Source: Oceanicaulis sp. HLUCCA04
Lineage (GTDB): Bacteria; Pseudomonadota; Alphaproteobacteria; Caulobacterales; Maricaulaceae
DNA: 64,000 bases
Direction: 5' to 3'
Assembly: GCA_001314625.1 (NCBI GenBank)
Contig: LJSH01000002.1
Coordinates: forward strand, 340,458 to 404,457
The notes under the pieces are model-generated. The model ran no database searches. It had not been told where the DNA came from and saw only the letters and a program-made list of their open reading frames with translations. How positions within the stretch are numbered: the stretch's first letter is position 1; each line of letters starts with the position of its first letter. The position numbers were made by a program, and so were the translations under genes. Positions 1 to 64,000 of this stretch are shown one piece after another.

Positions 1-1
1 T

Positions 2-541
2 GTGCTGCTCGCCTTCTACGCAGGCTTCCGCAAGGCTTTCGTTCTGGTGCTCGCCCTGTTGCTATCGGCGTGCGGAGATTTCGCCCTCGCGCTCAGCCCG
101 CCTGCCATGGAGGCAGGGATCGGCTTTTTCGGTGCGGCGCACCTTGCCTACTTGGCCATTTTCGCCGGGTTCATAGTGAAAGAGGGCTGGCGCAAGGACG
201 GCCTGTTTCTTGCCGCTGCCCTGGTCGCTTACGGCATGGCAATGTTCGTCTGGCTGCGTCCCGGCATGAGCGAGCTTGTGCTGCCTGCCAGCGCCTATCT
301 GGGTATCATCCTGCTCATGGTCATCGCGGCGGGCCTGGTGCGCGGACCGCGTCTTATCGTTGCCGGCGCGCTGCTTTTCCTGATCTCTGACAGCCTGATT
401 GCCGCGCGCCTGTTTCGCGAAACGCTGGTTTTTGACGGGCTGGACTGGGGCGGAATCGCTGTCTGGATCACCTATTTCGCGGCGCAGTTCTGCCTTGCCG
501 TCGGGATCGTCAGGCGCAAGCAGGCGGGCGTGGCGGCCTAA
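2..541 (+). CDS. Lysoplasmalogenase-family (YhhN-like) membrane protein, 5' truncated
   Basis: Integral membrane protein with about seven hydrophobic segments spread over its 179 visible residues, the pattern of the YhhN/TMEM86 lysoplasmalogenase family. The acidic segment SDSLIAARLF near residue 130 matches the family's conserved region, and the GGIAVWITYFAAQFCLAVG segment is the usual last helix. Family members are about 210-230 residues, so the true start lies left of the window and the first codon shown (GTG at 2) is only the first in-frame codon. Its stop overlaps the convergent rpoH stop by 4 bp. The enzymatic assignment comes from the family and cannot be checked from sequence alone. 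Confidence 0.7.
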   Translation: MLLAFYAGFRKAFVLVLALLLSACGDFALALSPPAMEAGIGFFGAAHLAYLAIFAGFIVKEGWRKDGLFLAAALVAYGMAMFVWLRPGMSELVLPASAYLGIILLMVIAAGLVRGPRLIVAGALLFLISDSLIAARLFRETLVFDGLDWGGIAVWITYFAAQFCLAVGIVRRKQAGVAA

Positions 542-1425
542 GCCGTCACCAGACCGCGCTCTTCGGCCAGACGTTTCATTTCTGTTTGCAGCTTTTCAAA
601 CGCGCGCACCTCGATCTGGCGGATGCGCTCGCGGCTGACACCGTACACGTCGGCAAGCTCTTCAAGCGTACGCGGCTCCTCGGCGAGGCGGCGTTCCTGG
701 ATGATGTGGCGCTCGCGCTCATTGAGCCCGCCCATTGCCTCCTGCAGCAGGGTCATGCGGGTGGAGAATTCGTCGCTTTCGACCAGGCTCTCTTCGGCGT
801 CTTCGGCGTTGTCGTCAGACAGCCAGTCCTGCCATTCGGCATCACCGTCAACGCGCATCGGCGCATTCAGCGAGGCGTCGGGCCCGGAAAGGCGGCGGTT
901 CATCGAGATGACATCATCATTGGTGACGCCCAGCTTGGTCGCGATGGTGTCGACCTGATCGGGGTGCAGATCGCCTTCCTCGAGAGCCTGCATCTGGCTT
1001 TTCATCCGGCGCAGGTTGAAAAACAGCTTTTTCTGCGCGGCGGTGGTGCCCATTTTCACCAGGCTCCAGGATCGCAGAATGTATTCCTGGATGCTCGCGC
1101 GGATCCACCACATGGCATAAGTGGCGAGACGGAAGCCCTTGTCCGGATCGAACTTCTTCACCGCCTGCATCAGGCCGACATTGCCCTCAGAGATCACTTC
1201 AGCAATCGGCAGGCCATAGCCGCGATAGCCCATGGCGATCTTGGCCACGAGGCGCAGATGTGACGTGACCATCTTGTGGGCGGCTTCGGAATCGCCGTGC
1301 TCGGCCCAGCGCTTGGCCAGCATGAACTCCTCATCCTTTTCCAGCATCGGAAACTTGCGGATTTCGGTGAGATAGCGTGACAGCCCGCCTTCGGGCGACA
1401 GTGATGCCAGACGCATGGCGTTCAT
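538..1425 (-). CDS. rpoH: RNA polymerase heat-shock sigma factor RpoH (sigma-32)
   Basis: Directs RNA polymerase to heat-shock promoters. The 295-residue protein has the full sigma-70 family layout: region 2 with YAMWWIRASIQEYILRSWS, the RpoH-specific box KKLFFNLRRMK between regions 2 and 3, and region 4.2 helix-turn-helix GVSRERIRQIEVRAFEKLQ near the C-terminus. The start is the ATG at 1425, preceded by a clear GGGAGGA ribosome site 7 nt upstream; an open frame continues further 5' but contains no family sequence. About 190 nt separate the start from the divergent acetyltransferase, enough for a regulated leader. In many alphaproteobacteria rluD lies directly upstream; here it is 3.8 kb away on the same strand. 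Confidence 0.96.
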   Translation of the reverse strand: MNAMRLASLSPEGGLSRYLTEIRKFPMLEKDEEFMLAKRWAEHGDSEAAHKMVTSHLRLVAKIAMGYRGYGLPIAEVISEGNVGLMQAVKKFDPDKGFRLATYAMWWIRASIQEYILRSWSLVKMGTTAAQKKLFFNLRRMKSQMQALEEGDLHPDQVDTIATKLGVTNDDVISMNRRLSGPDASLNAPMRVDGDAEWQDWLSDDNAEDAEESLVESDEFSTRMTLLQEAMGGLNERERHIIQERRLAEEPRTLEELADVYGVSRERIRQIEVRAFEKLQTEMKRLAEERGLVTA

Positions 1426-1683
1426 GTTCAATTCCTCCCTTGGCGGGCAGACCGCACGGATCATCAACCCAACGCATATCCTGCCGCCCCCGTTTTGCCA
1501 GCACCGCTTTTTGGCAGCGCAGCATGATCCATTTAGGAACCCGCAAAGGCAGATGCGAGGGGCAGGGGGTGAAGAAATCCTCACCTGTGAAGTCAAGTTT
1601 ATAAAAGCTCGCCCCACTTGTCCCGTGACGTTTCAGAAAGGCTGGCTTGCAACGCGCGCGATTCTGGCGGTATCGCTGCACTC

Positions 1684-2211
1684 ATGGACGCGCAAACTGT
1701 CACTATCCGGCGGGCTGTCCCCGGCGATGAAGCGGCGCTGGCACTTGTCGGTGCCGCAAGCTTCCTGGAATCCTATGCCGGTGTCGTCGACGGGCGGGGC
1801 ATCATCCGCCATTGCCAGGAGCGTCACACGCCAGCGGTCTATGCCCGCGCGCTGGCCGATCCGTCGCACGGTTTGTGGCTTGCCGAGATAGCTCCGGGCG
1901 CGGCTCCCGTCGGTTATCTCCATTTGGCGCCCCCTGACCTGCCGGTTCCCACCGGACCGAAGGATGTGGAGATCAAGCGCATTTATGTGCTGTCGAGGCT
2001 GCACGGCTCCGGGCTGGGCCGGCGCCTGGTCATGACCGCGCTGGACCATGCCCGTGCCGAGGGGCACAGCAATCTGGTTCTGGGTGTCTACAAGGGCAAT
2101 ACGCGTGCGCTTGCCTTCTATGGCCGCGCCGGGTTTGAGGCCCTTGGCGAGCGCAGCTTTGATGTCGGCGGCAATGTCTATTGCGACTGGGTGATGGGCC
2201 GGGCGGTCTGA
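1684..2211 (+). CDS. GNAT-family N-acetyltransferase
   Basis: Transfers an acetyl group from acetyl-CoA to an unknown amine. The 175-residue protein shows the GNAT core: beta strand EIKRIYVLSRLHGSGLGRRL (about residues 98-117), where HGSGLG is the Q/RxxGxG/A pyrophosphate loop of motif A, followed by NTRALAFYGRAGFEALGER, the usual motif B with the NxxAxxFYxxxGF signature. The start is ATG 1684; the open frame runs upstream to a TTG at 1618 but that stretch looks non-coding. The substrate cannot be predicted. Divergent from rpoH and unlikely to be in an operon with its neighbours. Confidence 0.85.
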   Translation: MDAQTVTIRRAVPGDEAALALVGAASFLESYAGVVDGRGIIRHCQERHTPAVYARALADPSHGLWLAEIAPGAAPVGYLHLAPPDLPVPTGPKDVEIKRIYVLSRLHGSGLGRRLVMTALDHARAEGHSNLVLGVYKGNTRALAFYGRAGFEALGERSFDVGGNVYCDWVMGRAV

Positions 2212-2326
2212 CACCGCCGCGAGGCAATGGAACCCTGACACGTGCTGCGCGTATTCCCTTACGTGCCTTCCGGGCGGACCATCAGGCCCGCCCGGCAAGG
2301 GTACGCCTAAGCAAGGGAGACCCGCC

Positions 2327-2458
2327 ATGATCGAGAAGGAAAAAACCGACGCACGGCAAGGCGAACCGGCTCCCGGACACATGACGCGTCACGCCCTTGT
2401 CGGCGGAGTGGTTCTGGCCGTCATCGGCATCGTGATCGCCTATATCGTGATCTTCTAG
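2327..2458 (+). CDS. Small single-span membrane protein, 43 residues
   Basis: A 43-codon frame from ATG 2327 to TAG 2458 with a good ribosome site (AAGGGAGA, 6 nt before the start). The N-terminal half is charged and polar (MIEKEKTDARQGEPAPGHM); the C-terminal half is one uninterrupted hydrophobic helix (LVGGVVLAVIGIVIAYIVIF) ending at the stop, so it would sit as a tail-anchored or single-pass inner-membrane peptide. Third-position GC is high, as in real genes here. Function unknown. It stands alone between the acetyltransferase and the convergent chemoreceptor. Confidence 0.6.
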   Translation: MIEKEKTDARQGEPAPGHMTRHALVGGVVLAVIGIVIAYIVIF

Positions 2459-2480
2459 TGCCGCTCCGGTCGAAGTGGCC

Positions 2481-4160
2481 CTAAGCCGCCTTGATGCCCG
2501 ATACGAAGCGCGTCATCTGTGACTTGAGGTCATCGGAACGCGTGTTGAGCGTCTCACACGCACTGAGCAACTCGCCCGATGCCCGGGCATTCCCATCCGA
2601 AATCTGGTTGAGCGCCTCGATCGTCGAGGCAATCTGGCTCGCTCCGGCCGCCGCTTCCTGAATGGCGCGGGCGATGTCGCCCGTGGCGGTGCCCTGCTGC
2701 TCGGCCGATGCGGCGACACCGCCTGCCAGCGTGTTCAGATCGCCGATGCGCTTCACGATATCGGCAATGCGTTCAACCGCATGGCCGGTGGCCGCTTCGA
2801 TGGCGGTCATTTGCGCCTCGATATCACCGGTGGCCTTCGCCGTCTGGGTGGCGAGGGCCTTGACCTCGTTGGCCACCACGGCAAAGCCCTTGCCGGCCTC
2901 GCCCGCGCGGGCGGCCTCGATAGTCGCGTTCAGGGCGAGCAGATTGGTCTGCTCGGCAATGCCCTGAATAAGGGTGACCACCTCGCCCACCTTGCTGGCA
3001 TTCTCGGCCAGTGTACGTACATCGGCGTCGGTTGCCTGTGCCTGGCCCACGGCCTCGCCAATCAGCGCGGAGGCCTCTGAAATCTGGCGGGAAATTTCCT
3101 GAATGGAGGCGGACAGCTCTTCGGATGCGCTGGCAACCGACTGCACATTGGCCGACGTTTCTTCCGAGGCAACAGCGGCAGAACTGGACTCTTCGGTAGT
3201 GCGGCTTGCGTTGGTGTCGACAATTCCGGCGGCCGAATAGACCTTTGATGCCGCCTCGATAACGTCGCTCAGAAGGCTTCCTACTTCGGCCTCGAATCGG
3301 TCGGCGGTCTCGATCATGGCGGTGCGCTGTTGCTCGCGCTGGCGGGCTTCGGACTGCTCCTGCTCGGCCTTCAGCGCTTGCGCGTCTGCGAGCGCAGTGC
3401 GCAGCACGCCCACGGTCGACCAGAGCTGGCCGATCTCGTCGCGGGTGCGCACGGCGGGCACCTCCACTGTCAGGTCACCCTCGGCAACCTGTCCCAGCAC
3501 ATCGGTAACTTTCGTCAGCGGACGGCTGACCTGGAAGATCGCGACGTACAGCGCAAAGCCCAGCCCGCCCAGTACGCCGAGAACTGCGATACTGGTCAGA
3601 AGGATGAAGCGGGTCTGGTAGAAGCTGGCGAGTTCAGCCTCAATGGCATCAAGCCGGGCGCGGTCCTGATCGACCACGGCGTCAATTTCTTCCTGATAAG
3701 CCCGGCGGTTTGACCGGTTCGCGTCATTATTGCCCTGAATGTTGGCGTCGGCAGGATCGACCTCGGTGCCAAGGCGCGCGGTTTCGGCCCGGAAAGCGCG
3801 AAATTCCGCGGTGCGGGTGCGTACCGCCTCGAACAGGGCGCGCTCTTCGCCGGAGGCCGGAATTCGCGCGCTCCACTGGTCGAGCAGCGTGTCGATATCA
3901 TCAAGGCGCCGCATCAGACCTTGCGCGAAGGGGGCTGCCTGTGTGGTTGTCTGCGAAGCGTAAATGCCGCGCGCCTCCATCACCACGCCGGTCACGAGAC
4001 GGTTGAGATGTCCGCCGTAATAGGCGCGCGTGGCCGCGTTCTCATAGGCTGCCACACGGGTGTTGTAGGCCTGCATGCTCTGGATGCCGAGCCCGGCCAG
4101 AAGAACGGACACAAGTCCCAACACGCCGACAGCGGCCATGATCTTGACGCGGATATTCAT
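2481..4160 (-). CDS. Methyl-accepting chemotaxis protein
   Basis: Transmembrane chemoreceptor of 559 residues. Order: TM1 (about 7-29), periplasmic helical sensor (30-184), TM2 (185-208), HAMP (209-262; [21 protein letters not shown]), then the cytoplasmic signalling coiled coil with the highly conserved hairpin tip [19 protein letters not shown] and [15 protein letters not shown]. The start ATG at 4160 follows GAGGAGAA. No C-terminal CheR/CheB-binding pentapeptide is seen, and no che genes lie nearby, so this is an orphan receptor that probably joins arrays made from genes elsewhere. The ligand is unknown; the 155-residue sensor has the four-helix look of Tar/4HB-type domains. Confidence 0.93.
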
Positions 4161-4305
4161 CGGTAATTCTCCTCAAGCGTTAGCCTGCTAATGGCCGGTA
4201 TTGAGTGAATGCCGCGTAAACCATAAAGACCCCTCACGAAGTGGGGTGTTGGCCGTGTTGAAAATGCAGGTGACGGCACCGGCCAGTCGCGGCTAGCGTT
4301 GGCCC

Positions 4306-5193
4306 ATGGACAGTTTCATCGGACAGATTCTCCTCCCCCTTGCCCTTGCCTTCATCATGCTGGCATTGGGTGTGGGGCTTACACCGGCCGATTTCCGGCG
4401 CATTTTCACGCGGCCAAAGGCCCTGCTTGTGGGCGCAGCGCTGCAGTATCTGTCGTTGCCCTTGCTGGCGATGGCGATTGTGGCCTTCCTGCCGGCCCCG
4501 CCCGTGCTCAAGGTGGGCATCGTCCTGCTGGCGGCGTGTCCCGGTGGCACGACTTCCAATCTTCTTACCCATATGGCGCGCGGCGATGTGGCGCTGTCCA
4601 TCTCGCTGACCGCGCTGACCAGCCTGACCTCCATGGTCACGGTGCCGGTTGTGCTGATGATTGCGCTGGCGCTGTTCATGGGCCCCGAAGCGCCGCAGGT
4701 CGGCCTTGTTACCACGGGCTTCGTGATCTTCCTGCTGACGGTTGTGCCGGTTGGTATTGGCATGGCGATCCGCCAGTTCGCGCCCAGGGCTGCCAATCTT
4801 CTGGACCGGCATTCGCGCTTGCTCTCGGGCGTCGTCTTCACCGCCGTAGTGCTGGCGACCCTGATCGCTGACCGTGACGAGATGGTGGCGCGGCTTGCCG
4901 AGGCCGGTCTTGTTGCTCTGAGCCTTAATGTGGCGGCCATGCTGGTGGCGTTCGGTGTGGCCAGCCTTGTCATGCTGAAGATGAAGCAGCGTATCGCGCT
5001 CACCCTCGAATGCGGCCTGCAGAATGCCACACTCGCCATCGTGGTGTCTGTCGGCATGCTGGGCGATGTCGCCTACGCCGTACCCGCTGCCATCTATGGC
5101 CTGCTGATGTTCGTGACCGCAGGCGCGTTCATCCTCTGGGCGCGGCGCTGGTCGGGCGTGGCAGCGCGGGCGAGGCGGTTTTCCATCTCCTAG
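4306..5193 (+). CDS. Bile acid:sodium symporter (BASS) family transporter
   Basis: Inner-membrane transporter of 295 residues with 8-10 hydrophobic segments. The signature ACPGGTTSNLLTHMARGDVALS (about residues 85-105, split here by the helix break) is the conserved SBF/BASS crossover region that binds Na+, and the second repeat contains GLQNATLAIVVS. Bacterial BASS proteins move organic anions such as pantoate, 2-keto acids or sulfonates; the cargo cannot be named here. The start ATG 4306 lacks a strong ribosome site. The stop overlaps the convergent rluD stop by 4 bp. Confidence 0.88.
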   Translation: MDSFIGQILLPLALAFIMLALGVGLTPADFRRIFTRPKALLVGAALQYLSLPLLAMAIVAFLPAPPVLKVGIVLLAACPGGTTSNLLTHMARGDVALSISLTALTSLTSMVTVPVVLMIALALFMGPEAPQVGLVTTGFVIFLLTVVPVGIGMAIRQFAPRAANLLDRHSRLLSGVVFTAVVLATLIADRDEMVARLAEAGLVALSLNVAAMLVAFGVASLVMLKMKQRIALTLECGLQNATLAIVVSVGMLGDVAYAVPAAIYGLLMFVTAGAFILWARRWSGVAARARRFSIS

Positions 5194-6191
5194 AGTGTTT
5201 TCAGTGCCGCGTGCAGGCTTTGCAGATCATCGGGCAAGGGCGTTTCAAACACCATTTCCTCGCGCGTTGACGGGTGAACAAAGCCCAGCACGCTGGCGTG
5301 CAGGGCCTGACGGCCCAGCGCCTTGATCTGCGGCAGATCGGGTATGCCTTTGAGCTGGCTGGTCCTTTGCGGTCCGTATACCCGGTCGCCGATCAGCGCG
5401 TGGCCCAGATGCTCCATATGCACCCTGATCTGGTGCGTCCGCCCGGTTTCCAGCCTGCATTCGACCAGTGCAGCGAGAGGCGTGCCGATGGGCGCCTTGG
5501 CTTCCTGGCCGTAGATTTCCTGCACGTGGTAATGCGTGATCGCTTCCTTGCCGTTAGCGCTATCCCAGTCGAGGACGGCCATTTTCAACCGGTCGCGGGT
5601 CGAGCGGGCAATCCGGGTCGCCACGCTGCCTTCGCGCGGGCGCGGCGCGCCGCGTGTGAACGCCAGATAGGCGCGTTCCACCGTGTGCTTTGCGAATTGC
5701 TTTGAGAGATGGCGGTGCGCGAGATCGTTCTTGGCGACTACCAGCACGCCGGACGTGTGCTTGTCGATCCGATGTACAATGCCCGGCCGCTCCACCCCGC
5801 CAATGCCTGAAAGGCTGTCCTTGCAGTGATAGAGCAGTGCATGAACCAGCGTACCGGTCCAGGCGCCGGCTCCGGGGTGAACGGTCAGCCCGGCAGGCTT
5901 GTTGATGACAATCAGGTCGTCGTCTTCATGGAGTATGTCGAGCGGAATGTTTTCCGGCTGAGGCACTGCCGGCTCCAGCGGCGGCGTCACAAGCGTGTAG
6001 ACCCCGCCTTCGCGCACTTTCGCAGACGCATCGGTGACAGCCGCATCGCCCAGCTGCAGCGCGCCTGCCTCTATCAGAGCCTTGCAGCGTGAACGCGACA
6101 GGTCAGGCCATTGGGCCGCGATCCAGCGGTCCAGCCGCTCACCGGCATCGTCTGGCCCGGCTTCGATCTGGCGGGTATCTGCTGTGGTCAA
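5190..6191 (-). CDS. rluD: RluA/RluD-family 23S rRNA pseudouridine synthase
   Basis: Isomerises uridines to pseudouridine in 23S rRNA (RluD acts on helix 69 in E. coli). An N-terminal S4-like RNA-binding domain (ERLDRWIAAQWPDLSRSRCK) is followed by the catalytic domain with GIVHRIDKHTSGVLVVAK, where the aspartate of HRID (about residue 143) is the catalytic nucleophile, and by the C-terminal RTHQIRVHMEHLGHALIGD motif. I chose TTG 6191 because it gives 333 residues, close to the family length (about 326), while the longer in-frame extension to 6350 has no conserved sequence. The start codon is therefore a judgement. Confidence 0.9.
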   Translation of the reverse strand: MTTADTRQIEAGPDDAGERLDRWIAAQWPDLSRSRCKALIEAGALQLGDAAVTDASAKVREGGVYTLVTPPLEPAVPQPENIPLDILHEDDDLIVINKPAGLTVHPGAGAWTGTLVHALLYHCKDSLSGIGGVERPGIVHRIDKHTSGVLVVAKNDLAHRHLSKQFAKHTVERAYLAFTRGAPRPREGSVATRIARSTRDRLKMAVLDWDSANGKEAITHYHVQEIYGQEAKAPIGTPLAALVECRLETGRTHQIRVHMEHLGHALIGDRVYGPQRTSQLKGIPDLPQIKALGRQALHASVLGFVHPSTREEMVFETPLPDDLQSLHAALKTL

Positions 6192-6374
6192 TTCGCTGCC
6201 CTGCCTTGGAGGAATGTTGCGCAATACGTGCTTTTTGTGCAACGCGTCAGTTTGATGCTGCAGTGCGTCAAAGTTCTGTAACGCGAATGAAGCGCGCCCG
6301 TCACATTCGCGGCGTAGCAGCGGTTCCCGGACGCGGCAAGTGTGCCGCACGCTTTGGGCGAGGGAGCCATTACC

Positions 6375-8741
6375 ATGATCCGCAAGTCAATCCTCATGTC
6401 AGCCGTAGCGCTGGGCGCGGTTTCTGCACCGGCCTTTGGTGGAAACAGTGAGACCAGTGCACAGCAGGTTGAAGTCATCCGCGTGACCACGCAGTTTCGC
6501 GAGCAGTCGCTGGCCGAAGTGCCGGTGAATGTAACGGCGTTCAACGCCGAGCTGATTGACCGGCTCGACATCCGCAATCTGGAGGACATGGCAGCGTTTA
6601 CGCCCGGCCTGGTGATCCAGGAGCAAAGCCCGAACAATACCGGCTACTCCCTGCGCGGCATTACCACTGATAGCGGCGACACCTACGCGGAATCGCGCGT
6701 GGCGATCTTCCAGGATGGTATCTCCATCACCCGCTCGCGCGGATCCTATGTCGAGCTGTTTGACATGGAGCGCATCGAAGTGGCCAAGGGGCCGCAGCCG
6801 ACTTTGTTCGGGCGCGGTGCGCTCATTGGCGGCATCAACCTCATACAGAACAAGGCGGATGACGAGTTTTCCGCGTCCGCATTTGGCGGAATCGGCAATT
6901 ACGAGCAGCGTGAGATTGGCGGGCATGTCAATTACGGTCTGGGCAGTGGCCTCGGCCTGCGCATTTCCGGTGTACACCGCAGCCGTGACGGCCACATTGA
7001 CAACCTGCTCGGCGGCACGCTGCAGGGCCGCGATGTCAGCGCCATCCGGGGCGTGTTCTCGGCGCGTCTCGACAACGGGTTCAGCTTTGACCTGATCGGC
7101 AATTACCAGGAAGACAACGGTCCGGGCACGTCGTTCAAGTCCGGCGTACTGCCGACCCCCGGCGGCGACACCAGCCCGTATACGTCAGCGGCCCTCTACA
7201 CCTTCCCGGGGTTTGAGAACGATCAGGGTCTTGGCCTTGAGCGCACGGTATGGGGCGTGACGGCGCTGGCCGAGTATCCGCTCGGCGACGCCTGGACGCT
7301 CAGCTCGATCACCGGCTACCGGGAGTTCGATTCGGTCGAGATTTTTGACCCGATTGGCGCCGGTCTGGACCTGATCAATCTGGGAGAGGATGCCCGCGGC
7401 CGTCAGTCCAGCCAGGAATTCCGCCTGTCCTATGATGCAGGTGACCGTGTGTCGGCCGTGATCGGGGGTACCTGGTTCTATGAAGCCGGTACCCAGCGCA
7501 TCCCGCTGATCGTGAACGAGGCGCGTGCGCAGGCCCTGCTGCTGCAGGATCCTTCGGTGCAGGCCCAGTTTGCCCAGCAGCTTGGTGTGCCCGTTGCGGC
7601 GCTGCTGCCAACGCTGAGCTTCTTGTTCGGCGTACCCGCCAGCGACTTCACCAATATTTTCGACCCCTTCCCGCTGTCGATTGGCGGCACGCTGGGTGCC
7701 GGTGTTCCGGTGCCGCTGGGTCTTTATCAGGAAGAGGCCGCCAATTCAGGCCGCACTGAGGCGTATGACCTGTTCAGCGAAATCACGCTGCGCGCGACCG
7801 ACCGGCTGAGCTTTACCGCTGGTCTGCGCTACACCGATGAAAGCAAGAGCACGTCCGGCTATGGCGGCTTCGTGAACACACCCAACCTGATCGTGGGCGG
7901 CCGCGCCCTGCTCCTGCCCGGTACGCCCGATGGCGCAACGGTCAGTCAGGACGCCAGCTTTGACGACGTGACCTGGCGTTTTGTGGCCGCCTATGAGGTC
8001 AGTGACCGGCTGAACACCTGGGTATCGTATGCACGTGGCCGCCGTCCCGACGTGCTGGCGCTTGATACGGGCGCGGCAGGCTTCTTCTCGGTCGCTCCGG
8101 CCGAGATTGTGGACTCGCTGGAAGCCGGTGCCTTCCTGACGCTCGACCGGGGCACGGTGTCCGGCTCGATCTTCCGCTCGGAATACGAAAACTTCCAGTC
8201 CAGCCAGTTTGACCCGTTTGACGGTTCTCTGGTGCCCACGAATGCGGGCGAAGCCACGCAGTATGGCCTCGAGCTTCAGGCCAACTACGCGGTCACAGAC
8301 GCGATCGAGGTCTACACCACCTACGCCTACAACCTGGCCAAGATCAACGACACGCTGGGCGGCGAGCCGCAGGAGTTCGGCGGTAACCGCTTCCGCTATG
8401 CGCCCGAGCATGCTGCGTCCATCGGCGTGCGCGCCGAGCTGTTTGCCAATGACATCGGTACGCTCAGCCTGCTTCCGGCCTATAGCTGGCAGTCCCATAT
8501 CTTCTTCGATGAGGACAATCAGCGCTTTGCCGGGGTACGTCAGGACTCCTTTGGCCTGCTGCGCGCGCGCCTGCGCTTCGATGCGGCCAACGAGCGCTGG
8601 TATGCCGAGGCATTTGGCAACAACCTCACTGATGAGCAATATCTCATCGATGCGGGCAATACCGGGGCGACGTTTGGCCTGCCGACCTTCATTGCCGGCT
8701 CGCCGCGCACCTATGGCGTCCGGCTGGGCGTGAATTTCTAG
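6375..8741 (+). CDS. TonB-dependent outer-membrane receptor
   Basis: Outer-membrane 22-strand barrel for energised uptake, 788 residues. A signal peptide (MIRKSILMSAVALGAVSAPAFG) precedes a possible TonB box (EVIRVT) and a plug domain of about 50-165 with SLAEVPVNVTAFN and the plug end IEVAKGPQPTLFGRGALIGGI. The barrel follows and closes with the conserved aromatic C-terminus GVRLGVNF used by the BAM machinery. The start ATG 6375 follows AGGGAG. A strong terminator lies just downstream, so this is a single-gene unit. The substrate is unknown; the next gene encodes a PhoD-type phosphatase, which makes a phosphorylated ligand possible but unproven. Confidence 0.93.
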   Translation: MIRKSILMSAVALGAVSAPAFGGNSETSAQQVEVIRVTTQFREQSLAEVPVNVTAFNAELIDRLDIRNLEDMAAFTPGLVIQEQSPNNTGYSLRGITTDSGDTYAESRVAIFQDGISITRSRGSYVELFDMERIEVAKGPQPTLFGRGALIGGINLIQNKADDEFSASAFGGIGNYEQREIGGHVNYGLGSGLGLRISGVHRSRDGHIDNLLGGTLQGRDVSAIRGVFSARLDNGFSFDLIGNYQEDNGPGTSFKSGVLPTPGGDTSPYTSAALYTFPGFENDQGLGLERTVWGVTALAEYPLGDAWTLSSITGYREFDSVEIFDPIGAGLDLINLGEDARGRQSSQEFRLSYDAGDRVSAVIGGTWFYEAGTQRIPLIVNEARAQALLLQDPSVQAQFAQQLGVPVAALLPTLSFLFGVPASDFTNIFDPFPLSIGGTLGAGVPVPLGLYQEEAANSGRTEAYDLFSEITLRATDRLSFTAGLRYTDESKSTSGYGGFVNTPNLIVGGRALLLPGTPDGATVSQDASFDDVTWRFVAAYEVSDRLNTWVSYARGRRPDVLALDTGAAGFFSVAPAEIVDSLEAGAFLTLDRGTVSGSIFRSEYENFQSSQFDPFDGSLVPTNAGEATQYGLELQANYAVTDAIEVYTTYAYNLAKINDTLGGEPQEFGGNRFRYAPEHAASIGVRAELFANDIGTLSLLPAYSWQSHIFFDEDNQRFAGVRQDSFGLLRARLRFDAANERWYAEAFGNNLTDEQYLIDAGNTGATFGLPTFIAGSPRTYGVRLGVNF

Positions 8742-8772
8742 AACCGCATACGCCGGGGGGCGGTGCTGACGA

Positions 8773-8817
8773 GGGCCGGGCCACTGCTTGAGGAAGCAGC
8801 AGGTCCGGCCCTTTTTG
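8773..8817 (+). terminator. Rho-independent terminator of the TonB receptor gene
   Basis: GGGCCGGGCC pairs with GGTCCGGCCC (with one G-T pair), and a second inner stem CTGCTT/AAGCAG closes the loop; TTTTT follows directly. Placed 30 nt after the receptor stop codon. Confidence 0.85.
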
Positions 8818-8879
8818 TTGTGCCTGTCATAATCGGCAGGCAAAACTTCGCTGACAGATAAATCAGGGGAGGCCGGATC

Positions 8880-10598
8880 ATGGTCAAACGTTTGGAACTG
8901 ACGCGCCGGGGCGCGCTGCTGGCGGCCGCCGGTGTGGGCGCAGGGCTGGGTGCGTGTTCCCAGGAGGCGGCACGCTTTGATCCGTTTCCCGTTCCCGATG
9001 GTCCGTTCAAGCATGGTGTAGCTTCGGGCGACCCGGACCAGACCAGTTTTGTCGTCTGGACAGCCGTCACAAGTGTTGGCGCGGGATATGCGGTAGAGCT
9101 GGAGCTGGCAACCGACGAAACATTCAACACGATCGTTGAAAGCCGCACCCTGACGCCGCGCGACGGCGTGATCCCGGTCGATGGCGCGATGCCGGTGAAG
9201 GCCCTGATCGAAGGACTGGAGCCGGGCCGCGCCTATTTCTACCGCTTCCGGTCTGGCGATGCTTTCTCGCCAGTCGGGCGGACCTGCACCCTGCCCGACG
9301 GGCCCGTTGAGCGTTTCCGTATCGCGGCGTTTTCCTGTTCCAACTATCCGTTCGGCTTCTTCAATGCTTACCGGGATGCCGCTGACCAGGGCGACTTCGA
9401 TCTGGTGGTGCATCTGGGCGATTATCTCTACGAATATGGCTATGGCGGCTACGGAACGGCTGATGCTGACCGTCTTTCGCGCATGCCCGACCCCATGCAC
9501 GAGATACTCACCGAAGAAGACTATGCCCGCCGCCACGCGCTCTACTGTTCCGATCCCGATCTGCAGGCGCTGAAAGCCTCTGCGCCCTGGATCCTGATCT
9601 GGGACGATCACGAGACGGCCAATGATGCGTGGAGCCAGGGCGCCGAAAATCATGATCCCGAAACCGAAGGTGACTGGATTACGCGCCGCGACAATGCCTT
9701 GCGCGCCTATCATGACTGGCTGCCGGTGCGCGAAGCTGAGCCCTTGCAGGCCCGCCACGGCGCGGTGGAGATTGGTGATCTGGCAACATTGATCTTTGTG
9801 GAAACACGCCTGACGGCCCGCACCGCCGAGCTGACGCTGGAATCGTTTCCCATCCCTGTGGAAGCCGATCCTGAAGACCCGGAAAACAGGGAAGCGGTGC
9901 AGCGCTGGCGCGACGAGGTGATCGGCGACCCGGACCGGCGCCTGATCGACGAGAATCAGCATGCCATGATCGCGCAGGCCATATCGGCCTCGGTGGAAGC
10001 AGGAAAGCCGTGGCGCATTATCGCCAATCAGGTGCTGATGGGACGGGTGGAAGCGCCCAATTATCTCACCCAGACGCCGCTCTGGCTGCGCACCTATATG
10101 CGCCTGCAAGGCGGCTTCAACTGGCATTTCGCCCAGCGCACCGCCCATGGGGTGCCGATGAATCTCGATAGCTGGGACGGCTTCCCGGTGGACCGCGAGC
10201 GGCTGTATGCGACGGTGCGAAACGCGGGCGGTGATATCGTGGTGCTCACCGGCGACACGCACAATACCTGGGTTTGCGACCTGCATGACGGGGACGGAAA
10301 CCGCATCGGCACCGAGTTTGGCGTGACATCTGTTACCAGCCCGTCGCCCTTTGAAACTGTCAACGCGCCAGGCGTGGATTTTGGCCAGATGGCCGAGGAC
10401 CGGAATGCCGAAGTCCTGCGCAACAACGCCTGGGACAAGGGCTATACCCGCCTGACTCTGACCCATGACGAACTCATCGCCGAGCAGATGGTGCTTTCGA
10501 CGGTCAAGGACCGCGAATTTACTACCCAGCCGGACGGGATTTGGCGTGTGCGCCCCGCCAATGGCGGGCCGGCCGCGCAGGTAGAACGTATCGGCTAG
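8880..10598 (+). CDS. phoD: PhoD-type alkaline phosphatase/phosphodiesterase, Tat-exported lipoprotein
   Basis: Hydrolyses phosphate mono- and diesters outside the cytoplasm. The 572-residue protein starts with a twin-arginine signal (LTRRGALLAAAG) that ends in a lipobox (LGAC), so it is probably Tat-exported and lipid-anchored. An N-terminal PhoD_N beta domain (about 38-135; FKHGVASGDPDQTSFVVWT) precedes the metallophosphatase domain with the metal-binding motifs FSCSNYP, VHLGDYLYEYG, LIWDDHETAND and VVLTGDTHNTW. The start ATG 8880 follows AGGGGAGG. PhoD enzymes commonly belong to the phosphate-starvation regulon; upstream, CTGTCAT (8824-8830) matches one Pho-box half-site, but a second half at the right spacing is not seen. 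Confidence 0.93.
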   Translation: MVKRLELTRRGALLAAAGVGAGLGACSQEAARFDPFPVPDGPFKHGVASGDPDQTSFVVWTAVTSVGAGYAVELELATDETFNTIVESRTLTPRDGVIPVDGAMPVKALIEGLEPGRAYFYRFRSGDAFSPVGRTCTLPDGPVERFRIAAFSCSNYPFGFFNAYRDAADQGDFDLVVHLGDYLYEYGYGGYGTADADRLSRMPDPMHEILTEEDYARRHALYCSDPDLQALKASAPWILIWDDHETANDAWSQGAENHDPETEGDWITRRDNALRAYHDWLPVREAEPLQARHGAVEIGDLATLIFVETRLTARTAELTLESFPIPVEADPEDPENREAVQRWRDEVIGDPDRRLIDENQHAMIAQAISASVEAGKPWRIIANQVLMGRVEAPNYLTQTPLWLRTYMRLQGGFNWHFAQRTAHGVPMNLDSWDGFPVDRERLYATVRNAGGDIVVLTGDTHNTWVCDLHDGDGNRIGTEFGVTSVTSPSPFETVNAPGVDFGQMAEDRNAEVLRNNAWDKGYTRLTLTHDELIAEQMVLSTVKDREFTTQPDGIWRVRPANGGPAAQVERIG

Positions 10599-10610
10599 CC
10601 TTAAACGTAA

Positions 10611-10635
10611 ACGGGCGGCCCGCAGGGCCGCCCGT
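10611..10635. terminator. Bidirectional hairpin between phoD and the DUF4168 gene
   Basis: Perfect 11-bp stem ACGGGCGGCCC with a 3-nt loop between two convergent genes. The T-run is poor on both sides (CAAAC on the plus strand, TTTACG on the minus strand), so termination may be partial. Confidence 0.6.
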
Positions 10636-10657
10636 CAAACGTCACGTGCCAGCGTGT

Positions 10658-11059
10658 CTACTGGGGCTGGCCGTTAGCCGCTTCGGCCTGCGCATTCACG
10701 CGCTCAGCCAGCTCGGGGTCCGACTGCAGTCCTGCGGCAATTGCGTTGTACTCCTCAACGCTCAGCCCGGACTGCTCGACGGCAGACAGCATCTGGGATT
10801 CGGCTTCCTGCTGGATGGCCATTGCGGCCTCTTCATCCTCGGCAGCCTCAAGTTGGGGCTGATAGGTCTGGGCGATCATGTTCACGCCCTGCGCCGCGGT
10901 GATGAAGGAGCTGATCTGCTCGTCGGTAACAGAAGCAGACTCCGCCGGAGCAGGCTGCTGCATCGCAGCGCCGCCCTCTTGTGCAAGAGCGGCGGGCGCG
11001 GCGGCACCAGCGGCGAGCATGGTGGACGCCAGTATGGCGGTGAGGAACGATTTTTTCAT
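10658..11059 (-). CDS. Secreted DUF4168-like protein
   Basis: A 133-residue protein with a clear signal peptide (MKKSFLTAILASTMLAAGAA ending in AALAQ). The mature part, from about residue 28, is helical and acidic, with VTDEQISSFITAAQGVNMIA followed by AAMAIQQEAESQMLSAVEQS, the two-helix layout of DUF4168 proteins. Function unknown; family members are periplasmic or surface-exposed. The start ATG 11059 follows GGGAAAGGAT. Its leader contains the interlocked inverted repeats described separately, so expression may be controlled after initiation. Convergent with phoD. Confidence 0.75.
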   Translation of the reverse strand: MKKSFLTAILASTMLAAGAAAPAALAQEGGAAMQQPAPAESASVTDEQISSFITAAQGVNMIAQTYQPQLEAAEDEEAAMAIQQEAESQMLSAVEQSGLSVEEYNAIAAGLQSDPELAERVNAQAEAANGQPQ

Positions 11060-11117
11060 GGACAGATCCTTTCCCAGTTGCGGAGAAATAAAACGCTTCA
11101 TTGCGCTGTGTATAACG

Positions 11118-11165
11118 GGAACGATTGGGGTGATAACATCGTTCCGGAAAAATATCACCCCCAAT
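11118..11165 (-). promoter_or_regulatory. Interlocked inverted repeats (possible pseudoknot) in the DUF4168 leader
   Basis: Two inverted repeats interleave. Stem A: ATTGGGGTGATA (11124-11135) pairs with TATCACCCCCAAT (11153-11165), 12 pairs with one bulged base. Stem B: GGAACGAT (11118-11125) pairs with ATCGTTCC (11138-11145), 8 perfect pairs. One arm of each lies inside the loop of the other, and arms A and B share two bases, so the RNA could form either hairpin or an H-type pseudoknot. It sits 59-106 nt upstream of the DUF4168 start on the transcribed strand. A protein operator with two overlapping dyads is the alternative reading. Confidence 0.5.
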
Positions 11166-11200
11166 ACTGCAACAGAGTCGGATACGCGAAAGGCCGGATA

Positions 11201-11300
11201 CCTATTACAAAACTGTTATATATTTTATTTGAAATGATGTTCAATTATATTATAATGCATCAATTAATATAAAAGTGTTATTAGTAAAATGCTATTATAC
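11201..11300. other. AT-rich island, 18% G+C over 100 bp
   Basis: Only 18 of 100 bases are G or C, in a chromosome near 60-65% GC. It contains several TATAAT-like words on both strands and no open frame of note. It may hold the promoter for the DUF4168 gene, a nucleoid-protein site, or a recombination scar. Confidence 0.6.
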
Positions 11301-11397
11301 AAGCCAATGTCTCGGCCGGTTACGAGCGATTCCTCTCGGTTGCCGGTGAAGCGCGCGGCATGAGCCGGAATCCGCGCACGGCCTGCCGGGCAATGGG

Positions 11398-11502
11398 TTG
11401 CTGGCGCAGATTGTGGGCCGGACAGCCGAAGAGGCGCGCGCGGTTGATCTGATGGGCCGGTATGCCATCTGCCCGGAGTGCCCGGTTCTGGCTGTGCGCT
11501 GA
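11398..11502 (+). pseudogene. Possible remnant or very small protein with a CPEC motif
   Basis: The plus-strand frame is open from 11350 to TGA 11502; from TTG 11398 it encodes 34 residues ending DLMGRYAICPECPVLAVR. The coding-like composition, the CxxC pair and a strong plus-strand terminator 9 nt after the stop suggest the 3' end of a real or former gene. No good start or ribosome site is visible, and the frame is closed by a TGA at 11347-11349. I do not recognise the protein family. Confidence 0.3.
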
Positions 11503-11510
11503 CGTGAAAG

Positions 11511-11547
11511 GCCCCGGATGACCTAAATCATCCGGGGCTTTTCTTTT
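11511..11547 (+). terminator. Strong rho-independent terminator
   Basis: Perfect 11-bp stem GCCCCGGATGA / TCATCCGGGGC with a 6-nt loop and TTTTCTTTT on the plus strand. The minus-strand side (after folE) has only CTTTC, so it mainly serves a plus-strand transcript that ends at 11502. Confidence 0.8.
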
Positions 11548-11577
11548 ATGCCGGGCTCGCGCCCGCGCCTGCAAATT

Positions 11578-12213
11578 CTAGCGTTTGGACTGCTCACACA
11601 GGCGCATGAAGCGCTCGCGCAGTTCGCCATTGGCCTTGAACTCACCGGTGAACGTTGTGGTGATGGTAGAGACGTGCGGATGGTGCACGCCGCGTGTCGT
11701 CATGCACTGGTGTTTGGCATCGACAAACACCGCAACCCCGCGCGGTGCCATCGCATCATTGATGGCATCGGCGATCTGGGCGGTCATCGTCTCTTGCGTC
11801 TGCAGGCGCTTGGAGAAAGCCTCGACCACCTTGGCGATCTTCGAAATTCCGACCACCGCACGGTCCGGCAGATAGGCCACGCAGGCCGTGCCCAGGATCG
11901 GAGCCATGTGGTGCTCGCAATGGCTCTCCACATCAATATGGGTGAGCATGACCATGTCGTCATAGCCCTGCACATCCTCAAAGCGTTTGCCGAGGATTTT
12001 ACCGGGATCTTCGTGATAGCCGCGGAACCATTCCTTGTAGGCTTTCACAACGCGCGAAGGCGTTTCGATCAGGCCTTCGCGGCGTGGATCGTCGCCCGCC
12101 CAGCGCAGAAGCGTGCGAACAGCCTCCTCGGCTTCCTCGCGGGTCGGCGGCTGAACAGGTTCAAGTGTTTCGGCGGCAGAGCCGAGGGTCGTATTTTTCA
12201 CAATCGCGTCCAT
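11578..12213 (-). CDS. folE: GTP cyclohydrolase I
   Basis: Converts GTP to 7,8-dihydroneopterin triphosphate, the first step of folate (and queuosine precursor) synthesis. 211 residues with the type I core: [17 protein letters not shown], the zinc and active-site segment [25 protein letters not shown] (written here in parts), [17 protein letters not shown] and the second metal cysteine in [12 protein letters not shown]. The start ATG 12213 follows GAAAGGATCC; the upstream open frame has no conserved sequence. Divergent from cysS across a 317-bp gap. Confidence 0.95.
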
Positions 12214-12530
12214 GAAGGGCGGATCCTTTCGTTGTCGGGTCCCGGTCTTGCCTTGCGGCAGGGCCGGTATAGTGCCGGTTTCCGGATCCAGCGGCGGGGC
12301 GGGCCGTTGGAAGGCCCTTTTTACATGCTCCAGCGCCGGGTTCTTTGCAGTCCGGTGGAAAAGGCAATCCTTTCCCGGCGGCTGCGGTCGATATATGGCG
12401 GCTGTTCGCGGTGTCCACTGCGTCAAGTCGCCTTTTTGTATGTAGCGTGGCCATCACGCTGTCACAAGTATGTGTCCCCTGCAGTGCTTTGGGGCTGCGT
12501 GATGCCCGTGCTTGGGCTACATAGCCGCTC
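12214..12530. other. Intergenic region between folE and cysS
   Basis: 317 bp without a convincing gene. The one feature I see is a small plus-strand hairpin, GGGCC (12301-12305) with GGCCC (12313-12317) followed by TTTTT, which resembles a terminator or attenuator upstream of cysS. No T-box specifier or other known riboswitch core was recognised. Promoters for both divergent genes must lie here. Confidence 0.5.
12301..12322 (+). terminator. Weak terminator/attenuator-like hairpin upstream of cysS
   Basis: 5-bp GC stem with a 7-nt loop and a five-T tail, 209 nt before the cysS start. It would end transcripts coming from upstream or attenuate cysS; no leader peptide is apparent. Confidence 0.3.
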
Positions 12531-13928
<1,398 letters not shown>

Positions 13929-13936
13929 GCCCCGGC

Positions 13937-14371
13937 ATGACGCCCGACCCGTACTCACGCGATGTTATCGCGCTGGCCGCCTCCATCCCGCATCTTCGCA
14001 GGCTGGACGCACCGCAGGCCAGCGTGCGCAAGGTGTCACGCCTGTGCGGCTCTGAAATCACGCTGGACATGAACCTTGCCGATGGCCGTGTCAGCGAGAT
14101 CGGCTGGGATGTCTCGGCCTGCGCGCTGGGCCAGTCCTCGGCCAGCATTCTGGGCAATATCGTGATTGGGGCTGACCGGGCCATGCTCGTCGAGGGGCTG
14201 GACACGCTCAACGATCTGCTCAAAGGCATTCCGGTAGCGGACGATAGTCCGTTTGCAGCCCTTCGGGTGCTTGAACCTGCGTCGGCCTATCCGGCGCGCC
14301 ATGGGTCCATCCGCCTTGCCTTCGAGGCGGCGCTCGAAGCGTTCGACAGCGCTGCTGCCAGCGCAGACTGA
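13937..14371 (+). CDS. NifU/IscU-like iron-sulfur scaffold lacking the third cysteine
   Basis: A 144-residue protein of the IscU/NifU N-terminal fold. C37 (SRLCGSE) and C62 (SACALGQSSASI) fall where the first two cluster cysteines of IscU occur. The third conserved cysteine (the CS of IscU KxHCSxLA) is replaced: the aligned stretch reads RHGSIRLAFEAAL. The aspartate after the first Cys-Gly is serine (S39). With only two thiols it may not assemble clusters as IscU does and could instead be a carrier or regulator. Shorter divergent members like this occur widely in alphaproteobacteria. It directly follows cysS and precedes yidD by 12 bp. Confidence 0.8.
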   Translation: MTPDPYSRDVIALAASIPHLRRLDAPQASVRKVSRLCGSEITLDMNLADGRVSEIGWDVSACALGQSSASILGNIVIGADRAMLVEGLDTLNDLLKGIPVADDSPFAALRVLEPASAYPARHGSIRLAFEAALEAFDSAAASAD

Positions 14372-14383
14372 TCCATAGCTGTC

Positions 14384-14704
14384 ATGTGTTGTCAGAAAAA
14401 AAATCCCCTGACTCCAACGAAGTGGATTGGAATCGCGGCCATCTACGCCTACAGGTGGACGTTGTCGCCAATCTTTTATGCACTGGGCGTAAGGTGCCGC
14501 CATGAGCCAAGCTGTTCGCTCTACGCAATAGACGCGGTTCAGGCGCAGGGGCTTTGGCGCGGGGGGTGGTTGTCACTGGGCCGTATCGGCCGGTGCCGGC
14601 CGGGAGGCACGCACGGGTATGATCCGGCGCCGCAACAGCGGACGGGCGCACCTTGGTGGAAAATCTGGGCTTTCCGGGGAACACCCGGTCCGGCACCGGA
14701 GTAG
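14384..14704 (+). CDS. yidD: Membrane protein insertion efficiency factor YidD
   Basis: Helps YidC/Sec insert inner-membrane proteins. The 106-residue frame contains the whole YidD signature: IYAYRWTLSPIFYALGVRCR, EPSCSLYAIDAVQAQG, then LGRIGRCRPGGTHGYDPAP, matching the family pattern CSxYAxxA...GxxxGxxL...RxxRCxPxxxxGxDPVP. About 20 residues on either side are less conserved. The ribosome site before ATG 14384 is weak and translation may be coupled to the gene 12 bp upstream. Confidence 0.88.
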   Translation: MCCQKKNPLTPTKWIGIAAIYAYRWTLSPIFYALGVRCRHEPSCSLYAIDAVQAQGLWRGGWLSLGRIGRCRPGGTHGYDPAPQQRTGAPWWKIWAFRGTPGPAPE

Positions 14705-14737
14705 ATGAGTTGATAGAGCAGTCGACGAGGGATCGTG

Positions 14738-15673
14738 ATGAGTTCGGGGGGGCGCATAAGCGCGGTAATGGTCAGTTACAGGACCGGGCCGGTCCTTTTT
14801 GACTCGATCCGCTCGGTCTTGAGCGACCCTGACATCCACGAGCTCGTGCTCGTCAATCACGATAATCCGACCAATGTCACTGTTCGTCTGGACACGATGG
14901 CGGCCGCCGAGCCGCGGCTGAATGTCATCCACACCGGCGCTAATCTGGGCTTTGGACGCGGGTGCAATATCGGCACGCGTGCGGCGACGGGCGATTACGT
15001 ATTGCTGCTCAACCCGGATACGCTGATCGCGCGCGGCGCCGCCCGGATCATGGTCTCCACCGCGCAGACCCTGCCGCCGGTCTCGATAGTCGGTGCCCGT
15101 ATTCTGAATACGGACGGCACCGAGCAGCGTGGCGGCCGCCGTGGCGGCCTCACCTTGATGTCGGCCTTGCTCAGCTTTTCCGGCCTTGCGCGTATCCTGC
15201 CCGGTGTTCGTGACTTTCACCGCGAGCAAGAGCCTGTGCCATCAGGCCCGGTGGAGGCTCCCTCGGTGTCCGGCGCGGCCATGCTGATGAGCCGCGAGAC
15301 CTTCCGAAAATTGAACGGCTTTGACGAACGCTATTTTCTCCATGTGGAGGATATCGATATCTGCGAGCGCGCGCGCCGGATGGGCGGCCAGGTCGTTTTT
15401 GATCCGCGCGCAGCCTTTGTTCACGTGGGCTCGACCAGCTCGGCAAATATCCTCCTGGTCGAGTGGCACAAGGCCAGAGGACTGAACCTGTTCTTCCGCA
15501 CCTATTCGGGCCCTGCCGGCCAATTGGCCCTGGTGGTGGCTGGCCCGCTGATGACCATGGCCCTGCTGGGCCGCGCGCTGCTGATCCGTGCCAGCGTGCG
15601 CATGTCACAGGCCCGCAGCCGCATGCGCGCCCGGATGCGGCTGGCACAGAAGCGGCGCAACGCTGGCGATTAG
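14738..15673 (+). CDS. Glycosyltransferase family 2 protein
   Basis: Transfers a sugar from a nucleotide sugar, probably in exopolysaccharide or O-antigen synthesis. 311 residues, GT-A fold: SAVMVSYRTGP at the N-terminus, GANLGFGRGCNIG, the DXD-type motif LLLNPDT (about 89-95), and the acceptor segment GAAMLMSRETFRKLNGFDERYFLHVEDIDICERAR in parts, typical of rhamnosyltransferase-like GT2 enzymes. A hydrophobic stretch near residues 264-288 may anchor the C-terminus. ATG 14738 is preferred over GTG 14735 because AGGG lies 6 nt from it. No other polysaccharide genes are adjacent. The stop overlaps the convergent lyase stop. Confidence 0.85.
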   Translation: MSSGGRISAVMVSYRTGPVLFDSIRSVLSDPDIHELVLVNHDNPTNVTVRLDTMAAAEPRLNVIHTGANLGFGRGCNIGTRAATGDYVLLLNPDTLIARGAARIMVSTAQTLPPVSIVGARILNTDGTEQRGGRRGGLTLMSALLSFSGLARILPGVRDFHREQEPVPSGPVEAPSVSGAAMLMSRETFRKLNGFDERYFLHVEDIDICERARRMGGQVVFDPRAAFVHVGSTSSANILLVEWHKARGLNLFFRTYSGPAGQLALVVAGPLMTMALLGRALLIRASVRMSQARSRMRARMRLAQKRRNAGD

Positions 15674-16578
15674 CTGTCAGCTGAAGGAAAGCCGCCCGCT
15701 TTCGACAGCGCCGACTGAACCGGGTGTTTGAGAGCGGTTTTCTCCAGCCAGTGCGCCACCGCGATCATGCGATCAAGATCGATGCCGGTACTGAACCCGC
15801 CCCGTTCCAGCATGTAGACGACGTCTTCCGTGGCCACATTTCCGGTTGCTCTGGGCGCAAACGGGCAGCCGCCAATACCACCTGCCGAGGCATCGATAAT
15901 GGTCACGCCCGACTGTACGGCGGCATGGATATTGGCCAGCGCCGTGTTGCGCGTGTTGTGAAAATGCAGGCGCAGCCGCACATCTGGCGCGGCGTCGCGC
16001 ACAATGCGGATTGCGCGCTCGACATCCCAGGGCGTGGCCACCCCGATGGTATCGCCCAGCGCAAACTCCGTCACCCCCGCTGCTGCCGCGCGTGCTGCCA
16101 GCATACCGAGAATGGCGGGATCAACCTCGCCATCGAACGGATCGCCGAATGCTACGGATACCGTGGCCGATAGCGGTATCTGCGCATCGTGGGCCAGTAT
16201 CGCGATGCGGTCGAGCAGATCGGCCGTTTCCTCGGGCGTCGCGTTCTGGTTGGCCTTGCCGAACCCGGCAGATGCAACCAGCACATAGTTGATCTCGTCG
16301 CAGCGCGACTCGATGGCCCGGCGCATGCCGCGCTCGTTCAGTGCCAGACCGATATAGGAGACACCCCGATCGCGCGGGACGACCGCCATGATCCCGGCAG
16401 AGTCGGCCATGGCGGGCACCAGCTTGGGATGCACAAAGCTGGCCGCTTCCATACGCTTCACACCGGCGGCTATCAGCCTGTCGATAAAGTCCAGCTTGAC
16501 CGGCGTATCCAGCAAGGTGGCGTCATTTTGCAGGCCGTCACGCGGACCGACTTCGACGATCTCGATAGTCCGGCTCAT
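15670..16578 (-). CDS. mvaB: Hydroxymethylglutaryl-CoA lyase
   Basis: Cleaves HMG-CoA to acetyl-CoA and acetoacetate, the last step of leucine catabolism. 302 residues with the DRE-TIM barrel start VEVGPRDGLQND (Arg and Asp catalytic) and the diagnostic active-site loop GGIGGCPFAPRATGNVATED, which carries the catalytic cysteine. The start ATG 16578 follows AGGAGCCTGCCG; the open frame beyond it lacks family sequence. None of the other leucine-degradation genes (liuABD) lie alongside, so it is a detached member of the pathway. Confidence 0.93.
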   Translation of the reverse strand: MSRTIEIVEVGPRDGLQNDATLLDTPVKLDFIDRLIAAGVKRMEAASFVHPKLVPAMADSAGIMAVVPRDRGVSYIGLALNERGMRRAIESRCDEINYVLVASAGFGKANQNATPEETADLLDRIAILAHDAQIPLSATVSVAFGDPFDGEVDPAILGMLAARAAAAGVTEFALGDTIGVATPWDVERAIRIVRDAAPDVRLRLHFHNTRNTALANIHAAVQSGVTIIDASAGGIGGCPFAPRATGNVATEDVVYMLERGGFSTGIDLDRMIAVAHWLEKTALKHPVQSALSKAGGFPSADS

Positions 16579-16994
16579 CGGCAGGCTCCTTGAATGGATG
16601 AGCGCGATCTGTGCGCCCCATGTGCAAAGATGTGGCGCGTCCGCGTGAAAAGTTAAAGCCTTCAATCGCACGCCGCGCGCCAGGCGGAGGCAATATTTGC
16701 GTGACGGCTCGGCGCGCAGGCCATGATCGTGTGAGCCATCAGCAACGCCCGGCCGCAAAATCGGCGAATTGGAATATTGGGCGTCTTTTTGCCTTTATCG
16801 GTGATATGGTAGATAGGATGCGGTCTGGTTACCGCTCGAAACAGACCGGCAGCAACGGATTATTCCCGTCGGCGGCCGGCAGTTTGCAGGTGAGGAGAAG
16901 CGCCATGCCAACAGGTGCAGGTAGCGGTGTATTCATGGGTGTCCAGGCGGCAAACCGCCGCCGTGGAGGCAATTCGGCAAAGAGGGGAGTTTCC
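16579..16994. other. Intergenic region upstream of the small membrane protein
   Basis: 416 bp without a convincing gene. An ATG at 16905 with a very good ribosome site (GAGGAG) is in frame with the next gene, but the 30 codons between have about 50% GC at third positions and include AGG and GGA, unlike real genes here. The stretch near 16800-16830 (GATATGGTAGATAGGATG) is promoter-like but not assignable. Confidence 0.5.
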
Positions 16995-17408
16995 GTGTTT
17001 AGCATTTTTCCCAAACTGATCATTCCAATGGTGATCTATGCGGTCATCGCGTTTATCGGCGGTGCAGACACTGTCGCCGCACGTCTGGCAGATCCCTTGT
17101 TCGAAATCGGCATGATGTCAGGTGCCACATGGGGGCTCACCCCCGGCGACCTGATCCTGATGGTCGCCCTGTTTTTCCTGTTTATCGAAATCGTGAAATC
17201 GTCGGACACAGGAACGGCCTCGATCATCAATCACGGCATGTCGATGCTGGTGTTTGTGATCGGTCTCGTCCTGTTCCTGCTGGTCGGCCAGTTTGCGACC
17301 TCGGTTTTCTTCCTTCTGACCGTCATGGCGCTGCTCGATACCGTGGCAGGCTTTGTCGTCACCATCGTCTCGGCCCGCCGCGACCTGGCGGTTGGCGGAG
17401 AAGCCTGA
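16995..17408 (+). CDS. Small polytopic membrane protein, unknown function
   Basis: 137 residues from GTG 16995, preceded by AGAGGGGAG. Four hydrophobic segments are visible: IIPMVIYAVIAFIGG near the N-terminus, LILMVALFFLFIEIV, MSMLVFVIGLVLFLLVG and VFFLLTVMALLDTVAGFVV. A short polar loop KSSDTGTASIINHG lies between helices 2 and 3. I do not recognise the family. An in-frame ATG at 16905 would add 30 residues. Followed by a good terminator, so a single-gene unit. Confidence 0.7.
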   Translation: MFSIFPKLIIPMVIYAVIAFIGGADTVAARLADPLFEIGMMSGATWGLTPGDLILMVALFFLFIEIVKSSDTGTASIINHGMSMLVFVIGLVLFLLVGQFATSVFFLLTVMALLDTVAGFVVTIVSARRDLAVGGEA

Positions 17409-17435
17409 CGCGTTGACGGCACTGAATGTGTGAAA

Positions 17436-17464
17436 GGCCGCTCCGGTAACCGGGGCGGCCTTTT
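17436..17464 (+). terminator. Rho-independent terminator
   Basis: GGCCGCTCCGG pairs with CCGGGGCGGCC (one mismatch) around a 3-nt loop, followed by TTTT. It lies 28 nt after the membrane-protein stop. Confidence 0.8.
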
Positions 17465-17489
17465 GCTGACGCGGACAGACAAACCCCGA

Positions 17490-17567
17490 TCAGAGCAGCA
17501 GGAAGAAAACGCCCAGCGCCAGCGCGCCGTCGGTCAGGCGCAGCATGAAGGGTTCGGCCCGGCTCAT
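17490..17567 (-). CDS. Possible 25-residue membrane peptide
   Basis: ATG 17567 overlaps the TGA of the preceding minus-strand gene as ATGA. The product has a short charged start (MSRAEPFMLR) and a C-terminal hydrophobic tail (ALALGVFFLLL). The coupling geometry and high GC3 favour translation; the tiny size and lack of recognisable homologs argue for caution. Confidence 0.35.
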   Translation of the reverse strand: MSRAEPFMLRLTDGALALGVFFLLL

Positions 17568-17875
17568 GCGCTGCGCTCCACGCGGACAACGGGCTGGCTG
17601 GCAGGTGTTTGTGCGCTGGCATAGCTGGCACGATAGCGCCGCCGCTCGGTCTCGTCGGCGCGCAGGCCCCGGCGCTGTGTGGTGTGAAGGACCGGCACCC
17701 ACCCTGACCCTGCCAGCGCCACATTCTGGCCGCCGGTCATGCGCGCTGCTGAAGCAGGCACAGGCGCTGCAGGCGCTACGGTCTCCGCCTGACGTGCCGC
17801 CGCCGGATGATCATTGCGCACAATGATCGCCGGGGGCGGGTAGGCGCCTGACATGGGTGCAACGGGATCGCTCAT
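17564..17875 (-). CDS. Hypothetical proline/alanine-rich protein
   Basis: 103 residues from ATG 17875. The sequence is low complexity, with PPPAIIVRNDHPAAARQ and several Ala-Pro runs, then RRRYRASYASAQ. No signal peptide, membrane helix or family motif is visible. It ends in an ATGA overlap with a 25-residue hydrophobic frame. It may be a lineage-specific cytoplasmic protein; expression is uncertain. Confidence 0.45.
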   Translation of the reverse strand: MSDPVAPMSGAYPPPAIIVRNDHPAAARQAETVAPAAPVPASAARMTGGQNVALAGSGWVPVLHTTQRRGLRADETERRRYRASYASAQTPASQPVVRVERSA

Positions 17876-18054
17876 GCGCAAGGTCTGCGCAAGAACGAGG
17901 CCAGACTTTACGCTTCGTAAATCTTTGTAAACAGGCGCTTAACCGTGGCGGCCGCGCCGATCTGGATCAGGCTGGCGCATTTTGATGCTGCCCCCCCTGT
18001 GTTCCCTAATGAAACACTAATGGCGCGTCTGGTGCGGCGTCCAGGCTAAGCGGT

Positions 18055-18639
18055 CTAGCTGCCCGCGAGCTTGTCCAGCTTGGCCTTCATGGCTTCCAGC
18101 TCGTCGCGAAGAGCTCTGACGTCGTCGCTCTTGCCCGGCGCGGGCTGGGCTTGAGGCGTCTCCCCGCTCTGGCCAGCGGCATTGAACGGGCTGAACACTT
18201 TCATGGCCTGTTCGAACATCGCCATGTTGCGCCGGGTCTGCTCCTCAAGAAGGGCCATGGAGCCGGCTGGCGACGCCATCGCGCCGGTCATCTTCTCGCG
18301 CAGCTCGTCCTGCTGGCGCATGAAGCCTTCCATCGACATTTTCAGATAGCCCGGCACGAAGGCCTGCATGGAGTCGCCGTAAAACCCGATCAGCTGGCGA
18401 AGGAATTCCACCGGCAGCAGGTTTGCGCCCTTGGCCTCTTCCTCGAAAATGATCTGGGCGAGAACACCGCGTGTGAGGTCTTCGCCGGTCTTGGCGTCAA
18501 CAACCTCGAAATCGGCGTTTTCCTTTACGAGATCGCGCAGATGATCGAGCGTCACATACCGGCTCGCGGATGTGTCATAGAGACGCCGGTTAGCGTATTT
18601 CTTGATCGTGATCTTGCCCGGTTTCCTGTTTGCACTCAC
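18055..18639 (-). CDS. phaR: Polyhydroxyalkanoate synthesis repressor PhaR
   Basis: DNA- and PHA-binding repressor that controls phasin and PHB granule genes. 194 residues with the diagnostic N-terminal domain ITIKKYANRRLYDTSASRY and YVTLDHLRDLVKENADF, then the PHB accumulation regulatory repeats (LPVEFLRQLIGFYGDSMQA) and a C-terminal helix EALRDELEAMKAKLDKLA-like tail (read here as RALRDELEAMKAKLDKLAGS). Start GTG 18639 follows GGGGGAGTG. Transcribed away from phaB, with a 194-bp shared control region. phaA and phaC are not in the window. Confidence 0.93.
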   Translation of the reverse strand: MSANRKPGKITIKKYANRRLYDTSASRYVTLDHLRDLVKENADFEVVDAKTGEDLTRGVLAQIIFEEEAKGANLLPVEFLRQLIGFYGDSMQAFVPGYLKMSMEGFMRQQDELREKMTGAMASPAGSMALLEEQTRRNMAMFEQAMKVFSPFNAAGQSGETPQAQPAPGKSDDVRALRDELEAMKAKLDKLAGS

Positions 18640-18833
18640 GACGGCACTCCCCCTGGTTTGTTGCACCGCATCGTTTGCCGTGCGGCGTGAAAATCTCGCT
18701 TATCCACACTCGACAACAGGCGGATTCGCGTTAAGAAAGACCATTGCGCGGTCTGCTTCATGCTGCAAGCGTGCTGCGCTTTTGCTGCGCACAATAAACG
18801 GCTCCGATCAAGAGGGCTACAGGGAGGAAGTTC

Positions 18834-19556
18834 ATGGCACGCACCGCATTGGTGACAGGGGGAACCCGCGGTATTGGCAAGGCGGTCAGCCTTGCGCTGA
18901 AGGAGGCGGGTTACACGGTTGCCGCCAATTATGCTGGCAATGATGCTGCCGCGGAGGCCTTCAGCAAGGAGACCGGGATTCCCGCCTATAAATGGTCGGT
19001 CGCCGACTATGAGGCCTGTGTAGCCGGGATTGGCCGGGTGGAACTGGCACACGGGCCGGTTGACATACTGGTGAATAATGCAGGCATCACGCGTGACGCG
19101 CCCTTCCACAAGATGAGCCCGCAGCAATGGCGCGAGGTGATCGACACCAATCTGACCGGCGTGTTCAACATGACCCACCCGATCTGGAACGGTATGCGCG
19201 ATCGCGGCTTCGGACGGGTGATCACCATCTCGTCCATCAATGGTCAAAAGGGCCAGTTCGCGCAGGCAAACTACTCCGCTGCCAAGGCTGGTGATATCGG
19301 CTTTACCAAGGCGCTGGCCCAGGAAGGCGCACGCAAGGGCATCACGGTCAATGCGATCTGCCCCGGCTATATCGCCACCGACATGGTGATGGCTGTGCCC
19401 GAAGCGGTAAGAAACCAGATCATCGAGACCATTCCTGTCGGCCGTCTGGGTGAGCCTGAAGAGATCGCACGCTGCGTGGCATTTCTGGCGTCCGATGAGG
19501 CCGGCTTCATCACCGGCGCGACACTGACAGCCAATGGCGGGCAGTATCTGGTCTGA
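18834..19556 (+). CDS. phaB: Acetoacetyl-CoA reductase (SDR family)
   Basis: NADPH-dependent reduction of acetoacetyl-CoA to (R)-3-hydroxybutyryl-CoA for PHB synthesis. 240 residues; TGGTRGIG is the cofactor loop, NNAG the core motif, and S-Y-K the catalytic set within ITISSINGQKGQFAQANYSAAK. The QANYSAAKAGDIGFTKALA segment and the NGQKGQFGQ-like loop are characteristic of PhaB rather than FabG. The start ATG 18834 follows AGGGAGGA. Facing away from phaR supports the assignment. Confidence 0.93.
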   Translation: MARTALVTGGTRGIGKAVSLALKEAGYTVAANYAGNDAAAEAFSKETGIPAYKWSVADYEACVAGIGRVELAHGPVDILVNNAGITRDAPFHKMSPQQWREVIDTNLTGVFNMTHPIWNGMRDRGFGRVITISSINGQKGQFAQANYSAAKAGDIGFTKALAQEGARKGITVNAICPGYIATDMVMAVPEAVRNQIIETIPVGRLGEPEEIARCVAFLASDEAGFITGATLTANGGQYLV

Positions 19557-19594
19557 CCGGCCAGACCGGAAAAAAACCCCGAACGCATGAGGAA

Positions 19595-19626
19595 GGGGCA
19601 GTTTCGCCGCGAAACTGCCCCTTTTT
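19595..19626 (+). terminator. Rho-independent terminator of phaB
   Basis: Perfect 12-bp stem GGGGCAGTTTCG / CGAAACTGCCCC with a 3-nt loop and TTTTT. It ends 18 nt before the next start codon. Confidence 0.9.
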
Positions 19627-19644
19627 GCGGGAAGATTACCAGTC

Positions 19645-20373
19645 ATGAGCAGGGGAATGATCGTCTTTTTGCTTGCTGCCGCCGGGGCTTGGGCGGTTTT
19701 GGCAAGCGACGGGCTTGGCCAGCAAAACCCGTTCTCGCGCCTGACGGGCCGGGAACAAACGGTTGAAGCATCCGCCGTATGGTACGAGCGGGCAGACCGG
19801 CGTGGACGTTTCGTCCTCGACCGATCCTCGTCGCCTGCGCTTCTCTGGCAGGATGGCGCCAATGAGGTTTACGCCGTCTATGTGAACCGGGCCTCGGGCG
19901 GCGGGGAGGTCCTGCTGACGGACACTGACCGGGCCATGTTGCGCCTGTCCAATCTGGGTGGCGCCACCTTTTTTCCACCTGACGCGCCCGACGGGGTCAT
20001 TGTCGAGCCTATCGGTCCTGCGCACACGCTTGTCGCGCCGCCTGTGAACAGTCAGGAATTGCAGCGCATCGCGCGCGAGCTGGCCGATTCGGTAACCCGC
20101 ATAAACCGCAATCAGGTAACGGTTGAAGTGCCGTCCCTCGGACCGTCCGACAATGCCTATCTGGCTGACACGCTGCGTCTTGCGCAGATCGGCATTGACG
20201 AGGCCAACCGGCGCTCGGTCAGAGGGCTTGAGACCATACGTGTTGTAAGCGGCGCGCGCGCCGATGCGCGCTATTCGGGTGGCACGCTGGAGCTGACCAT
20301 TGCTGCGGGCCGCGGGTATGCCGGGCGGCCCTCCTCGGACTTTATCCGGCGCGCGATCGACCGGGGCCGCTAA
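19645..20373 (+). CDS. DUF4908 family secreted protein
   Basis: 242 residues with an N-terminal signal or anchor (MIVFLLAAAGAWAVLAS). The mature part resembles the DUF4908 family found in Caulobacterales: QTVEASAVWYERADRRGRFVLDRS, then SPALLWQDGANEVYAVYVNRA and a C-terminal region rich in ARADARYSGGTLELTIAAG. Function unknown; exported. Convergent with the cupin gene 6 bp away. Probably its own transcript, since a terminator precedes it. Confidence 0.7.
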   Translation: MSRGMIVFLLAAAGAWAVLASDGLGQQNPFSRLTGREQTVEASAVWYERADRRGRFVLDRSSSPALLWQDGANEVYAVYVNRASGGGEVLLTDTDRAMLRLSNLGGATFFPPDAPDGVIVEPIGPAHTLVAPPVNSQELQRIARELADSVTRINRNQVTVEVPSLGPSDNAYLADTLRLAQIGIDEANRRSVRGLETIRVVSGARADARYSGGTLELTIAAGRGYAGRPSSDFIRRAIDRGR

Positions 20374-20379
20374 ATCGGG

Positions 20380-20832
20380 CTAGCGATTGTGCGGGCCGGG
20401 CCGCCAGTCGGGCGATGCCAGCTCAAAACCGGAAAATTCAAAGCCGGGGGCCACGACGCAGCTCACCAGCGTCCATGCTCCAAGGCTTTCGGCCGCTTGC
20501 CAATGGCCCGCAGGCACCACGCCTTGAGGCCGCTCGCCTGATCGCAGATCCGGTCCGAGGCGTAGCGTGCTCGCATCGATTCCGTCCGGTGACACCGTCA
20601 GCACGAGTGGCGCGCCGGCGTGCCAGAGCCAGATTTCGCTGGCGTCGACCCGGTGCCAGGCCGACACCTCGTCAGCGGCGAGCAGGAAGTAGATGGCGGT
20701 TGCGTGTGCGCGGCCCTCATACTGCGCCGGGTCACGGAAAGTCTCGGCATACCAGCCGCCTTCCGGGTGCTTTTGCATCGAAAGCAGGCGGATAATTTCG
20801 TTCGCGCCCAGATCGCCGCTGATTGCTTGCAT
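20380..20832 (-). CDS. Cupin-fold protein (DUF985 family)
   Basis: 150-residue protein of the DUF985 RmlC-like cupin family. Recognisable features are NEIIRLLSMQKHPEGGWYAETFRD at the start, AIYFLLAADEVSAWHRVDASEIWLWHAG (with the His-Glu pair), and the end segment SCVVAPGFEFSGFELA. The family's enzymatic role is unsettled; some members are sugar epimerase-like. Its ATG overlaps the gloB stop (ATGA at 20830-20834), so the two are translated together. Confidence 0.85.
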   Translation of the reverse strand: MQAISGDLGANEIIRLLSMQKHPEGGWYAETFRDPAQYEGRAHATAIYFLLAADEVSAWHRVDASEIWLWHAGAPLVLTVSPDGIDASTLRLGPDLRSGERPQGVVPAGHWQAAESLGAWTLVSCVVAPGFEFSGFELASPDWRPGPHNR

Positions 20833-21596
20833 CAGAAATTATCCTTCGCTTTGCGTACCGCCGCATACACGTGCGCGTCGCTGGCCCCTTCCAGGCCCAG
20901 TCGCTGCCTCAATGCCGCATCATCCCAGCGCAAGAAAGGGTTGGTGTGCTTTTCCCTGCCCAGAGCAAACGGCACGGTTGCCTGCCCTGCCTTGCGGGCT
21001 GTCTCCACCTCGGCCGCATAAGTTTTCAGGGCCGCATTGTCCGGATCGATGTCGAGCGCGAACCGGGCATTGGCGGCTGTGTATTCGTGGGCGCAATAGA
21101 CGAGGGTCTCGTCCGGCAGGCTGCGAAGACGGGCAAGGCCCGCTTGCGCCTGCCCGGGCGTGCCCTCAAAAAGCCGCCCGCAACCCAGTGCGAACAGCGC
21201 GTCGCCGCTGAACAATACCGCCTCGCTTTCAAACCAGTAGGCGATATGGCCCAGCGTATGTCCGCCGGTATCGATCACCTCTGCGGTCAATGCGCCCAGT
21301 GTCACCCTGTCTGCGGGCTTCACCTTGTGCTGTACCGCGCCAATCTTGTCGGCTTCTGCCGCCGGCGCGGTGATTTCTGCCCCATAATGCTGCGCAATAT
21401 CGCTGTTGCCGCCAGTATGATCCCAGTGGTGATGCGTGTTCCATATATGGCCGATTGACCAGCCGGCGCGGCCCGCCTCCGCGATAAGGGCATTGGCGTC
21501 GGGCGTGTCGATGCTGGCCACCTCACCGGTCTCGCTGCACCGGATCAGGAAGCCGTAATTGTCTTGCAGACAGGCGATCTGGCGGATTTCGAGCAT
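20832..21596 (-). CDS. gloB: Hydroxyacylglutathione hydrolase (glyoxalase II)
   Basis: Hydrolyses S-D-lactoylglutathione to D-lactate and glutathione, completing methylglyoxal detoxification. 254 residues of the metallo-beta-lactamase fold with the dinuclear metal motif NTHHHWDHTGGN (THxHxDH), DTGGHTLGHIAYW, FSGDALFALGCGRLFEGT and the glyoxalase II C-terminal HEYTAANARFA and TNPFLRWD segments. The start ATG 21596 lies near AGGAGCC. First gene of a two-gene unit with the DUF985 cupin; divergent from the methyltransferase. Confidence 0.94.
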   Translation of the reverse strand: MLEIRQIACLQDNYGFLIRCSETGEVASIDTPDANALIAEAGRAGWSIGHIWNTHHHWDHTGGNSDIAQHYGAEITAPAAEADKIGAVQHKVKPADRVTLGALTAEVIDTGGHTLGHIAYWFESEAVLFSGDALFALGCGRLFEGTPGQAQAGLARLRSLPDETLVYCAHEYTAANARFALDIDPDNAALKTYAAEVETARKAGQATVPFALGREKHTNPFLRWDDAALRQRLGLEGASDAHVYAAVRKAKDNF

Positions 21597-21708
21597 GTAC
21601 TGGCTCCTGTTGTGTACATACAAGGCGGTGGCGAACGCCTACATATTGGCTGGCGACACCCTATCATTCTGAAGCAGACAGGCGAGCCCGCCGGAGCATT
21701 CTTGCACC

Positions 21709-22485
21709 ATGCGCACTGAAGTGACCGAAATCGACAGATTCTACCGCTCGGTGCGCGGCGAGGCGGCGCGTGCGATGGTGATGCGGCGCCTCGAGGCGCT
21801 CTGGCCCGATGTAACCGGGCTGGACATGCTCGGCTACGGGTTTGCAGCCCCCTATCTTGAACCGTTCCGCGAGACCGCCCGCCGCGCGGTAGCGTTCATG
21901 CCGTCAACGCAAGGCGCGATCGCCTGGCCCGACCGCCACGGAGAACGATGCGCGTCTGCGCTCGGCGAAGAGACGCGCCTGCCGTTTGCCGAAGCCCTGT
22001 TTGACCGCATCATTGCCGTCCATGCGCTGGAGGAGGCCGATGACCTTCAGCGGCTTTTGCGCGAGCTTTGGCGCGTGCTGGCGCCGGAGGGGCGTCTGGT
22101 TATCGTGGCGGCGCATCGCTCGGGCGCCTGGGCGCGGGTTGATGCCACCCCGTTCGGGCATGGCCGCCCGTTCTCGCGCGGGCAGCTTTCGCGCCTGCTG
22201 GGCGGGGCGTTGTTCGAGCCGGTAGCCTGGGCGCGGGCGCTTTACGCTCCGCCCTGGCCGGCATTCTGCGGGCCGCGGGTCTCGGACATGTTTGAATCAG
22301 CGGGCGAGCGGTTATGGCCCGGCTTTGGCGGCCTGATTCTGGTTGAAGCGATCAAGCATGTCGGGGCGGTCCGGCCGATGACGGCGTCTGTGCCGATTCG
22401 GCGCAAAGCGCTTGATGCTGCGCCCGGTGCCGCGCTATCCCGCAACGAACCCAGCCGTAAACTTGCCACGAAGGACAAGAGCTAG
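21709..22485 (+). CDS. Class I SAM-dependent methyltransferase
   Basis: 258 residues. GLDMLGYGFAAPYLEPF is a degenerate motif I; ETRLPFAEALFDRIIAVHALEEADD and LLRELWRVLAPEGRLVIVA are the later Rossmann motifs of the Methyltransf_11 type. The glycine-rich SAM loop is weaker than usual. Substrate unknown. The stop is immediately followed by the hisC ATG, so they form an operon; this gene conserved beside gloB and hisC is common in alphaproteobacteria. Confidence 0.82.
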   Translation: MRTEVTEIDRFYRSVRGEAARAMVMRRLEALWPDVTGLDMLGYGFAAPYLEPFRETARRAVAFMPSTQGAIAWPDRHGERCASALGEETRLPFAEALFDRIIAVHALEEADDLQRLLRELWRVLAPEGRLVIVAAHRSGAWARVDATPFGHGRPFSRGQLSRLLGGALFEPVAWARALYAPPWPAFCGPRVSDMFESAGERLWPGFGGLILVEAIKHVGAVRPMTASVPIRRKALDAAPGAALSRNEPSRKLATKDKS

Positions 22486-23571
22486 ATGATCCCTGATCCC
22501 CGCCCGGGCATTCTCGACATCAAACCCTACAAGCCCGGCCTGGCCGCGCCTGCCGGTGCGGTGAAGCTTTCGTCGAATGAAAATCCGCTCGGCTGCAGCG
22601 AAAAGGCAGCGCGTGCCTTTGCCGGTTCTGCGCCGCGGCTGCACGTTTACCCGGACGGCAGCGTCCTGCGTCTGCGCGAAGCCATTGGCAAGGCAGAAGG
22701 CATTGATCCGGGCCGCATCGTGTGCGGCGCGGGGTCGGATGAAATCCTGCAACTGATCGGACGCGCATGGCTGGGGCCGGACGATACCGTGCTGCAAAGC
22801 CAGTACGGGTTTCTGGTCTATCGTCTGGTGGCGATGCAGAGCGGCGCGGCGCTGGTCAGCGCGCCAGAGCGTGATCACCGAACCGATATCGATGCCATGC
22901 TGGAGACAGCTGCCGAACACAAGCCGCGCGTGGTGTTCCTGGCCAATCCCAACAACCCGACGGGGACCTGGGTGCCGCGCGATGACATTATCCGTCTGCG
23001 CGAAGGTCTCGCCGATGACTGCCTGCTGGTTCTGGACGCCGCCTATGGCGAGTTTGTCGACGATCCGGCCTTTGAATCCGGTATGGGTCTGGTCGACCAG
23101 TACGACAATATCATTGTCACGAGGACCTTTTCCAAGATCCATGGTCTGGCCGGTTTGCGCCTCGGGTGGGCCTACGCGCGCGAAGGCATAATCGACATCC
23201 TCAACCGCGTGCGCGGCCCGTTCAATGTCAGCGTGCCGGCTGTTGAAGCGGGGATTGAGGCTATCGGCGATAGAGACTTCATCACCCGCTCCAAGGAGCA
23301 CAATGCACGCTGGGTGGATTTCCTGACGCAGCAGCTGGGCGGTGCCGGGCTGGAGGTAACCCCGTCAGTGTGCAATTTCGTGCTGGTGCATTTCCCGCAA
23401 ACGCCCGGCAAGACCGCCGATGAGGCTGAACGTTTCCTGACGGCCAAGGGTCTGGTGGTGCGCGATGTGAAGCCTTACGGCCTGCCGCATTCGTTGCGCA
23501 TTTCCATCGGGCTGGACGCAGATAACCGCCGCGTGGCCGACGCGCTGACAGAATTCATGCAGGCAGGCTAG
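22486..23571 (+). CDS. hisC: Histidinol-phosphate aminotransferase
   Basis: PLP enzyme for histidine synthesis, often also used for tyrosine and phenylalanine transamination in alphaproteobacteria. 361 residues with LSSNENPLGCS, NPNNPTG (154-160), LDAAYGEF (Asp 184) and the Schiff-base lysine K217 in TRTFSKIHGLAGLRLGW. It starts one base after the methyltransferase stop. In many relatives tyrC follows directly; here the next gene is convergent DUF2125, 4 bp away, and no tyrC is present. Confidence 0.95.
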   Translation: MIPDPRPGILDIKPYKPGLAAPAGAVKLSSNENPLGCSEKAARAFAGSAPRLHVYPDGSVLRLREAIGKAEGIDPGRIVCGAGSDEILQLIGRAWLGPDDTVLQSQYGFLVYRLVAMQSGAALVSAPERDHRTDIDAMLETAAEHKPRVVFLANPNNPTGTWVPRDDIIRLREGLADDCLLVLDAAYGEFVDDPAFESGMGLVDQYDNIIVTRTFSKIHGLAGLRLGWAYAREGIIDILNRVRGPFNVSVPAVEAGIEAIGDRDFITRSKEHNARWVDFLTQQLGGAGLEVTPSVCNFVLVHFPQTPGKTADEAERFLTAKGLVVRDVKPYGLPHSLRISIGLDADNRRVADALTEFMQAG

Positions 23572-23575
23572 CGGC

Positions 23576-24679
23576 TTACTCGTTGTCAGCGTCAGGCAAG
23601 TCCGGCATTTGCGGCGCTGATGGCAAATTGCCGGTCAGAGGCTGCGCATCGCCGATACGAACGGGTCCGAGGAAGACGCCGCCCTGCTGGAAGCGGAAGG
23701 GAAGTGACACGCCTTCATCCCTGCGCGGAGCCATCATCAGCGCCAGACGCAGCGCTTCGCCGTCGCTGGTACCGACAACTCCGCCTGATACCAGGGCGCT
23801 GACAAGGCTGTCGGGTTCCTCGACGATCACCGACAGGCGGCCCTCGGGGCGCAACACGCTATCAACGCCAACAGAGCCTTCGCCGCCCAGCGCAGCGCTG
23901 CCCCAGCGCAATTCGGCCATGGCGATTTCCGCGCGTCCGCCAACCGCGCTCCAGCTTGCCAGATTGGCGTCACTGGCCAGCGCGCTCCATTCGGTCAGGG
24001 TCGTGTCGGTGCGCAAAAGCTCGATACGGCGGCCAAAGGCATTTGTCGTGCGCGCGTCAAGCTGATCGGGGCCAAGCTCCAGACCGCGCATCTCCAGCCG
24101 GATGCGAAGCTGGTCTTGCGCTTCCACCTCGGTGGCAAGGACCAATTCTTCGAGAGCCTCCACCAGCACCTCGCCGCTTTCACGCCGGATCAGGCGGAAG
24201 CCCTCAAGCTCGGCGCCCGCGCGAGTGGTCCCGGCCCTGCCGGAGGCCAGGCTGACGCGTGCATTGTCAGCTGTTGCCAGCAGCGCGCCATCGGCTTCGC
24301 TGGTCTGCAGGTCGATTTCAGCGGGGCTCGCGAAGGCCACGATCCAGTGCGAAAGATTATAGGGCAGCGCCGTCGCCGACAGCCGGGGCATGGCTACCCG
24401 CCATCCGCCATCGTCTGCCGGAGCGATGATCTCGGGGCTGCGGGCGGTTACCGTAAACCGGAATGGGAAACCTCCGACCGAGACCTTGTCGAGAGAAACG
24501 ATATAGCCCTCTGATTCGCGCGCGGCGATCCAGTTCTCGGTGGTTTTGTGGATCTCGCCTGACATCCACAGCCAGTATCCCCCATACACAACCACCAATA
24601 CCCCAAAGGCGATGAAGGGCACAAACAGGCCGAGGCGCGAGCGGCGCGGTGCCGGGGGCGGGCTGAAGTCACGGATCAT
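23576..24679 (-). CDS. DUF2125 family membrane-anchored protein
   Basis: 367 residues. After a short cytoplasmic proline-rich start, one membrane helix (LFVPFIAFGVLVVVYGGYWLW, here split) leads to a large extracytoplasmic beta-rich domain: KVSVGGFPFRFTVTARSPEI is the usual opening of DUF2125, an alphaproteobacterial family that resembles AsmA-like lipid-transfer proteins. Its ATG overlaps the plsC stop (ATGA). The neighbour plsC suggests a role in envelope lipids, but that is inference. Confidence 0.85.
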   Translation of the reverse strand: MIRDFSPPPAPRRSRLGLFVPFIAFGVLVVVYGGYWLWMSGEIHKTTENWIAARESEGYIVSLDKVSVGGFPFRFTVTARSPEIIAPADDGGWRVAMPRLSATALPYNLSHWIVAFASPAEIDLQTSEADGALLATADNARVSLASGRAGTTRAGAELEGFRLIRRESGEVLVEALEELVLATEVEAQDQLRIRLEMRGLELGPDQLDARTTNAFGRRIELLRTDTTLTEWSALASDANLASWSAVGGRAEIAMAELRWGSAALGGEGSVGVDSVLRPEGRLSVIVEEPDSLVSALVSGGVVGTSDGEALRLALMMAPRRDEGVSLPFRFQQGGVFLGPVRIGDAQPLTGNLPSAPQMPDLPDADNE

Positions 24680-25404
24680 GATTGTGCTTGTCCTTGCGGG
24701 TCCGGTAGCAAAGCCAGTGAGGCGGTTTCGATCCGGCTTTCCAGCTGCTCCATGAAACGCGCGCGCGGAAGGCCGGCCGGGATGGGTTCAAGAAACTCGA
24801 TTATGATGGTGCCAGGCTTGCGTATAAAGCCGGAGGGCGGCCAGTAGAGACCCGAATTGAGCGCGACCGGTACGCAAGGCACATCCATTGCACCATAAAG
24901 CCCTGCCACACCGGGCTTGTAGCTTTCCGGCGCGCCGGGCTCCACGCGTGTGCCTTGCGGAAAGATCACTACCTGGCGTCCTTCATGCGCGCGCTCGCGC
25001 GCCGCGCGCAGCATGGCCTTCAGGGCGCTCGCACCGGCAGAGCGGTCGATGGCGACGTTTTTCAGCTTCATCGCATACCAGCCGAAAAACGGCAGATATT
25101 TGAGCTCTTTCTTCAGGATGATCGCCGGGTCGGGCAGGATGTGCCAGAAGGCCAGCGTTTCGAACATGGACTGGTGCTTGGACGCTACCAGTGCCGGGCC
25201 AGCCGGGATGTTCTCGCGGCCGCGTACCTCGAAGCGGATACCGCACAGGACGCGAAGGCCTGCAAACACCAGATGCCGGTAAAGGGCAAAGCAGCCACGG
25301 ACCCAGCTGCGCGGCCCAAGCAGGAGCGGCGAGCACAACAGGCCGAGTATCGCCATAAGCCCGTACATCCAGATTACAAAAAGCGCCGATCCGATGACGT
25401 ACAC
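24676..25404 (-). CDS. plsC: 1-acyl-sn-glycerol-3-phosphate acyltransferase
   Basis: Acylates lysophosphatidic acid to phosphatidic acid at the inner membrane. 242 residues with an N-terminal membrane helix, block I SKHQSMFETLAFW, where the usual HX4D is HX4E (His-Gln-Ser-Met-Phe-Glu), block III FPQGTRVEPG and block IV VPVALNSGLYW. The glutamate variant recurs in alphaproteobacterial PlsC and is probably functional. The downstream DUF2125 gene overlaps by ATGA. Confidence 0.92.
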   Translation of the reverse strand: MYVIGSALFVIWMYGLMAILGLLCSPLLLGPRSWVRGCFALYRHLVFAGLRVLCGIRFEVRGRENIPAGPALVASKHQSMFETLAFWHILPDPAIILKKELKYLPFFGWYAMKLKNVAIDRSAGASALKAMLRAARERAHEGRQVVIFPQGTRVEPGAPESYKPGVAGLYGAMDVPCVPVALNSGLYWPPSGFIRKPGTIIIEFLEPIPAGLPRARFMEQLESRIETASLALLPDPQGQAQS

Positions 25405-25455
25405 CCCAGTCCCGCCTCTTCAAAGTGGAGTTGCTGCCCCGGTTACTACCGGCAG

Positions 25456-26043
25456 TCAGGCCTGCCCGCCAAGGGGTGCGCGCAGGGTCTCGCGCGCGTA
25501 GACGGCGGCGAACTTCAGATATTCCTGCAACCAGCGCCGCGCTGCGCGTGTGCTCGTCCAGGGGGGCGGCGTGGCGACCCCATAGGGCACAAGTTCGCTA
25601 TCGGGCATGGCCGCGCTGAGTTCCAGAAGGGCGCGCGGCATGTGGAAGTCAGAGGTTACAATCACGAGGCGTTGATAGCCATGACCGGCGGCCCAGCGCG
25701 CGGTTTCGTCCGCATTGCCGACCGTGTTGGCCGCCTCCAGACCGATATCGACGCAGCAATCGAAAAGCGCTGGCGGCGCACCGGCTGCGGCCCGGATGGC
25801 GTCCATTGTCACTTCGGGATTGCCGCCGGAGATGAGAAGCCGCTCGCCATGACCGTCCGCCAGCAAGGCTACCCCTGTGGCAACACGTCCCTCGCCTCCG
25901 GTCAGCGCAACGATGGCATCACCATCCACGCGATCGGGTTGCGCATGGCCGGTGCCTGCCCGCACAAACAGGGCAAATCCCAGCACGGCGGCGATGACCA
26001 GTGCGAAGGCGCCAAAGCGGATGATGGAAATGGCCGCTCTCAT
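25456..26043 (-). CDS. YdcF family (DUF218) envelope protein
   Basis: 195 residues from ATG 26043, which follows GGGAGG; an in-frame ATG 33 nt earlier is possible. An N-terminal membrane helix (IIRFGAFALVIAAVLGFALF) precedes the DUF218 Rossmann-like domain with GDAIVALTGGEGRVATGVALL, LLISGG, EAANTVGNADETARW and the signature LVIVTSDFHMPRALLE. Family members (ElyC/SanA/YdcF) act in cell-wall or envelope homeostasis. It sits downstream of ftsX in a conserved block. Confidence 0.88.
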   Translation of the reverse strand: MRAAISIIRFGAFALVIAAVLGFALFVRAGTGHAQPDRVDGDAIVALTGGEGRVATGVALLADGHGERLLISGGNPEVTMDAIRAAAGAPPALFDCCVDIGLEAANTVGNADETARWAAGHGYQRLVIVTSDFHMPRALLELSAAMPDSELVPYGVATPPPWTSTRAARRWLQEYLKFAAVYARETLRAPLGGQA

Positions 26044-26136
26044 GGAAATGTGCCTCCCGGCAGTGTCACCAGCCATACTGGCAGCATCAGGGCTGCGACT
26101 ATGGCTGGCTGCGCGCTGCCTGCCAATGTCCGATAG

Positions 26137-27027
26137 TTAGCTCCAGCGTGCCTGAAGTCCGGCGCTGACCGCAAGACGTGCCGCGAGGCCGGAAATCGCG
26201 CCCGAGATGAAGGCTGCAATCGGCACGATCACCACGATGCCCCATCCGGGTGCCAGGCTTGGAAGAAAGAATAGCGCCCCCGCGCTGCCGCCAGCATAGC
26301 CAAGTCCGAGCGTTGCCAGCAAAGCCATCAGCGAGCCTGCAACGCCGGATTTCAGCCCGAGCATGAAGAAGCGTTCCTGAAACAGGGCGATGATGAAGCG
26401 GTCCGGCGCGCCGACCAGATGCAGGGCGTAGGCAATGTCTCGCCGCATGGACAGGGCGGCGCGGGCGGCAAACACGATCACGGCTGCCGCTGCTGCACAC
26501 ATCAGGACGACGAGGCCAATGGCAAAATAACGGACCGTGGCGGACGCCCGCGCGATGGCTCCTGCCCAGAGCCGGTTATCATCGACAATGACGCGGTAGG
26601 GCGCATCGGCAAAAAGCGCATCAAGCGCGCCGGATGCCGGGGGGTTTTCCGGGTCGATTTCCAGCGTGACCAGACGGGGCACGGGAAAGTCCTCAGGCAG
26701 GCGTGCATTGCCGAGCCAGGGGCGCAAAAGCGCCTCGGACGCCGAGCGGGCGCGCACCTCCACGCTGACGACGCCGGGAAGGCCTGATGCCAGCGCCCCG
26801 GCCTCCCGGGCGGCCTCGTCGCCATTGGTTTCCTCGCCGGGCAGCACCTGAAGCGTGACCTCGCTCACCAGCTGGCCGGACCAGCCGCTGGCGGCCTGCC
26901 ACGCCCCGGCGGCGCCGATCACAGACAGGCAGGCCAGAAAGATCAGGATCGCGCACACAGCCAGCAACGGCAGGTCACGGCCAGCCTCTTCGGGCAGTAG
27001 CGGGGCGGGGCGGCGCGGCTTGTTCAT
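26137..27027 (-). CDS. ftsX: Cell division protein FtsX
   Basis: Membrane subunit of the FtsEX complex, which couples divisome ATP hydrolysis to peptidoglycan hydrolase activation. 296 residues: TM1 (about 18-42), a periplasmic domain (about 43-165) and three further helices including YFAIGLVVLMCAAAAAVIVF, then MRRDIAYALHLVGAPDRFI, the conserved cytoplasmic turn before the third helix, and a final helix pair. The ATG overlaps the ftsE stop (ATGA). Confidence 0.92.
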   Translation of the reverse strand: MNKPRRPAPLLPEEAGRDLPLLAVCAILIFLACLSVIGAAGAWQAASGWSGQLVSEVTLQVLPGEETNGDEAAREAGALASGLPGVVSVEVRARSASEALLRPWLGNARLPEDFPVPRLVTLEIDPENPPASGALDALFADAPYRVIVDDNRLWAGAIARASATVRYFAIGLVVLMCAAAAAVIVFAARAALSMRRDIAYALHLVGAPDRFIIALFQERFFMLGLKSGVAGSLMALLATLGLGYAGGSAGALFFLPSLAPGWGIVVIVPIAAFISGAISGLAARLAVSAGLQARWS

Positions 27028-27746
27028 ACGCTTCGTGCCCGCCGGTTGAGACGTCCTTCGGCCAGTTCGAGAACCGGCGCATTGACCGAACGGATAAGGC
27101 TGATGTCATGGCTGGCGATCAGCACCGTGGTGCCCAGCCGGTTCAGCTCGACAAACAGGCGCAGGAGACGGCGGCCCATCTCAGGGTCCACATTGCCGGT
27201 CGGTTCGTCCGCGATCAGGATTTCCGGGCGGCTGACCACGGCCCTCGCTATCGCGGCGCGTTGCTGTTCACCGCCCGAAAGGGTCGGAGGCAACGCATCA
27301 ATGCGGTGGCCAAGACCCACCCAGTTGAGCAATTCGACAATATCCTCGCCATACTGGCGCACACCTTGCCCCGCGACGCGCAAAGGCAGGGCGACATTGT
27401 CGAACACGCTTAAATGGCTGAGCAGGCGGAAATCCTGAAATACCACGCCGATCCGGCGCCGGAATGCAGGCAGCGCGTCGCGCTCCATCACGCTGGTATC
27501 TTCGCCGAACAGGGATACAAGTCCGCGCGAGGGCCGTTCTGCCAGATATATCAGCCGCAATAATGATGTTTTGCCGGCTCCGGACGGTCCGGTGAGGAAC
27601 TGGAAACTTCCACGCGGTAATTCAAAGGAAATGTCGCTCAGCACTTCGGGCCCGCGTCCATAGCGCATACCGACATTGTCGAAGCGCACGGCCGGCGTGG
27701 CTCCGGCTTCGGCCGATAGGGCGCTGTCGGAAGAAGGCTGGTCCAT
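27024..27746 (-). CDS. ftsE: Cell division ATP-binding protein FtsE
   Basis: ABC ATPase partner of FtsX. 240 residues with Walker A GPSGAGKTSLLRL, Q-loop RIGVVFQDFRLL, signature LSGGEQQRAAIARA, Walker B ILIADEPTGNVDPE and the switch histidine in LIASHDISL. The motif VGMRYGRGPEVLSDISFELPRG at the start is typical of FtsE. It is the promoter-proximal gene of the ftsE-ftsX pair and is divergent from the zinc-ribbon gene. Confidence 0.95.
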   Translation of the reverse strand: MDQPSSDSALSAEAGATPAVRFDNVGMRYGRGPEVLSDISFELPRGSFQFLTGPSGAGKTSLLRLIYLAERPSRGLVSLFGEDTSVMERDALPAFRRRIGVVFQDFRLLSHLSVFDNVALPLRVAGQGVRQYGEDIVELLNWVGLGHRIDALPPTLSGGEQQRAAIARAVVSRPEILIADEPTGNVDPEMGRRLLRLFVELNRLGTTVLIASHDISLIRSVNAPVLELAEGRLNRRARSV

Positions 27747-27862
27747 CAGGCGGGCGGGTCCTTGGCGGGCGCGCGTGGAAAAGGGCGGCGGCAGTTATTC
27801 ATCGAACCCGGCTGCAGGGCGGGTGCGAATCTGACTATGCAGGAGATGAGAGGTAGACGTCC

Positions 27863-28561
27863 ATGATCGTTACCTGCCCAAGCTGTGACACCCGGTACCG
27901 GGTCGATACCGATGCCATTGCCGTGCGCAAGGGCCGCGTGCGCTGTGCGGCGTGCGGCCATGGCTGGAAAGTCGATGAGGAAGCACTCACCCTCGATGAG
28001 CCGGCACGCCCGACCTTGCGAAAGGAACCGGCCCCGGCCGACACGGCTCCGCGCCCTGTCGGCGGTATCGAGGCGGTCAAGCCGCATGAGGTGGTACGCA
28101 AGCGCGCCGAGACCCGCCGCCATCGCAGCCGCCAGGCAGTCGAAGGTGCCGGATGGGCGGTGGTTGCGGCCTCGTGTGTGCTCATGCTGGGCGCGGCCTG
28201 GCTCTTCCGCGTCGATATTGTCGATGCCTTCCCGCGTACCGCCAGCGCCTATGCCGCTGTCGGCGTGCCGGTCAATCCCCATGGGCTGGAAGTGCGTGAC
28301 CTGCGCGCCACGCCGTCTGAAGACGAAGAGGGCGGGCTGGTCATTGAAGGGCTGGTCGTCAACACCACCGGGCGTGACAGGATCACTCACCCGCTGCGCG
28401 CTATCATCACCGGCCAGGACGGCGATGTACTGGTCGAGTGGGTGGTAATGCTCGATTCATTGAGCCTGCCTGCCGGCGGCGAAGAAGCGTTCCGTTCCGT
28501 CCTTGCCGACCCGCCTGAGGGCGCAGCAGAGCTGGAAGTCGTGCTTGCGCCGGAAGGCTAG
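27863..28561 (+). CDS. MJ0042-type zinc-ribbon membrane protein
   Basis: 232 residues. The N-terminal zinc ribbon has C5 and C8 (TCPSC) and C28 and C31 (RCAACGHGW), the MJ0042 pattern. A charged linker precedes one membrane helix (AVVAASCVLMLGAAWLF) and an exported C-terminal domain (VRDLRATPSEDEEGGLVIEG and following), similar to DUF3426. In alphaproteobacteria it regularly faces ftsE. Its role is unknown; a zinc- or redox-sensing envelope protein is possible. Confidence 0.85.
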   Translation: MIVTCPSCDTRYRVDTDAIAVRKGRVRCAACGHGWKVDEEALTLDEPARPTLRKEPAPADTAPRPVGGIEAVKPHEVVRKRAETRRHRSRQAVEGAGWAVVAASCVLMLGAAWLFRVDIVDAFPRTASAYAAVGVPVNPHGLEVRDLRATPSEDEEGGLVIEGLVVNTTGRDRITHPLRAIITGQDGDVLVEWVVMLDSLSLPAGGEEAFRSVLADPPEGAAELEVVLAPEG

Positions 28562-28589
28562 AGCTGGCGCGCCAGCAGGATAGTACGCG

Positions 28590-31040
28590 CTAGAAGCGGT
28601 CCAGCAGCCGCTCGATATAGGCGCGTTCTTCGGGTGTCAGCGTGCCATCGCCTGCCCGGCGGCGCAGTTCTTCAAGAATGTCACGGGCGCGCTGGCGCTC
28701 CATTTCGGACGGCACCTCGGTGTCCCCGCCCGTGCCGCCACCGTCGGCATCACGCCCCAGCGGGTCACGTTCGCCTTCGCCGCGCCCGTTCTCCTCGTTT
28801 TCCGCCTGTAGCCGCTCGGCCGTGTCCTCGGCGCCCTCGCGCAAGGCGCGCAGCGCCTCGTCCTGAGCGGCCAGAGCCCCTTCGCCATCGCCGCGCTCCA
28901 GCGCCCGGCCAGCTTCGTCCATCTGCCGGGCGGCCTCGTCAAAGGCGCGTTCACCTTCCTCGCTCATGCCGCCGGGCATTTGTTCGAGCAGCTCATCCAG
29001 TGCCCCGCGCAGGTTTTCCTGACGTTCGGCCAGCGCGCGGCCCTCTTCTCCGGGCTGGCCTTCGGCCAGCTCGCCGGAGCGCGATTGCTCAAAGGTTTCG
29101 TCGGTCAGGCCGCGCTGCTCACCGATGACCTCGCCCAGCTCTTCAAGCGCTTCGCGCAAGGCGCGTCCAAGCTCGCTTTCACTCTGACCCTGCCCGGATC
29201 CGCCTGCCATGATCTGCATATTGCGCAAAAGCTCGGCCAGCTGCGCGAGCGCGCGGCGCGCGCCTTCGGTATCGCCCAGCTCGGTCGCCTCGCGCAGCGC
29301 GTCGAGCAACTCCTGGAGCATGTCAGCGCTCAGATTCATGCCTTGCCCGCCGCCGCTCTCGGACGGCATGTCGGATTGCAGGGCTTCGCGCATCAGAGCG
29401 GTAATGTAATTGCGGGTCGCTTCCTCGAACTGCTCGAACAGCGCGGCGAGCTCCATGCCGTCTGCGCCGCGCGCCAGCGCATCGGCGAGAGCGCGTTCGG
29501 CCGCCCGCAGCGCCGCTTCGGCATCTGCCAGCGTGCCCAGTTCGGCACGCAGGGCAATCTGCCACAAATCCTCTTCAACATGGCTGAGATCATCTATCTC
29601 GCGGGCCCGGCGGACCTGATGCATGGCGGTACGCAGGCCCAGGAACACAATCCGGTCAGGAAAATGGCTGGCCGGGGCATCACCGAGCGCATCGAGCGCC
29701 CGTGACAGGCGCTGAACACTCTCGGGCGCGCGTTCCAGCCGCTGTTCGGGCTCATCGTCCAGCCATGGCCAGAACATGTCCTCCTCATGGCGCTCGCGCG
29801 GTCCGGGATGCGGGCCATATTCGCCCGCTCCGTCGAGAAACAGACGGCGCTCGTGGGTCACCGCACGGGCCATCGCATCGAGAAACAGGCGCTCTGGCAG
29901 GCGCAAGGCCATGGGCCCTGTCACGCCCGCCTGTCCTGCGCCGTCAATGCCTTCCACACGTACAAGCACGCGCTCTCCAGCCAGCTTATGCCGGGCGGTC
30001 TCGACGGTGGCGCGAAAGCGGTTTTCGCCGCTTGCAGGCACCACAGCGCCCGGCGCAATGTCGATGGCGTCCCACTGTTCCTCAGCCGGATTGCTGCCAT
30101 CACCGGGATCGGCGGCAATCTGCAGCCGGTAAGTCTCGACGCCGTAATCATCCTGGGCGGTGAATTCCAGCGTGAGCCGGCCCTGAACATCGCTTTCGGG
30201 CTCGGCAATGAGTGCCAGACGCGGCGGCGTGTCCTCGATCACCTCAAGGTCCAGACGCTCTGTGAATGCCCCGCTGCGCACCAGAATGTTGGCGCTTTCG
30301 CCGATCGCGATGCGCAGCTGACGCACACCGGGGCCGATTTCCTCGATCTCTGCCTCGGCGCCTGAAACGCGCGGGTCGCGCGCAAGCCCGGTAATGCGCG
30401 CTGCCAGAACCGAGCCTTGCGGTATGCGCGCTTCGCGCCGGTCGCGCAGGAACAGCACCGGCCGGCCGGTATAGTCGGGTGGCTCGATCCAGAATTCGGC
30501 TACCGCCCGCTCCCCGCCTCCGGCAAGCGGAACTGGCGAAAAGGCATCGCCAAGGCGCACCATGGCGGCGTCCCCGGCATAGAAAAAGGCGGTGACAAGG
30601 ACGATGGCTGCGCTGATACGCCCGCCATGAACATCGAGCGAGGCCCACGCTGCGCGCGGGCGCCGTGCGCGCGCTTGGGCCAGCGCCTCGCGCATCCGTC
30701 CCCGGTGGGCAAGCCAGAGAATGCTCTCGCCGGTCGCCGGCTCGTCGTCCATGGCCTCGAACGGACGCCCGGAGAGGCCGCTATCGGCTTCCACGCGCCG
30801 CTGGGCATCGGCGCGTGACGGCCATTTGAAAGACCGGATGGCCGGTACTGCAAAAGCGGCCGCGATGATCAGCAGGCCAAGGGCCAGAATGGCGCGCCAT
30901 GGATCGCCCATACGCTCGGGAAGCCCGCCAAGCGACAGCACTGCATAGAGCACGAGCATGGCCAGCGGCCCGGCAAGAACCGGGGCCGCGCGCTCCCACA
31001 GAAGCGCCAGCCAGGCAAGGTTAACGGGCCAGTGTTTCAT
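28590..31040 (-). CDS. TIGR02302/DUF4175 family large membrane protein
   Basis: 816 residues from ATG 31040. Two or three membrane helices lie near the N-terminus (VLAGPLAMLVLYAVLSLGGLPE, ILALGLLIIAAAFAVPAI), then a beta-rich exported portion with PPDYTGRPVLFLRDRREARI, and a long acidic, Gln/Glu-rich helical C-terminal half (LNLSADMLQELLDALREATELG and many EERR stretches). This is the architecture of TIGR02302. Role unknown; likely envelope. In related genomes it adjoins lysA and argH; here lysA is missing between it and the small lipoprotein. Confidence 0.85.
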   Translation of the reverse strand: MKHWPVNLAWLALLWERAAPVLAGPLAMLVLYAVLSLGGLPERMGDPWRAILALGLLIIAAAFAVPAIRSFKWPSRADAQRRVEADSGLSGRPFEAMDDEPATGESILWLAHRGRMREALAQARARRPRAAWASLDVHGGRISAAIVLVTAFFYAGDAAMVRLGDAFSPVPLAGGGERAVAEFWIEPPDYTGRPVLFLRDRREARIPQGSVLAARITGLARDPRVSGAEAEIEEIGPGVRQLRIAIGESANILVRSGAFTERLDLEVIEDTPPRLALIAEPESDVQGRLTLEFTAQDDYGVETYRLQIAADPGDGSNPAEEQWDAIDIAPGAVVPASGENRFRATVETARHKLAGERVLVRVEGIDGAGQAGVTGPMALRLPERLFLDAMARAVTHERRLFLDGAGEYGPHPGPRERHEEDMFWPWLDDEPEQRLERAPESVQRLSRALDALGDAPASHFPDRIVFLGLRTAMHQVRRAREIDDLSHVEEDLWQIALRAELGTLADAEAALRAAERALADALARGADGMELAALFEQFEEATRNYITALMREALQSDMPSESGGGQGMNLSADMLQELLDALREATELGDTEGARRALAQLAELLRNMQIMAGGSGQGQSESELGRALREALEELGEVIGEQRGLTDETFEQSRSGELAEGQPGEEGRALAERQENLRGALDELLEQMPGGMSEEGERAFDEAARQMDEAGRALERGDGEGALAAQDEALRALREGAEDTAERLQAENEENGRGEGERDPLGRDADGGGTGGDTEVPSEMERQRARDILEELRRRAGDGTLTPEERAYIERLLDRF

Positions 31041-31136
31041 CGCGGCGCCGAGCCTAACGCGCCCATTCGCGACACGCATCCGCGACATGCACCCGTGACA
31101 TGCATCCGTTCAGGGCATGCGTGGCTGGAGCCCGTC

Positions 31137-31367
31137 CTATTCGTCCTCGAACGGATCATCGCCGGGCAAACGCGGCAGGCGCTGGGTGCGGTCGTCGTCA
31201 TCGCCCCAGTATTCGTCGGCCTCGGCGGCACTTTCACCGTCTTCTGCCGGTGCTTCCTGCGGCCCGCCCCAGATGGGCGGGGGGCGGTCCAGCGCTCCGC
31301 GATTGCCGCAGGCAGACAGGCCCAGAGCGCCCGCGCAAATCAAGAGGGTGAATAATCTGATCTTCAC
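31137..31367 (-). CDS. Small LptM-like outer-membrane lipoprotein
   Basis: 76 residues from GTG 31367, after CAGGAGCG. A signal peptide ends in the lipobox LSAC (Cys 20), followed by [14 protein letters not shown], matching the CGxxGxLxxP start of LptM/LppL lipoproteins that help mature the LptD translocon in enterobacteria. The tail is acidic. The GTG overlaps the argH stop as GTGA, so it is coupled to argH. The LptM function is inferred from the motif. Confidence 0.75.
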
Positions 31368-32791
31368 GGGTTCGCTCCTGCCAGACGTTCGCGCCACAGC
31401 GCACATTGTTCGCGCACCCGTACCGGGGCCGTCCCGCCATAGCTGGTCCGGCTCTCCATGGATGCCCGCGCAGTGAGCACGGTGAAAACCGCCGCGTCAA
31501 TGCGCGGCTCGATGCTCTGAAACACCTCGAGGGGCAGCTGTGAAAGAGAGACGCCGCGCGCCTCGGCCTCTTTAACCACACTGCCGGCAATGTGATGGGC
31601 ATCGCGAAACGGCAGGCCCAGCTCACGCACCACAAAGTCAGCCAGATCTGTGGCGTCGGAATAGGCTTCTCCGGCAGCCTCTTCCATGGCCTCGCGGTTG
31701 AAACTGATATCGGCGGCCATCCCGGCCATGGCGGCAATAGCCAGTTCCAGATCGTCAAACGCGGTGAAGACCAGCGCCTTGTCTTCCTGCAAGTCCTTGG
31801 AATAGGCCAGCGGCAGGCCCTTGCACACAATGACCAGGCCCTGCAGCGCGCCGGCAATCCGGCCCGGCTTGGCCCGGACCAGCTCGGCGGCATCGGGATT
31901 GCGCTTTTGCGGCATGATCGAGGAGCCGGTGGAAAAGGCATCTGTCAGTTTTGCAAAGCCGAAGCGGCGCGAGGTCCACAGCACGATTTCCTCGGCAAAG
32001 CGCGACAAATTGATCGCGGCGATTGTCGCAGCGCTCAGTGCCTCCAGCGCAAAATCACGCGAGGACACGGCATCCAGCGAATTGGCCATGGGCCGGTCAA
32101 AGCCAAGCGCCTTCGCGGTCATCTCCCGGTCAATCGGGAAGGCGGTGCCGGCCAGCGCTGCCGCGCCCAGCGGGCTTTCATTGAGGCGCTTTCTACAGTC
32201 CTCGAAGCGGCTGATATCGCGTTCTGCTGCCTCCACCCAGCACAATAGATGATGGCCCAGGCTGACCGGCTGGGCGGTCTGCAAATGGGTAAAGCCGGGC
32301 ATAACCCAGTCGGCATGCGCTTCGGCCTGCGCAACCAGAGCGCGCTGATAGGCGCGCAAGCCTTCCTCCATGCAAGCGCAGGTATCGCGCAGCCAGAGAC
32401 GGAAGTCTGTGGCCACCTGATCATTGCGCGAGCGGGCCGTGTGCAGCCGGCCGGCGGGCGCGTCGATACGCGCTTTCAGCGCGGCCTCGATATTCATGTG
32501 GACGTCTTCAAGGGCAGCCGACCAGGTGAAGTTGCCGGCACGGATGTCGGTGCGGATCGCTTCCAGCCCGGCGGAGATGTCGCGGGCATCCTCACTTGAA
32601 ATTATGCCGCAAGCGGCCAACATCGCGGCGTGGGCAAGGCTTCCGTCAATGTCCTGTTCTGCCAGCCGCTTGTCGACATCCACCGAGGCGTTGATCGCTT
32701 CAAGAATGGCAGACGGGCCTGCGGAGAATCGTCCACCCCACATATCGATGCCAGATCCGGGCCGGTTTTTTGGGGTATCAGACGTGCTCAT
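31364..32791 (-). CDS. argH: Argininosuccinate lyase
   Basis: Last step of arginine synthesis: argininosuccinate to arginine and fumarate. 475 residues; the fumarase/aspartase superfamily signature is [18 protein letters not shown], with catalytic serine in [21 protein letters not shown] and [15 protein letters not shown] are the other two conserved regions. The start ATG 32791 is divergent from the thioredoxin-like gene 31 bp away, so both promoters must be compact and partly overlapping. Confidence 0.96.
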
Positions 32792-32822
32792 CGCTTAAAC
32801 AGACCTTTCTGGAAGGAATACC

Positions 32823-33431
32823 ATGTTCGAACGCGTGCGGGCCTATCTCAAAGCCCACGGCCTCACTACCGCGATTATCGCAGCGGCGATACTTGGCCTT
32901 GCGGGCGTTCTATACGTGATTTCCGCCTCGCTTGTCAGTTCTGCGCCAGGTCCGCTTGACAGTTACGCGCGCGGCACGATGAGCGGCTTTGCAACGGTCA
33001 GCGAGCCGCCTGCCCAGCCACTTGTGGGGCTGGTGACGGGTGATGGAGAGGAGATCACGCTGGCTGACCGGCGCGGCAAGCTGGTGCTGGTCAATTTCTG
33101 GGCGACATGGTGCGCCCCGTGCGTGGTGGAAATGCCAGCGCTGGACGCTTTGCAAGCCGAGCTGGGATCAGATGATTTTGAGGTGATTGCCATTTCCATG
33201 GACCGCACAATGGAGGAGGCGCGGCGCTTCTATGACGAAAACGGCATCAACGCGCTGGGCCTCTATCATGACCCGGCCTTGCGCGCGGCCATCGCGGCTG
33301 GATCGCGCGGCCTGCCGACAACGATCCTCTATGACCGCCATGGCGGCGAGATCGGGCGTCTGTCAGGCGAGGCGGAATGGGACAGCGAGGACGCCATTGC
33401 CCTCATTGAAGCCGCGCTGGAGCGGTATTAG
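32823..33431 (+). CDS. TlpA-like membrane-anchored thiol:disulfide protein
   Basis: 202 residues: one N-terminal membrane helix (TTAIIAAAILGLAGVLYVIS), then a periplasmic thioredoxin fold with the active site NFWATWCAPCVVEMPAL and the cis-proline segment GSRGLPTTILYDRHG. Likely a reductant for cytochrome c maturation or another exported thiol, as for TlpA. The argH-tlpA divergent pair is conserved in alphaproteobacteria. ATG 32823 follows GGAAGGA. Confidence 0.9.
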   Translation: MFERVRAYLKAHGLTTAIIAAAILGLAGVLYVISASLVSSAPGPLDSYARGTMSGFATVSEPPAQPLVGLVTGDGEEITLADRRGKLVLVNFWATWCAPCVVEMPALDALQAELGSDDFEVIAISMDRTMEEARRFYDENGINALGLYHDPALRAAIAAGSRGLPTTILYDRHGGEIGRLSGEAEWDSEDAIALIEAALERY

Positions 33432-33522
33432 CGGCGCGTGCTTTCTCTCCAATCGGTAAGTTGCCATCACCGAAAAACGGCACGCTGATACGCTGACACG
33501 AAATTTTCCGGGGAGAAGTGAC

Positions 33523-34020
33523 ATGAAGTTTCTCGTAATTATGCCGGCTGCGATACTGACGCTCGCCGGCGCTGCGCAGGCCCAGGAGACGCCAGGCGAG
33601 GCGCTGGAGGCGTTGTATGACGTCATCTCCGGGCCCGTGGGAGAGGCGCGCGACTGGGAGCGGTTTCGCGAATTGTTTCTGCCCGGTGCGCAAATGAACG
33701 TGGTAGTTACCGCGCCTGATGGTGCCGAGCGCGTCGTCGTCCTGACGATTGACGACTATGTTGAGCGTAATCGCGAGGCGCTGGCCGAAATCGGCTTCAC
33801 CGAGACCGAAACCCGCCGGGAAACTTTCCTCTATGGCGGCATGGCCACCATATTATCAGCCTATGAGGCTGTCCGCGCCGATACCGGCGAGACGGTCGCG
33901 CGAGGCGTCAACAGCCTGACCATCCTGAACGATCAGGGGCAGTGGAAGATCGCCTCAATCGCCTGGCGCGCGGCCGATGAGGACTGGCCGGTCGAACGGG
34001 CATTCGAGGTGGCGGAGTAG
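33523..34020 (+). CDS. Exported SnoaL/NTF2-like protein
   Basis: 165 residues with a signal peptide (MKFLVIMPAAILTLAGAAQA). The mature domain looks like an NTF2 fold: PGEALEALYDVISGPVGEARDWERFRELF at the start and TILNDQGQWKIASIAWR near the end, the usual final strand pair. Catalytic residues are not obvious. Function unknown. ATG 33523 follows GGGGAGAAG. A separate unit from the TlpA-like gene 91 bp upstream. Confidence 0.7.
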   Translation: MKFLVIMPAAILTLAGAAQAQETPGEALEALYDVISGPVGEARDWERFRELFLPGAQMNVVVTAPDGAERVVVLTIDDYVERNREALAEIGFTETETRRETFLYGGMATILSAYEAVRADTGETVARGVNSLTILNDQGQWKIASIAWRAADEDWPVERAFEVAE

Positions 34021-34069
34021 GCGGGCTGCGCTGCCAGCTGATGACCGTCGGGTAGCTGATAAAACTGGC

Positions 34070-34681
34070 TCATGGCTCCAAAAGCTGGCCGGGCAAAGCG
34101 GAGATTTCCGCCGCATAGGCCTGCGCTATCCATGCGGGCGGATTGGCTCTGACCTTAAGAAGGAGTCCCCGGTCAAAGGTCAGGATGAGCTTGGGACTCT
34201 GGCCGGCGACCGAGTTGTCATACACAAGCCCTGTGTCGGCGAGGAGCACGGCCTGCCGGACGAGCGGGGTTGAGCGATGATATCGCTCGCGGATCTTGGC
34301 CTCGGGGACAGGGTGGCCACCGGCTTCGACCCGGTAGGCGACGCGTGCCACCGACAGGCTGGGATCCGATACCCCGACATGCATAATCCAGACAGCATAC
34401 CCGCGCAGCTGCGCCTCTTTCACGAGGGCCAGCTTGGACGGATGGGAAAATACCGTCTCGGTAACGAAGTCGGCTCCCTTTGACAGCATCTCGCTGCGCC
34501 GCTCTGCCGCTATGCGCGCCGCCTCATAGGAAGCCTGCGGACTGTTGTCGGCCAGTTCCTCGCGCTGGATGATGTCAGCATTTATGAAAGGACCAGCAAA
34601 CGCTGGGCCTACACGTGTACGGTAGAGGGTCGATTTTCCAGCGCCGTTAGGGCCGGCCAATACGATGATGGTGGGGTTCAT
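34070..34681 (-). CDS. Zeta-toxin family P-loop kinase
   Basis: 203 residues with Walker A GPNGAGKST (9-17), NADIIQREELADNSPQASY and ADFVTETVFSHPSKLALV, the layout of short COG4185 zeta-toxin-like kinases. Classical zeta toxins phosphorylate UDP-N-acetylglucosamine and block cell-wall synthesis; short chromosomal members need not share that substrate. The ATG overlaps the upstream antitoxin-like stop (34678-34681), the standard coupled order antitoxin-toxin. Confidence 0.85.
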   Translation of the reverse strand: MNPTIIVLAGPNGAGKSTLYRTRVGPAFAGPFINADIIQREELADNSPQASYEAARIAAERRSEMLSKGADFVTETVFSHPSKLALVKEAQLRGYAVWIMHVGVSDPSLSVARVAYRVEAGGHPVPEAKIRERYHRSTPLVRQAVLLADTGLVYDNSVAGQSPKLILTFDRGLLLKVRANPPAWIAQAYAAEISALPGQLLEP

Positions 34682-35037
34682 TCGCCAGCTTGGCCGTCCG
34701 TGTGGACAATCCTTCCGGACGGATCAAGCCCAACGGCCCCGCCAGACTTTCGCATATTCGCAAAGAATGCGTCCTCATCCGGTCCGGCCTCCGACATTTT
34801 CGCAAGGAAGCGCTCTGACCAGACCGCCTTCTCCTCGGCAGTAAGGACGGTAGTGTTGAGCTCCCCTGCGAGCACTCGCGAAAGCTTGGCATAGTCGAAA
34901 CTGCCGGATCGTTCGATGGCGCGGCCCAAGCGGGCCCAATGTGTGATCTGACCGGCGAGCGACCGGCTCTGGATTTCCGACTCGTGGCGCGCGTCATCAA
35001 TGAGCGTCTCGTCGGCGAACTTTACAGATTTGGCCAT
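34678..35037 (-). CDS. ParD-like antitoxin of the zeta-toxin pair
   Basis: 119 residues from ATG 35037, preceded by GGGAGG. The N-terminal half (SVKFADETLIDDARHESEIQ then SRSLAGQITHWARLGRAIE) matches the ParD-like (PF11903-type) ribbon-helix-helix antitoxins that accompany COG4185 zeta-like kinases. The C-terminal half is acidic and is probably the toxin-binding tail (SEAGPDEDAFFANMRKSGG). It ends in an ATGA overlap with the toxin. A palindrome over its promoter suggests autoregulation. Confidence 0.78.
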   Translation of the reverse strand: MAKSVKFADETLIDDARHESEIQSRSLAGQITHWARLGRAIERSGSFDYAKLSRVLAGELNTTVLTAEEKAVWSERFLAKMSEAGPDEDAFFANMRKSGGAVGLDPSGRIVHTDGQAGE

Positions 35038-35055
35038 GGCAACCTCCCGACACCA

Positions 35056-35084
35056 AAGGTGGCGTTTTGCCACCACAATGTCAA
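35056..35084 (-). promoter_or_regulatory. Promoter and palindromic operator of the toxin-antitoxin operon
   Basis: On the minus strand a consensus TTGACA (35084-35079) is followed after 17 bp by CACCTT (35061-35056) as a weak -10. The perfect palindrome GGTGGC-N5-GCCACC (35058-35074) covers the spacer and -10, 21-37 nt before the antitoxin start, as expected for repression by the antitoxin. Confidence 0.6.
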
Positions 35085-35100
35085 GCCGCCTCCAAGCGTG

Positions 35101-35132
35101 AAAAACCCCGGAGCTGACGCTCCGGGGTTTTT
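35101..35132 (-). terminator. Rho-independent terminator, copy 1 of a repeated hairpin
   Basis: Stem AACCCCGGAGC / GCTCCGGGGTT around a TGAC loop, with A and T runs on both sides, so it works in either direction. It ends the secreted-protein gene at 35217. The same 22-nt core recurs at 35872-35893. Confidence 0.85.
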
Positions 35133-35216
35133 CTGATTTAAAGACGGCGCCTGGTTCTCAAGAGCTTCTCAGATTGTGGTAGCCTCTTGGCAAGTTAAGC
35201 TTTCAAGAAAACGGGC

Positions 35217-35750
35217 CTAGTCACAAATTCTCTGACGGCTGCCAGGCACTCCTGGCATGGCTTCGTAACGGCAATTCTGTCCGGTTGATCCCGATCCACT
35301 ACCCGACGAGCCACTCGCTGCGCCGGCGGCAGCCCCCGCTACCAAGCCCTGCAGAACGCCGTGAGATGGCGGGCTTCTAAACGGGCGGCACCGCCCCTCG
35401 TTCCAGAACTGGATGCACTGAACCTGATCATTGGTAAACTGGACACGAACCCAGCCGCCACGCCCGCCATTGAAGGTGTACTCGCCATAAAGGGTGCGCA
35501 CACCGGTTCCGGACGTGTTTTCCATTCTGGCATTGCGGGCGCTGCCGCGATCATAGCGCCAGAGCAGCCAGCTCGTTGAGTCCTGTGTGATCACCTCGTC
35601 CAGCAAGGCGTTCAGATTGCCCGCGGAGGCACCTTGGGTCTGACCGGCAGGGGCAGAGCCCGGCTTTTGGGCGGATGCGGCTGGTGTAAACCCCACGTAG
35701 AAGATGGCGGCGAGGGTTAGCACAACCGGAACAAACGGGAAGACGCGCAT
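35217..35750 (-). CDS. Secreted protein of unknown family
   Basis: 177 residues with a signal peptide (FVPVVLTLAAIFYVGFTPAA ending in ASAQ). The middle (TLYGEYTFNGGRGGWVRVQF followed by TNDQVQCIQFWNEGRCRPF) is a beta-rich domain with two cysteines close together; a Gly/Ala/Ser linker leads to a C-terminal tail with two more cysteines (QNCRYEAMPGVPGSRQRICD), which may form disulfides. I do not recognise the family. Single-gene unit with its own terminator. Confidence 0.65.
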   Translation of the reverse strand: MRVFPFVPVVLTLAAIFYVGFTPAASAQKPGSAPAGQTQGASAGNLNALLDEVITQDSTSWLLWRYDRGSARNARMENTSGTGVRTLYGEYTFNGGRGGWVRVQFTNDQVQCIQFWNEGRCRPFRSPPSHGVLQGLVAGAAAGAASGSSGSGSGSTGQNCRYEAMPGVPGSRQRICD

Positions 35751-35870
35751 GACTATTGCCTCGCTGATAATTCCTTCTGACGAAACCGTCAGCGATCAAG
35801 CTGAGACCGGCAATATGATTTTTGTGAATTTTTTATTCCATGCGGAGATGGCGCGCGTTGCCGCATGAAA

Positions 35871-35898
35871 GCCCCGGAGCTGACGCTCCGGGGCTTTT
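35871..35898 (-). terminator. Rho-independent terminator of etfA, copy 2 of the repeated hairpin
   Basis: Stem GCCCCGGAGC / GCTCCGGGGC with a TGAC loop; TTTT follows on the plus strand and TTTC on the minus strand. It lies 22 nt past the etfA stop and shares its core with the terminator at 35101-35132. Confidence 0.8.
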
Positions 35899-35919
35899 CA
35901 GGTGAACGATATGGAGAGC

Positions 35920-36861
35920 CTAGTAGCCGATCTTGGAGAGCTCTTCTTCAAACTCTGGCACGGCCTTGAACAGGTCGGCCACAAGGCCGTAATCGGCCAC
36001 CGAGAAGATCGGGGCTTCCTCATCCTTGTTGATCGCGACGATCACCTTGGAATCCTTCATGCCCGCCAGGTGCTGGATCGCGCCGGAAATGCCCACCGCG
36101 ATGTAAAGCTGCGGGGCGACGACCTTGCCGGTCTGGCCAACCTGATAATCGTTGGGCACAAAGCCGGCATCAACCGCCGCGCGCGAGGCGCCAACGGCTG
36201 CGCCCAGCTTGTCGGCGACTTTTTCAAGGATGGCAAAGTTCTCGCCATTGCCCATGCCGCGGCCGCCGGAGATGACGATCTTGGCGGCGCCCAGCTCCGG
36301 GCGATCGGATTTTGACAGCTCTTCGGAGATGAAGCTCGACTTGGCGGAAGCGTCCGGCGCATCGACCGTGTCCACGCTGGCCGAGCCGCCATCGCCCGCC
36401 TTTTCAAATGTGGTCGGGCGCACAGTGATCAGCTTCACCTTGTCGTTCGACTTTACCGTCACCAGCGCGTTACCCGCATAGATCGGGCGGATGAAGGTAT
36501 CGGCGCTCTCAACGGCTGTGATGTCTGAAATCAGCATGACATCAAGCTTGGCTGCCACGCGGGGCATGAAGTTCTTGCCCACGGTAGAGGCCGGCGCGAG
36601 GATCGCGTCATAGCCATCGGCCACAGACAGGACGAGGCTCTCGAGCGCCTCGGCCATCTTGTGGCCGAGCGCTTCGGATTCAGCCAGCATCACCTTGGCA
36701 ACGCCGTCCACCTTGGCGGCCTCGTCAGCAACGCTTTTCGCGTCCTGACCGGCGACGAGAATGTGGATGTCCCCGCCTATCTTTTTCGCAGCCGTCACGG
36801 CGGCGCGCGTGGCTTCGTTCAGCGATTTGTTGTCGTGTTCTGCAATAACGAGCGTGGCCAT
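35920..36861 (-). CDS. etfA: Electron transfer flavoprotein subunit alpha
   Basis: FAD-carrying subunit that passes electrons from acyl-CoA and other dehydrogenases to ETF:ubiquinone oxidoreductase. 313 residues; the C-terminal FAD domain is clear: [60 protein letters not shown] then [20 protein letters not shown]. It starts 2 bp after etfB in an obligate operon. Confidence 0.96.
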
Positions 36862-36863
36862 GA

Positions 36864-37613
36864 TTACAGCACTCCTGCTTCGTTCTTCAGCTTGGAAACC
36901 AGCTCCGCGACCGATTCCACCTTCACGCCGCCCTTACGCTTGGGCGGCTCGGCGACCTTGATCACTTCAAGGCGCGCGGTCAGGTCCACACCGTAATCGT
37001 CCGGCGTTTTCGCATCGATCGGCTTGCGCTTGGCCTTCATGATATTGGGCAGCGAGGCATAGCGCGGCTCGTTCAGGCGCAGGTCGGTGGTCACGATCGC
37101 CGGCAGGGCGATGGAGACGGTCTGCAGACCGCCATCGATCTCGCGCGTGACTTTGAGCGCATCGCCGTCCTTTTCCACCTTGGAAGCGAATGTGCCTTGC
37201 GGCCATCCCAGCAGTGCGGCCAGCATCTGGCCGGTGGCATTGGCGTCGTCATCAATGGCCTGCTTGCCCAGAATGATGATTTCGGGTTTTTCCTCACCTG
37301 CAATCTTGGCAAGGATTTTCGCTACCGCCAGCGGCTCCACAGTCGCGTCCGTGGTCACGTGAATGCCCCGGTCTGCGCCCATGGCCAGCGCGGTACGGAT
37401 TGTTTCCTGCGCGCCCGCCGGACCGATGGAGACCACGACGATCTCTTCAGCCAGACCCTTTTCTTTCATGCGGATTGCCTCTTCGACGGCAATCTCGCAG
37501 AACGGGTTCATGGACATTTTGACGTTGGCAAGGTCGACACCGCTCTGATCGGGTTTGACCCGGACCTTCACGTTGTAATCGACTACCCGCTTGACGGGGA
37601 CGAGGATTTTCAT
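36864..37613 (-). CDS. etfB: Electron transfer flavoprotein subunit beta
   Basis: AMP-binding partner of EtfA. 249 residues from ATG 37613: [59 protein letters not shown] and the ETF-beta signature near the C-terminus, [20 protein letters not shown]. The frame extends further 5' but without family sequence. First gene of the etfBA operon. Confidence 0.96.
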
Positions 37614-37800
37614 CGGCCGCTCCGGTTGTCTCTGGTTACGAATGGATGGAGGGGAAAGGCAGCGCCGCGCCAGCTTTCCCCGTCCGTGTTGCAGGGCAAA
37701 ATAGGCGCGGAAACTGCCTTCGCCCAAGCGTCGTGTCAACGCAGGTGCAAAAACAGGTCCGGCTTTTTACGGAGGATGCGCGCCAGGCGGCGCCGAAACT

Positions 37801-37836
37801 GAAAACCCCGGAGCGTGCCGTGCGCACGTCCGGGGT
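37801..37836 (-). terminator. Rho-independent terminator of the yceI gene
   Basis: ACCCCGGA (37805-37812) pairs with TCCGGGGT (37829-37836), with an inner CGTGC/GCACG stem; on the minus strand TTTTC follows. It lies 67 nt after the yceI stop. Confidence 0.7.
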
Positions 37837-37902
37837 CTGTCACTGGCCAGTCTGATGCCGGCATCCCGGGCCGTGCGGCCGGGATGCCGGGAGCAAATTC
37901 AG

Positions 37903-38505
37903 TTACTCGCTGGCTACAGCCAGTTCGGTCTCGATGGAGATTTCGATTTCGTCCGACACGGCCGGTACGGCATAGCCCAGGCCCCATTCAGATCGGGTAA
38001 TGGTGCCCGTGGCCGAGAAACCGGCAACCGGATCGCCGCTCATCGGATGCTCGCCGGCGAAATTGAGCGTGACGTTGAGCGATACCGGATGCGTCTGGCC
38101 CAGCAAGGTGAGATCGCCAGTCATAGTGCCGGTCTCGCCATCCTCGGTTTCGAAGCTGGTCGCAACAAAGCGGGCCGTCGGGTAGGCCTCGGTGTTGAAC
38201 AGATCGCCTGATTCCAGATGGCCCTCGAACCGTTCCTGATCGGCGCCGACCCAGAATCCACCGGCGAGATTGAATGTCACATCGACGGTGGAGTTTTCCG
38301 GCTCTTCCAGGTCGAGCAGCAGCACACCCTCATAATCGGTGAAATAGATGGACTGGCGTGACATGCCCAAATGCTGCCAGCTTGCGCTGATCGCGGTGTG
38401 GGAGCGGTCAAACTCATAGGCTACCGGCTCGGCGAGCGCAGCGCCGGACATCAACGGGGCGGTAAGGAAAGCCGCAAGCGAGGCGGCGGCAAAAACGGTC
38501 TTCAT
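37903..38505 (-). CDS. YceI family periplasmic protein
   Basis: 200 residues with a signal peptide ending SGAALAEP. The mature lipocalin-like beta barrel shows YEFDRSHTAISASWQHLGMS, VDVTFNLAGGFW, FNTEAYPTARFVATSFE, TMTGDLTLLGQTHPVSLNVT and SATGTITRSEWGLGYAVPAV, the standard YceI order. Family members bind isoprenoid chains such as polyprenyl quinone. Whether the divergent ArsR-type gene regulates it is unknown. Confidence 0.93.
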   Translation of the reverse strand: MKTVFAAASLAAFLTAPLMSGAALAEPVAYEFDRSHTAISASWQHLGMSRQSIYFTDYEGVLLLDLEEPENSTVDVTFNLAGGFWVGADQERFEGHLESGDLFNTEAYPTARFVATSFETEDGETGTMTGDLTLLGQTHPVSLNVTLNFAGEHPMSGDPVAGFSATGTITRSEWGLGYAVPAVSDEIEISIETELAVASE

Positions 38506-38650
38506 AGGGCCTGTCCCTCCATATGGACGTTTGTGGCTGCGGCCACACGCCGCATGCCAGACAGATAGGGGGCCCGCAGGGGCGATTTCCAGTGCCGGAC
38601 GCGAATTACCGCGTTGCCGTTGCGGAAACAGCGCGCCTGAAGCTCTCGGC

Positions 38651-38680
38651 TTGACAATAATTTGATGTTTAGCTAATTAT
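38651..38680 (+). promoter_or_regulatory. Promoter with dyad for the ArsR-type gene; probable leaderless mRNA
   Basis: TTGACA (38651-38656), 17-bp spacer, TAATTA (38674-38679). The start codon at 38687 lies 7 nt after the -10, where transcription would begin, so the mRNA should have no leader; no ribosome site is present. ATAATT-N12-AATTAT (38657-38662, 38675-38680) is an inverted repeat inside the promoter and a likely autorepressor site. Confidence 0.6.
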
Positions 38681-38686
38681 CGATTC

Positions 38687-38998
38687 ATGAGCACGGTATT
38701 CAAAGCCCTCGCCGACCCCACACGCCGTAAAGTGCTGGAGTTGTTGCGCCGCCACCCGATGACGGCGGGGGAGCTTTGTGACCATTTCACGGTGTCGAAG
38801 CCTACCATGTCGGCGCATTTCAACGTCCTCAAGGAAGCTGATCTCATTGCGGCGGACAAGCAGGGCACAACCATCACCTACCGGCTGAAATTGTCGGTGC
38901 TGGAGGATGCGTTGCTGGGGTTTGCCCAGACATTCGGCATCGGCCCTGTTGCCGCGCCAGACAGCGCCAACCCTCCCGAGGAAGGACCCGCATCATGA
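38687..38998 (+). CDS. ArsR-family autorepressor (SdpR-like)
   Basis: 103-residue winged-helix regulator: VFKALADPTRRKVLELLRRH, MTAGELCDHFTVSKPTMSAH (recognition helix), FNVLKEADLIAADKQGTTIT (wing). It lacks the metal-binding cysteines of classical ArsR proteins and resembles the SdpR autorepressor group. Its stop overlaps the ATG of the membrane protein (38995-38998, ATGA), mirroring the sdpR-sdpI pair of Bacillus. Confidence 0.88.
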   Translation: MSTVFKALADPTRRKVLELLRRHPMTAGELCDHFTVSKPTMSAHFNVLKEADLIAADKQGTTITYRLKLSVLEDALLGFAQTFGIGPVAAPDSANPPEEGPAS

Positions 38999-39405
38999 CC
39001 CGACTGATCCCTGCCATCGCCCTCGCCGTCACTTTTCTCGCGACGGCTGCAGGCCTGAGATACGCCGAAACGGCGGGCCTCATCGCCCCTGACATGGCCC
39101 AGCGTGCCGTTCAGGTGATGATCGGCCTGATGCTGGCAGGCTATGCCAATCTGATGCCCAAGCAGCTGGGATCGCGCCGCCTCTCGGTGGCGGCAGAAGG
39201 CCGGATGCAGGTAGCCAGAAGGATTGGCGGGTGGGCGCTGACGCTGGCCGGTCTGGCCCATGCCGTGATCTGGGTTTTCGTCCCTGTAAACATTGCCTCA
39301 CTTGCCTCGATGGCTGTGGTCGGTACCGGGCTGGCCCTTACGGTTGGCGTGGCTGTGTGGGCCTGCCGGAGAGCCGGAACATCCGGTACGGCTACCGGCT
39401 CCTGA
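38995..39405 (+). CDS. Small membrane protein coupled to the ArsR-type repressor (SdpI-like)
   Basis: 136 residues with four hydrophobic segments. ALAVTFLATAAGLRYAETA, the segment MIGLMLAGYANLMPKQLGSR (reminiscent of the GNxxPK motif of SdpI immunity proteins), GGWALTLAGLAHAVIWVFVP and a final helix. Genetic coupling to an SdpR-like repressor supports an SdpI-type sensor/immunity role, but the homology is weak and the call is tentative. Confidence 0.6.
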   Translation: MTRLIPAIALAVTFLATAAGLRYAETAGLIAPDMAQRAVQVMIGLMLAGYANLMPKQLGSRRLSVAAEGRMQVARRIGGWALTLAGLAHAVIWVFVPVNIASLASMAVVGTGLALTVGVAVWACRRAGTSGTATGS

Positions 39406-39446
39406 GTCGGACTGCGCTCATTCGCCGGCAGGCGGCGGGCTGCGCC

Positions 39447-40019
39447 CTAGCGCGTTTTACCCGGCACCCAGAGTACATCGGCGCGGCCTTCATAGTTGGC
39501 GATGCGCGCTGCCACGAACAGGAAGTCGGAGAGGCGGTTGAGATAGATGATCACCGCCTCGCTGACCGGCTCGCCCAGATCTTTCAGCTCCACCGCCCTG
39601 CGTTCTGCCCGGCGGGCAATGGTGCGGGCCAGATGCAGGCGGGCCGCGCTTTCAGAGCCGCCCGGCAGTATGAAGCTTTCCAGCGGCGACAGGCGGGCGT
39701 TGAACGTGTCGATATCGGTTTCCAGCCGTGCCGCCTGTTGCGGCGTGACGCGCAAGGGCTCCCATTCGAGCTTTTCACCCCGGTCAGGCACACACAAATC
39801 CGCGCCCAGATCGAAAAGCTCGTTCTGGATGCGCAGGAGCACGTCTTTCAGAGCCCCGTCCTCCAGCGCGGCCACCGCCAGCCCTATCGAGGCATTGGCC
39901 TCATCGACCGTGCCATAAGCCTCGACACGCGGATCATGCTTGGCGGCCTCGCTCATGTCGCCCAGCCGGGTCATGCCCTTGTCGCCGGTGCGGGTGTAGA
40001 TTTTGGTGAGGCGGACCAT
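39447..40019 (-). CDS. cobO: Cob(I)alamin adenosyltransferase, PduO type
   Basis: Adenosylates cob(I)yrinic acid/cobalamin using ATP. 190 residues from ATG 40019: VRLTKIYTRTGDKGMTRLGD (ATP-binding N-terminus), VEAYGTVDEANASIGLA, FILPGGSESAARLHLARTIA, RRAERRAVEL and LNRLSDFLFVAARIAN, the complete PduO-type signature. It is 20 bp downstream of the HIG1 gene; this pair usually precedes etfBA in alphaproteobacteria. Confidence 0.93.
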   Translation of the reverse strand: MVRLTKIYTRTGDKGMTRLGDMSEAAKHDPRVEAYGTVDEANASIGLAVAALEDGALKDVLLRIQNELFDLGADLCVPDRGEKLEWEPLRVTPQQAARLETDIDTFNARLSPLESFILPGGSESAARLHLARTIARRAERRAVELKDLGEPVSEAVIIYLNRLSDFLFVAARIANYEGRADVLWVPGKTR

Positions 40020-40039
40020 CGATGCTCCGATTGTGACAG

Positions 40040-40246
40040 CTAGCTGCCGAACGCGCCCTTCGCCCAGAAGCCCGCGACGATCACCAGAACGGCCAGAAAC
40101 TGGAACAGCACACGCGCGCGCATCAGCCTGTTCGACCATGATCGGCCGAAATCTCCTCCGCGCACGAGAGAATAGACTCCCACGCACAGGATGACGAACA
40201 CCACGGCCATGAGGATGTAAAGAAGGACGTCGAGAAAACCGGTCAT
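40040..40246 (-). CDS. HIG1-type twin-transmembrane small protein
   Basis: 68 residues with two membrane helices (VLLYILMAVVFVILCVGVYS and FQFLAVLVIVAGFWAKGA) joined by the conserved loop SNRLMRARVLFQ, the hallmark of the HIG_1_N (hypoxia-induced) family. Mitochondrial homologs associate with respiratory supercomplexes; the bacterial role is uncharacterised. Start ATG 40246; it heads the cobO unit. Confidence 0.85.
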   Translation of the reverse strand: MTGFLDVLLYILMAVVFVILCVGVYSLVRGGDFGRSWSNRLMRARVLFQFLAVLVIVAGFWAKGAFGS

Positions 40247-40466
40247 GCAACTGACATAGAGCGGCGCGCCGGTTTTCTCAATCGCGTCTGGCTGATGGTG
40301 TGTGAGGCATTTTCGCGCGGGCGCGTCCATGAAACGCCGGTCCGATTTACTTGCAGTTGCAGCACAAAGCTGCTCATCTAAAGAAACTTACCGCGCGCTC
40401 AGTGAACCGGATCGGTGACCGGGCGTGCGTTCTTTATTTGCAACTTGTCAGTTTCAGGCCAGCGCG

Positions 40467-41093
40467 ATGCGTGACGAATCCGGACGGCGGCTTACCCGCC
40501 GCGATGCCCGCAAGCAGGAAACCCATAGCCATGTCATCGAAGCGGCGCGCCGCGTATTCCTCGATGACGGGTATGAGCGCGCCACCATCAAGGCCATTGC
40601 CGATGCCGCGAAGGTGTCTGCCGGAACGGTACTCAATGTTGCGCCGACCAAAAGCGCGCTGCTTATTCTGATCCTGCGTGAAGAGTATGAGGCCATCCGC
40701 GATTCGGTTGACCGGCTGGAGGCTGCGCTTTCCGGCAGTTTGCTGGACCGTTTGAGTGCGCTCGTGCAGGTCATCATGGAAGCGCATATGCGCCATGAGG
40801 AATTGTTCGCTGCAGCCATCGCGCACTCCTGGACGTGGACCGGCGAGAGCTATCACGAGGCAACCTCGCAGATGTCCGAGGCGTGGGGGGCGGTAGAGCG
40901 CCTGCTGGCCAAAGGCATCGAAAAAGGCGAGCTGCGCCGCGATCTCGAGCCGGCCGAAGCGGCCCGGCTGATTGAGGATTGCTATAGCGGTATTGTCCGG
41001 CGCGCGCGCGGAGAGGAGCTGGATCGTTCGGCCGCTTCGGTTCTGATGCGCGCCCGGCTGGAAATGGTTCTTAGAGGACTGGTGGCACGCTAG
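40467..41093 (+). CDS. TetR-family transcriptional regulator
   Basis: 208 residues. The N-terminal HTH is clear: THSHVIEAARRVFLDDGYER, ATIKAIADAAKVSAGTVLNV and the TetR-type end APTKSALLILILREE. The ligand domain is helical with HEELFAAAIAHSWTWTGESY. The effector and targets are unknown. About 220 bp lie upstream toward the HIG1 gene on the opposite strand. The stop overlaps the convergent gluQRS stop. Confidence 0.9.
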   Translation: MRDESGRRLTRRDARKQETHSHVIEAARRVFLDDGYERATIKAIADAAKVSAGTVLNVAPTKSALLILILREEYEAIRDSVDRLEAALSGSLLDRLSALVQVIMEAHMRHEELFAAAIAHSWTWTGESYHEATSQMSEAWGAVERLLAKGIEKGELRRDLEPAEAARLIEDCYSGIVRRARGEELDRSAASVLMRARLEMVLRGLVAR

Positions 41094-41995
41094 CGTTCGC
41101 CTGCATCAACAATGTCCCCTCGGGCGATATGCGCCGCGATGAGCGCCCTTACATCTTCTGGCTGGCAGCCGGTCCCGCGCAGATGGGACAAGGTCATCGA
41201 CTGGTCGCGCTTGGCGTAGCGCTTGCCATCGCTGCCAGTCAGCAGCGCGTGGTGGCGGTATACCGGCGCGTCATAGCCTAGCAGTACCTGCAATAGCCGG
41301 TGCAGCCCGGCGGCGGCGCGCAAATCCACCCCGCGTATGACATGGGTAATGCCTTGCAGGGCGTCGTCATGGACAGCTGCCAGATGATAGCTGGTGCCGG
41401 CATCTTTTCGCGCAATCACGACATCACCGAACAGCTCTGGCCGCGCAGAAATGTCTTTGCATGTGTGCGGGGACTGCAGGGTCTCTTCGCGCCAGCTGAG
41501 CGCGTCACGGCGCTCTGCCAGCGCTTTTCGGCATGCTGCCATGGAAAGCCGCCAGGCGAAGGGCTGTCCGTCCTCGACCAGCCGCTTCTCCTTTGATGGC
41601 GGCAGGGGTGCACCGGTAAAAATTGGTCCTTCCGGGCCGTTGACCGCCAGATGTGGCGCGCTGGCAATTTCTGCCATCACTTCCTTGCGGGTTTTGAAGC
41701 ACCGATAGACCAGACCCGCCGCGATCAGACGCTCCAGGGCGGCGTGGAAATCCTGGAAATGTTCGCTCTGGCGCCGGACGGGGTGCTCCCATTCAAGGCC
41801 CAGCCATTCAAGGTCGTCGTAAATCGCGGTCTCGTACTCCCGCTTGCATCGCCCGGTATCAATATCCTCGATCCGCAGAAGGAAGCGTCCCCCCGCTGCC
41901 TGCGAGGCGTCGAACGCACACAAGGCCGCATAGGCGTGGCCCAGATGGAGCCCGCCGGTGGGCGAGGGCGCAAAGCGGGTGACGAAGTCTTCCAT
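41090..41995 (-). CDS. gluQRS: Glutamyl-queuosine tRNA(Asp) synthetase
   Basis: Attaches glutamate to queuosine at position 34 of tRNA-Asp. 301 residues, a truncated GluRS without anticodon-binding domain: TRFAPSPTGGLHLGHAYAAL, LLRIEDIDTGRCKREY, LHRLLQVLLGYDAPVYRHHA and the KMSKS-like GKRYAKRD. The zinc-binding cysteine cluster of E. coli GluQRS is absent; only one cysteine (YRCFKTRKEV) remains at that place, as in other alphaproteobacterial versions. Confidence 0.93.
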   Translation of the reverse strand: MEDFVTRFAPSPTGGLHLGHAYAALCAFDASQAAGGRFLLRIEDIDTGRCKREYETAIYDDLEWLGLEWEHPVRRQSEHFQDFHAALERLIAAGLVYRCFKTRKEVMAEIASAPHLAVNGPEGPIFTGAPLPPSKEKRLVEDGQPFAWRLSMAACRKALAERRDALSWREETLQSPHTCKDISARPELFGDVVIARKDAGTSYHLAAVHDDALQGITHVIRGVDLRAAAGLHRLLQVLLGYDAPVYRHHALLTGSDGKRYAKRDQSMTLSHLRGTGCQPEDVRALIAAHIARGDIVDAGER

Positions 41996-42081
41996 GGACA
42001 GCAGGCTAGCCGAATGCGCGCGCGCTTCGCGAGGGGGTTGTCAGCGCGGCGCGCCTGAGCATGATCGCGCACCAGCTGATG

Positions 42082-42786
42082 ATGACAGATACCTTTCGGA
42101 GACCGGCCCCCATGATCCTGCTCGACGGCCCGCGCATTCCGGCGCGTTCAGGACAGGCGAAAAAGCTTGTCATCCTGTTCCATGGCTATGGTTCGAACGG
42201 GGCAGACCTCGCCGGTCTGGCCCAGCACTGGGCTGCCGATTTTCCCGATACGGCTTGGGTTGCGCCCGATGCGCCCGAGCCGGTGCCCGGCGCGCCGGGC
42301 GGGTATCAATGGTTCCCGATCTCGCGGCTGGACCCGGCAGCCATGGAGGCTGGTGCACGCATGGCCGCGCCGGTTGCCGGGCAGTTTATCGCGTCCGAAT
42401 TGCGCCGCCATAACCTCACCCCGGCCGATCTGGCGCTGGTCGGTTTCAGTCAGGGCACCATGCTGGCCCTGCATCTGGGCTTGCGCCAGCCGTCAGCCAT
42501 TGGCGGCATTCTGGGCTATTCGGGCGCGCTGGCGGGGGGCGACAATCTCAAAGAGGAGATGACCTCGAAGCCACCGGTCATGCTTATCCATGGCGACCGG
42601 GACGATGTACTGCCGGTAGGGTTTACCTTGCTGGCCGCACAGCAGCTTGCCGCTGCCGGACACGGTGCTGAATTTCATATCAGTCAGGGGCTTCCCCACT
42701 CCATCGGCCCTGATGGTCTGGAGTTGGGCGCGCGCTTCCTGAAGGCCGCGCTGGCAGGCCGTTACCGTTCCGCGCTTGCCGCCTGA
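42082..42786 (+). CDS. Alpha/beta hydrolase, phospholipase/carboxylesterase type
   Basis: 234 residues from the third clustered ATG; starts at 42061 and 42079 are alternatives. KLVILFHGYGSNGADLAGLA is the oxyanion region, VGFSQGTMLALHLGL holds the nucleophile serine, and the aspartate (HGDRDDVLPV) and histidine (GLPHSIGPDGLE) complete the triad. It belongs to the YpfH/acyl-protein thioesterase-like group (COG0400). Substrate unknown. Confidence 0.88.
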   Translation: MTDTFRRPAPMILLDGPRIPARSGQAKKLVILFHGYGSNGADLAGLAQHWAADFPDTAWVAPDAPEPVPGAPGGYQWFPISRLDPAAMEAGARMAAPVAGQFIASELRRHNLTPADLALVGFSQGTMLALHLGLRQPSAIGGILGYSGALAGGDNLKEEMTSKPPVMLIHGDRDDVLPVGFTLLAAQQLAAAGHGAEFHISQGLPHSIGPDGLELGARFLKAALAGRYRSALAA

Positions 42787-42897
42787 CGTTACGGAACCCA
42801 TTTTAAGGTTAATCCTGCGTGTGGCACAAACCTGTGACCTGCATGTCATAGGTCTGTAGCATCAGTTCGGCTAAGTTCGGTTCAACGTGCCTGGTTG

Positions 42898-42917
42898 CTG
42901 ATTCGCTTATGAATCAG
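42898..42917. repeat. 7-bp palindrome containing two GANTC sites
   Basis: CTGATTC (42898-42904) and GAATCAG (42911-42917) with a 6-bp centre, 143 bp before the HNH gene. Each arm has one GANTC, the methylation target of the CcrM enzyme common in this lineage. Whether it is regulatory is unknown. Confidence 0.4.
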
Positions 42918-43059
42918 GGAGCAAGCAAGGGAGGTGCGTCTTCAGGACGCTCATATGTCATAGGCTCGCGGGCCACGCACGCCAGACCGGCCGGACGGTT
43001 TCGGGCCGGGATGGGAGTATGTTGCGCGCCGCACGGCCCTCTCACGGGGAGCCACAGCC

Positions 43060-43629
43060 ATGATGCGTGTCTCCAGCACGGCGCCGGAAGACCTTCGCTG
43101 TCTCGTGCTCAATGCGGACTACCAGCCGCTTTCCTATTATCCGCTATCCACCTGGCCGTGGCAGGAAGCGATCAAGGCAGTCTTCCTGGAACGCGTCGAT
43201 GTGGTCTCCGAATACGAGACGGCGATCCGCTCGCCCTCGTTTGCGATGCGCGCGCCGTCGGTGGTGGCCTTGCGCGATTTTGTCACCCAGGACCGCCCGC
43301 CGGCCTTTACCCGGTTCAACGTGTTCCTGCGCGACGGATTTTCCTGCCAGTATTGCGGATCCAAACAGCTGGACATGCTGACCTTTGACCATGTCGTGCC
43401 GCGCTCGCGCGGCGGGCTGACGACCTGGGACAACATTGTGGCGGCCTGTGCGCCGTGCAATCTGAAGAAGGGCGGCCGGTCGCCCGATCAGGCGCACATG
43501 CCGATACGCAAGCGGCCCTCACGGCCCAGCATGCACCAGCTTCAGGGGCAGGGGCGGCGCTTCCCCCCCAAATACCTGCATGAAAGCTGGCTGGACTATC
43601 TGTACTGGGATGTCGAGCTGGAGCCGTAG
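43060..43629 (+). CDS. HNH endonuclease family protein
   Basis: 189 residues. An N-terminal domain (LRCLVLNADYQPLSYYPLST) precedes an HNH nuclease with zinc cysteines CQYCG, the catalytic FDHVVPRSRGG and CAPCNLKKGG. Standalone HNH proteins of this exact type (LVLNADYxPL start) are widespread, chromosomally conserved and of unknown target. Start ATG 43060 follows GGGGAG. About 270 bp precede it without a gene. Confidence 0.9.
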   Translation: MMRVSSTAPEDLRCLVLNADYQPLSYYPLSTWPWQEAIKAVFLERVDVVSEYETAIRSPSFAMRAPSVVALRDFVTQDRPPAFTRFNVFLRDGFSCQYCGSKQLDMLTFDHVVPRSRGGLTTWDNIVAACAPCNLKKGGRSPDQAHMPIRKRPSRPSMHQLQGQGRRFPPKYLHESWLDYLYWDVELEP

Positions 43630-43803
43630 GCAGCGCCCGCATTGCCCATTCGCGCGCCGGGTACAAGCCATCTCCGCTGGTGTATGGACGCGGGCTGACG
43701 AAGCGTCTAAACCCCGTGCCCGAACGGGTGCGGCACTGGTTTTGTGCAGCTTGCGGCGCCCTTGAAGCGGTTTTTTCAACGGATTTACTTGGGAGCGCTG
43801 GCA

Positions 43804-44814
43804 ATGGCACTTCGCGTGGCGATTAACGGGTTTGGCCGGATCGGCCGTCTGGCTTTACGGGCGGTTCTGGAACAAAAGCGCTGGCACGAAGTGGAAGTCG
43901 TTGCGATCAATGACAGCGCCACGCCGGAAGTGAATGCGCATCTGCTCACCTATGACAGCGTGCATGGCCGCTATCCGGGCGAAATCAAGCTGTTCGATGA
44001 CGGATTTGATGCCGGGTTCGGCAAGATCACCAAGGTCTCCAACCGCGACCCGTCCCAGTTGCCGTGGAAGGAGCTGGGCATTGATCTGGTGCTGGAATGC
44101 ACCGGCAAGTTCAATGACAAGGCGAGCGCTTCGGCGCACCTGTCATCGGGCGCCCGGCGCGTCCTGTGCTCGGCGCCGGCCAAGAATGCCGACAGAACGG
44201 TCGTCTACGGCGTCAACCATGCCAGCCTGACGGCCGATGACATCATTGTGTCAAACGCCTCCTGCACCACGAATGGCCTCGCGCCGGTCGCCAAGGTGCT
44301 CAACGACGCTGTCGGAATCGAGCAGGGTCATATGACCACGATTCACGCCTATACCGGCGACCAGCCCACGCTGGACCGCAATCACAAGGATCTGCACCGC
44401 GCACGCGCGGCCGCCATGTCGATGGTGCCGACCACGACGGGCGCGGCCAAGGCCGTTGCCGAAGTGCTGCCAGAGCTGAAAGGCCGGCTCGACGGTTCGG
44501 CCATCCGCGTGCCGACGCCGAATGTCTCGGTCATTGATCTGGTCTTTACGCCGGGCCGCGAAACCAGCATTGAGGAAATCAATGCCGCGATCCGCGAGGC
44601 TGCTGACGGGCCGATGAAGGGCGTTCTGGGCTATGACACCCTGCCGTTGGTTTCCATTGACTATAATCACGATCCGCGCTCATCCATCGTCGCTATCGAC
44701 AAGACCAATGTCATCAATGGCAGATTAGCGCGCGTGATGACCTGGTATGACAATGAGTGGGGCTTTGCCTGCCGTATGATTGATACGGCTGTGGCGATGG
44801 GCCGGCTGCTTTAG
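43804..44814 (+). CDS. gap: Glyceraldehyde-3-phosphate dehydrogenase
   Basis: 336 residues: NAD-binding start RVAINGFGRIGRLALRA and the active site SNASCTTNGLAP with the catalytic cysteine C154. WYDNEWGFACRM is the conserved C-terminal motif. First gene of gap-pgk-fba, 14 bp before pgk. The start ATG 43804 gives the canonical N-terminus. Confidence 0.96.
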   Translation: MALRVAINGFGRIGRLALRAVLEQKRWHEVEVVAINDSATPEVNAHLLTYDSVHGRYPGEIKLFDDGFDAGFGKITKVSNRDPSQLPWKELGIDLVLECTGKFNDKASASAHLSSGARRVLCSAPAKNADRTVVYGVNHASLTADDIIVSNASCTTNGLAPVAKVLNDAVGIEQGHMTTIHAYTGDQPTLDRNHKDLHRARAAAMSMVPTTTGAAKAVAEVLPELKGRLDGSAIRVPTPNVSVIDLVFTPGRETSIEEINAAIREAADGPMKGVLGYDTLPLVSIDYNHDPRSSIVAIDKTNVINGRLARVMTWYDNEWGFACRMIDTAVAMGRLL

Positions 44815-44828
44815 GGCTGATCACGATC

Positions 44829-46052
44829 ATGAACGAAGGCAAGATTGCCCGTCTGGAAGAAGCGCAAGTTTCCGGCAAGCGCGTGCTGGTGCGCGTCGAT
44901 TTCAATGTGCCGATGGCCGAAGGCCGCGTCAGTGATGACACGCGTCTCAAATCGGCCCTGCCGACCATTCAATGGCTGACGTCCCACGGCGCGCGGGTCA
45001 TCCTGCTGGCGCATTTCGGCCGCCCCAAGGGCAAGGTCGATACCAGCCAGAGCCTCAAACCCGTGATTGCGCCCTTGTCAGAACTGCTGGGCACGCCGGT
45101 GCGCTTTTCCAGCGAGTGCGTGGGCAAGGTGTCGGACAAGGCAGTGAGCGAGCTCAACGACGGCGATGTGCTCCTTCTGGAGAACACGCGCTTTCACACA
45201 GGCGAAGAAGCCAATGATCCCGAGTTTGCGGGCCAGCTGGCCGCGCTGGGCGATCTCTATGTCAATGATGCGTTTTCAGCCGCGCATCGGGCCCACGCCT
45301 CTACCGAGGGTGTCGCGCGCCTGCTTCCGGCTTTTGCAGGGCTCGCCCTCCAGCGTGAGATGGATCACGTGAAGGCGGCACTGGAAAACCCGGAGCGCCC
45401 GCTGCTGGCGGTTGTCGGCGGGGCAAAGGTGTCGACCAAGATCGACCTTCTGTTGAACCTCGTCACGAAGGTGAACCGGCTCTTTGTCGGCGGGGCGATG
45501 GCCAATACCTTCCTGGCGGCCAATGGCGTGGATGTTGGCAAGAGCCTGCATGAACCCGATCTTCTGGGCACTGCTCGCGACATCATGGCGGCGGCAGAAA
45601 AGTCGGGTTGCCAGCTTCTCCTGCCCGAGGATGTCGTGGTCGCGCGCGAACTGAAAGCCAAGGCTGCGCGCCGCGTCGCCGGACTGGACGAGATTGCGCG
45701 CGACGAGATGATCCTTGATTGCGGTCCTGCCACGATTGATGCGCTGGCCGATTCCATCGAAAGCGCGAAAACACTGGTGTGGAACGGCCCGTTGGGCGCG
45801 TTCGAGATGGTGCCGTTTGATACGGGCACGATCGAGGCAGCCCGGTTTGTGGCCCAGCGCGTGCGCGACCGCAAGCTGGTGGCCGTGGCGGGCGGCGGCG
45901 ATACGGTGTCCGCACTCAATCATGCCGGCGTTGCCGGAGATTTCACCTTTGTCTCGACCGCTGGCGGCGCGTTTCTGGAATGGCTGGAGGGCAAGTCCCT
46001 TCCCGGCATAGAGGTTTTGCGGCAAACGGCGCAATCGGGTTCAGGGCAATAG
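44829..46052 (+). CDS. pgk: Phosphoglycerate kinase
   Basis: Reversibly transfers phosphate from 1,3-bisphosphoglycerate to ADP. 407 residues: KRVLVRVDFNVPMAEGRVSD, HFGRPKGKVD, LLENTRFHTGEE, VGGAKVSTKIDLL, WNGPLGAFE and the C-terminal AGGGDTVSALNHAG. Second gene of the glycolytic run; 24 bp before fba. Confidence 0.97.
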   Translation: MNEGKIARLEEAQVSGKRVLVRVDFNVPMAEGRVSDDTRLKSALPTIQWLTSHGARVILLAHFGRPKGKVDTSQSLKPVIAPLSELLGTPVRFSSECVGKVSDKAVSELNDGDVLLLENTRFHTGEEANDPEFAGQLAALGDLYVNDAFSAAHRAHASTEGVARLLPAFAGLALQREMDHVKAALENPERPLLAVVGGAKVSTKIDLLLNLVTKVNRLFVGGAMANTFLAANGVDVGKSLHEPDLLGTARDIMAAAEKSGCQLLLPEDVVVARELKAKAARRVAGLDEIARDEMILDCGPATIDALADSIESAKTLVWNGPLGAFEMVPFDTGTIEAARFVAQRVRDRKLVAVAGGGDTVSALNHAGVAGDFTFVSTAGGAFLEWLEGKSLPGIEVLRQTAQSGSGQ

Positions 46053-46076
46053 CAGGCAATACGGGGGAGTTTGATT

Positions 46077-47099
46077 ATGGATATTGACGCGCTTTACGAG
46101 ACCGCGATGCGCATGGTCGCGCCGGGCAAGGGCATTCTGGCGGCGGATGAGTCTACAGGCACGATCAAGAAGCGCTTTGACACGATCAAGCTGGCCTCCA
46201 CCGAGGACAGCCGCCGTGACTGGCGCGAAATGCTGTTCCGCACCGAACCGGCCATGAGCGAGCATATTTCCGGTGTGATCCTGTATGACGAGACGCTTCG
46301 GCAGAAGGCCAAGGATGGCACACCGCTGGCCGAGCTGATCGCGAAAGCCGGTGCGGTTCCCGGCATCAAGGTGGATACCGGCGCCAAGCCACTGGCCGGC
46401 GCGCCGGGCGAGATGGTTACCGAAGGACTGGACGGGCTGCGCGAGCGGCTGGCCGAATATCACGCGCTCGGCGCGCGCTTTGCCAAATGGCGCGCTGTCA
46501 TCAATATCGGTACCGGCGGCGACGAAAGCGTGCCGTCGCAATACTGCATCAACGCCAACATGCATGCGCTCGCACGCTATGCGATGCTGTGCCAGGAAGC
46601 GGGTATCGTTCCCATCGTCGAGCCGGAAGTCATCATGGATGGCGACCATGATATCGACCGCTGCTATGAGGTGACCGAGTTCGGCCTGAAGCGGCTTTAT
46701 GCCGAATTGTTCGATCAGGGTGTGGTGCTGGAAGGCACGATCCTGAAGCCCAACATGGTCATCTCCGGCACGAATTGCGCCACGCAGGCGAGCCGCGAGG
46801 AAGTTGCCGAGATGACGGTGCAGTGCCTGACCAATTGCGTGCCCGCCTCCGTGCCGGGCATCGCTTTCCTGTCGGGGGGGCAATCGGATGTGGACGCGAC
46901 CGCGCATCTTAACATCATGAATGCAGGTTTTGACCTGCCCTGGCCGCTGACCTTCTCCTATGGCCGCGCGCTGCAGGCAGCGCCTTTGGCGGCATGGGCC
47001 GGCAACGATGAAGCCGCCGGCCAGCAAGCCTTCAATCACCGTGCGAAGATGAACGGCCTTGCCGCGCTCGGTGAATGGGATGAAGGCTTGGAAGGGTAG
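46077..47099 (+). CDS. Class I fructose-bisphosphate aldolase
   Basis: Schiff-base aldolase of 340 residues, close to eukaryotic-type class I aldolases: GKGILAADESTGTIKKRF, the Schiff-base lysine K224 in GTILKPNMVIS, and LSGGQSDVDATAHLN. The start ATG 46077 follows GGGGGAG; a TTG two codons upstream is less likely. No class II fba is seen here. Followed by a bidirectional terminator. Confidence 0.95.
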   Translation: MDIDALYETAMRMVAPGKGILAADESTGTIKKRFDTIKLASTEDSRRDWREMLFRTEPAMSEHISGVILYDETLRQKAKDGTPLAELIAKAGAVPGIKVDTGAKPLAGAPGEMVTEGLDGLRERLAEYHALGARFAKWRAVINIGTGGDESVPSQYCINANMHALARYAMLCQEAGIVPIVEPEVIMDGDHDIDRCYEVTEFGLKRLYAELFDQGVVLEGTILKPNMVISGTNCATQASREEVAEMTVQCLTNCVPASVPGIAFLSGGQSDVDATAHLNIMNAGFDLPWPLTFSYGRALQAAPLAAWAGNDEAAGQQAFNHRAKMNGLAALGEWDEGLEG

Positions 47100-47121
47100 G
47101 CCCCGTCTACTGCTATTGAAC

Positions 47122-47149
47122 AAAAAAGGCCCGGCATTGCCGGGCCTTT
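47122..47149. terminator. Bidirectional terminator between fba and the secreted-protein gene
   Basis: 8-bp stem GGCCCGGC / GCCGGGCC with a 3-nt loop, six A on the left and TTTC on the right, between convergent genes. Confidence 0.85.
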
Positions 47150-47177
47150 CTCGTTTCAGGTACCGGAATCGGTAAAC

Positions 47178-47615
47178 CTAGTACTCGGTGAAGTAGACCA
47201 CCGCGTTTGCCGTACCGCCCGAATAGGTGCCGACCCAGATGTCATACTGGCCGGAGCCGGACAGGGTGACGCGCGGGTTCAGACCGTCGAAATCGTCATT
47301 GCAGTACCAGCGGCCATCGGGGCCATTGACCACGATGGTGGTGTCGGCACCGGATTCGGCACCGATGGAGATACGCCCGCCATCAAAGTTCAGGCGCACG
47401 TCCGGTGCGTCCGAGATGGATCCGGCGCACGAGCCGCCCAGACGGTTGGCGTTGATCGTGCCGCCCGCGACGACGTTCACGGTCTGCGGATCGGGCAGGA
47501 AGCCGGCGCTGAGCGAGTAGGTGCCGAAATTCGGGTTGAGGCCGTAATTTTGCGCAGACGCAGCTGCACCCAGGCTAAGCGCGGCCAGGGCGGCGCAAGC
47601 GACAGTTCTGATCAT
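47178..47615 (-). CDS. Secreted beta-rich protein
   Basis: 145 residues with a signal peptide (MIRTVACAALAALSLGAAAS, cut near SAQ). The mature part contains NPNFGTYSLSAGFLPDPQTV, GGSCAGSISDAPDVRLNFDG, ADTTIVVNGPDGRWYCNDDF and SGSGQYDIWVGTYSGGTAN, a PPC-like beta-sandwich repeat widely found in secreted Maricaulales and Caulobacterales proteins and sometimes fused to peptidases. Two cysteines may form a disulfide. Binding target unknown. Start ATG 47615. Confidence 0.75.
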   Translation of the reverse strand: MIRTVACAALAALSLGAAASAQNYGLNPNFGTYSLSAGFLPDPQTVNVVAGGTINANRLGGSCAGSISDAPDVRLNFDGGRISIGAESGADTTIVVNGPDGRWYCNDDFDGLNPRVTLSGSGQYDIWVGTYSGGTANAVVYFTEY

Positions 47616-47796
47616 GAAAGTCTCCAAAAAAATGGGGATAGCCCCCGCCATCCAGTCGACCATAACTGGCAGACGGGACGATCCGTGTGGTAGCAGGCAT
47701 TTTTGTGGCAGGGAAAAAGAAAATTATGAACGAAGCTGCGGCCTAAATGATTGCCTGCCTTCCACTTTTCACCCCAAGCGTGTATCGGTCCTGAAT

Positions 47797-48420
47797 ATGT
47801 CGCGCTGTCAGCTCTATCTTCTCACCCCGCCGCGCATTGATGCGGATTTTGCCGCCACCCTGGACGCCGTACTGGCCGAGGGTGTGGCAAGCGTACTGCA
47901 GATACGCCTGAAGGATCAGCCGGAAAACCAGCTGCCTGGCCTGCTCCCGCCACTGGTGAAGACAGCCAGGCGCCATGGCGTCAGCGTCGTGATGAATGAC
48001 CGGCCCGATCTCGCGGTGCATTATGGTATGGATGGGGCCCATATCGGTCAGGAAGACGCGCCTTATGCCCAGGCGCGCGCGGCGGTTGGCAAGACCGGCA
48101 TTGTCGGCGTGACCTGTCATGACAGCCGCCATCTGGCGATGACAGCAGCCGAAAGCGGCGCAGACTATGTGGCGTTCGGGTCCATGTTTCCCACTGCCAC
48201 GAAATCGCCCAAGGCGTCGGCTTCTGTGGAACTTATCGAGTGGTGGAGCGAAGTCTTTGAGGTGCCATGCGTAGCGATTGGCGGCATTACGCCGGAGAAT
48301 GCAAAACCCGTGATAGAGGCCGGTGCGGATTTTATCGCGGTGTCGGCGGGCGTGTGGAGCCATCCGGCCGGTCCGTTGGAAGGCGTGCGCGCGTTTGGCG
48401 CGCTGCTCTCGGAGCGCTAG
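47797..48420 (+). CDS. thiE: Thiamine phosphate synthase
   Basis: Joins HMP-PP and thiazole phosphate to thiamine phosphate. 207 residues from ATG 47797: CQLYLLTPPRIDADF, VLQIRLKDQPENQL (the QxRxK-type phosphate loop), VVMNDRPDLAVHYGMDGAHI, GQEDAPYAQARA, VGVTCHDSRHLAMTA, YVAFGSMFPTATKS and AIGGITPENAKPVIEAGAD. No TPP riboswitch was recognised upstream. The next gene's signal peptide is encoded in its 3' end in another frame. Confidence 0.93.
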   Translation: MSRCQLYLLTPPRIDADFAATLDAVLAEGVASVLQIRLKDQPENQLPGLLPPLVKTARRHGVSVVMNDRPDLAVHYGMDGAHIGQEDAPYAQARAAVGKTGIVGVTCHDSRHLAMTAAESGADYVAFGSMFPTATKSPKASASVELIEWWSEVFEVPCVAIGGITPENAKPVIEAGADFIAVSAGVWSHPAGPLEGVRAFGALLSER

Positions 48421-49529
48421 CCGCACTGAGCGTCTGCGCCGCCCCTGTGCTGGCGCAGGAGCCCGAACTGCCGCCGGGGCTCGCTGAACACGCGGAACGC
48501 AATCGCTCAGGCGAATCCGTGGAAGAACGCAGCCCGTCTGATCAGGCGATGGCCAGAGCGTCGGCAGCCTATGTCACCGGCGATTACTTAAGCGCGCGAA
48601 TCCATGCCGAGCGCGCGGCCGCCGTCGGCGAGCCGCGTGGCGCAACGCTTGCGGGCCACATATTGCTGCACGGCCTTGCCGGTGAGCCCGATGAGACAAG
48701 CGCCGTGCGCTGGCTGAACCGGGCCGGTGAGCAGGGCGAGATCGATGCACTGATCATCCTGGCCTCTTTGGCGGCGGAGAGCCGGGGCGGGCTTGAGCCG
48801 CATCATGCGCGCGAATATCTCAACAGGGCCGCCGGAACCGGCGATGCCAGAGCCGCCTATGAGCTGGGCACGTATCTGCGCGAGTCGGGTGATCCGGGTG
48901 TGGCGGCGACGGCGCTGGACTGGATGCGCCTGTCTGCTGAAGCGGGCCTTCCGCGCGCCATGGCCGCCTATGCGGCAGCGCTCGATGACTGGGTACACGG
49001 ACCCAACGATCCTGAGCTTGCCCGGCCCTGGTACATCCGTGCCGGAGAGGCGGGTGATGCGCCCTCTGCAGCGATAGCCGGCGTGATGCTGATAACCGGC
49101 GAGGGCGGCGCAGCCGACGAAGAGGCGGGCCGCGCACTGCTTCGCATGGCTGCCGAGATGAGCCTGCCTGCCGCGATGGGCGACTATGCCCTGCTGCTGA
49201 TGCAGGACGCCGAAAGCGGGGACGGGGATTACCAGCAGGCAGCCAGCTGGGCGCGTCGCGGCGCCGAAGCGGGCGATGCACAGGCGCAATTTCTGTATGC
49301 GGGCGCGCTGGCCACAGGCCGCGGTGTGTTGCGCGATATGGAACAGGCCTATGTGTGGGTCAGACGGGCGGGATATCCAAGGGATAACTCGCTGGATGAT
49401 GACCCCCAGCGTGAACGGCTGGAAGCCCAGCTTGAAGAGCTTTTTACCCACGACACGGTCAATCGGCTGGAAGCAGAGGCGTTGTCGGGAATGGCGCAGA
49501 GATACCGGCTCAATCCTGCTGGGGACTAG
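48354..49529 (+). CDS. Sel1-repeat exported protein
   Basis: 391 residues from GTG 48354. A signal peptide (RVWRAALGALAALSVCAAPV, cut near LAQ) precedes tandem Sel1-like repeats of about 36 residues, e.g. DETSAVRWLNRAGEQGEIDA, GDARAAYELGTYLRESGDPG and GDYQQAASWARRGAEAGDAQ. Sel1 arrays mediate protein-protein contacts in the periplasm. The first 67 bp overlap the end of thiE in a different frame, which is unusual because the signal peptide is encoded there; an upstream in-frame ATG (48267) would lengthen the overlap. Confidence 0.8.
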   Translation: MEPSGRSVGRRARVWRAALGALAALSVCAAPVLAQEPELPPGLAEHAERNRSGESVEERSPSDQAMARASAAYVTGDYLSARIHAERAAAVGEPRGATLAGHILLHGLAGEPDETSAVRWLNRAGEQGEIDALIILASLAAESRGGLEPHHAREYLNRAAGTGDARAAYELGTYLRESGDPGVAATALDWMRLSAEAGLPRAMAAYAAALDDWVHGPNDPELARPWYIRAGEAGDAPSAAIAGVMLITGEGGAADEEAGRALLRMAAEMSLPAAMGDYALLLMQDAESGDGDYQQAASWARRGAEAGDAQAQFLYAGALATGRGVLRDMEQAYVWVRRAGYPRDNSLDDDPQRERLEAQLEELFTHDTVNRLEAEALSGMAQRYRLNPAGD

Positions 49530-49578
49530 GTTCAGGCACACTGGCGGATCTGATCACCCCAGCCCGCCGGAGCCGCCC

Positions 49579-50097
49579 ATGTCTGATGCTTTTGCAAATG
49601 CCCTTGCCCATGTCCTCCTGCATGAAGGCGGTTATGTGGACCACCCAGATGATCCGGGCGGGGCGACGAAGTTCGGCATTACGCTCGGCACGCTGCAGGG
49701 CTGGCGCGGCCGCGCCGTGACGACGGCCGATGTGAAGGCGCTGAAGCAGGCCGAGGCGGGCGCGATCTACAAGGCGCGTTACTGGGATCAATGCCGGTGC
49801 GATGAACTGCCTGAGCCAGTGGCGTTCATCGTATTTGACGCGGCCGTCAATCACGGGCCCGGCCGGGCTGTCAGACTGTTGCAGGAAGCCTTGGGCGTTG
49901 CCGCCGATGGCCGTATCGGTCCGGTGACGCTGGCCGCTGCCAGTTCAGCAGAGCCTGTGGCCCTCCTCACCGGGATCGCCGCGCGGCGCATGGTGCTCTA
50001 CGCCAGTCTCGCTCATTTCCGGACGTTCGGCCTTGGCTGGTCGCGCCGTCTGATGGAGACGTTTGTGGCTGCACTCCCCACCAGCCTTGCCGCCTGA
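49579..50097 (+). CDS. GH108 lysozyme-like N-acetylmuramidase
   Basis: 172 residues. The glycoside hydrolase 108 motif LLHEGGYVDHPDDPGGATKF (catalytic Glu in EGGY) opens the protein and is followed by GIYKARYWDQCRCDELPEP-like sequence (seen as AIYKARYWDQCRCDELPEPV) and by a PG_binding_3 half (VNHGPGRAVRLLQEALGVAA, DGRIGPVTLAA). Such proteins are mostly phage endolysins or gene-transfer-agent lysozymes. No signal peptide, holin or phage genes are adjacent, so it is orphaned or domesticated. Weak ribosome site. Confidence 0.85.
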   Translation: MSDAFANALAHVLLHEGGYVDHPDDPGGATKFGITLGTLQGWRGRAVTTADVKALKQAEAGAIYKARYWDQCRCDELPEPVAFIVFDAAVNHGPGRAVRLLQEALGVAADGRIGPVTLAAASSAEPVALLTGIAARRMVLYASLAHFRTFGLGWSRRLMETFVAALPTSLAA

Positions 50098-50179
50098 CGC
50101 TGCCACTGATACACCCGCGCGCGATTTGACGTGGCATCCCCGCCTGTGACGCTGGCAGGGGTCAGTGGGACATTTTCCG

Positions 50180-50758
50180 ATGAAGATCAACGGTAACGAA
50201 ATCAAGCCGGGCATGGTGATCAAGCACCAGGAGACGTTGTGGACAGCCATCAAGGCTGACCATGTGAAGCCGGGCAAGGGCGGCGCGTTCGCCCAGGTCG
50301 AGCTGAAGAACATTCTCGATGGCCGCAAGCTCAATGAGCGTTTCCGCTCAGCCGACAAGGTGGAGCGCGTGCGTCTCGACCAGCGCGACTATCAGTATCT
50401 CTACCCCGAAGGCGAGATGCTGGTGTTCATGAACACGGAAAATTACGAGCAGATATCGCTGCACATAGATTTCGTAGGCGAGGAGCGCGCCGCCTATCTG
50501 ACCGACGGCATGATGGTGATGGTCGAGCTCTACGAAGACCGGCCCATCGGCATCGATCTGCCCCAGCATGTCGAGCTGGAGGTCATCGACACCGAGCCGG
50601 TGGTCAAGGGCCAGACGGCGGCCAATTCCTACAAGCCGGCCATCCTGACCGGGAATATCCGCTCGGCCGTGCCGCCTTTCGTGGGCGTGGGCGAGCGCGT
50701 GGTGGTGGCCACCGAGGACGGCAGTTACGTGCGCCGCGCGGAAATGGGAAGTTTCTGA
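50180..50758 (+). CDS. efp: Elongation factor P
   Basis: Relieves ribosome stalling at polyproline. 192 residues from ATG 50180: [37 protein letters not shown] with the modifiable lysine K33 in PGKG, and the C-terminal EP signature region [14 protein letters not shown]. No genes for lysine modification (epmAB) or rhamnosylation (earP) are adjacent. suhB starts one base after its stop. Confidence 0.95.
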
Positions 50759-50759
50759 C

Positions 50760-51557
50760 TTGTCCCAGGTTTCAGCGCTTATGCAGGTGATGACCGGCGC
50801 CGTGCGCAAGGCGGGCCGCAAGCTCGCGCGCGATTTTGGCGAGGTGGAGCACTTGCAGGTCTCCAAAAAGGGCCCGGCAGACTTCGTGTCGACAGCCGAT
50901 GCGAAGGCCGAGGAAACCCTGTTTGAGGAGCTCTCGCGCGCCCGGCCCGGCTACAGCTTCCTGATGGAAGAGCGCGGGCTTGTGGAGGGAACGGACAAGT
51001 CCCACCGCTGGATCGTTGATCCGCTGGACGGCACGACGAATTTCCTGCACGGCCAGCCGCATTTTGCGGTGTCGGTCGCGCTGGAGCGCGAAGGCGAGCT
51101 GATTGCCGGTGTTGTCTACAACCCGGCGACCGACGATTTCTTTCACGCCGAAAAGGGCCGCGGCGCGTATATGAATGACCGGCGCCTTCGCGTGTCGGGC
51201 CGTATCCAGCTTGATGAATGCGTGATCGCCACCGGCATGCCGTTTGCGGGCAAGTCCGGCCATGCCAAATTCCTTACCGAACTACATGCCATCATGCCCC
51301 ACACCGCGGGCGTAAGGCGCTATGGCGCGGCCTCGCTCGATCTGGCATGGACGGCGGCAGGCCGGTTTGACGGGTTTTTTGAACGTAATCTGAAAGCGTG
51401 GGACATCGCGGCCGGTATCGTCCTGGTGCGCGAAGCGGGCGGCTATGCCGGTTCGCTGGATGGTACCGGCGATGTACTGGAAACCGGCGACATTGTTGCC
51501 GGCAACGAATTTGCCTTTAGCGAGCTGAAAAAGCGTCTCGCGAAGGTGGGCGGGTAG
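50760..51557 (+). CDS. suhB: Inositol-1-monophosphatase family protein
   Basis: Mg-dependent phosphatase of 265 residues; SuhB also acts in rRNA antitermination in enterobacteria. Motifs: FLMEERGL (metal Glu), WIVDPLDGTTNFLHG and LKAWDIAAGIVLVREAGGYA, together the full IMPase signature. The TTG start at 50760 follows GGGAAG and is 1 bp after efp, so the two form an operon; ATG 50781 is an alternative. It ends at the border of the AT-richer island. Confidence 0.93.
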   Translation: MSQVSALMQVMTGAVRKAGRKLARDFGEVEHLQVSKKGPADFVSTADAKAEETLFEELSRARPGYSFLMEERGLVEGTDKSHRWIVDPLDGTTNFLHGQPHFAVSVALEREGELIAGVVYNPATDDFFHAEKGRGAYMNDRRLRVSGRIQLDECVIATGMPFAGKSGHAKFLTELHAIMPHTAGVRRYGAASLDLAWTAAGRFDGFFERNLKAWDIAAGIVLVREAGGYAGSLDGTGDVLETGDIVAGNEFAFSELKKRLAKVGG

Positions 51558-51609
51558 CTGGGAGTCGGCGTTGAGCGTATTATTACCTTTACCTATTTAA
51601 CCCAGCATT

Positions 51610-52017
51610 CTAATCGTCTTCGTTTTCAACAGCTTCCCATTCTGCAAGGCGTTCCTCAGTTATCCAGCAGGTTTCGCCACGACGAAATCCATCAGCTCCA
51701 ACATATCGATAGTAACGCTCCCTGAAAGCGTCTAATGCGGCGTCGAACTGGACCATCATCAATAGTGCGTCGCTTACCTGGGGCAGCGATTCATTTTCCA
51801 AAATGTGTAAGTATTTTCCTTCGGGTTCCTGCTTTAGGAATGTCATTAGGTCATTGAGCACGTTGTTGATGAGCTTCACCTTGCTATCGCTAAGGGTTGC
51901 ATCCGGCTTCTTTTTTGACAATTCTCGCACTTCATGTAAGAGAGCCGCAAACATACCTTTTGCAGATTCATATATTTTAACGTTGGCCTCGGTCGTAGTA
52001 GCACCAAAATCTATCAT
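51610..52017 (-). CDS. Island protein C: small helical protein, paralog of the upstream gene
   Basis: 135 residues from ATG 52017, overlapping the previous stop as ATGA. Entirely helical and soluble by eye: YESAKGMFAALLHEVRELSK, KKPDATLSDSKVKLINNVLN, then LPQVSDALLMMVQFDAALDA and a C-terminal acidic tail. It aligns without gaps to the neighbouring 127-residue protein over 37 positions with 12 identities (this protein 26-62, the neighbour 20-56), so the two arose by tandem duplication. I recognise no named domain. Third and last gene of the island operon. Confidence 0.75.
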   Translation of the reverse strand: MIDFGATTTEANVKIYESAKGMFAALLHEVRELSKKKPDATLSDSKVKLINNVLNDLMTFLKQEPEGKYLHILENESLPQVSDALLMMVQFDAALDAFRERYYRYVGADGFRRGETCWITEERLAEWEAVENEDD

Positions 52018-52397
52018 TTCTTTCCAACTTTGCTTGGGGGTCCGGAACGAATATCGCTTGGTTCTCCGCCAACGACATACACCCACTTACCTTGCCAAAA
52101 TTTGACGTTGTCAGAGCGATAGCGTTCAGCCTCTTCCATGTACTGCGCAATGACTAAAGCGACGTCACTATTTGATGGCACGTCATCGAGCTCGAAGCCG
52201 TCGAAGTCTTCAAACGGGAGATAATTCGGCTTCAAAGTATCATTAGCAGATGAAACCACCTTATTAACTAGCCGCAATTTAAAGGAGTTCACCCCATCAT
52301 TGGGGGATTTTTTGGTTAAAAGGCTAATTTCTGAATGAAGGCCTTGAAGTTGGCCAATAAGTTTTTCAAGTTGTTCAACGTCATCTTTGTGTTTCAT
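52014..52397 (-). CDS. Island protein B: small helical protein, paralog of the downstream gene
   Basis: 127 residues from ATG 52397. An N-terminal coiled-coil-like helix (DDVEQLEKLIGQLQGLHSEI) leads into TKKSPNDGVNSFKLRLVNKV, the core shared with island protein C, then VPSNSDVALVIAQYMEEAER (sharing PxxSDxxLxxxxQ with its paralog) and a basic tail SGPPSKVGKK. No catalytic motif is seen. It begins 10 bp after the nuclease-like gene and overlaps protein C by ATGA, so all three are one transcript and B and C are made in linked amounts. Confidence 0.75.
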   Translation of the reverse strand: MKHKDDVEQLEKLIGQLQGLHSEISLLTKKSPNDGVNSFKLRLVNKVVSSANDTLKPNYLPFEDFDGFELDDVPSNSDVALVIAQYMEEAERYRSDNVKFWQGKWVYVVGGEPSDIRSGPPSKVGKK

Positions 52398-52407
52398 TTT
52401 GCACTCT

Positions 52408-53775
52408 CTAAGGGCACGCGCGCCTAAACTCCACGTACTTTTTTGCCACGACTTCAATAGGGTCGCGCTGTTTGCTGTCAAACACCTCTACCATCTGCTC
52501 TAGATCGGTATCAGTAAGGGTGACGATTGCCTTTCTCTGTCCTGACCAGAGGTCTATGGCTCGCTGCATAATCGCGCGCGTCAAGGGCGTTCGGCAAACA
52601 AATACTCCGAAGCGCCCAAGCTCGTCTGCCATGTATCGATTCAGCTGGTCGACGTGGGTGCGTTCCACAGCGGCGACATTCTTCATCTCGAACGTGATCT
52701 GCTTTGACCCATAGTCGGCGTGCAATTCCTGCAAGAACGGGGTGCGCCGGGTATTATAAAATATCAGATCACGGATGCTGACGCCGCTATCTGTTCGAGC
52801 TTGCAGCTTTGCAAAGTCGAGATTTGGGTACAAAAGCGACGGCAGGAGCTGACCCACCGCCGCTTCGTACTTCGCGTCAGCTCCATCTGTCTTGCCTGTG
52901 GGAAGCTTTTTGATCTGCGCCAGCTTCCCACGAGCGGATCGGACAGGGATTTGCGAGAAGAGCGGATCATTCACCGCGTCTTGGAACGCACGCTCCTTTG
53001 CCGCTACGTAAGCGGCGATTACCCCGTAATTATCCCGGTTGTATTGTAAGACCTCCACACGCGTGAGGTTTTCGGGTTCATGCGATATTTCGTCTTGAGG
53101 GCAGTGTTTCTCGAAATACTCTTCGTAGCTGATCCATGGGACGAAACGCAGCCAGCGTTTTGGCACCAGCAGGAGAGGACTGTTGTCCGTGGGATCAATC
53201 GGTAAGGTTGTTGTCACCTCAACGAATGTCCGGGACCGTGGGTCCCACACATTGCTTACTGTCTTGGGTTCGGTTGGTATGCCGAGCCGCCTGCACTGGT
53301 CTATTGTGAAGTCGATCAAAAATGACTTTAGGAAGCTGCAGGCGAAGTCGCTTATTCGATCCTTTGAGATGCCTTCCACGAAGAGCTGGAGTTCCTCAAT
53401 GTGGGAGAGGCCATGGGTCGCGTAGTGCGGAATACGGCGGAATATTGCTAACAGCTCCTCGGCTTTCGCCTTGCCTATTCGCTTTCCACGGCGGGTTGGT
53501 GACGAGCCTAAGCCAACCTCGTCGCATTCCGAAGCAGCAATAAGGGCATTGACGGCCTCGTCCTGTCTTCCAGTCAGGGCGAGTTGTCCAAGGTAGTTAA
53601 ATGCCGCAAGCAGCGCGCCGTGCAACGCCATGTCCTGCTGCGACGGAGAGCGCCACATCAGAAACGGATCGACGTAGAGCGGTATGTCCTCGCCAAAAAA
53701 AGGAATGGCGAAGTCGGCATCCTCCTGAGCCAACATAATACCGTGATAGTCTGTGAGGCGCGGACGAATGAGCAA
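52408..53775 (-). CDS. Island protein A: two-domain protein with C-terminal PD-(D/E)XK nuclease
   Basis: 455 residues. The N-terminal 300 residues (DADFAIPFFGEDIPLYVDPF at 20-39) match no family I know. The C-terminal part from about 302 shows the ordered PD-(D/E)XK set: helix KYEAAVGQLLPSLLYP with E304, D336 in IRDLIFYN, E363-x-K365 in ITFEMKNV, and Q377 in VDQLNRYM, the Mrr/restriction-enzyme pattern. The start is uncertain: TTG 53775 keeps a conserved-looking N-terminus, ATG 53736 is the alternative. Base composition here is clearly lower in GC than in the flanks. First gene of the operon. Confidence 0.8.
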   Translation of the reverse strand: MLIRPRLTDYHGIMLAQEDADFAIPFFGEDIPLYVDPFLMWRSPSQQDMALHGALLAAFNYLGQLALTGRQDEAVNALIAASECDEVGLGSSPTRRGKRIGKAKAEELLAIFRRIPHYATHGLSHIEELQLFVEGISKDRISDFACSFLKSFLIDFTIDQCRRLGIPTEPKTVSNVWDPRSRTFVEVTTTLPIDPTDNSPLLLVPKRWLRFVPWISYEEYFEKHCPQDEISHEPENLTRVEVLQYNRDNYGVIAAYVAAKERAFQDAVNDPLFSQIPVRSARGKLAQIKKLPTGKTDGADAKYEAAVGQLLPSLLYPNLDFAKLQARTDSGVSIRDLIFYNTRRTPFLQELHADYGSKQITFEMKNVAAVERTHVDQLNRYMADELGRFGVFVCRTPLTRAIMQRAIDLWSGQRKAIVTLTDTDLEQMVEVFDSKQRDPIEVVAKKYVEFRRACP

Positions 53776-53970
53776 CCTGCAGGCCCAATCCTATTTGCTA
53801 TTACGAAACTAAGTCGCGATTCGAATTAAGCAGTTAGTCTGCTTTCGCCCAAAAACAGCCAAGAAGCTTGTCTCTGATGGTCAAACGGGTCATGCCTTGA
53901 CCTGTTGGCGCGTAGCCGTCTGACGGTACGCGCGCTGCTTTTGGCCAGTATCAAGGGACCTGTCCGGCTC

Positions 53971-54993
53971 ATGCCCTCACGCGATCTGCCTTTGCCGCCC
54001 GAAACCCCGCAGCCGCGCAAGATGCGCTTTACCGGCCCCGGCCAGTACATCATCTGGATGGCAGTGTTTCTGGCTGTTGTGGCTGCCCTTGCAGCGGTCC
54101 TGCATGAGCCTCTGATCACAGCGTTTCAGGCCAATGCCGCGATCAATGGCGTCATCCTGGGCGTGCTGCTGATCGGCATTCTCTACACCTTCCAGCAGGC
54201 GCTGGCGATCGGCCCAAGCGCGCGCTGGCTGATCAAGCTGCGCGATAGCGCCCATCCCGACCAGCTTGGCAATCCGCCCGCGCTGATCGCGCCGATGGCC
54301 GCGCTTATCACCGATGCGGCGGACGGGCGGGCGCGCCTGTCGGCGGCCTCTGCCCGCGTCGTGCTGGACTCAGTGGCCGCGCGGATGGCGGAAAGTGGCG
54401 CGTTTACACGCTATTTCGGCCGCCTCCTGATCTTTCTGGGCCTGCTCGGCACGTTCTATGGCCTGCTGCTTGTGGTATCGGATGTAGGCGAGGCGGTACG
54501 CGCTGTATCGGCAACCTCGTCCGGTGCGGGCGAGGTGGAAGCGGCGCGCCTGATGGCGGCGATTGAAGACCCGATACAGGGCATGGGCACAGCCTTTGCC
54601 TCCTCACTGTTCGGGCTCGCCGGCTCACTGATCATCGGCTTTCTCGAGCTTCAGGCCAGCCGGGCGCAAAACCGTTTCTATAACGAAATCGAGGAATGGC
54701 TGTCCTCCATCTCGCGCCTTTCGGCTGCGGGCCCTGTCGGTTCTGGGGAAGGGGACAGCTCCAGCGCCTATGTCGGCGCGCTGCTGGAACAGACCGCCGA
54801 CACGGTCGACCGGCTGGCCTCCACCATGGAGCGCCATACCCGCCAGCTGGAGGTAACACTCTCGCGCTTTGCCGACGATGCCGCCGAAGCCAATCGCGAG
54901 GCTGCACGCCTCTTGCGTGACGAGATCAAGGTGCTCGTGCGTGCGCTGGAGGCACAGGCACGCATCAACCGGGACCGGGACGGGGATCGATAG
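53971..54993 (+). CDS. MotA/TolQ/ExbB-type proton channel protein
   Basis: 340 residues from ATG 53971. Three to four membrane helices: QYIIWMAVFLAVVAALAAVL, AAINGVILGVLLIGILYTFQ, FLGLLGTFYGLLLVVSDVGE and FASSLFGLAGSLIIGFLELQ, the last two being the MotA/ExbB core (GTxxGL...GMGTAFxSSLFGL). A C-terminal soluble helical tail follows (DTVDRLASTMERHTRQLEVT). It pairs with the OmpA-like gene 3 bp downstream; together they look like a peptidoglycan-anchored proton-driven complex. This pair is common in alphaproteobacterial chromosomes. The partner process is unknown. Confidence 0.87.
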   Translation: MPSRDLPLPPETPQPRKMRFTGPGQYIIWMAVFLAVVAALAAVLHEPLITAFQANAAINGVILGVLLIGILYTFQQALAIGPSARWLIKLRDSAHPDQLGNPPALIAPMAALITDAADGRARLSAASARVVLDSVAARMAESGAFTRYFGRLLIFLGLLGTFYGLLLVVSDVGEAVRAVSATSSGAGEVEAARLMAAIEDPIQGMGTAFASSLFGLAGSLIIGFLELQASRAQNRFYNEIEEWLSSISRLSAAGPVGSGEGDSSSAYVGALLEQTADTVDRLASTMERHTRQLEVTLSRFADDAAEANREAARLLRDEIKVLVRALEAQARINRDRDGDR

Positions 54994-54996
54994 ATC

Positions 54997-55992
54997 ATGG
55001 CGCTCTCCCGCCTGCAGCAGCTTCGCGAGCCTGATAACGGCGATTACTGGCCGGGCTTTGTCGATGCGCTGGCGACGCTGCTACTCGTCATTGTCTTCCT
55101 GCTCGCCGTGTTTGTGACCGGACAGTATGCGCTTTCAACCGCTCTGACTGGCCGGGACGAGCAACTGGCCGATCTCAATGCGCGCCTGGCCGCCCTTGCC
55201 GATGAGCTCAACATGGCCGAGGCGGAAAACGCAGAGCTGACCGTGCGGGTCAGCACGTTGACGGCAGAAAACGAGAGCCTGTCTGAACAGCTGGAGAGCA
55301 CGACCGCGCGCATCGGGGCTCTCGGTGAGCAGCTGGATGAGGCCGAAGAGCTGTCTGACGAGGCCCAGCTCACCATCGCCATGCTGTCTGAACAGATGGA
55401 TATTCTGCGCGAGGAGCTGGCCCGGCTCAATGCGGCGCTTGAAGCCTCCGAGGCGCGCGAGGAGGAGCTGGAAAGCCAGATCGTCAATCTGGGGTCACGG
55501 CTCAATGCGGCGCTGGCCAGCGAGGTGGCGCGCCTGTCGCAATACCGCTCCGACTTCTTCGGACGGCTGGTGGAAATACTCGGCAACCGCTCCGGCGTGC
55601 GCGTGGTGGGAGACCGCTTCGTCTTCGAGACCGATATCCTGTTCGATTCCGCCTCGGCCGAGCTTTCTGCCGAAGGCCAGGAGGGTTTGCGCCCCATCGC
55701 TGCGGCCATCATCCAGCTCACAGACGAAATCCCGGACGATATCGAATGGGTGATCCGGGTGGATGGCCATACCGATGTGCGCCCGCTGGGGCCGACGGCG
55801 CAGTTTTCGTCCAACTGGGAGCTATCGACCGCGCGCTCGCTTTCAGTGATCAACTGGCTGGTGGCCGAGGGCGTGCCGCCCAACCGTCTGATGGCAGCAG
55901 GGCTGGGCGAGCATTACCCCATCGCACAAGGGCGCACCGAGGCTGACCATGCCCGCAACCGGCGCATCGAACTGAAGCTGGAAGCGCGCTAG
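54997..55992 (+). CDS. MotB/OmpA-like peptidoglycan-binding protein
   Basis: 331 residues. One membrane helix near the N-terminus (FVDALATLLLVIVFLLAVFV) as in MotB plug proteins, with the conserved aspartate of FVDALATLL possibly the proton-binding residue; a long coiled coil (about 50-185: LAALADELNMAEAENAELTV and repeats), then an OmpA domain with RFVFETDILFDSASAELSAE and IRVDGHTDVRPLGPTAQFSS, GLGEHYPIAQGRTEADHARN and RRIELKLE. Partner of the MotA/TolQ-like protein. Confidence 0.9.
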   Translation: MALSRLQQLREPDNGDYWPGFVDALATLLLVIVFLLAVFVTGQYALSTALTGRDEQLADLNARLAALADELNMAEAENAELTVRVSTLTAENESLSEQLESTTARIGALGEQLDEAEELSDEAQLTIAMLSEQMDILREELARLNAALEASEAREEELESQIVNLGSRLNAALASEVARLSQYRSDFFGRLVEILGNRSGVRVVGDRFVFETDILFDSASAELSAEGQEGLRPIAAAIIQLTDEIPDDIEWVIRVDGHTDVRPLGPTAQFSSNWELSTARSLSVINWLVAEGVPPNRLMAAGLGEHYPIAQGRTEADHARNRRIELKLEAR

Positions 55993-56216
55993 GGTTCTCT
56001 GGCGCGGCACACTGATGATTTCCACAGGATTCTGGGCTGGCCTGAGCCACTTAAGTCCTTGTGGAAAAACGCACTGACTCTTGATGCCGCGTGCGGCCTT
56101 GCGCCGCCGCTCTCACGCGTATATACACCGCGGCTCATTTCTAGCAGACTTGTTCCGCTAAACTGCAGGCCGAGGCCGGTCTGGGTGGCGCGGACGTTGA
56201 AGGCGGGAGCCGTCAG

Positions 56217-56438
56217 ATGAAACAGGATATCCACCCCGACTACCATTTCATCGAAGTGGTGATGACGGACGGCAGCAAGTTCAAGACGCGCTCGACCTAT
56301 GGCAAGGAAGGCGACCAGATCTCGCTGGATATCGATCCGCGCACGCATCCGGCCTGGACCGGCGGCACACAGACCCTGGTTGACCGTGCGGGCCGCGTGT
56401 CGCGCTTTAAAGACAAGTTCAAAGGCTTCGGTGTCTAA
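56217..56438 (+). CDS. rpmE: 50S ribosomal protein L31
   Basis: 73 residues: [60 protein letters not shown] and FKDKFKGFG. It is the zinc-free (C-minus) form: the four cysteines of the C-plus type are absent. The 224-bp leader contains no gene. Followed by a strong terminator. Confidence 0.95.
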
Positions 56439-56498
56439 CCGCCCACCCCCCTCACCTGGGCGCGTGTGATCTTCACACGGTCGGGGCCTTTAGAAGAG

Positions 56499-56531
56499 CG
56501 CCCGCAGCACCCCTCAGCTGCGGGCGTTTTT
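56499..56531 (+). terminator. Rho-independent terminator of rpmE
   Basis: 10-bp stem CGCCCGCAGC / GCTGCGGGCG, 8-nt loop, TTTTT. Located 61 nt after the rpmE stop. Confidence 0.9.
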
Positions 56532-56665
56532 CGTTTTCGATCGGTTTGTTCGGTTGAAACCCCGGGCGCAGCGAAGCGCAGACCCGGGGCCTTCCCGCGG
56601 TTTTTCTGCAGCTGGTCCCGGATCGCACTGCCATGCGTCCGGGATTTCAGGCGTCTGCTTTCAGA

Positions 56666-57208
56666 CTAACCCCGCCCGGCAAACGCGCTTTCCAGCGCCG
56701 ACCATTGCCCGGCGAGGGGGTTCTGTCCCGGCGCCCCGCCCGGCACTTCGCGAAACAGATTGTCATCGAGGCGTTTGAGGCGTTCGTGCAGGCTCTGCGA
56801 ACGGCTGACGAGATCGGCCAGACGCGGCGGGCAGGGATCATCGCCTGCCGGCCACATCCCGTCGCGTGCGTGGGACTTGCCGCCGAGCCGGTATTTTTCA
56901 CCCGCCGCGTCAAACGGCGTCATCTCGCCTTCGCTGACGGCGCGCTGGGTAAGCAGCCAGGAGGCGGACTGCATGAGCTGGGTGGTCAGCGTCATGGATT
57001 CAGCGGCATAGGCCAGTGCCCCGGCGCGGCCCAGACGCTTGGCATCGTCGCGCCCGGTACCATCAAGATAGCTGGCGGTTTCCTCGACCAGATCCATGCC
57101 TTCACGGAACAGGCGGCTGAAATGCTCAGAGGCCGCAAAATCGGCGACCCGCACGGCCGCGTCACTGACCGTTGGTGATGTGCCGGATTTGCCGGTTTCG
57201 GTGTCCAT
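56666..57208 (-). CDS. DUF1465 family protein
   Basis: 180 residues from ATG 57208. VADFAASEHFSRLFREGMDL, VEETASYLDGTGRDDAKRLG and AGALAYAAESMTLTTQLMQS followed by ASWLLTQRAVSEGEMT identify the alphaproteobacterial DUF1465 family, described in Rhizobiales and Caulobacterales as a small cytoplasmic helical protein of unknown role. In relatives it stands next to rpmE and DUF1192, as here. Confidence 0.85.
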   Translation of the reverse strand: MDTETGKSGTSPTVSDAAVRVADFAASEHFSRLFREGMDLVEETASYLDGTGRDDAKRLGRAGALAYAAESMTLTTQLMQSASWLLTQRAVSEGEMTPFDAAGEKYRLGGKSHARDGMWPAGDDPCPPRLADLVSRSQSLHERLKRLDDNLFREVPGGAPGQNPLAGQWSALESAFAGRG

Positions 57209-57350
57209 CACGCCCTCATCCCTCACACATTGGCCTCACCCCGTTCAAGGCACAGGCATTAACGCTTGCGGCGTGCTGCACACCATATCGGGACGCAGCA
57301 TGCCCTTCTGACCCCTCATCTAGCAAGGCTGGGGCCAGCTGGCGAAACAT

Positions 57351-57542
57351 TCAGGCTTTTTTGAAGAATGCCTCGGCGGCCCCCAGCTTGTCTTCCTTGT
57401 GCGCTATCATCGCTTCGGCGCGGACAATCTCATCATTCAGTGTTTCGATACGCTCACGCAGGTCGGCGACCGCGAGAGCGGAAATGTCTTCTCCCGGTGT
57501 AATGGTGAGCCGTTTTGCACGGGGCAGTTCATCGTCAAACAT
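57351..57542 (-). CDS. DUF1192 family protein
   Basis: 63 residues from ATG 57542: MFDDELPRAKRLTITPGEDI, SALAVADLRERIETLNDEIV and RAEAMIAHKEDKLGAAEAFF. This is the conserved DUF1192 small-helix pattern, usually adjacent to DUF1465 and a quinone oxidoreductase. Function unknown. The 142-bp gap to DUF1465 has no gene. Confidence 0.87.
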   Translation of the reverse strand: MFDDELPRAKRLTITPGEDISALAVADLRERIETLNDEIVRAEAMIAHKEDKLGAAEAFFKKA

Positions 57543-57665
57543 GGCGCTCTCCTCCCTGCGATCCGGGTGCGCCATGCAGCGCACCGGCTTCCCTTGTGCA
57601 GGCAGACTAGCGCAAACTGGCTCAATATGCGCCCCTCATTTGCGCCGCTATACGGATCAACTGTC

Positions 57666-58652
57666 ATGAACGACCCTTTGAGGACACGCATCGTAACGGC
57701 GCCGCAACCTGGCGGGCCAGAGGCTTTGCGGCTGGAGGAGGTGACACTTGATCCGCCCGGTCCGGGCGAAATCCTGATACGGGTCGCCGCCAGCGGGGTG
57801 AACCGCCCTGATATCATCGAACGCATGGGCTTCTACCCCCCGCCGCCGGGTGCGCCAAAAGGATTGGGGCTGGAAGTATCCGGCCATGTGCTCGCGCTGG
57901 GCGAGGGCGTGAAAGGTTTCGATTCCGGGCAGCCGGTCTGCGCGCTGGTGGCAGGCGGCGGCTATGCCGATATCGCCCGTGCGCCGGCCGGATCGGTGCT
58001 GCCCGTTCCGCGGGGGGTTGACCTGGTAAATGCTGCTGGCCTGCCCGAAACCGTCTTTACGGTCTGGACCAATGTGTTCGAAGCGGGCGCCTTGAGGCCC
58101 GGCGAGCGCTTTCTGGTCCATGGCGGATCAAGCGGGATCGGCACCACCGCCATCCAGATGGCCAAAGCTCACGGGGCCATCGTCATAGCAACGGCGGGCA
58201 GCGCGCAAAAATGCGCGGCCTGCCGGAGGCTCGGGGCCGATCATGTTTTCAACTATCGCGAGGAGGACTGGCTGGAGGGCGTGAAGGCCGCTGGCGGCGC
58301 GGACGTCATCCTGGACATGGTGGGCGGGGATTATGTGGCGAAGAATCTGGCTGCTCTGAACCGCTTCGGGCGGCTGGTTCAGATCGCGTTCCTGAACGGC
58401 TCGCGCGTGGAAATCGACCTGATGGGTGTGATGCTGAAACGTCAGACCATCACCGGCTCGACCTTGCGGGCGCGCTCCCATGAGGAGAAAGCTGCGATTG
58501 CGTCAGCGGTCCGACAGCATGTGTGGCCGTGGATAGAGGCAGGGCAGGTGCGGCCCCTCATCGATTCCACATATCCGCTGGCTGACGTGGCGAAGGCGCA
58601 TGAACGCATGGATTCCATGGCCCATGCCGGGAAAATCCTGCTGGTGGCGTGA
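57666..58652 (+). CDS. NAD(P)H-quinone oxidoreductase-like zinc-free MDR protein
   Basis: 328 residues of the PIG3/QOR subgroup: RVAASGVNRPDIIERMGFYP, GLGLEVSGHVLALGEGVKGF, GDPVCALVAGGGYA-like region (seen as GQPVCALVAGGGYADIARAP), LPETVFTVWTNVFEAGALRP and the nucleotide loop VHGGSSGIGTTAIQMAKAHG. No catalytic zinc ligands. Reduces quinones or aldehydes with NADPH. Divergent from DUF1192. Confidence 0.9.
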   Translation: MNDPLRTRIVTAPQPGGPEALRLEEVTLDPPGPGEILIRVAASGVNRPDIIERMGFYPPPPGAPKGLGLEVSGHVLALGEGVKGFDSGQPVCALVAGGGYADIARAPAGSVLPVPRGVDLVNAAGLPETVFTVWTNVFEAGALRPGERFLVHGGSSGIGTTAIQMAKAHGAIVIATAGSAQKCAACRRLGADHVFNYREEDWLEGVKAAGGADVILDMVGGDYVAKNLAALNRFGRLVQIAFLNGSRVEIDLMGVMLKRQTITGSTLRARSHEEKAAIASAVRQHVWPWIEAGQVRPLIDSTYPLADVAKAHERMDSMAHAGKILLVA

Positions 58653-58774
58653 ACGGGCGGTCCGGCTTCACTCTACCCCCTTTCGCATCGCCCGCTCACA
58701 CGTTATAAGCGCCTCCAATCCCGTCATTGCATACTGGTGTTCTTGACACCGCACTGACGGGCCGGATCGACCGA

Positions 58775-58799
58775 AACCCGGCGGACCGCGCCGGGTTTT
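58775..58799 (+). terminator. Terminator/attenuator hairpin upstream of trcR
   Basis: Stem AACCCGGC / GCCGGGTT with a 7-nt loop and a short TTTT, 45 nt before the trcR start and 123 nt after the quinone oxidoreductase stop. A TTGACA at 58743-58748 lies upstream without a convincing -10; if trcR is transcribed from there the hairpin would be an attenuator, otherwise it ends the upstream gene. Confidence 0.5.
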
Positions 58800-58843
58800 C
58801 TATTGTCTCCGGCGCATCCCCTTCGACAAGGAGCCCTATTGCC

Positions 58844-59515
58844 ATGACCGACATCCTCATGCCCAAGGCGACCGCCGTCTGGCTCGTCGACAATACCAGC
58901 CTTTCCTTTGAGCAGATCGCCGATTTCTGTGGCCTGCACCGGCTTGAGGTAAAGGGCATTGCCGATGGAGATGTGGCTGCCGGCGTACGCGGCTCCGACC
59001 CGGTTGCAACCGGACAGCTGACGTCCGAAGAAATTGCCAGGGCCGAGGCTGATACCAGCTACCGTATGCAGGCAAAGCGCCCGAAATATGCCGATCTGCA
59101 GGAAACCGCTCGCAAGAAAGGCCCGCGCTATACGCCGCTGTCGCGCCGCCAGAACCGGCCCGATGCGATTGCCTGGCTGGTGCGCAACCACCCCGAACTG
59201 ACTGACGGGCAGATTTCCAAGCTGGTGGGCACGACCAAGACGACCATCAACGCGGTGCGTGACCGCACGCACTGGAATTCGACCAATATCAAGCCGACCG
59301 ACCCGGTATCGCTAGGCCTGTGCAGCCAGATTGATATGGATGCGCAGGTGCGCAAAGCGTCTTCGCGCCGCAAGGAAATGGAAGATGCCGGCACGGTGAA
59401 GGTTGAGGAAGATGTGCTGAAGCCTGCGGAAGAAACCGCGCCGGCCGCGTCTGGCCCGACCACACTCGACGAGTTGTTCGGCAAGAGCGCGCCGCAGGAT
59501 GGCGACGAGGACTAA
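58844..59515 (+). CDS. trcR: Cell-cycle transcriptional regulator TrcR (DUF1013)
   Basis: 223 residues from ATG 58844 (after AAGGAG). Hallmarks: MPKATAVWLVDNTSLSFEQI, ADFCGLHRLEVKGIADGDVA, QAKRPKYADLQETARKKGPR and the HTH-like PELTDGQISKLVGTTKTTIN. The DUF1013 family is annotated as TrcR in Caulobacter, where it links transcription to the cell cycle; the acidic C-terminal tail is variable. Its end overlaps the convergent SDR stop. Confidence 0.9.
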   Translation: MTDILMPKATAVWLVDNTSLSFEQIADFCGLHRLEVKGIADGDVAAGVRGSDPVATGQLTSEEIARAEADTSYRMQAKRPKYADLQETARKKGPRYTPLSRRQNRPDAIAWLVRNHPELTDGQISKLVGTTKTTINAVRDRTHWNSTNIKPTDPVSLGLCSQIDMDAQVRKASSRRKEMEDAGTVKVEEDVLKPAEETAPAASGPTTLDELFGKSAPQDGDED

Positions 59516-60330
59516 TCCTCGTAGTCCTCGCGTTTCATCACGTAATTGAGCGCGAGGCGCCCGCCATCGGCATAAATGCAGGTGCCGGTGATATAGCTGG
59601 ATTCCTTCGAGGCGAGGAACCAGGCGATGGAGGCGATCTCGTCCGGGTCCGCGATCCGGGCGAGCGGGGTGCGCGACAGCACCGAGTCCATGGCGGCCTT
59701 GTCCTCATTCACCGTTTTGAGCATATCGGTATTGACCGAGCCCGGACCAATGGCGTTCACGCGGATGCCGTAGGGGGCCAGTGACAAGGCCATGGCCTTG
59801 GTCATCTGGTTGATCGCGCCCTTAGAGGTGGAATAGGCGAGCTGATCGGCAATCGACACGACCGCATTGACCGAGCTCATATTGACGATGGCATAGCGGC
59901 GGCGTGCTTCCTCGGTGCGCTGGTCCTCCTCGTCGATCTGGCGGGTCATCTGCCGGGCGGCGGCGCGCGCGACCAGAAAGGCGCCGCGCAGATTGACGCT
60001 CATCACCTTGTCGAAATCGCTCGCCTCGAGCTCGAGAATATCGCCCTTTGCCGTAATCGCGGCATTGTTGATCAGAATGTCCAGCTGACCGAAGGCCGAC
60101 AGGGTGTCGGCCATCAGATTGGCCACGGCCAGCTTGTCGGAAACATCACAGCTGACGAATAGCGCACGGCCCTTTGCCGCGCCCAGATCCTGGGCCAGCG
60201 CATCACCAGCCCTCTTGTCCAGATCGGCGATGACGACGCGCACACCTTCTTCTGCCAGCCTGCGCGCGCATGCGGCTCCTATGCCGTTGGCTCCGCCGGT
60301 AACTATGGCAACGCGCTCTGATCCGGCCAT
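59512..60330 (-). CDS. SDR-family oxidoreductase
   Basis: 272 residues: VTGGANGIGAACARRLAEEG (cofactor loop), IADLD (acidic residue favouring NAD), NNAAITAKG, MSSVNAVVSIADQLAYSTSK with catalytic Ser-Tyr-Lys and the end ITGTCIYADGGRLALN. Substrate unknown; a 3-oxoacyl or sugar/alcohol dehydrogenase role is equally possible. Confidence 0.88.
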   Translation of the reverse strand: MAGSERVAIVTGGANGIGAACARRLAEEGVRVVIADLDKRAGDALAQDLGAAKGRALFVSCDVSDKLAVANLMADTLSAFGQLDILINNAAITAKGDILELEASDFDKVMSVNLRGAFLVARAAARQMTRQIDEEDQRTEEARRRYAIVNMSSVNAVVSIADQLAYSTSKGAINQMTKAMALSLAPYGIRVNAIGPGSVNTDMLKTVNEDKAAMDSVLSRTPLARIADPDEIASIAWFLASKESSYITGTCIYADGGRLALNYVMKREDYED

Positions 60331-60367
60331 GCGGTGAACTCCTTGTCGAAAAGGCGAGGGGTGCCAG

Positions 60368-61252
60368 CTAGCCGCCGTTGGCGGCGCTTACACGGGCATA
60401 ATCATCCGCGATGGTCGTGTTTTCCGGTGAAAGCTCGAAGGCGCGGGCAAATAATGGCCGGGCTTCCTCGTCCTCGCCCACCTGTTCCAAAGCGGCGGCC
60501 AGCGAATGCACGATGGCACCGGAGTCAGGCTCTGCCTCGACGGCGGCATAGCAGATATCGAGCCCTTCGCTGGCCCGTTCGGCGCGCACTAGCGCCCAGC
60601 ACAGGGCGTTGAGTGTGCTGCCATCGTCCGGCGCAATGGCAACGGCTTCCCGGCCATCCTCCACGGCGCGGTCCATCAGACCAAGTTCGATAAAGGCGGC
60701 CGAGCGGCCCACCCAGCCGGAGGGCGAATCCGGTGCCAGCCGGATGGCGGCATCATAGGCAGCAATGGCTTCGGTGCCCCGGTCCAGCTCCATATAGGCG
60801 CCGCCCATCAGCACGTGGATGAAGTCATCATCAGGCATGCCGCGCTCGGCAATGAGAAGATCGTCCAGCGCCTCTTCGGGCCGGTTCAGCTGCAGCAATG
60901 CGACGGCGCGATTGCGCCTGACAAGCCCGATATCGGTGTTGCCGCCATTATCGCGCAGAAGGGCGATGACCTGATTATAGGTAAGTAGCGCCGCCTCGGC
61001 CTGCCCCAGCGCGAGCTGGCTGGCACCCAGGCGCACGCGCAGCTCGGCTTCGGTCTGCCAGGGGTGCAGGCGGGCGGAGAGACACCCGCGTAGCGCAGCA
61101 ATCGCCGCTTCCGCGTCGCCTTGTGCCATGGCCTCGTTGGCATCCGAGCAGACAATTTCGCCTTGCGGAGCGGTCTGTGGCGGCTGTGCAAAAGCCGAAG
61201 CCGGCAGGCACAAAACCGCCAGAAGGGTGAGCGCACGCGTAAAATTCATCAT
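60368..61252 (-). CDS. Exported tetratricopeptide-repeat protein
   Basis: 294 residues from ATG 61252 (a second ATG is adjacent). Signal peptide (ALTLLAVLCLPASAFAQ) then about five TPR units, e.g. LGQAEAALLTYNQVIALLRD, ALLQLNRPEEALDDLLIAER, LDRGTEAIAAYDAAIRLAPD and LAAALEQVGEDEEARPLFAR. TPRs make scaffolds for periplasmic complexes. No partner gene is obvious. Confidence 0.85.
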   Translation of the reverse strand: MMNFTRALTLLAVLCLPASAFAQPPQTAPQGEIVCSDANEAMAQGDAEAAIAALRGCLSARLHPWQTEAELRVRLGASQLALGQAEAALLTYNQVIALLRDNGGNTDIGLVRRNRAVALLQLNRPEEALDDLLIAERGMPDDDFIHVLMGGAYMELDRGTEAIAAYDAAIRLAPDSPSGWVGRSAAFIELGLMDRAVEDGREAVAIAPDDGSTLNALCWALVRAERASEGLDICYAAVEAEPDSGAIVHSLAAALEQVGEDEEARPLFARAFELSPENTTIADDYARVSAANGG

Positions 61253-61398
61253 GGCGGGCCTTTGTCTTGGACAGAAGCATTCGGTGTTGATGATAGGCAT
61301 GGCACGCGTTGCGTCCATGGTTGCGGGCAGGCAGAACGCAAAAGGCGGGCCGCTGACGGCCCGCCTTCATCATATGTGGTGCATTGTCGCAAAAGGCG

Positions 61399-61569
61399 TC
61401 AATGTCGGCGCCGGAGGTTTTCAATCTCCTCCTTGAGGCGCAATTTCTGTCGCTTGAGTTCTGCGAGATGAAGCGTATCTGCCGAAGGGTGCTTGAGTTC
61501 GTTCTCGATGCGGCTTTCCAGTTGCGTGTGACGTTGGTCGAGCTCACGGATACGCGCTTCAGCTGGCAT
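61399..61569 (-). CDS. DUF465 (YdcH-like) small coiled-coil protein
   Basis: 56 residues from ATG 61569 (ribosome site GGAGG, 8 nt upstream) to TGA 61399: MPAEARIRELDQRHTQLESR, IENELKHPSADTLHLAELKR, QKLRLKEEIENLRRRH. The LKxxKLxLKEEI core is typical of DUF465/YdcH. Function unknown. A second DUF465 gene lies at 62912-63121 on the other strand. Confidence 0.85.
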   Translation of the reverse strand: MPAEARIRELDQRHTQLESRIENELKHPSADTLHLAELKRQKLRLKEEIENLRRRH

Positions 61570-61666
61570 GTTGTGCCTCCTTCGCTAGATCAAGGACGAC
61601 AAGTGAAACATCAAATGCCCCCGTCTATCAATGGTGAAGAATGTCCGTGTAGCGGAAAGCTTTCCC

Positions 61667-62296
61667 ATGTCTGAAGCCAAGTCCTTGCCCCGGCGCATGA
61701 TTGTCGGCCTGTCAGGGGCATCCGGCGTTGTCTACGGGATGCGCGCGCTCGAGGCTTTGCGCGATCTGGGCGTCGAAACGCATGTTGTCGCCAGCAAGGC
61801 TGCCGAGATGACGCTGGGCTATGAGATGGACCTCAAGGCTGCAGACATCCGGGCACGTGCGAGCCACACCTATGCGTTTCCTGATATCGGCGCGCCTATC
61901 GCGTCCGGCTCGTTCCAGACGCTGGGCATGCTGATTGCGCCCTGCTCGGTGCGCACGATGAGCGAGATTGCGACCGGCGTTACCTCCAGCCTGCTGACGC
62001 GCGCAGCCGATGTCGTGCTGAAGGAACGCAGGCGCCTCGTGCTGATGGTTCGCGAGACGCCGTTTCATCTGGGCCATCTGCGTACCATGACGCAGCTCAC
62101 CGAGATGGGCGCGATCATCATGCCGCCGCTTCCGGCCTTCTACGCCAAGCCCGCGACGCTTGATGACATGGTCGACCAGTCCGTGGGCCGGGCGCTGGAC
62201 CTGTTTGGCCTCGACTGGGATCTGACCCGGCGCTGGGGCGAGGATATCGCCGAAGGTAAGCGGCCCGGTGCCTCGCGTCGTAGCGGTCCAAAATGA
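61667..62296 (+). CDS. ubiX: Flavin prenyltransferase UbiX
   Basis: Makes prenylated FMN, cofactor of UbiD-type decarboxylases in ubiquinone synthesis. 209 residues from ATG 61667: MIVGLSGASGVVYGMRALEA, IASGSFQTLGMLIAPCSVRT, MSEIATGVTSSLLTRAADVV and LKERRRLVLMVRETPFHLGH. Overlaps TIGR02444 by ATGA. ubiD is not in the window. Confidence 0.95.
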   Translation: MSEAKSLPRRMIVGLSGASGVVYGMRALEALRDLGVETHVVASKAAEMTLGYEMDLKAADIRARASHTYAFPDIGAPIASGSFQTLGMLIAPCSVRTMSEIATGVTSSLLTRAADVVLKERRRLVLMVRETPFHLGHLRTMTQLTEMGAIIMPPLPAFYAKPATLDDMVDQSVGRALDLFGLDWDLTRRWGEDIAEGKRPGASRRSGPK

Positions 62297-62787
62297 CCGG
62301 CACGCACGGGCAAAGCCTGTGGGACTTTTCTGTTGGCCTTTATGCGCACCCGCCCGTGCAGTCCGCGGCGCTGGCGCTGCAGGATGCCGGTCTGGACGTG
62401 AATATCGCTTTCTGGATTGTGTGGAGCACGCGGGCCGGCCGCGACCCGGTAGCGGTTCTGGCAGAGGCCGTATCGCTTGCCGGTGAGTGGTATGATCTGG
62501 CGGTCGGCCCGCTGCGCCGCGTGAGGGACCGGCTGAAACCGCCGCCCGCCGGTGTTGCGCCAGAGGCGGCATCCGTGCTTCGCAGCTCTGTTCTCGGCGC
62601 GGAGCTGGAAGCGGAGAAGATTGCCCAGGCCCTGCTGCAATCCCTTGATGCTCCGGTGGATACGGGCACCCTGTCATGGCCGCAGAGTGCTGCTCGCGCG
62701 CTGGAACATTATGCCGCACATGCCGGCGCCGCCTTGCAGGCGATGAAGTTCAAAGAAGCCGTTTTCTCCGTCGTCGAAAAAGAGTAG
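62293..62787 (+). CDS. TIGR02444 family protein
   Basis: 164 residues: SLWDFSVGLYAHPPVQSAAL, ALQDAGLDVNIAFWIVWSTR and AEAVSLAGEWYDLAVGPLRR define TIGR02444, an uncharacterised proteobacterial family. Its ATG overlaps the ubiX stop. The usual neighbour, ubiX or a DUF465 gene, is present on both sides. Confidence 0.85.
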   Translation: MTGTHGQSLWDFSVGLYAHPPVQSAALALQDAGLDVNIAFWIVWSTRAGRDPVAVLAEAVSLAGEWYDLAVGPLRRVRDRLKPPPAGVAPEAASVLRSSVLGAELEAEKIAQALLQSLDAPVDTGTLSWPQSAARALEHYAAHAGAALQAMKFKEAVFSVVEKE

Positions 62788-62911
62788 TGTCCGCGGCTCA
62801 ACTGCCGGGTGCGTGTTTGCCGGTGGCGGGTTTGGTTGTGTCCACGCTGTTGCATGTGCCAGTCCGGCAGCCCGGATGCACGTGGCAATCCAGAACAGGT
62901 TGTTTCGCCCG

Positions 62912-63121
62912 ATGTTCGGTGACCTCGACGAAGATGCGCTGTTATCCAAGCTGGCCGAACTGCGCAGCGAGCATCGTTCTCTGGACGCCGAGGTGCGCGC
63001 CGCGCAGGAGTGCGGCATGATCGATCAGCTCAAGCTGGTCCGTCTGAAGCGGCGCAAGCTTCTGCTCAAGGACCTCATCTTCGCCATCGAAGACCAGCTT
63101 AATCCCGACATTATCGCCTGA
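62912..63121 (+). CDS. DUF465 (YdcH-like) small protein
   Basis: 69 residues from ATG 62912; ATG 62876 is an alternative start. DEDALLSKLAELRSEHRSLD, AEVRAAQECGMIDQLKLVRL and KRRKLLLKDLIFAIEDQL show the DUF465 signature including the LKLxRLKKRKLxLKDxI core. Second DUF465 member within 1.5 kb. Confidence 0.82.
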   Translation: MFGDLDEDALLSKLAELRSEHRSLDAEVRAAQECGMIDQLKLVRLKRRKLLLKDLIFAIEDQLNPDIIA

Positions 63122-63236
63122 GGCGGCGGCGGGTTGAACCGGCCATCATCGGGTGCTGTGCGGGCAATAGCTCGACGCACGCGCCTCGTGGCATTAGCTT
63201 CCCTGTCGAGAACACAGGTCCAAGGGAGGCTTACCC

Positions 63237-64000
63237 ATGACTATTCGTATCAGACACCGCCTGGCTGCGGCCGTGCTGGCCAGCCTGGCTGTCGGCGTGC
63301 CGGTGGCGATGGCACCGGCCCTGGCGCAGGAGCAGGCCGAGGCCAGAGCGGTTTCGATCAATGATCTTTTCCAGCTGCGTCAGGCCGGTCAGGTGATGAT
63401 GGCGCCCGATGGCGGGCAGGTGGTGTTCACGGTGTCGGTGCCGCGCGACCTGCGGGCTGATGACAGCGACGGCACGCCATCAACACAGCTTTATGTGGCC
63501 GATGCGCCGGGAGCCTTGCGCGCCCTTGTTGCCGGTGAAGACACGGCAAGCGGTGTAGCCTTGCACCCGGATGGCGAAAGCGTCACCTATCTGACCAACC
63601 GCGAAGGTGATGAGCGTCCTGCTCTCTACCGGATGGCGCTGGCCGGCGGCGAGCCGGAGCGGCTCTACCATCCCGAAACCGGCATGCAGGGCTATCTCCT
63701 GTCGTCGGACGCGCGCTGGCTTTACTTCGTCGGACGTACACCGGACGGCGGAGATGACGGCGATCTTCGCGAGCGGGGCTTCCGGGCCAATGTGTATGAG
63801 GAAAACCAGCCTGTATCCTACGTCTGGCGGATTGATCTGACCGAAGAGGGCGCGTCTGCCGAGCCGCTGGATCTGACAGGTCATGTCTCTGCCATCGCGC
63901 TGAGCGATGACGGATCGCGGCTCGCTGTCAGGCTGGCGCCGACCGCTTCGGTGGACGATTCCATGATGGAGCAGCGCTGGAGCTTTATCGACACCAATAC
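63237..64000 (+). CDS. S9-family prolyl oligopeptidase-like peptidase, 3' truncated by the window
   Basis: Starts at ATG 63237 after AAGGGAGG and is still open at 64000 (254 codons). Signal peptide (LAAAVLASLAVGVPVAMAPA, cut near LAQ) then a beta-propeller typical of S9 peptidases: VSINDLFQLRQAGQVMMAPD, GGQVVFTVSVPRDLRADD, PDGESVTYLTNREGDERPAL and AISLS-type blade repeats (seen as SAIALSDDGSRLAVRL). The catalytic C-terminal domain is outside the window, so the enzymatic class is inferred from the propeller alone. Confidence 0.8.
   Translation, partial: MTIRIRHRLAAAVLASLAVGVPVAMAPALAQEQAEARAVSINDLFQLRQAGQVMMAPDGGQVVFTVSVPRDLRADDSDGTPSTQLYVADAPGALRALVAGEDTASGVALHPDGESVTYLTNREGDERPALYRMALAGGEPERLYHPETGMQGYLLSSDARWLYFVGRTPDGGDDGDLRERGFRANVYEENQPVSYVWRIDLTEEGASAEPLDLTGHVSAIALSDDGSRLAVRLAPTASVDDSMMEQRWSFIDTN

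Follow-up and report, generated by a model that had tools for sequence, protein, structure and literature searches.

A horizontally acquired copy of the candidate phage defence module PDC-M36 in Oceanicaulis sp. HLUCCA04

What is the small, GC-poor group of genes that separates suhB from a MotA-like/OmpA-like gene pair in Oceanicaulis sp. HLUCCA04, and what might it do? The window, a stretch of 64,000 nucleotides, contains here an operon of three genes on the minus strand in the order A-B-C. Gene A (52408-53775) encodes 455 amino acids and is followed after 10 bp by gene B (52014-52397), which encodes 127. Gene C (51610-52017) is joined to B by an ATGA overlap and encodes 135 amino acids counted from that overlap. 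A preliminary description of the locus had proposed this structure, with suhB on one side and the MotA-like/OmpA-like pair on the other, and the three reading frames and both flanks were found to be as described. The start codon of A as read is TTG and the first ATG is codon 14. In the alignment, the similarity of A to its relatives begins before codon 14, at about residue 2-4, which favours TTG as the start. The pN/pS ratio against three homologous loci is 0.10-0.30 in A, B and C, a rough upper figure since synonymous sites are saturated, and it argues that none of the three reading frames has arisen by chance.

The trio is, as judged from sequence comparison, a clean horizontally acquired insert. 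The insert (51560-53838, no strand) is about 2.28 kb long, holds the trio only, without an integrase as had been noted earlier, and is absent in the congeners. The precision of its edges varies with the congener used for comparison, from a few bases to some tens of bases. The GC content of the insert is 50.4%, against a mean of 62.9% (SD 1.7, minimum 59.0) for 572 overlapping stretches of the same length from the remainder of the window; the counts on which the suspicion of foreign DNA was first based (23, 22 and 38 of 60 bases) are exact. An empty site, at which the motA-like gene comes straight after suhB, was found in all five congeners examined. None of these genomes has an M36A match, so the observation named beforehand as refuting, presence of the three genes at this locus in all relatives, was not made. 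In the closest congener the alignment breaks at about 51560 and 53839, and the breaks are less sharp in the most diverged one (L049). A is 85% identical to its counterpart in Erythrobacter longus and 82% identical to that in a Maricaulis MAG, while SuhB is only 54% and 70% identical, respectively, and this contrast is a signal of transfer. No direct or inverted repeats of at least 8 bp are shared by the two edge stretches, searched over about 200 bp to either side; 7-mers do occur. The composition, the empty site and the identity contrast all agree with the earlier view of a foreign insert.

The operon had been put forward as undescribed. A search of each protein with hmmscan against PADLOC-DB 2.0.0, one of the checks suggested at the time, placed all three in an existing entry, PDC-M36 (models PDLC04597-04600). 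A matched PDC-M36A with 730.5 bits (1.8e-220), residues 2-455 corresponding to positions 3-456 of the 457 in the model. B and C both matched PDC-M36B, B with 158 bits (2.2e-47, best model PDLC04599) and C with 124 bits (6.3e-37, best model PDLC04600), and each of them also matches the best model of the other. The locus thus has a full-length M36A match and adjacent M36B proteins on the same strand, with gene order and strand as in the homologous loci. There is no real difference from PDC-M36, though the library gives one name to B and C, which form distinct, paired paralogue clades. The operon is accordingly real and correctly read, but it is one more example of a candidate already catalogued rather than a new discovery.

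The abbreviation PDC stands for phage defence candidate, and the source cited for it is a preprint of 2024 from Payne and co-workers (both according to PMC11514479). In PADLOC-DB, too, the defence role of PDC-M36 is a candidacy. A literature search whose scope did not extend to the founding PDC preprint gave no paper naming PDC-M36 and no published activity. Other databases added little. For the proteins encoded in the window, no row from Pfam or NCBIfam reached the cut-offs, the PHROGs matches of A are to families of unknown function, and a BFVD search gave no match at E <= 0.001. At the sequence level, the PDB returned nothing or only weak rows for A, for the profiles A2 and A1 and for the superfamily profile A8; the best PDB row, a designed helical protein, was obtained for B/C at 0.037. 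The reading favoured here, with somewhat better than even confidence, is that this copy of PDC-M36 is an acquired, self-contained module of three proteins including a nuclease, directed most likely against phages or other mobile DNA.

The C-terminal part of A (residues about 274-455) is, according to sequence alignment, Pfam matches of homologues and a structural model, a PD-(D/E)XK nuclease domain of the BspD6I/FokI type with its catalytic residues present. The motif codons lie at 52645-52866 on the minus strand, counted from the start of A at 53775: E304 at 52864-52866, D336 at 52768-52770, E363-x-K365 at 52681-52689 and Q377 at 52645-52647. All five residues, which the preliminary description had placed correctly, are invariant in the 22 sequences aligned, A and 21 homologues with 50-86% identity. 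The Pfam family PDDEXK_3 matches 16 of the 22 (best E 6e-5); A is not among these. The AlphaFold2 model of A has a mean pLDDT of 81.4, with values below 50 for residues 1-5, 26-31 and 268-278 and of 60-95 for ten-residue blocks across the nuclease domain (281-455). In the model, residues 296 to 434 form a core of alternating helix and strand. With VIA-align, the C-terminus of A could be placed on R.BspD6I2 (2p14; Z 12.6, rmsd 3.1, 151 residues) and on FokI (Z 11.9, rmsd 3.5, 152 residues), both above the background Z of 7-8. Because Foldseek by itself gave nothing (no PDB match at E <= 0.001), the fold assignment relies jointly on the motif, the Pfam matches of homologues and VIA. The nuclease call thus holds. 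As to its qualification as Mrr-like, the best structural matches are R.BspD6I2 and FokI, and Pfam Mrr_cat matched only one of the 22 sequences (E 0.21). The likeness to the cleavage domains of R.BspD6I2 and FokI is one of fold; the match is limited to the C-terminus of A, with 10-12% identity, and the insert differs in having no methyltransferase partner.

The nuclease domain was also found in another setting. A Klebsiella phage record (L041, 1971-4040) encodes an ATPase-like protein of 689 amino acids that ends in the M36A nuclease domain, its residues 511-651 matching M36A 286-425 (E 9.8e-14), while its N-terminal part has no M36A match. The same nuclease domain on another N-terminal part is a case of domain shuffling. 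Klebsiella plasmid places that match L041 are annotated as 'ATP-binding protein' or hypothetical.

The two small proteins are, judging by their alignment and tree, ancient paralogues that travel with A. B and C are 19% identical, and in 36 rows E23, K30, K40, N45, P74, S77, D78 and Q85 are invariant. In a tree of the 36 rows, the 19 B and the 17 C sequences separate without exception (support 1.0), so the duplication predates the split of the lineages sampled. The C-terminal tail is basic in B and acidic in C. The model of B (pLDDT 94.8) has three helices and three strands and gave no Foldseek match in PDB at E <= 0.001. The mycobacterial proteasome activator Bpa, the best VIA row for B, was not counted as evidence, its Z of 8.1 being inside the helical-bundle background.

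The three genes behave as a unit, as had been supposed. Relatives of A were found at 25 GTDB loci, and at 24 of them both small genes lie beside A, in unchanged order; the remaining locus (L024) has no more than a fragment of A. The carriers are recorded as Alpha- and Gammaproteobacteria, Bacteroidota, Lachnospiraceae and Nitrospinota. Not all copies are intact: a stop interrupts the first part of A in L009, L020 is split over several frames, L021 and L023 contain part of A, and the third reading frame is short in L009 and L010. IMG/VR gave two further loci with A, B and C (L033 and L035), the records L028 and L029 being repeats of L005 and L008. Among plasmids, B and C each match three records of the collection, the same three that have a full-length A. 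In a sample of 398 genomes drawn from the phylum, the M36A model matches 19, 17 of them at no more than 151 bits and the other two above 730 bits, and the B/C profile matches exactly these two. Among 14 control genomes the M36A model matches one, Synechococcus elongatus. Over 16 loci, the distances measured for A, for B and for C are correlated with one another (0.77-0.92), and none of 2000 permutations reached such values; the correlation also reflects the shared descent of the loci.

The N-terminal domain of A (residues about 1-270) is mostly helical and has conserved acidic residues. Much of it, residues about 1-230, is shared by more distant proteins, thirteen of which were aligned with five M36A sequences. 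Eleven positions never vary over these 18 sequences (D30, P37, E83, G90, S92, G97, D139, D143, L153, T157 and P205), and four more hardly do (D36, S142, P192 and K206). Four of the six invariant polar residues (D30, E83, S92, D139, D143 and T157) are acidic. The VIA rows for A lie mainly over the nuclease domain and yield no fold assignment for the N-terminal one. Nine of the thirteen distant relatives were scanned and all match M36A models (E 1e-12 to 5e-50), with scores far below those of true members. Eleven of the thirteen (L036, L038, L040 and L090-L097) have, by eye, a C-terminal D...E-x-K region, and thus combine the M36A N-terminal domain with a PD-(D/E)XK-like C-terminus; the seven of these that were scanned match the M36A model with E values of at most 4.5e-19. 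They share the signature D30, D36-P37, E83, G90-x-S92, G97, D139, D143 and T157 (D36 is E in L095), but are only 18-26% identical to A and have no B/C match in the flanks fetched. Indeed, B/C matches at E <= 1 are missing from the flanks of all thirteen loci; these flanks cover about 0.7-1.5 kb at eight loci and 2.5-3.5 kb at five. Such relatives suggest that the N-terminal domain and the nuclease can work without partners, and B and C are therefore more likely to tune or direct A than to complete its fold.

The remaining two relatives, of about 315 amino acids and without the D...E-x-K region, are the M36A N-terminal domain alone. They are encoded on a Bacillus plasmid (L037, 3498-4445) and a Curtobacterium plasmid (L039, 3459-4403), and a type II restriction-modification pair is found near the latter.

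A protein of this build could also be a restriction enzyme that senses modification or ends, of a type IV-like or Shedu-like kind. The N-terminal domain of A would then sense modification, ends or structure to recognise foreign DNA, which A would cut, and B and C would be accessory DNA-binding or assembly subunits and not inhibitors. The FokI/BspD6I-type domain is consistent with this, as are the relatives that join both domains without B/C, one of which (L090) weakly matches SduA (2.9e-4). So is the methyltransferase count: there is none in the insert, and no methyltransferase model is among the 11 matched at 1e-10 by 62 proteins of the window. Shedu is a single gene with an N-terminal part and a PD-(D/E)XK nuclease. 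However, A matches no SduA model (DUF4263) up to E 1, and the nuclease domain of 8ti9 gave a Z of 7.3 against A, within the background range. Nor has A any Pfam match up to E 1, and hence no known DNA-reader domain by that search. This alternative is considered unlikely. The lack of a methyltransferase argues in addition against ordinary restriction-modification; under the favoured reading of a gated defence module, the cell's own DNA would be spared by gating, or else by DNA state or modification, rather than by a cognate methylation mark.

The surroundings of the trio differ between carriers. Reading frames of at least 110 amino acids were scanned around 24 of the 25 GTDB loci, that is, all except L020 (a 4.3-kb fragment). 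At 1e-10, 103 neighbour proteins from 10 loci matched 75 PADLOC models and 113 from 14 loci matched 115, the models named being the first 25 of each list. A single control set of 116 proteins, from 10 arbitrary stretches of carrier genomes out of 19, matched two models, mad3 (2.3e-102) and mad8, with one protein each, and these may themselves be defence genes. The model counts give the direction of the difference and not its size, as a single protein may match dozens of models; one PtuA-like neighbour alone matches 68. When ten hand-picked neighbours were scanned singly, four matched, namely type II methyltransferases (L003 and L009), a PtuA-like ATPase (L018) and, weakly, DrmC (L022), and six matched nothing. 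In an all-against-all comparison of neighbour reading frames, setting aside those that overlap the trio (antisense frames included), the widest recurrent cluster is an ABC-type ATPase from four sources (the loci L002, L010 and L036 and another part of the window), and the other clusters have two sources each. In the window itself, 62 of 65 script-chosen reading frames were scanned (B, C and one short frame were left out), and the 11 models belong to PDC-M36, Zorya-like ZorA/ZorB, MzaA, mad3 and mad8 only. Apart from PDC-M36 these are not taken as defence because the rest of each system is missing, so that no credible defence system stands beside the trio in the 64,000 nucleotides. Defence-type genes are thus seen, with one control set for comparison, around some carriers elsewhere, but not in this window.

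The neighbourhoods bear on whether the trio is instead an addiction module of toxin-antitoxin type, in which A is a toxic nuclease and B and C its antidotes, self-persistence is the main function and phage defence is incidental. An operon that pairs a nuclease with constant small neighbours, occurrence on plasmids and a lone, compact insert would all suit such a module. For a classical toxin-antitoxin system, however, a first-encoded protein of 455 amino acids followed by two antidote candidates is unusual. The 13 distant relatives of A without B/C match in their flanks indicate that the architecture is not always partner-dependent, and some homologues lie near restriction-modification, PtuA-type or other defence genes. 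The addiction reading is rated as rather unlikely.

Two plasmid copies raise another alternative. On a Methylobacterium plasmid (L042, 4931-8131) and a Leptolyngbya plasmid (L043, 4160-8188) the trio comes just after umuC-type or umuD/umuC genes; the DUF4113 found there is presumably part of UmuC. An SOS link of these two copies is possible, and their position on the two plasmid backbones speaks for a nuclease of DNA repair or the SOS response with no immune role. Yet in the all-against-all comparison the UmuC-type cluster is confined to these two plasmid loci, and the distribution is patchy, with the trio in two of the 398 genomes and in none of the five congeners. A repair function is very improbable.

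Under the favoured reading, that of an acquired defence module, B and C would form a heterodimer that binds A and holds its nuclease off in the uninfected cell. When the N-terminal domain of A meets a phage cue, B-C would release or direct the nuclease, and A would then cut DNA. The target might be limited to phage DNA or might include host DNA, the latter amounting to abortive infection. The heterodimer, the gating, the phage trigger and the cleavage by A are all inferred. A bolder version, built on the conserved acidic residues and rated as rather unlikely, is that the N-terminal domain is a metal-dependent enzyme of an undescribed fold, and that B/C, an obligate heterodimer of duplicated proteins, was added as a gate to a formerly solitary nuclease. 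M36 would in that case be an effector with two active sites, giving nuclease immunity without methylation and without a nucleotide second messenger.

What the locus provides is a natural copy of the candidate that is intact and has clean boundaries, with the catalytic residues named and the empty site mapped. To the PDC-M36 entry it adds that B and C are separate, paired ancient paralogues and that the N-terminal domain of A is common to nucleases without B/C. As nucleases of both kinds exist, the role of B/C can be tested directly by comparing them. The candidate module is real and worth testing.

Two observations concern the flanks. The MotA-like/OmpA-like pair (53905-55992, plus strand) appears to be what matched the ZorA and ZorB models (3.3e-12 and 2.7e-24), as judged from the model names. 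Zorya was rejected for it, since no ZorC or ZorD was found at 1e-10 in the window and the motA-like gene with the start of the next gene is conserved in all five congeners; annotation tools may nevertheless wrongly call the pair a partial Zorya. Further out, the second half of a reading frame at 49276-50097 (plus strand) resembles a phage-type peptidoglycan hydrolase.
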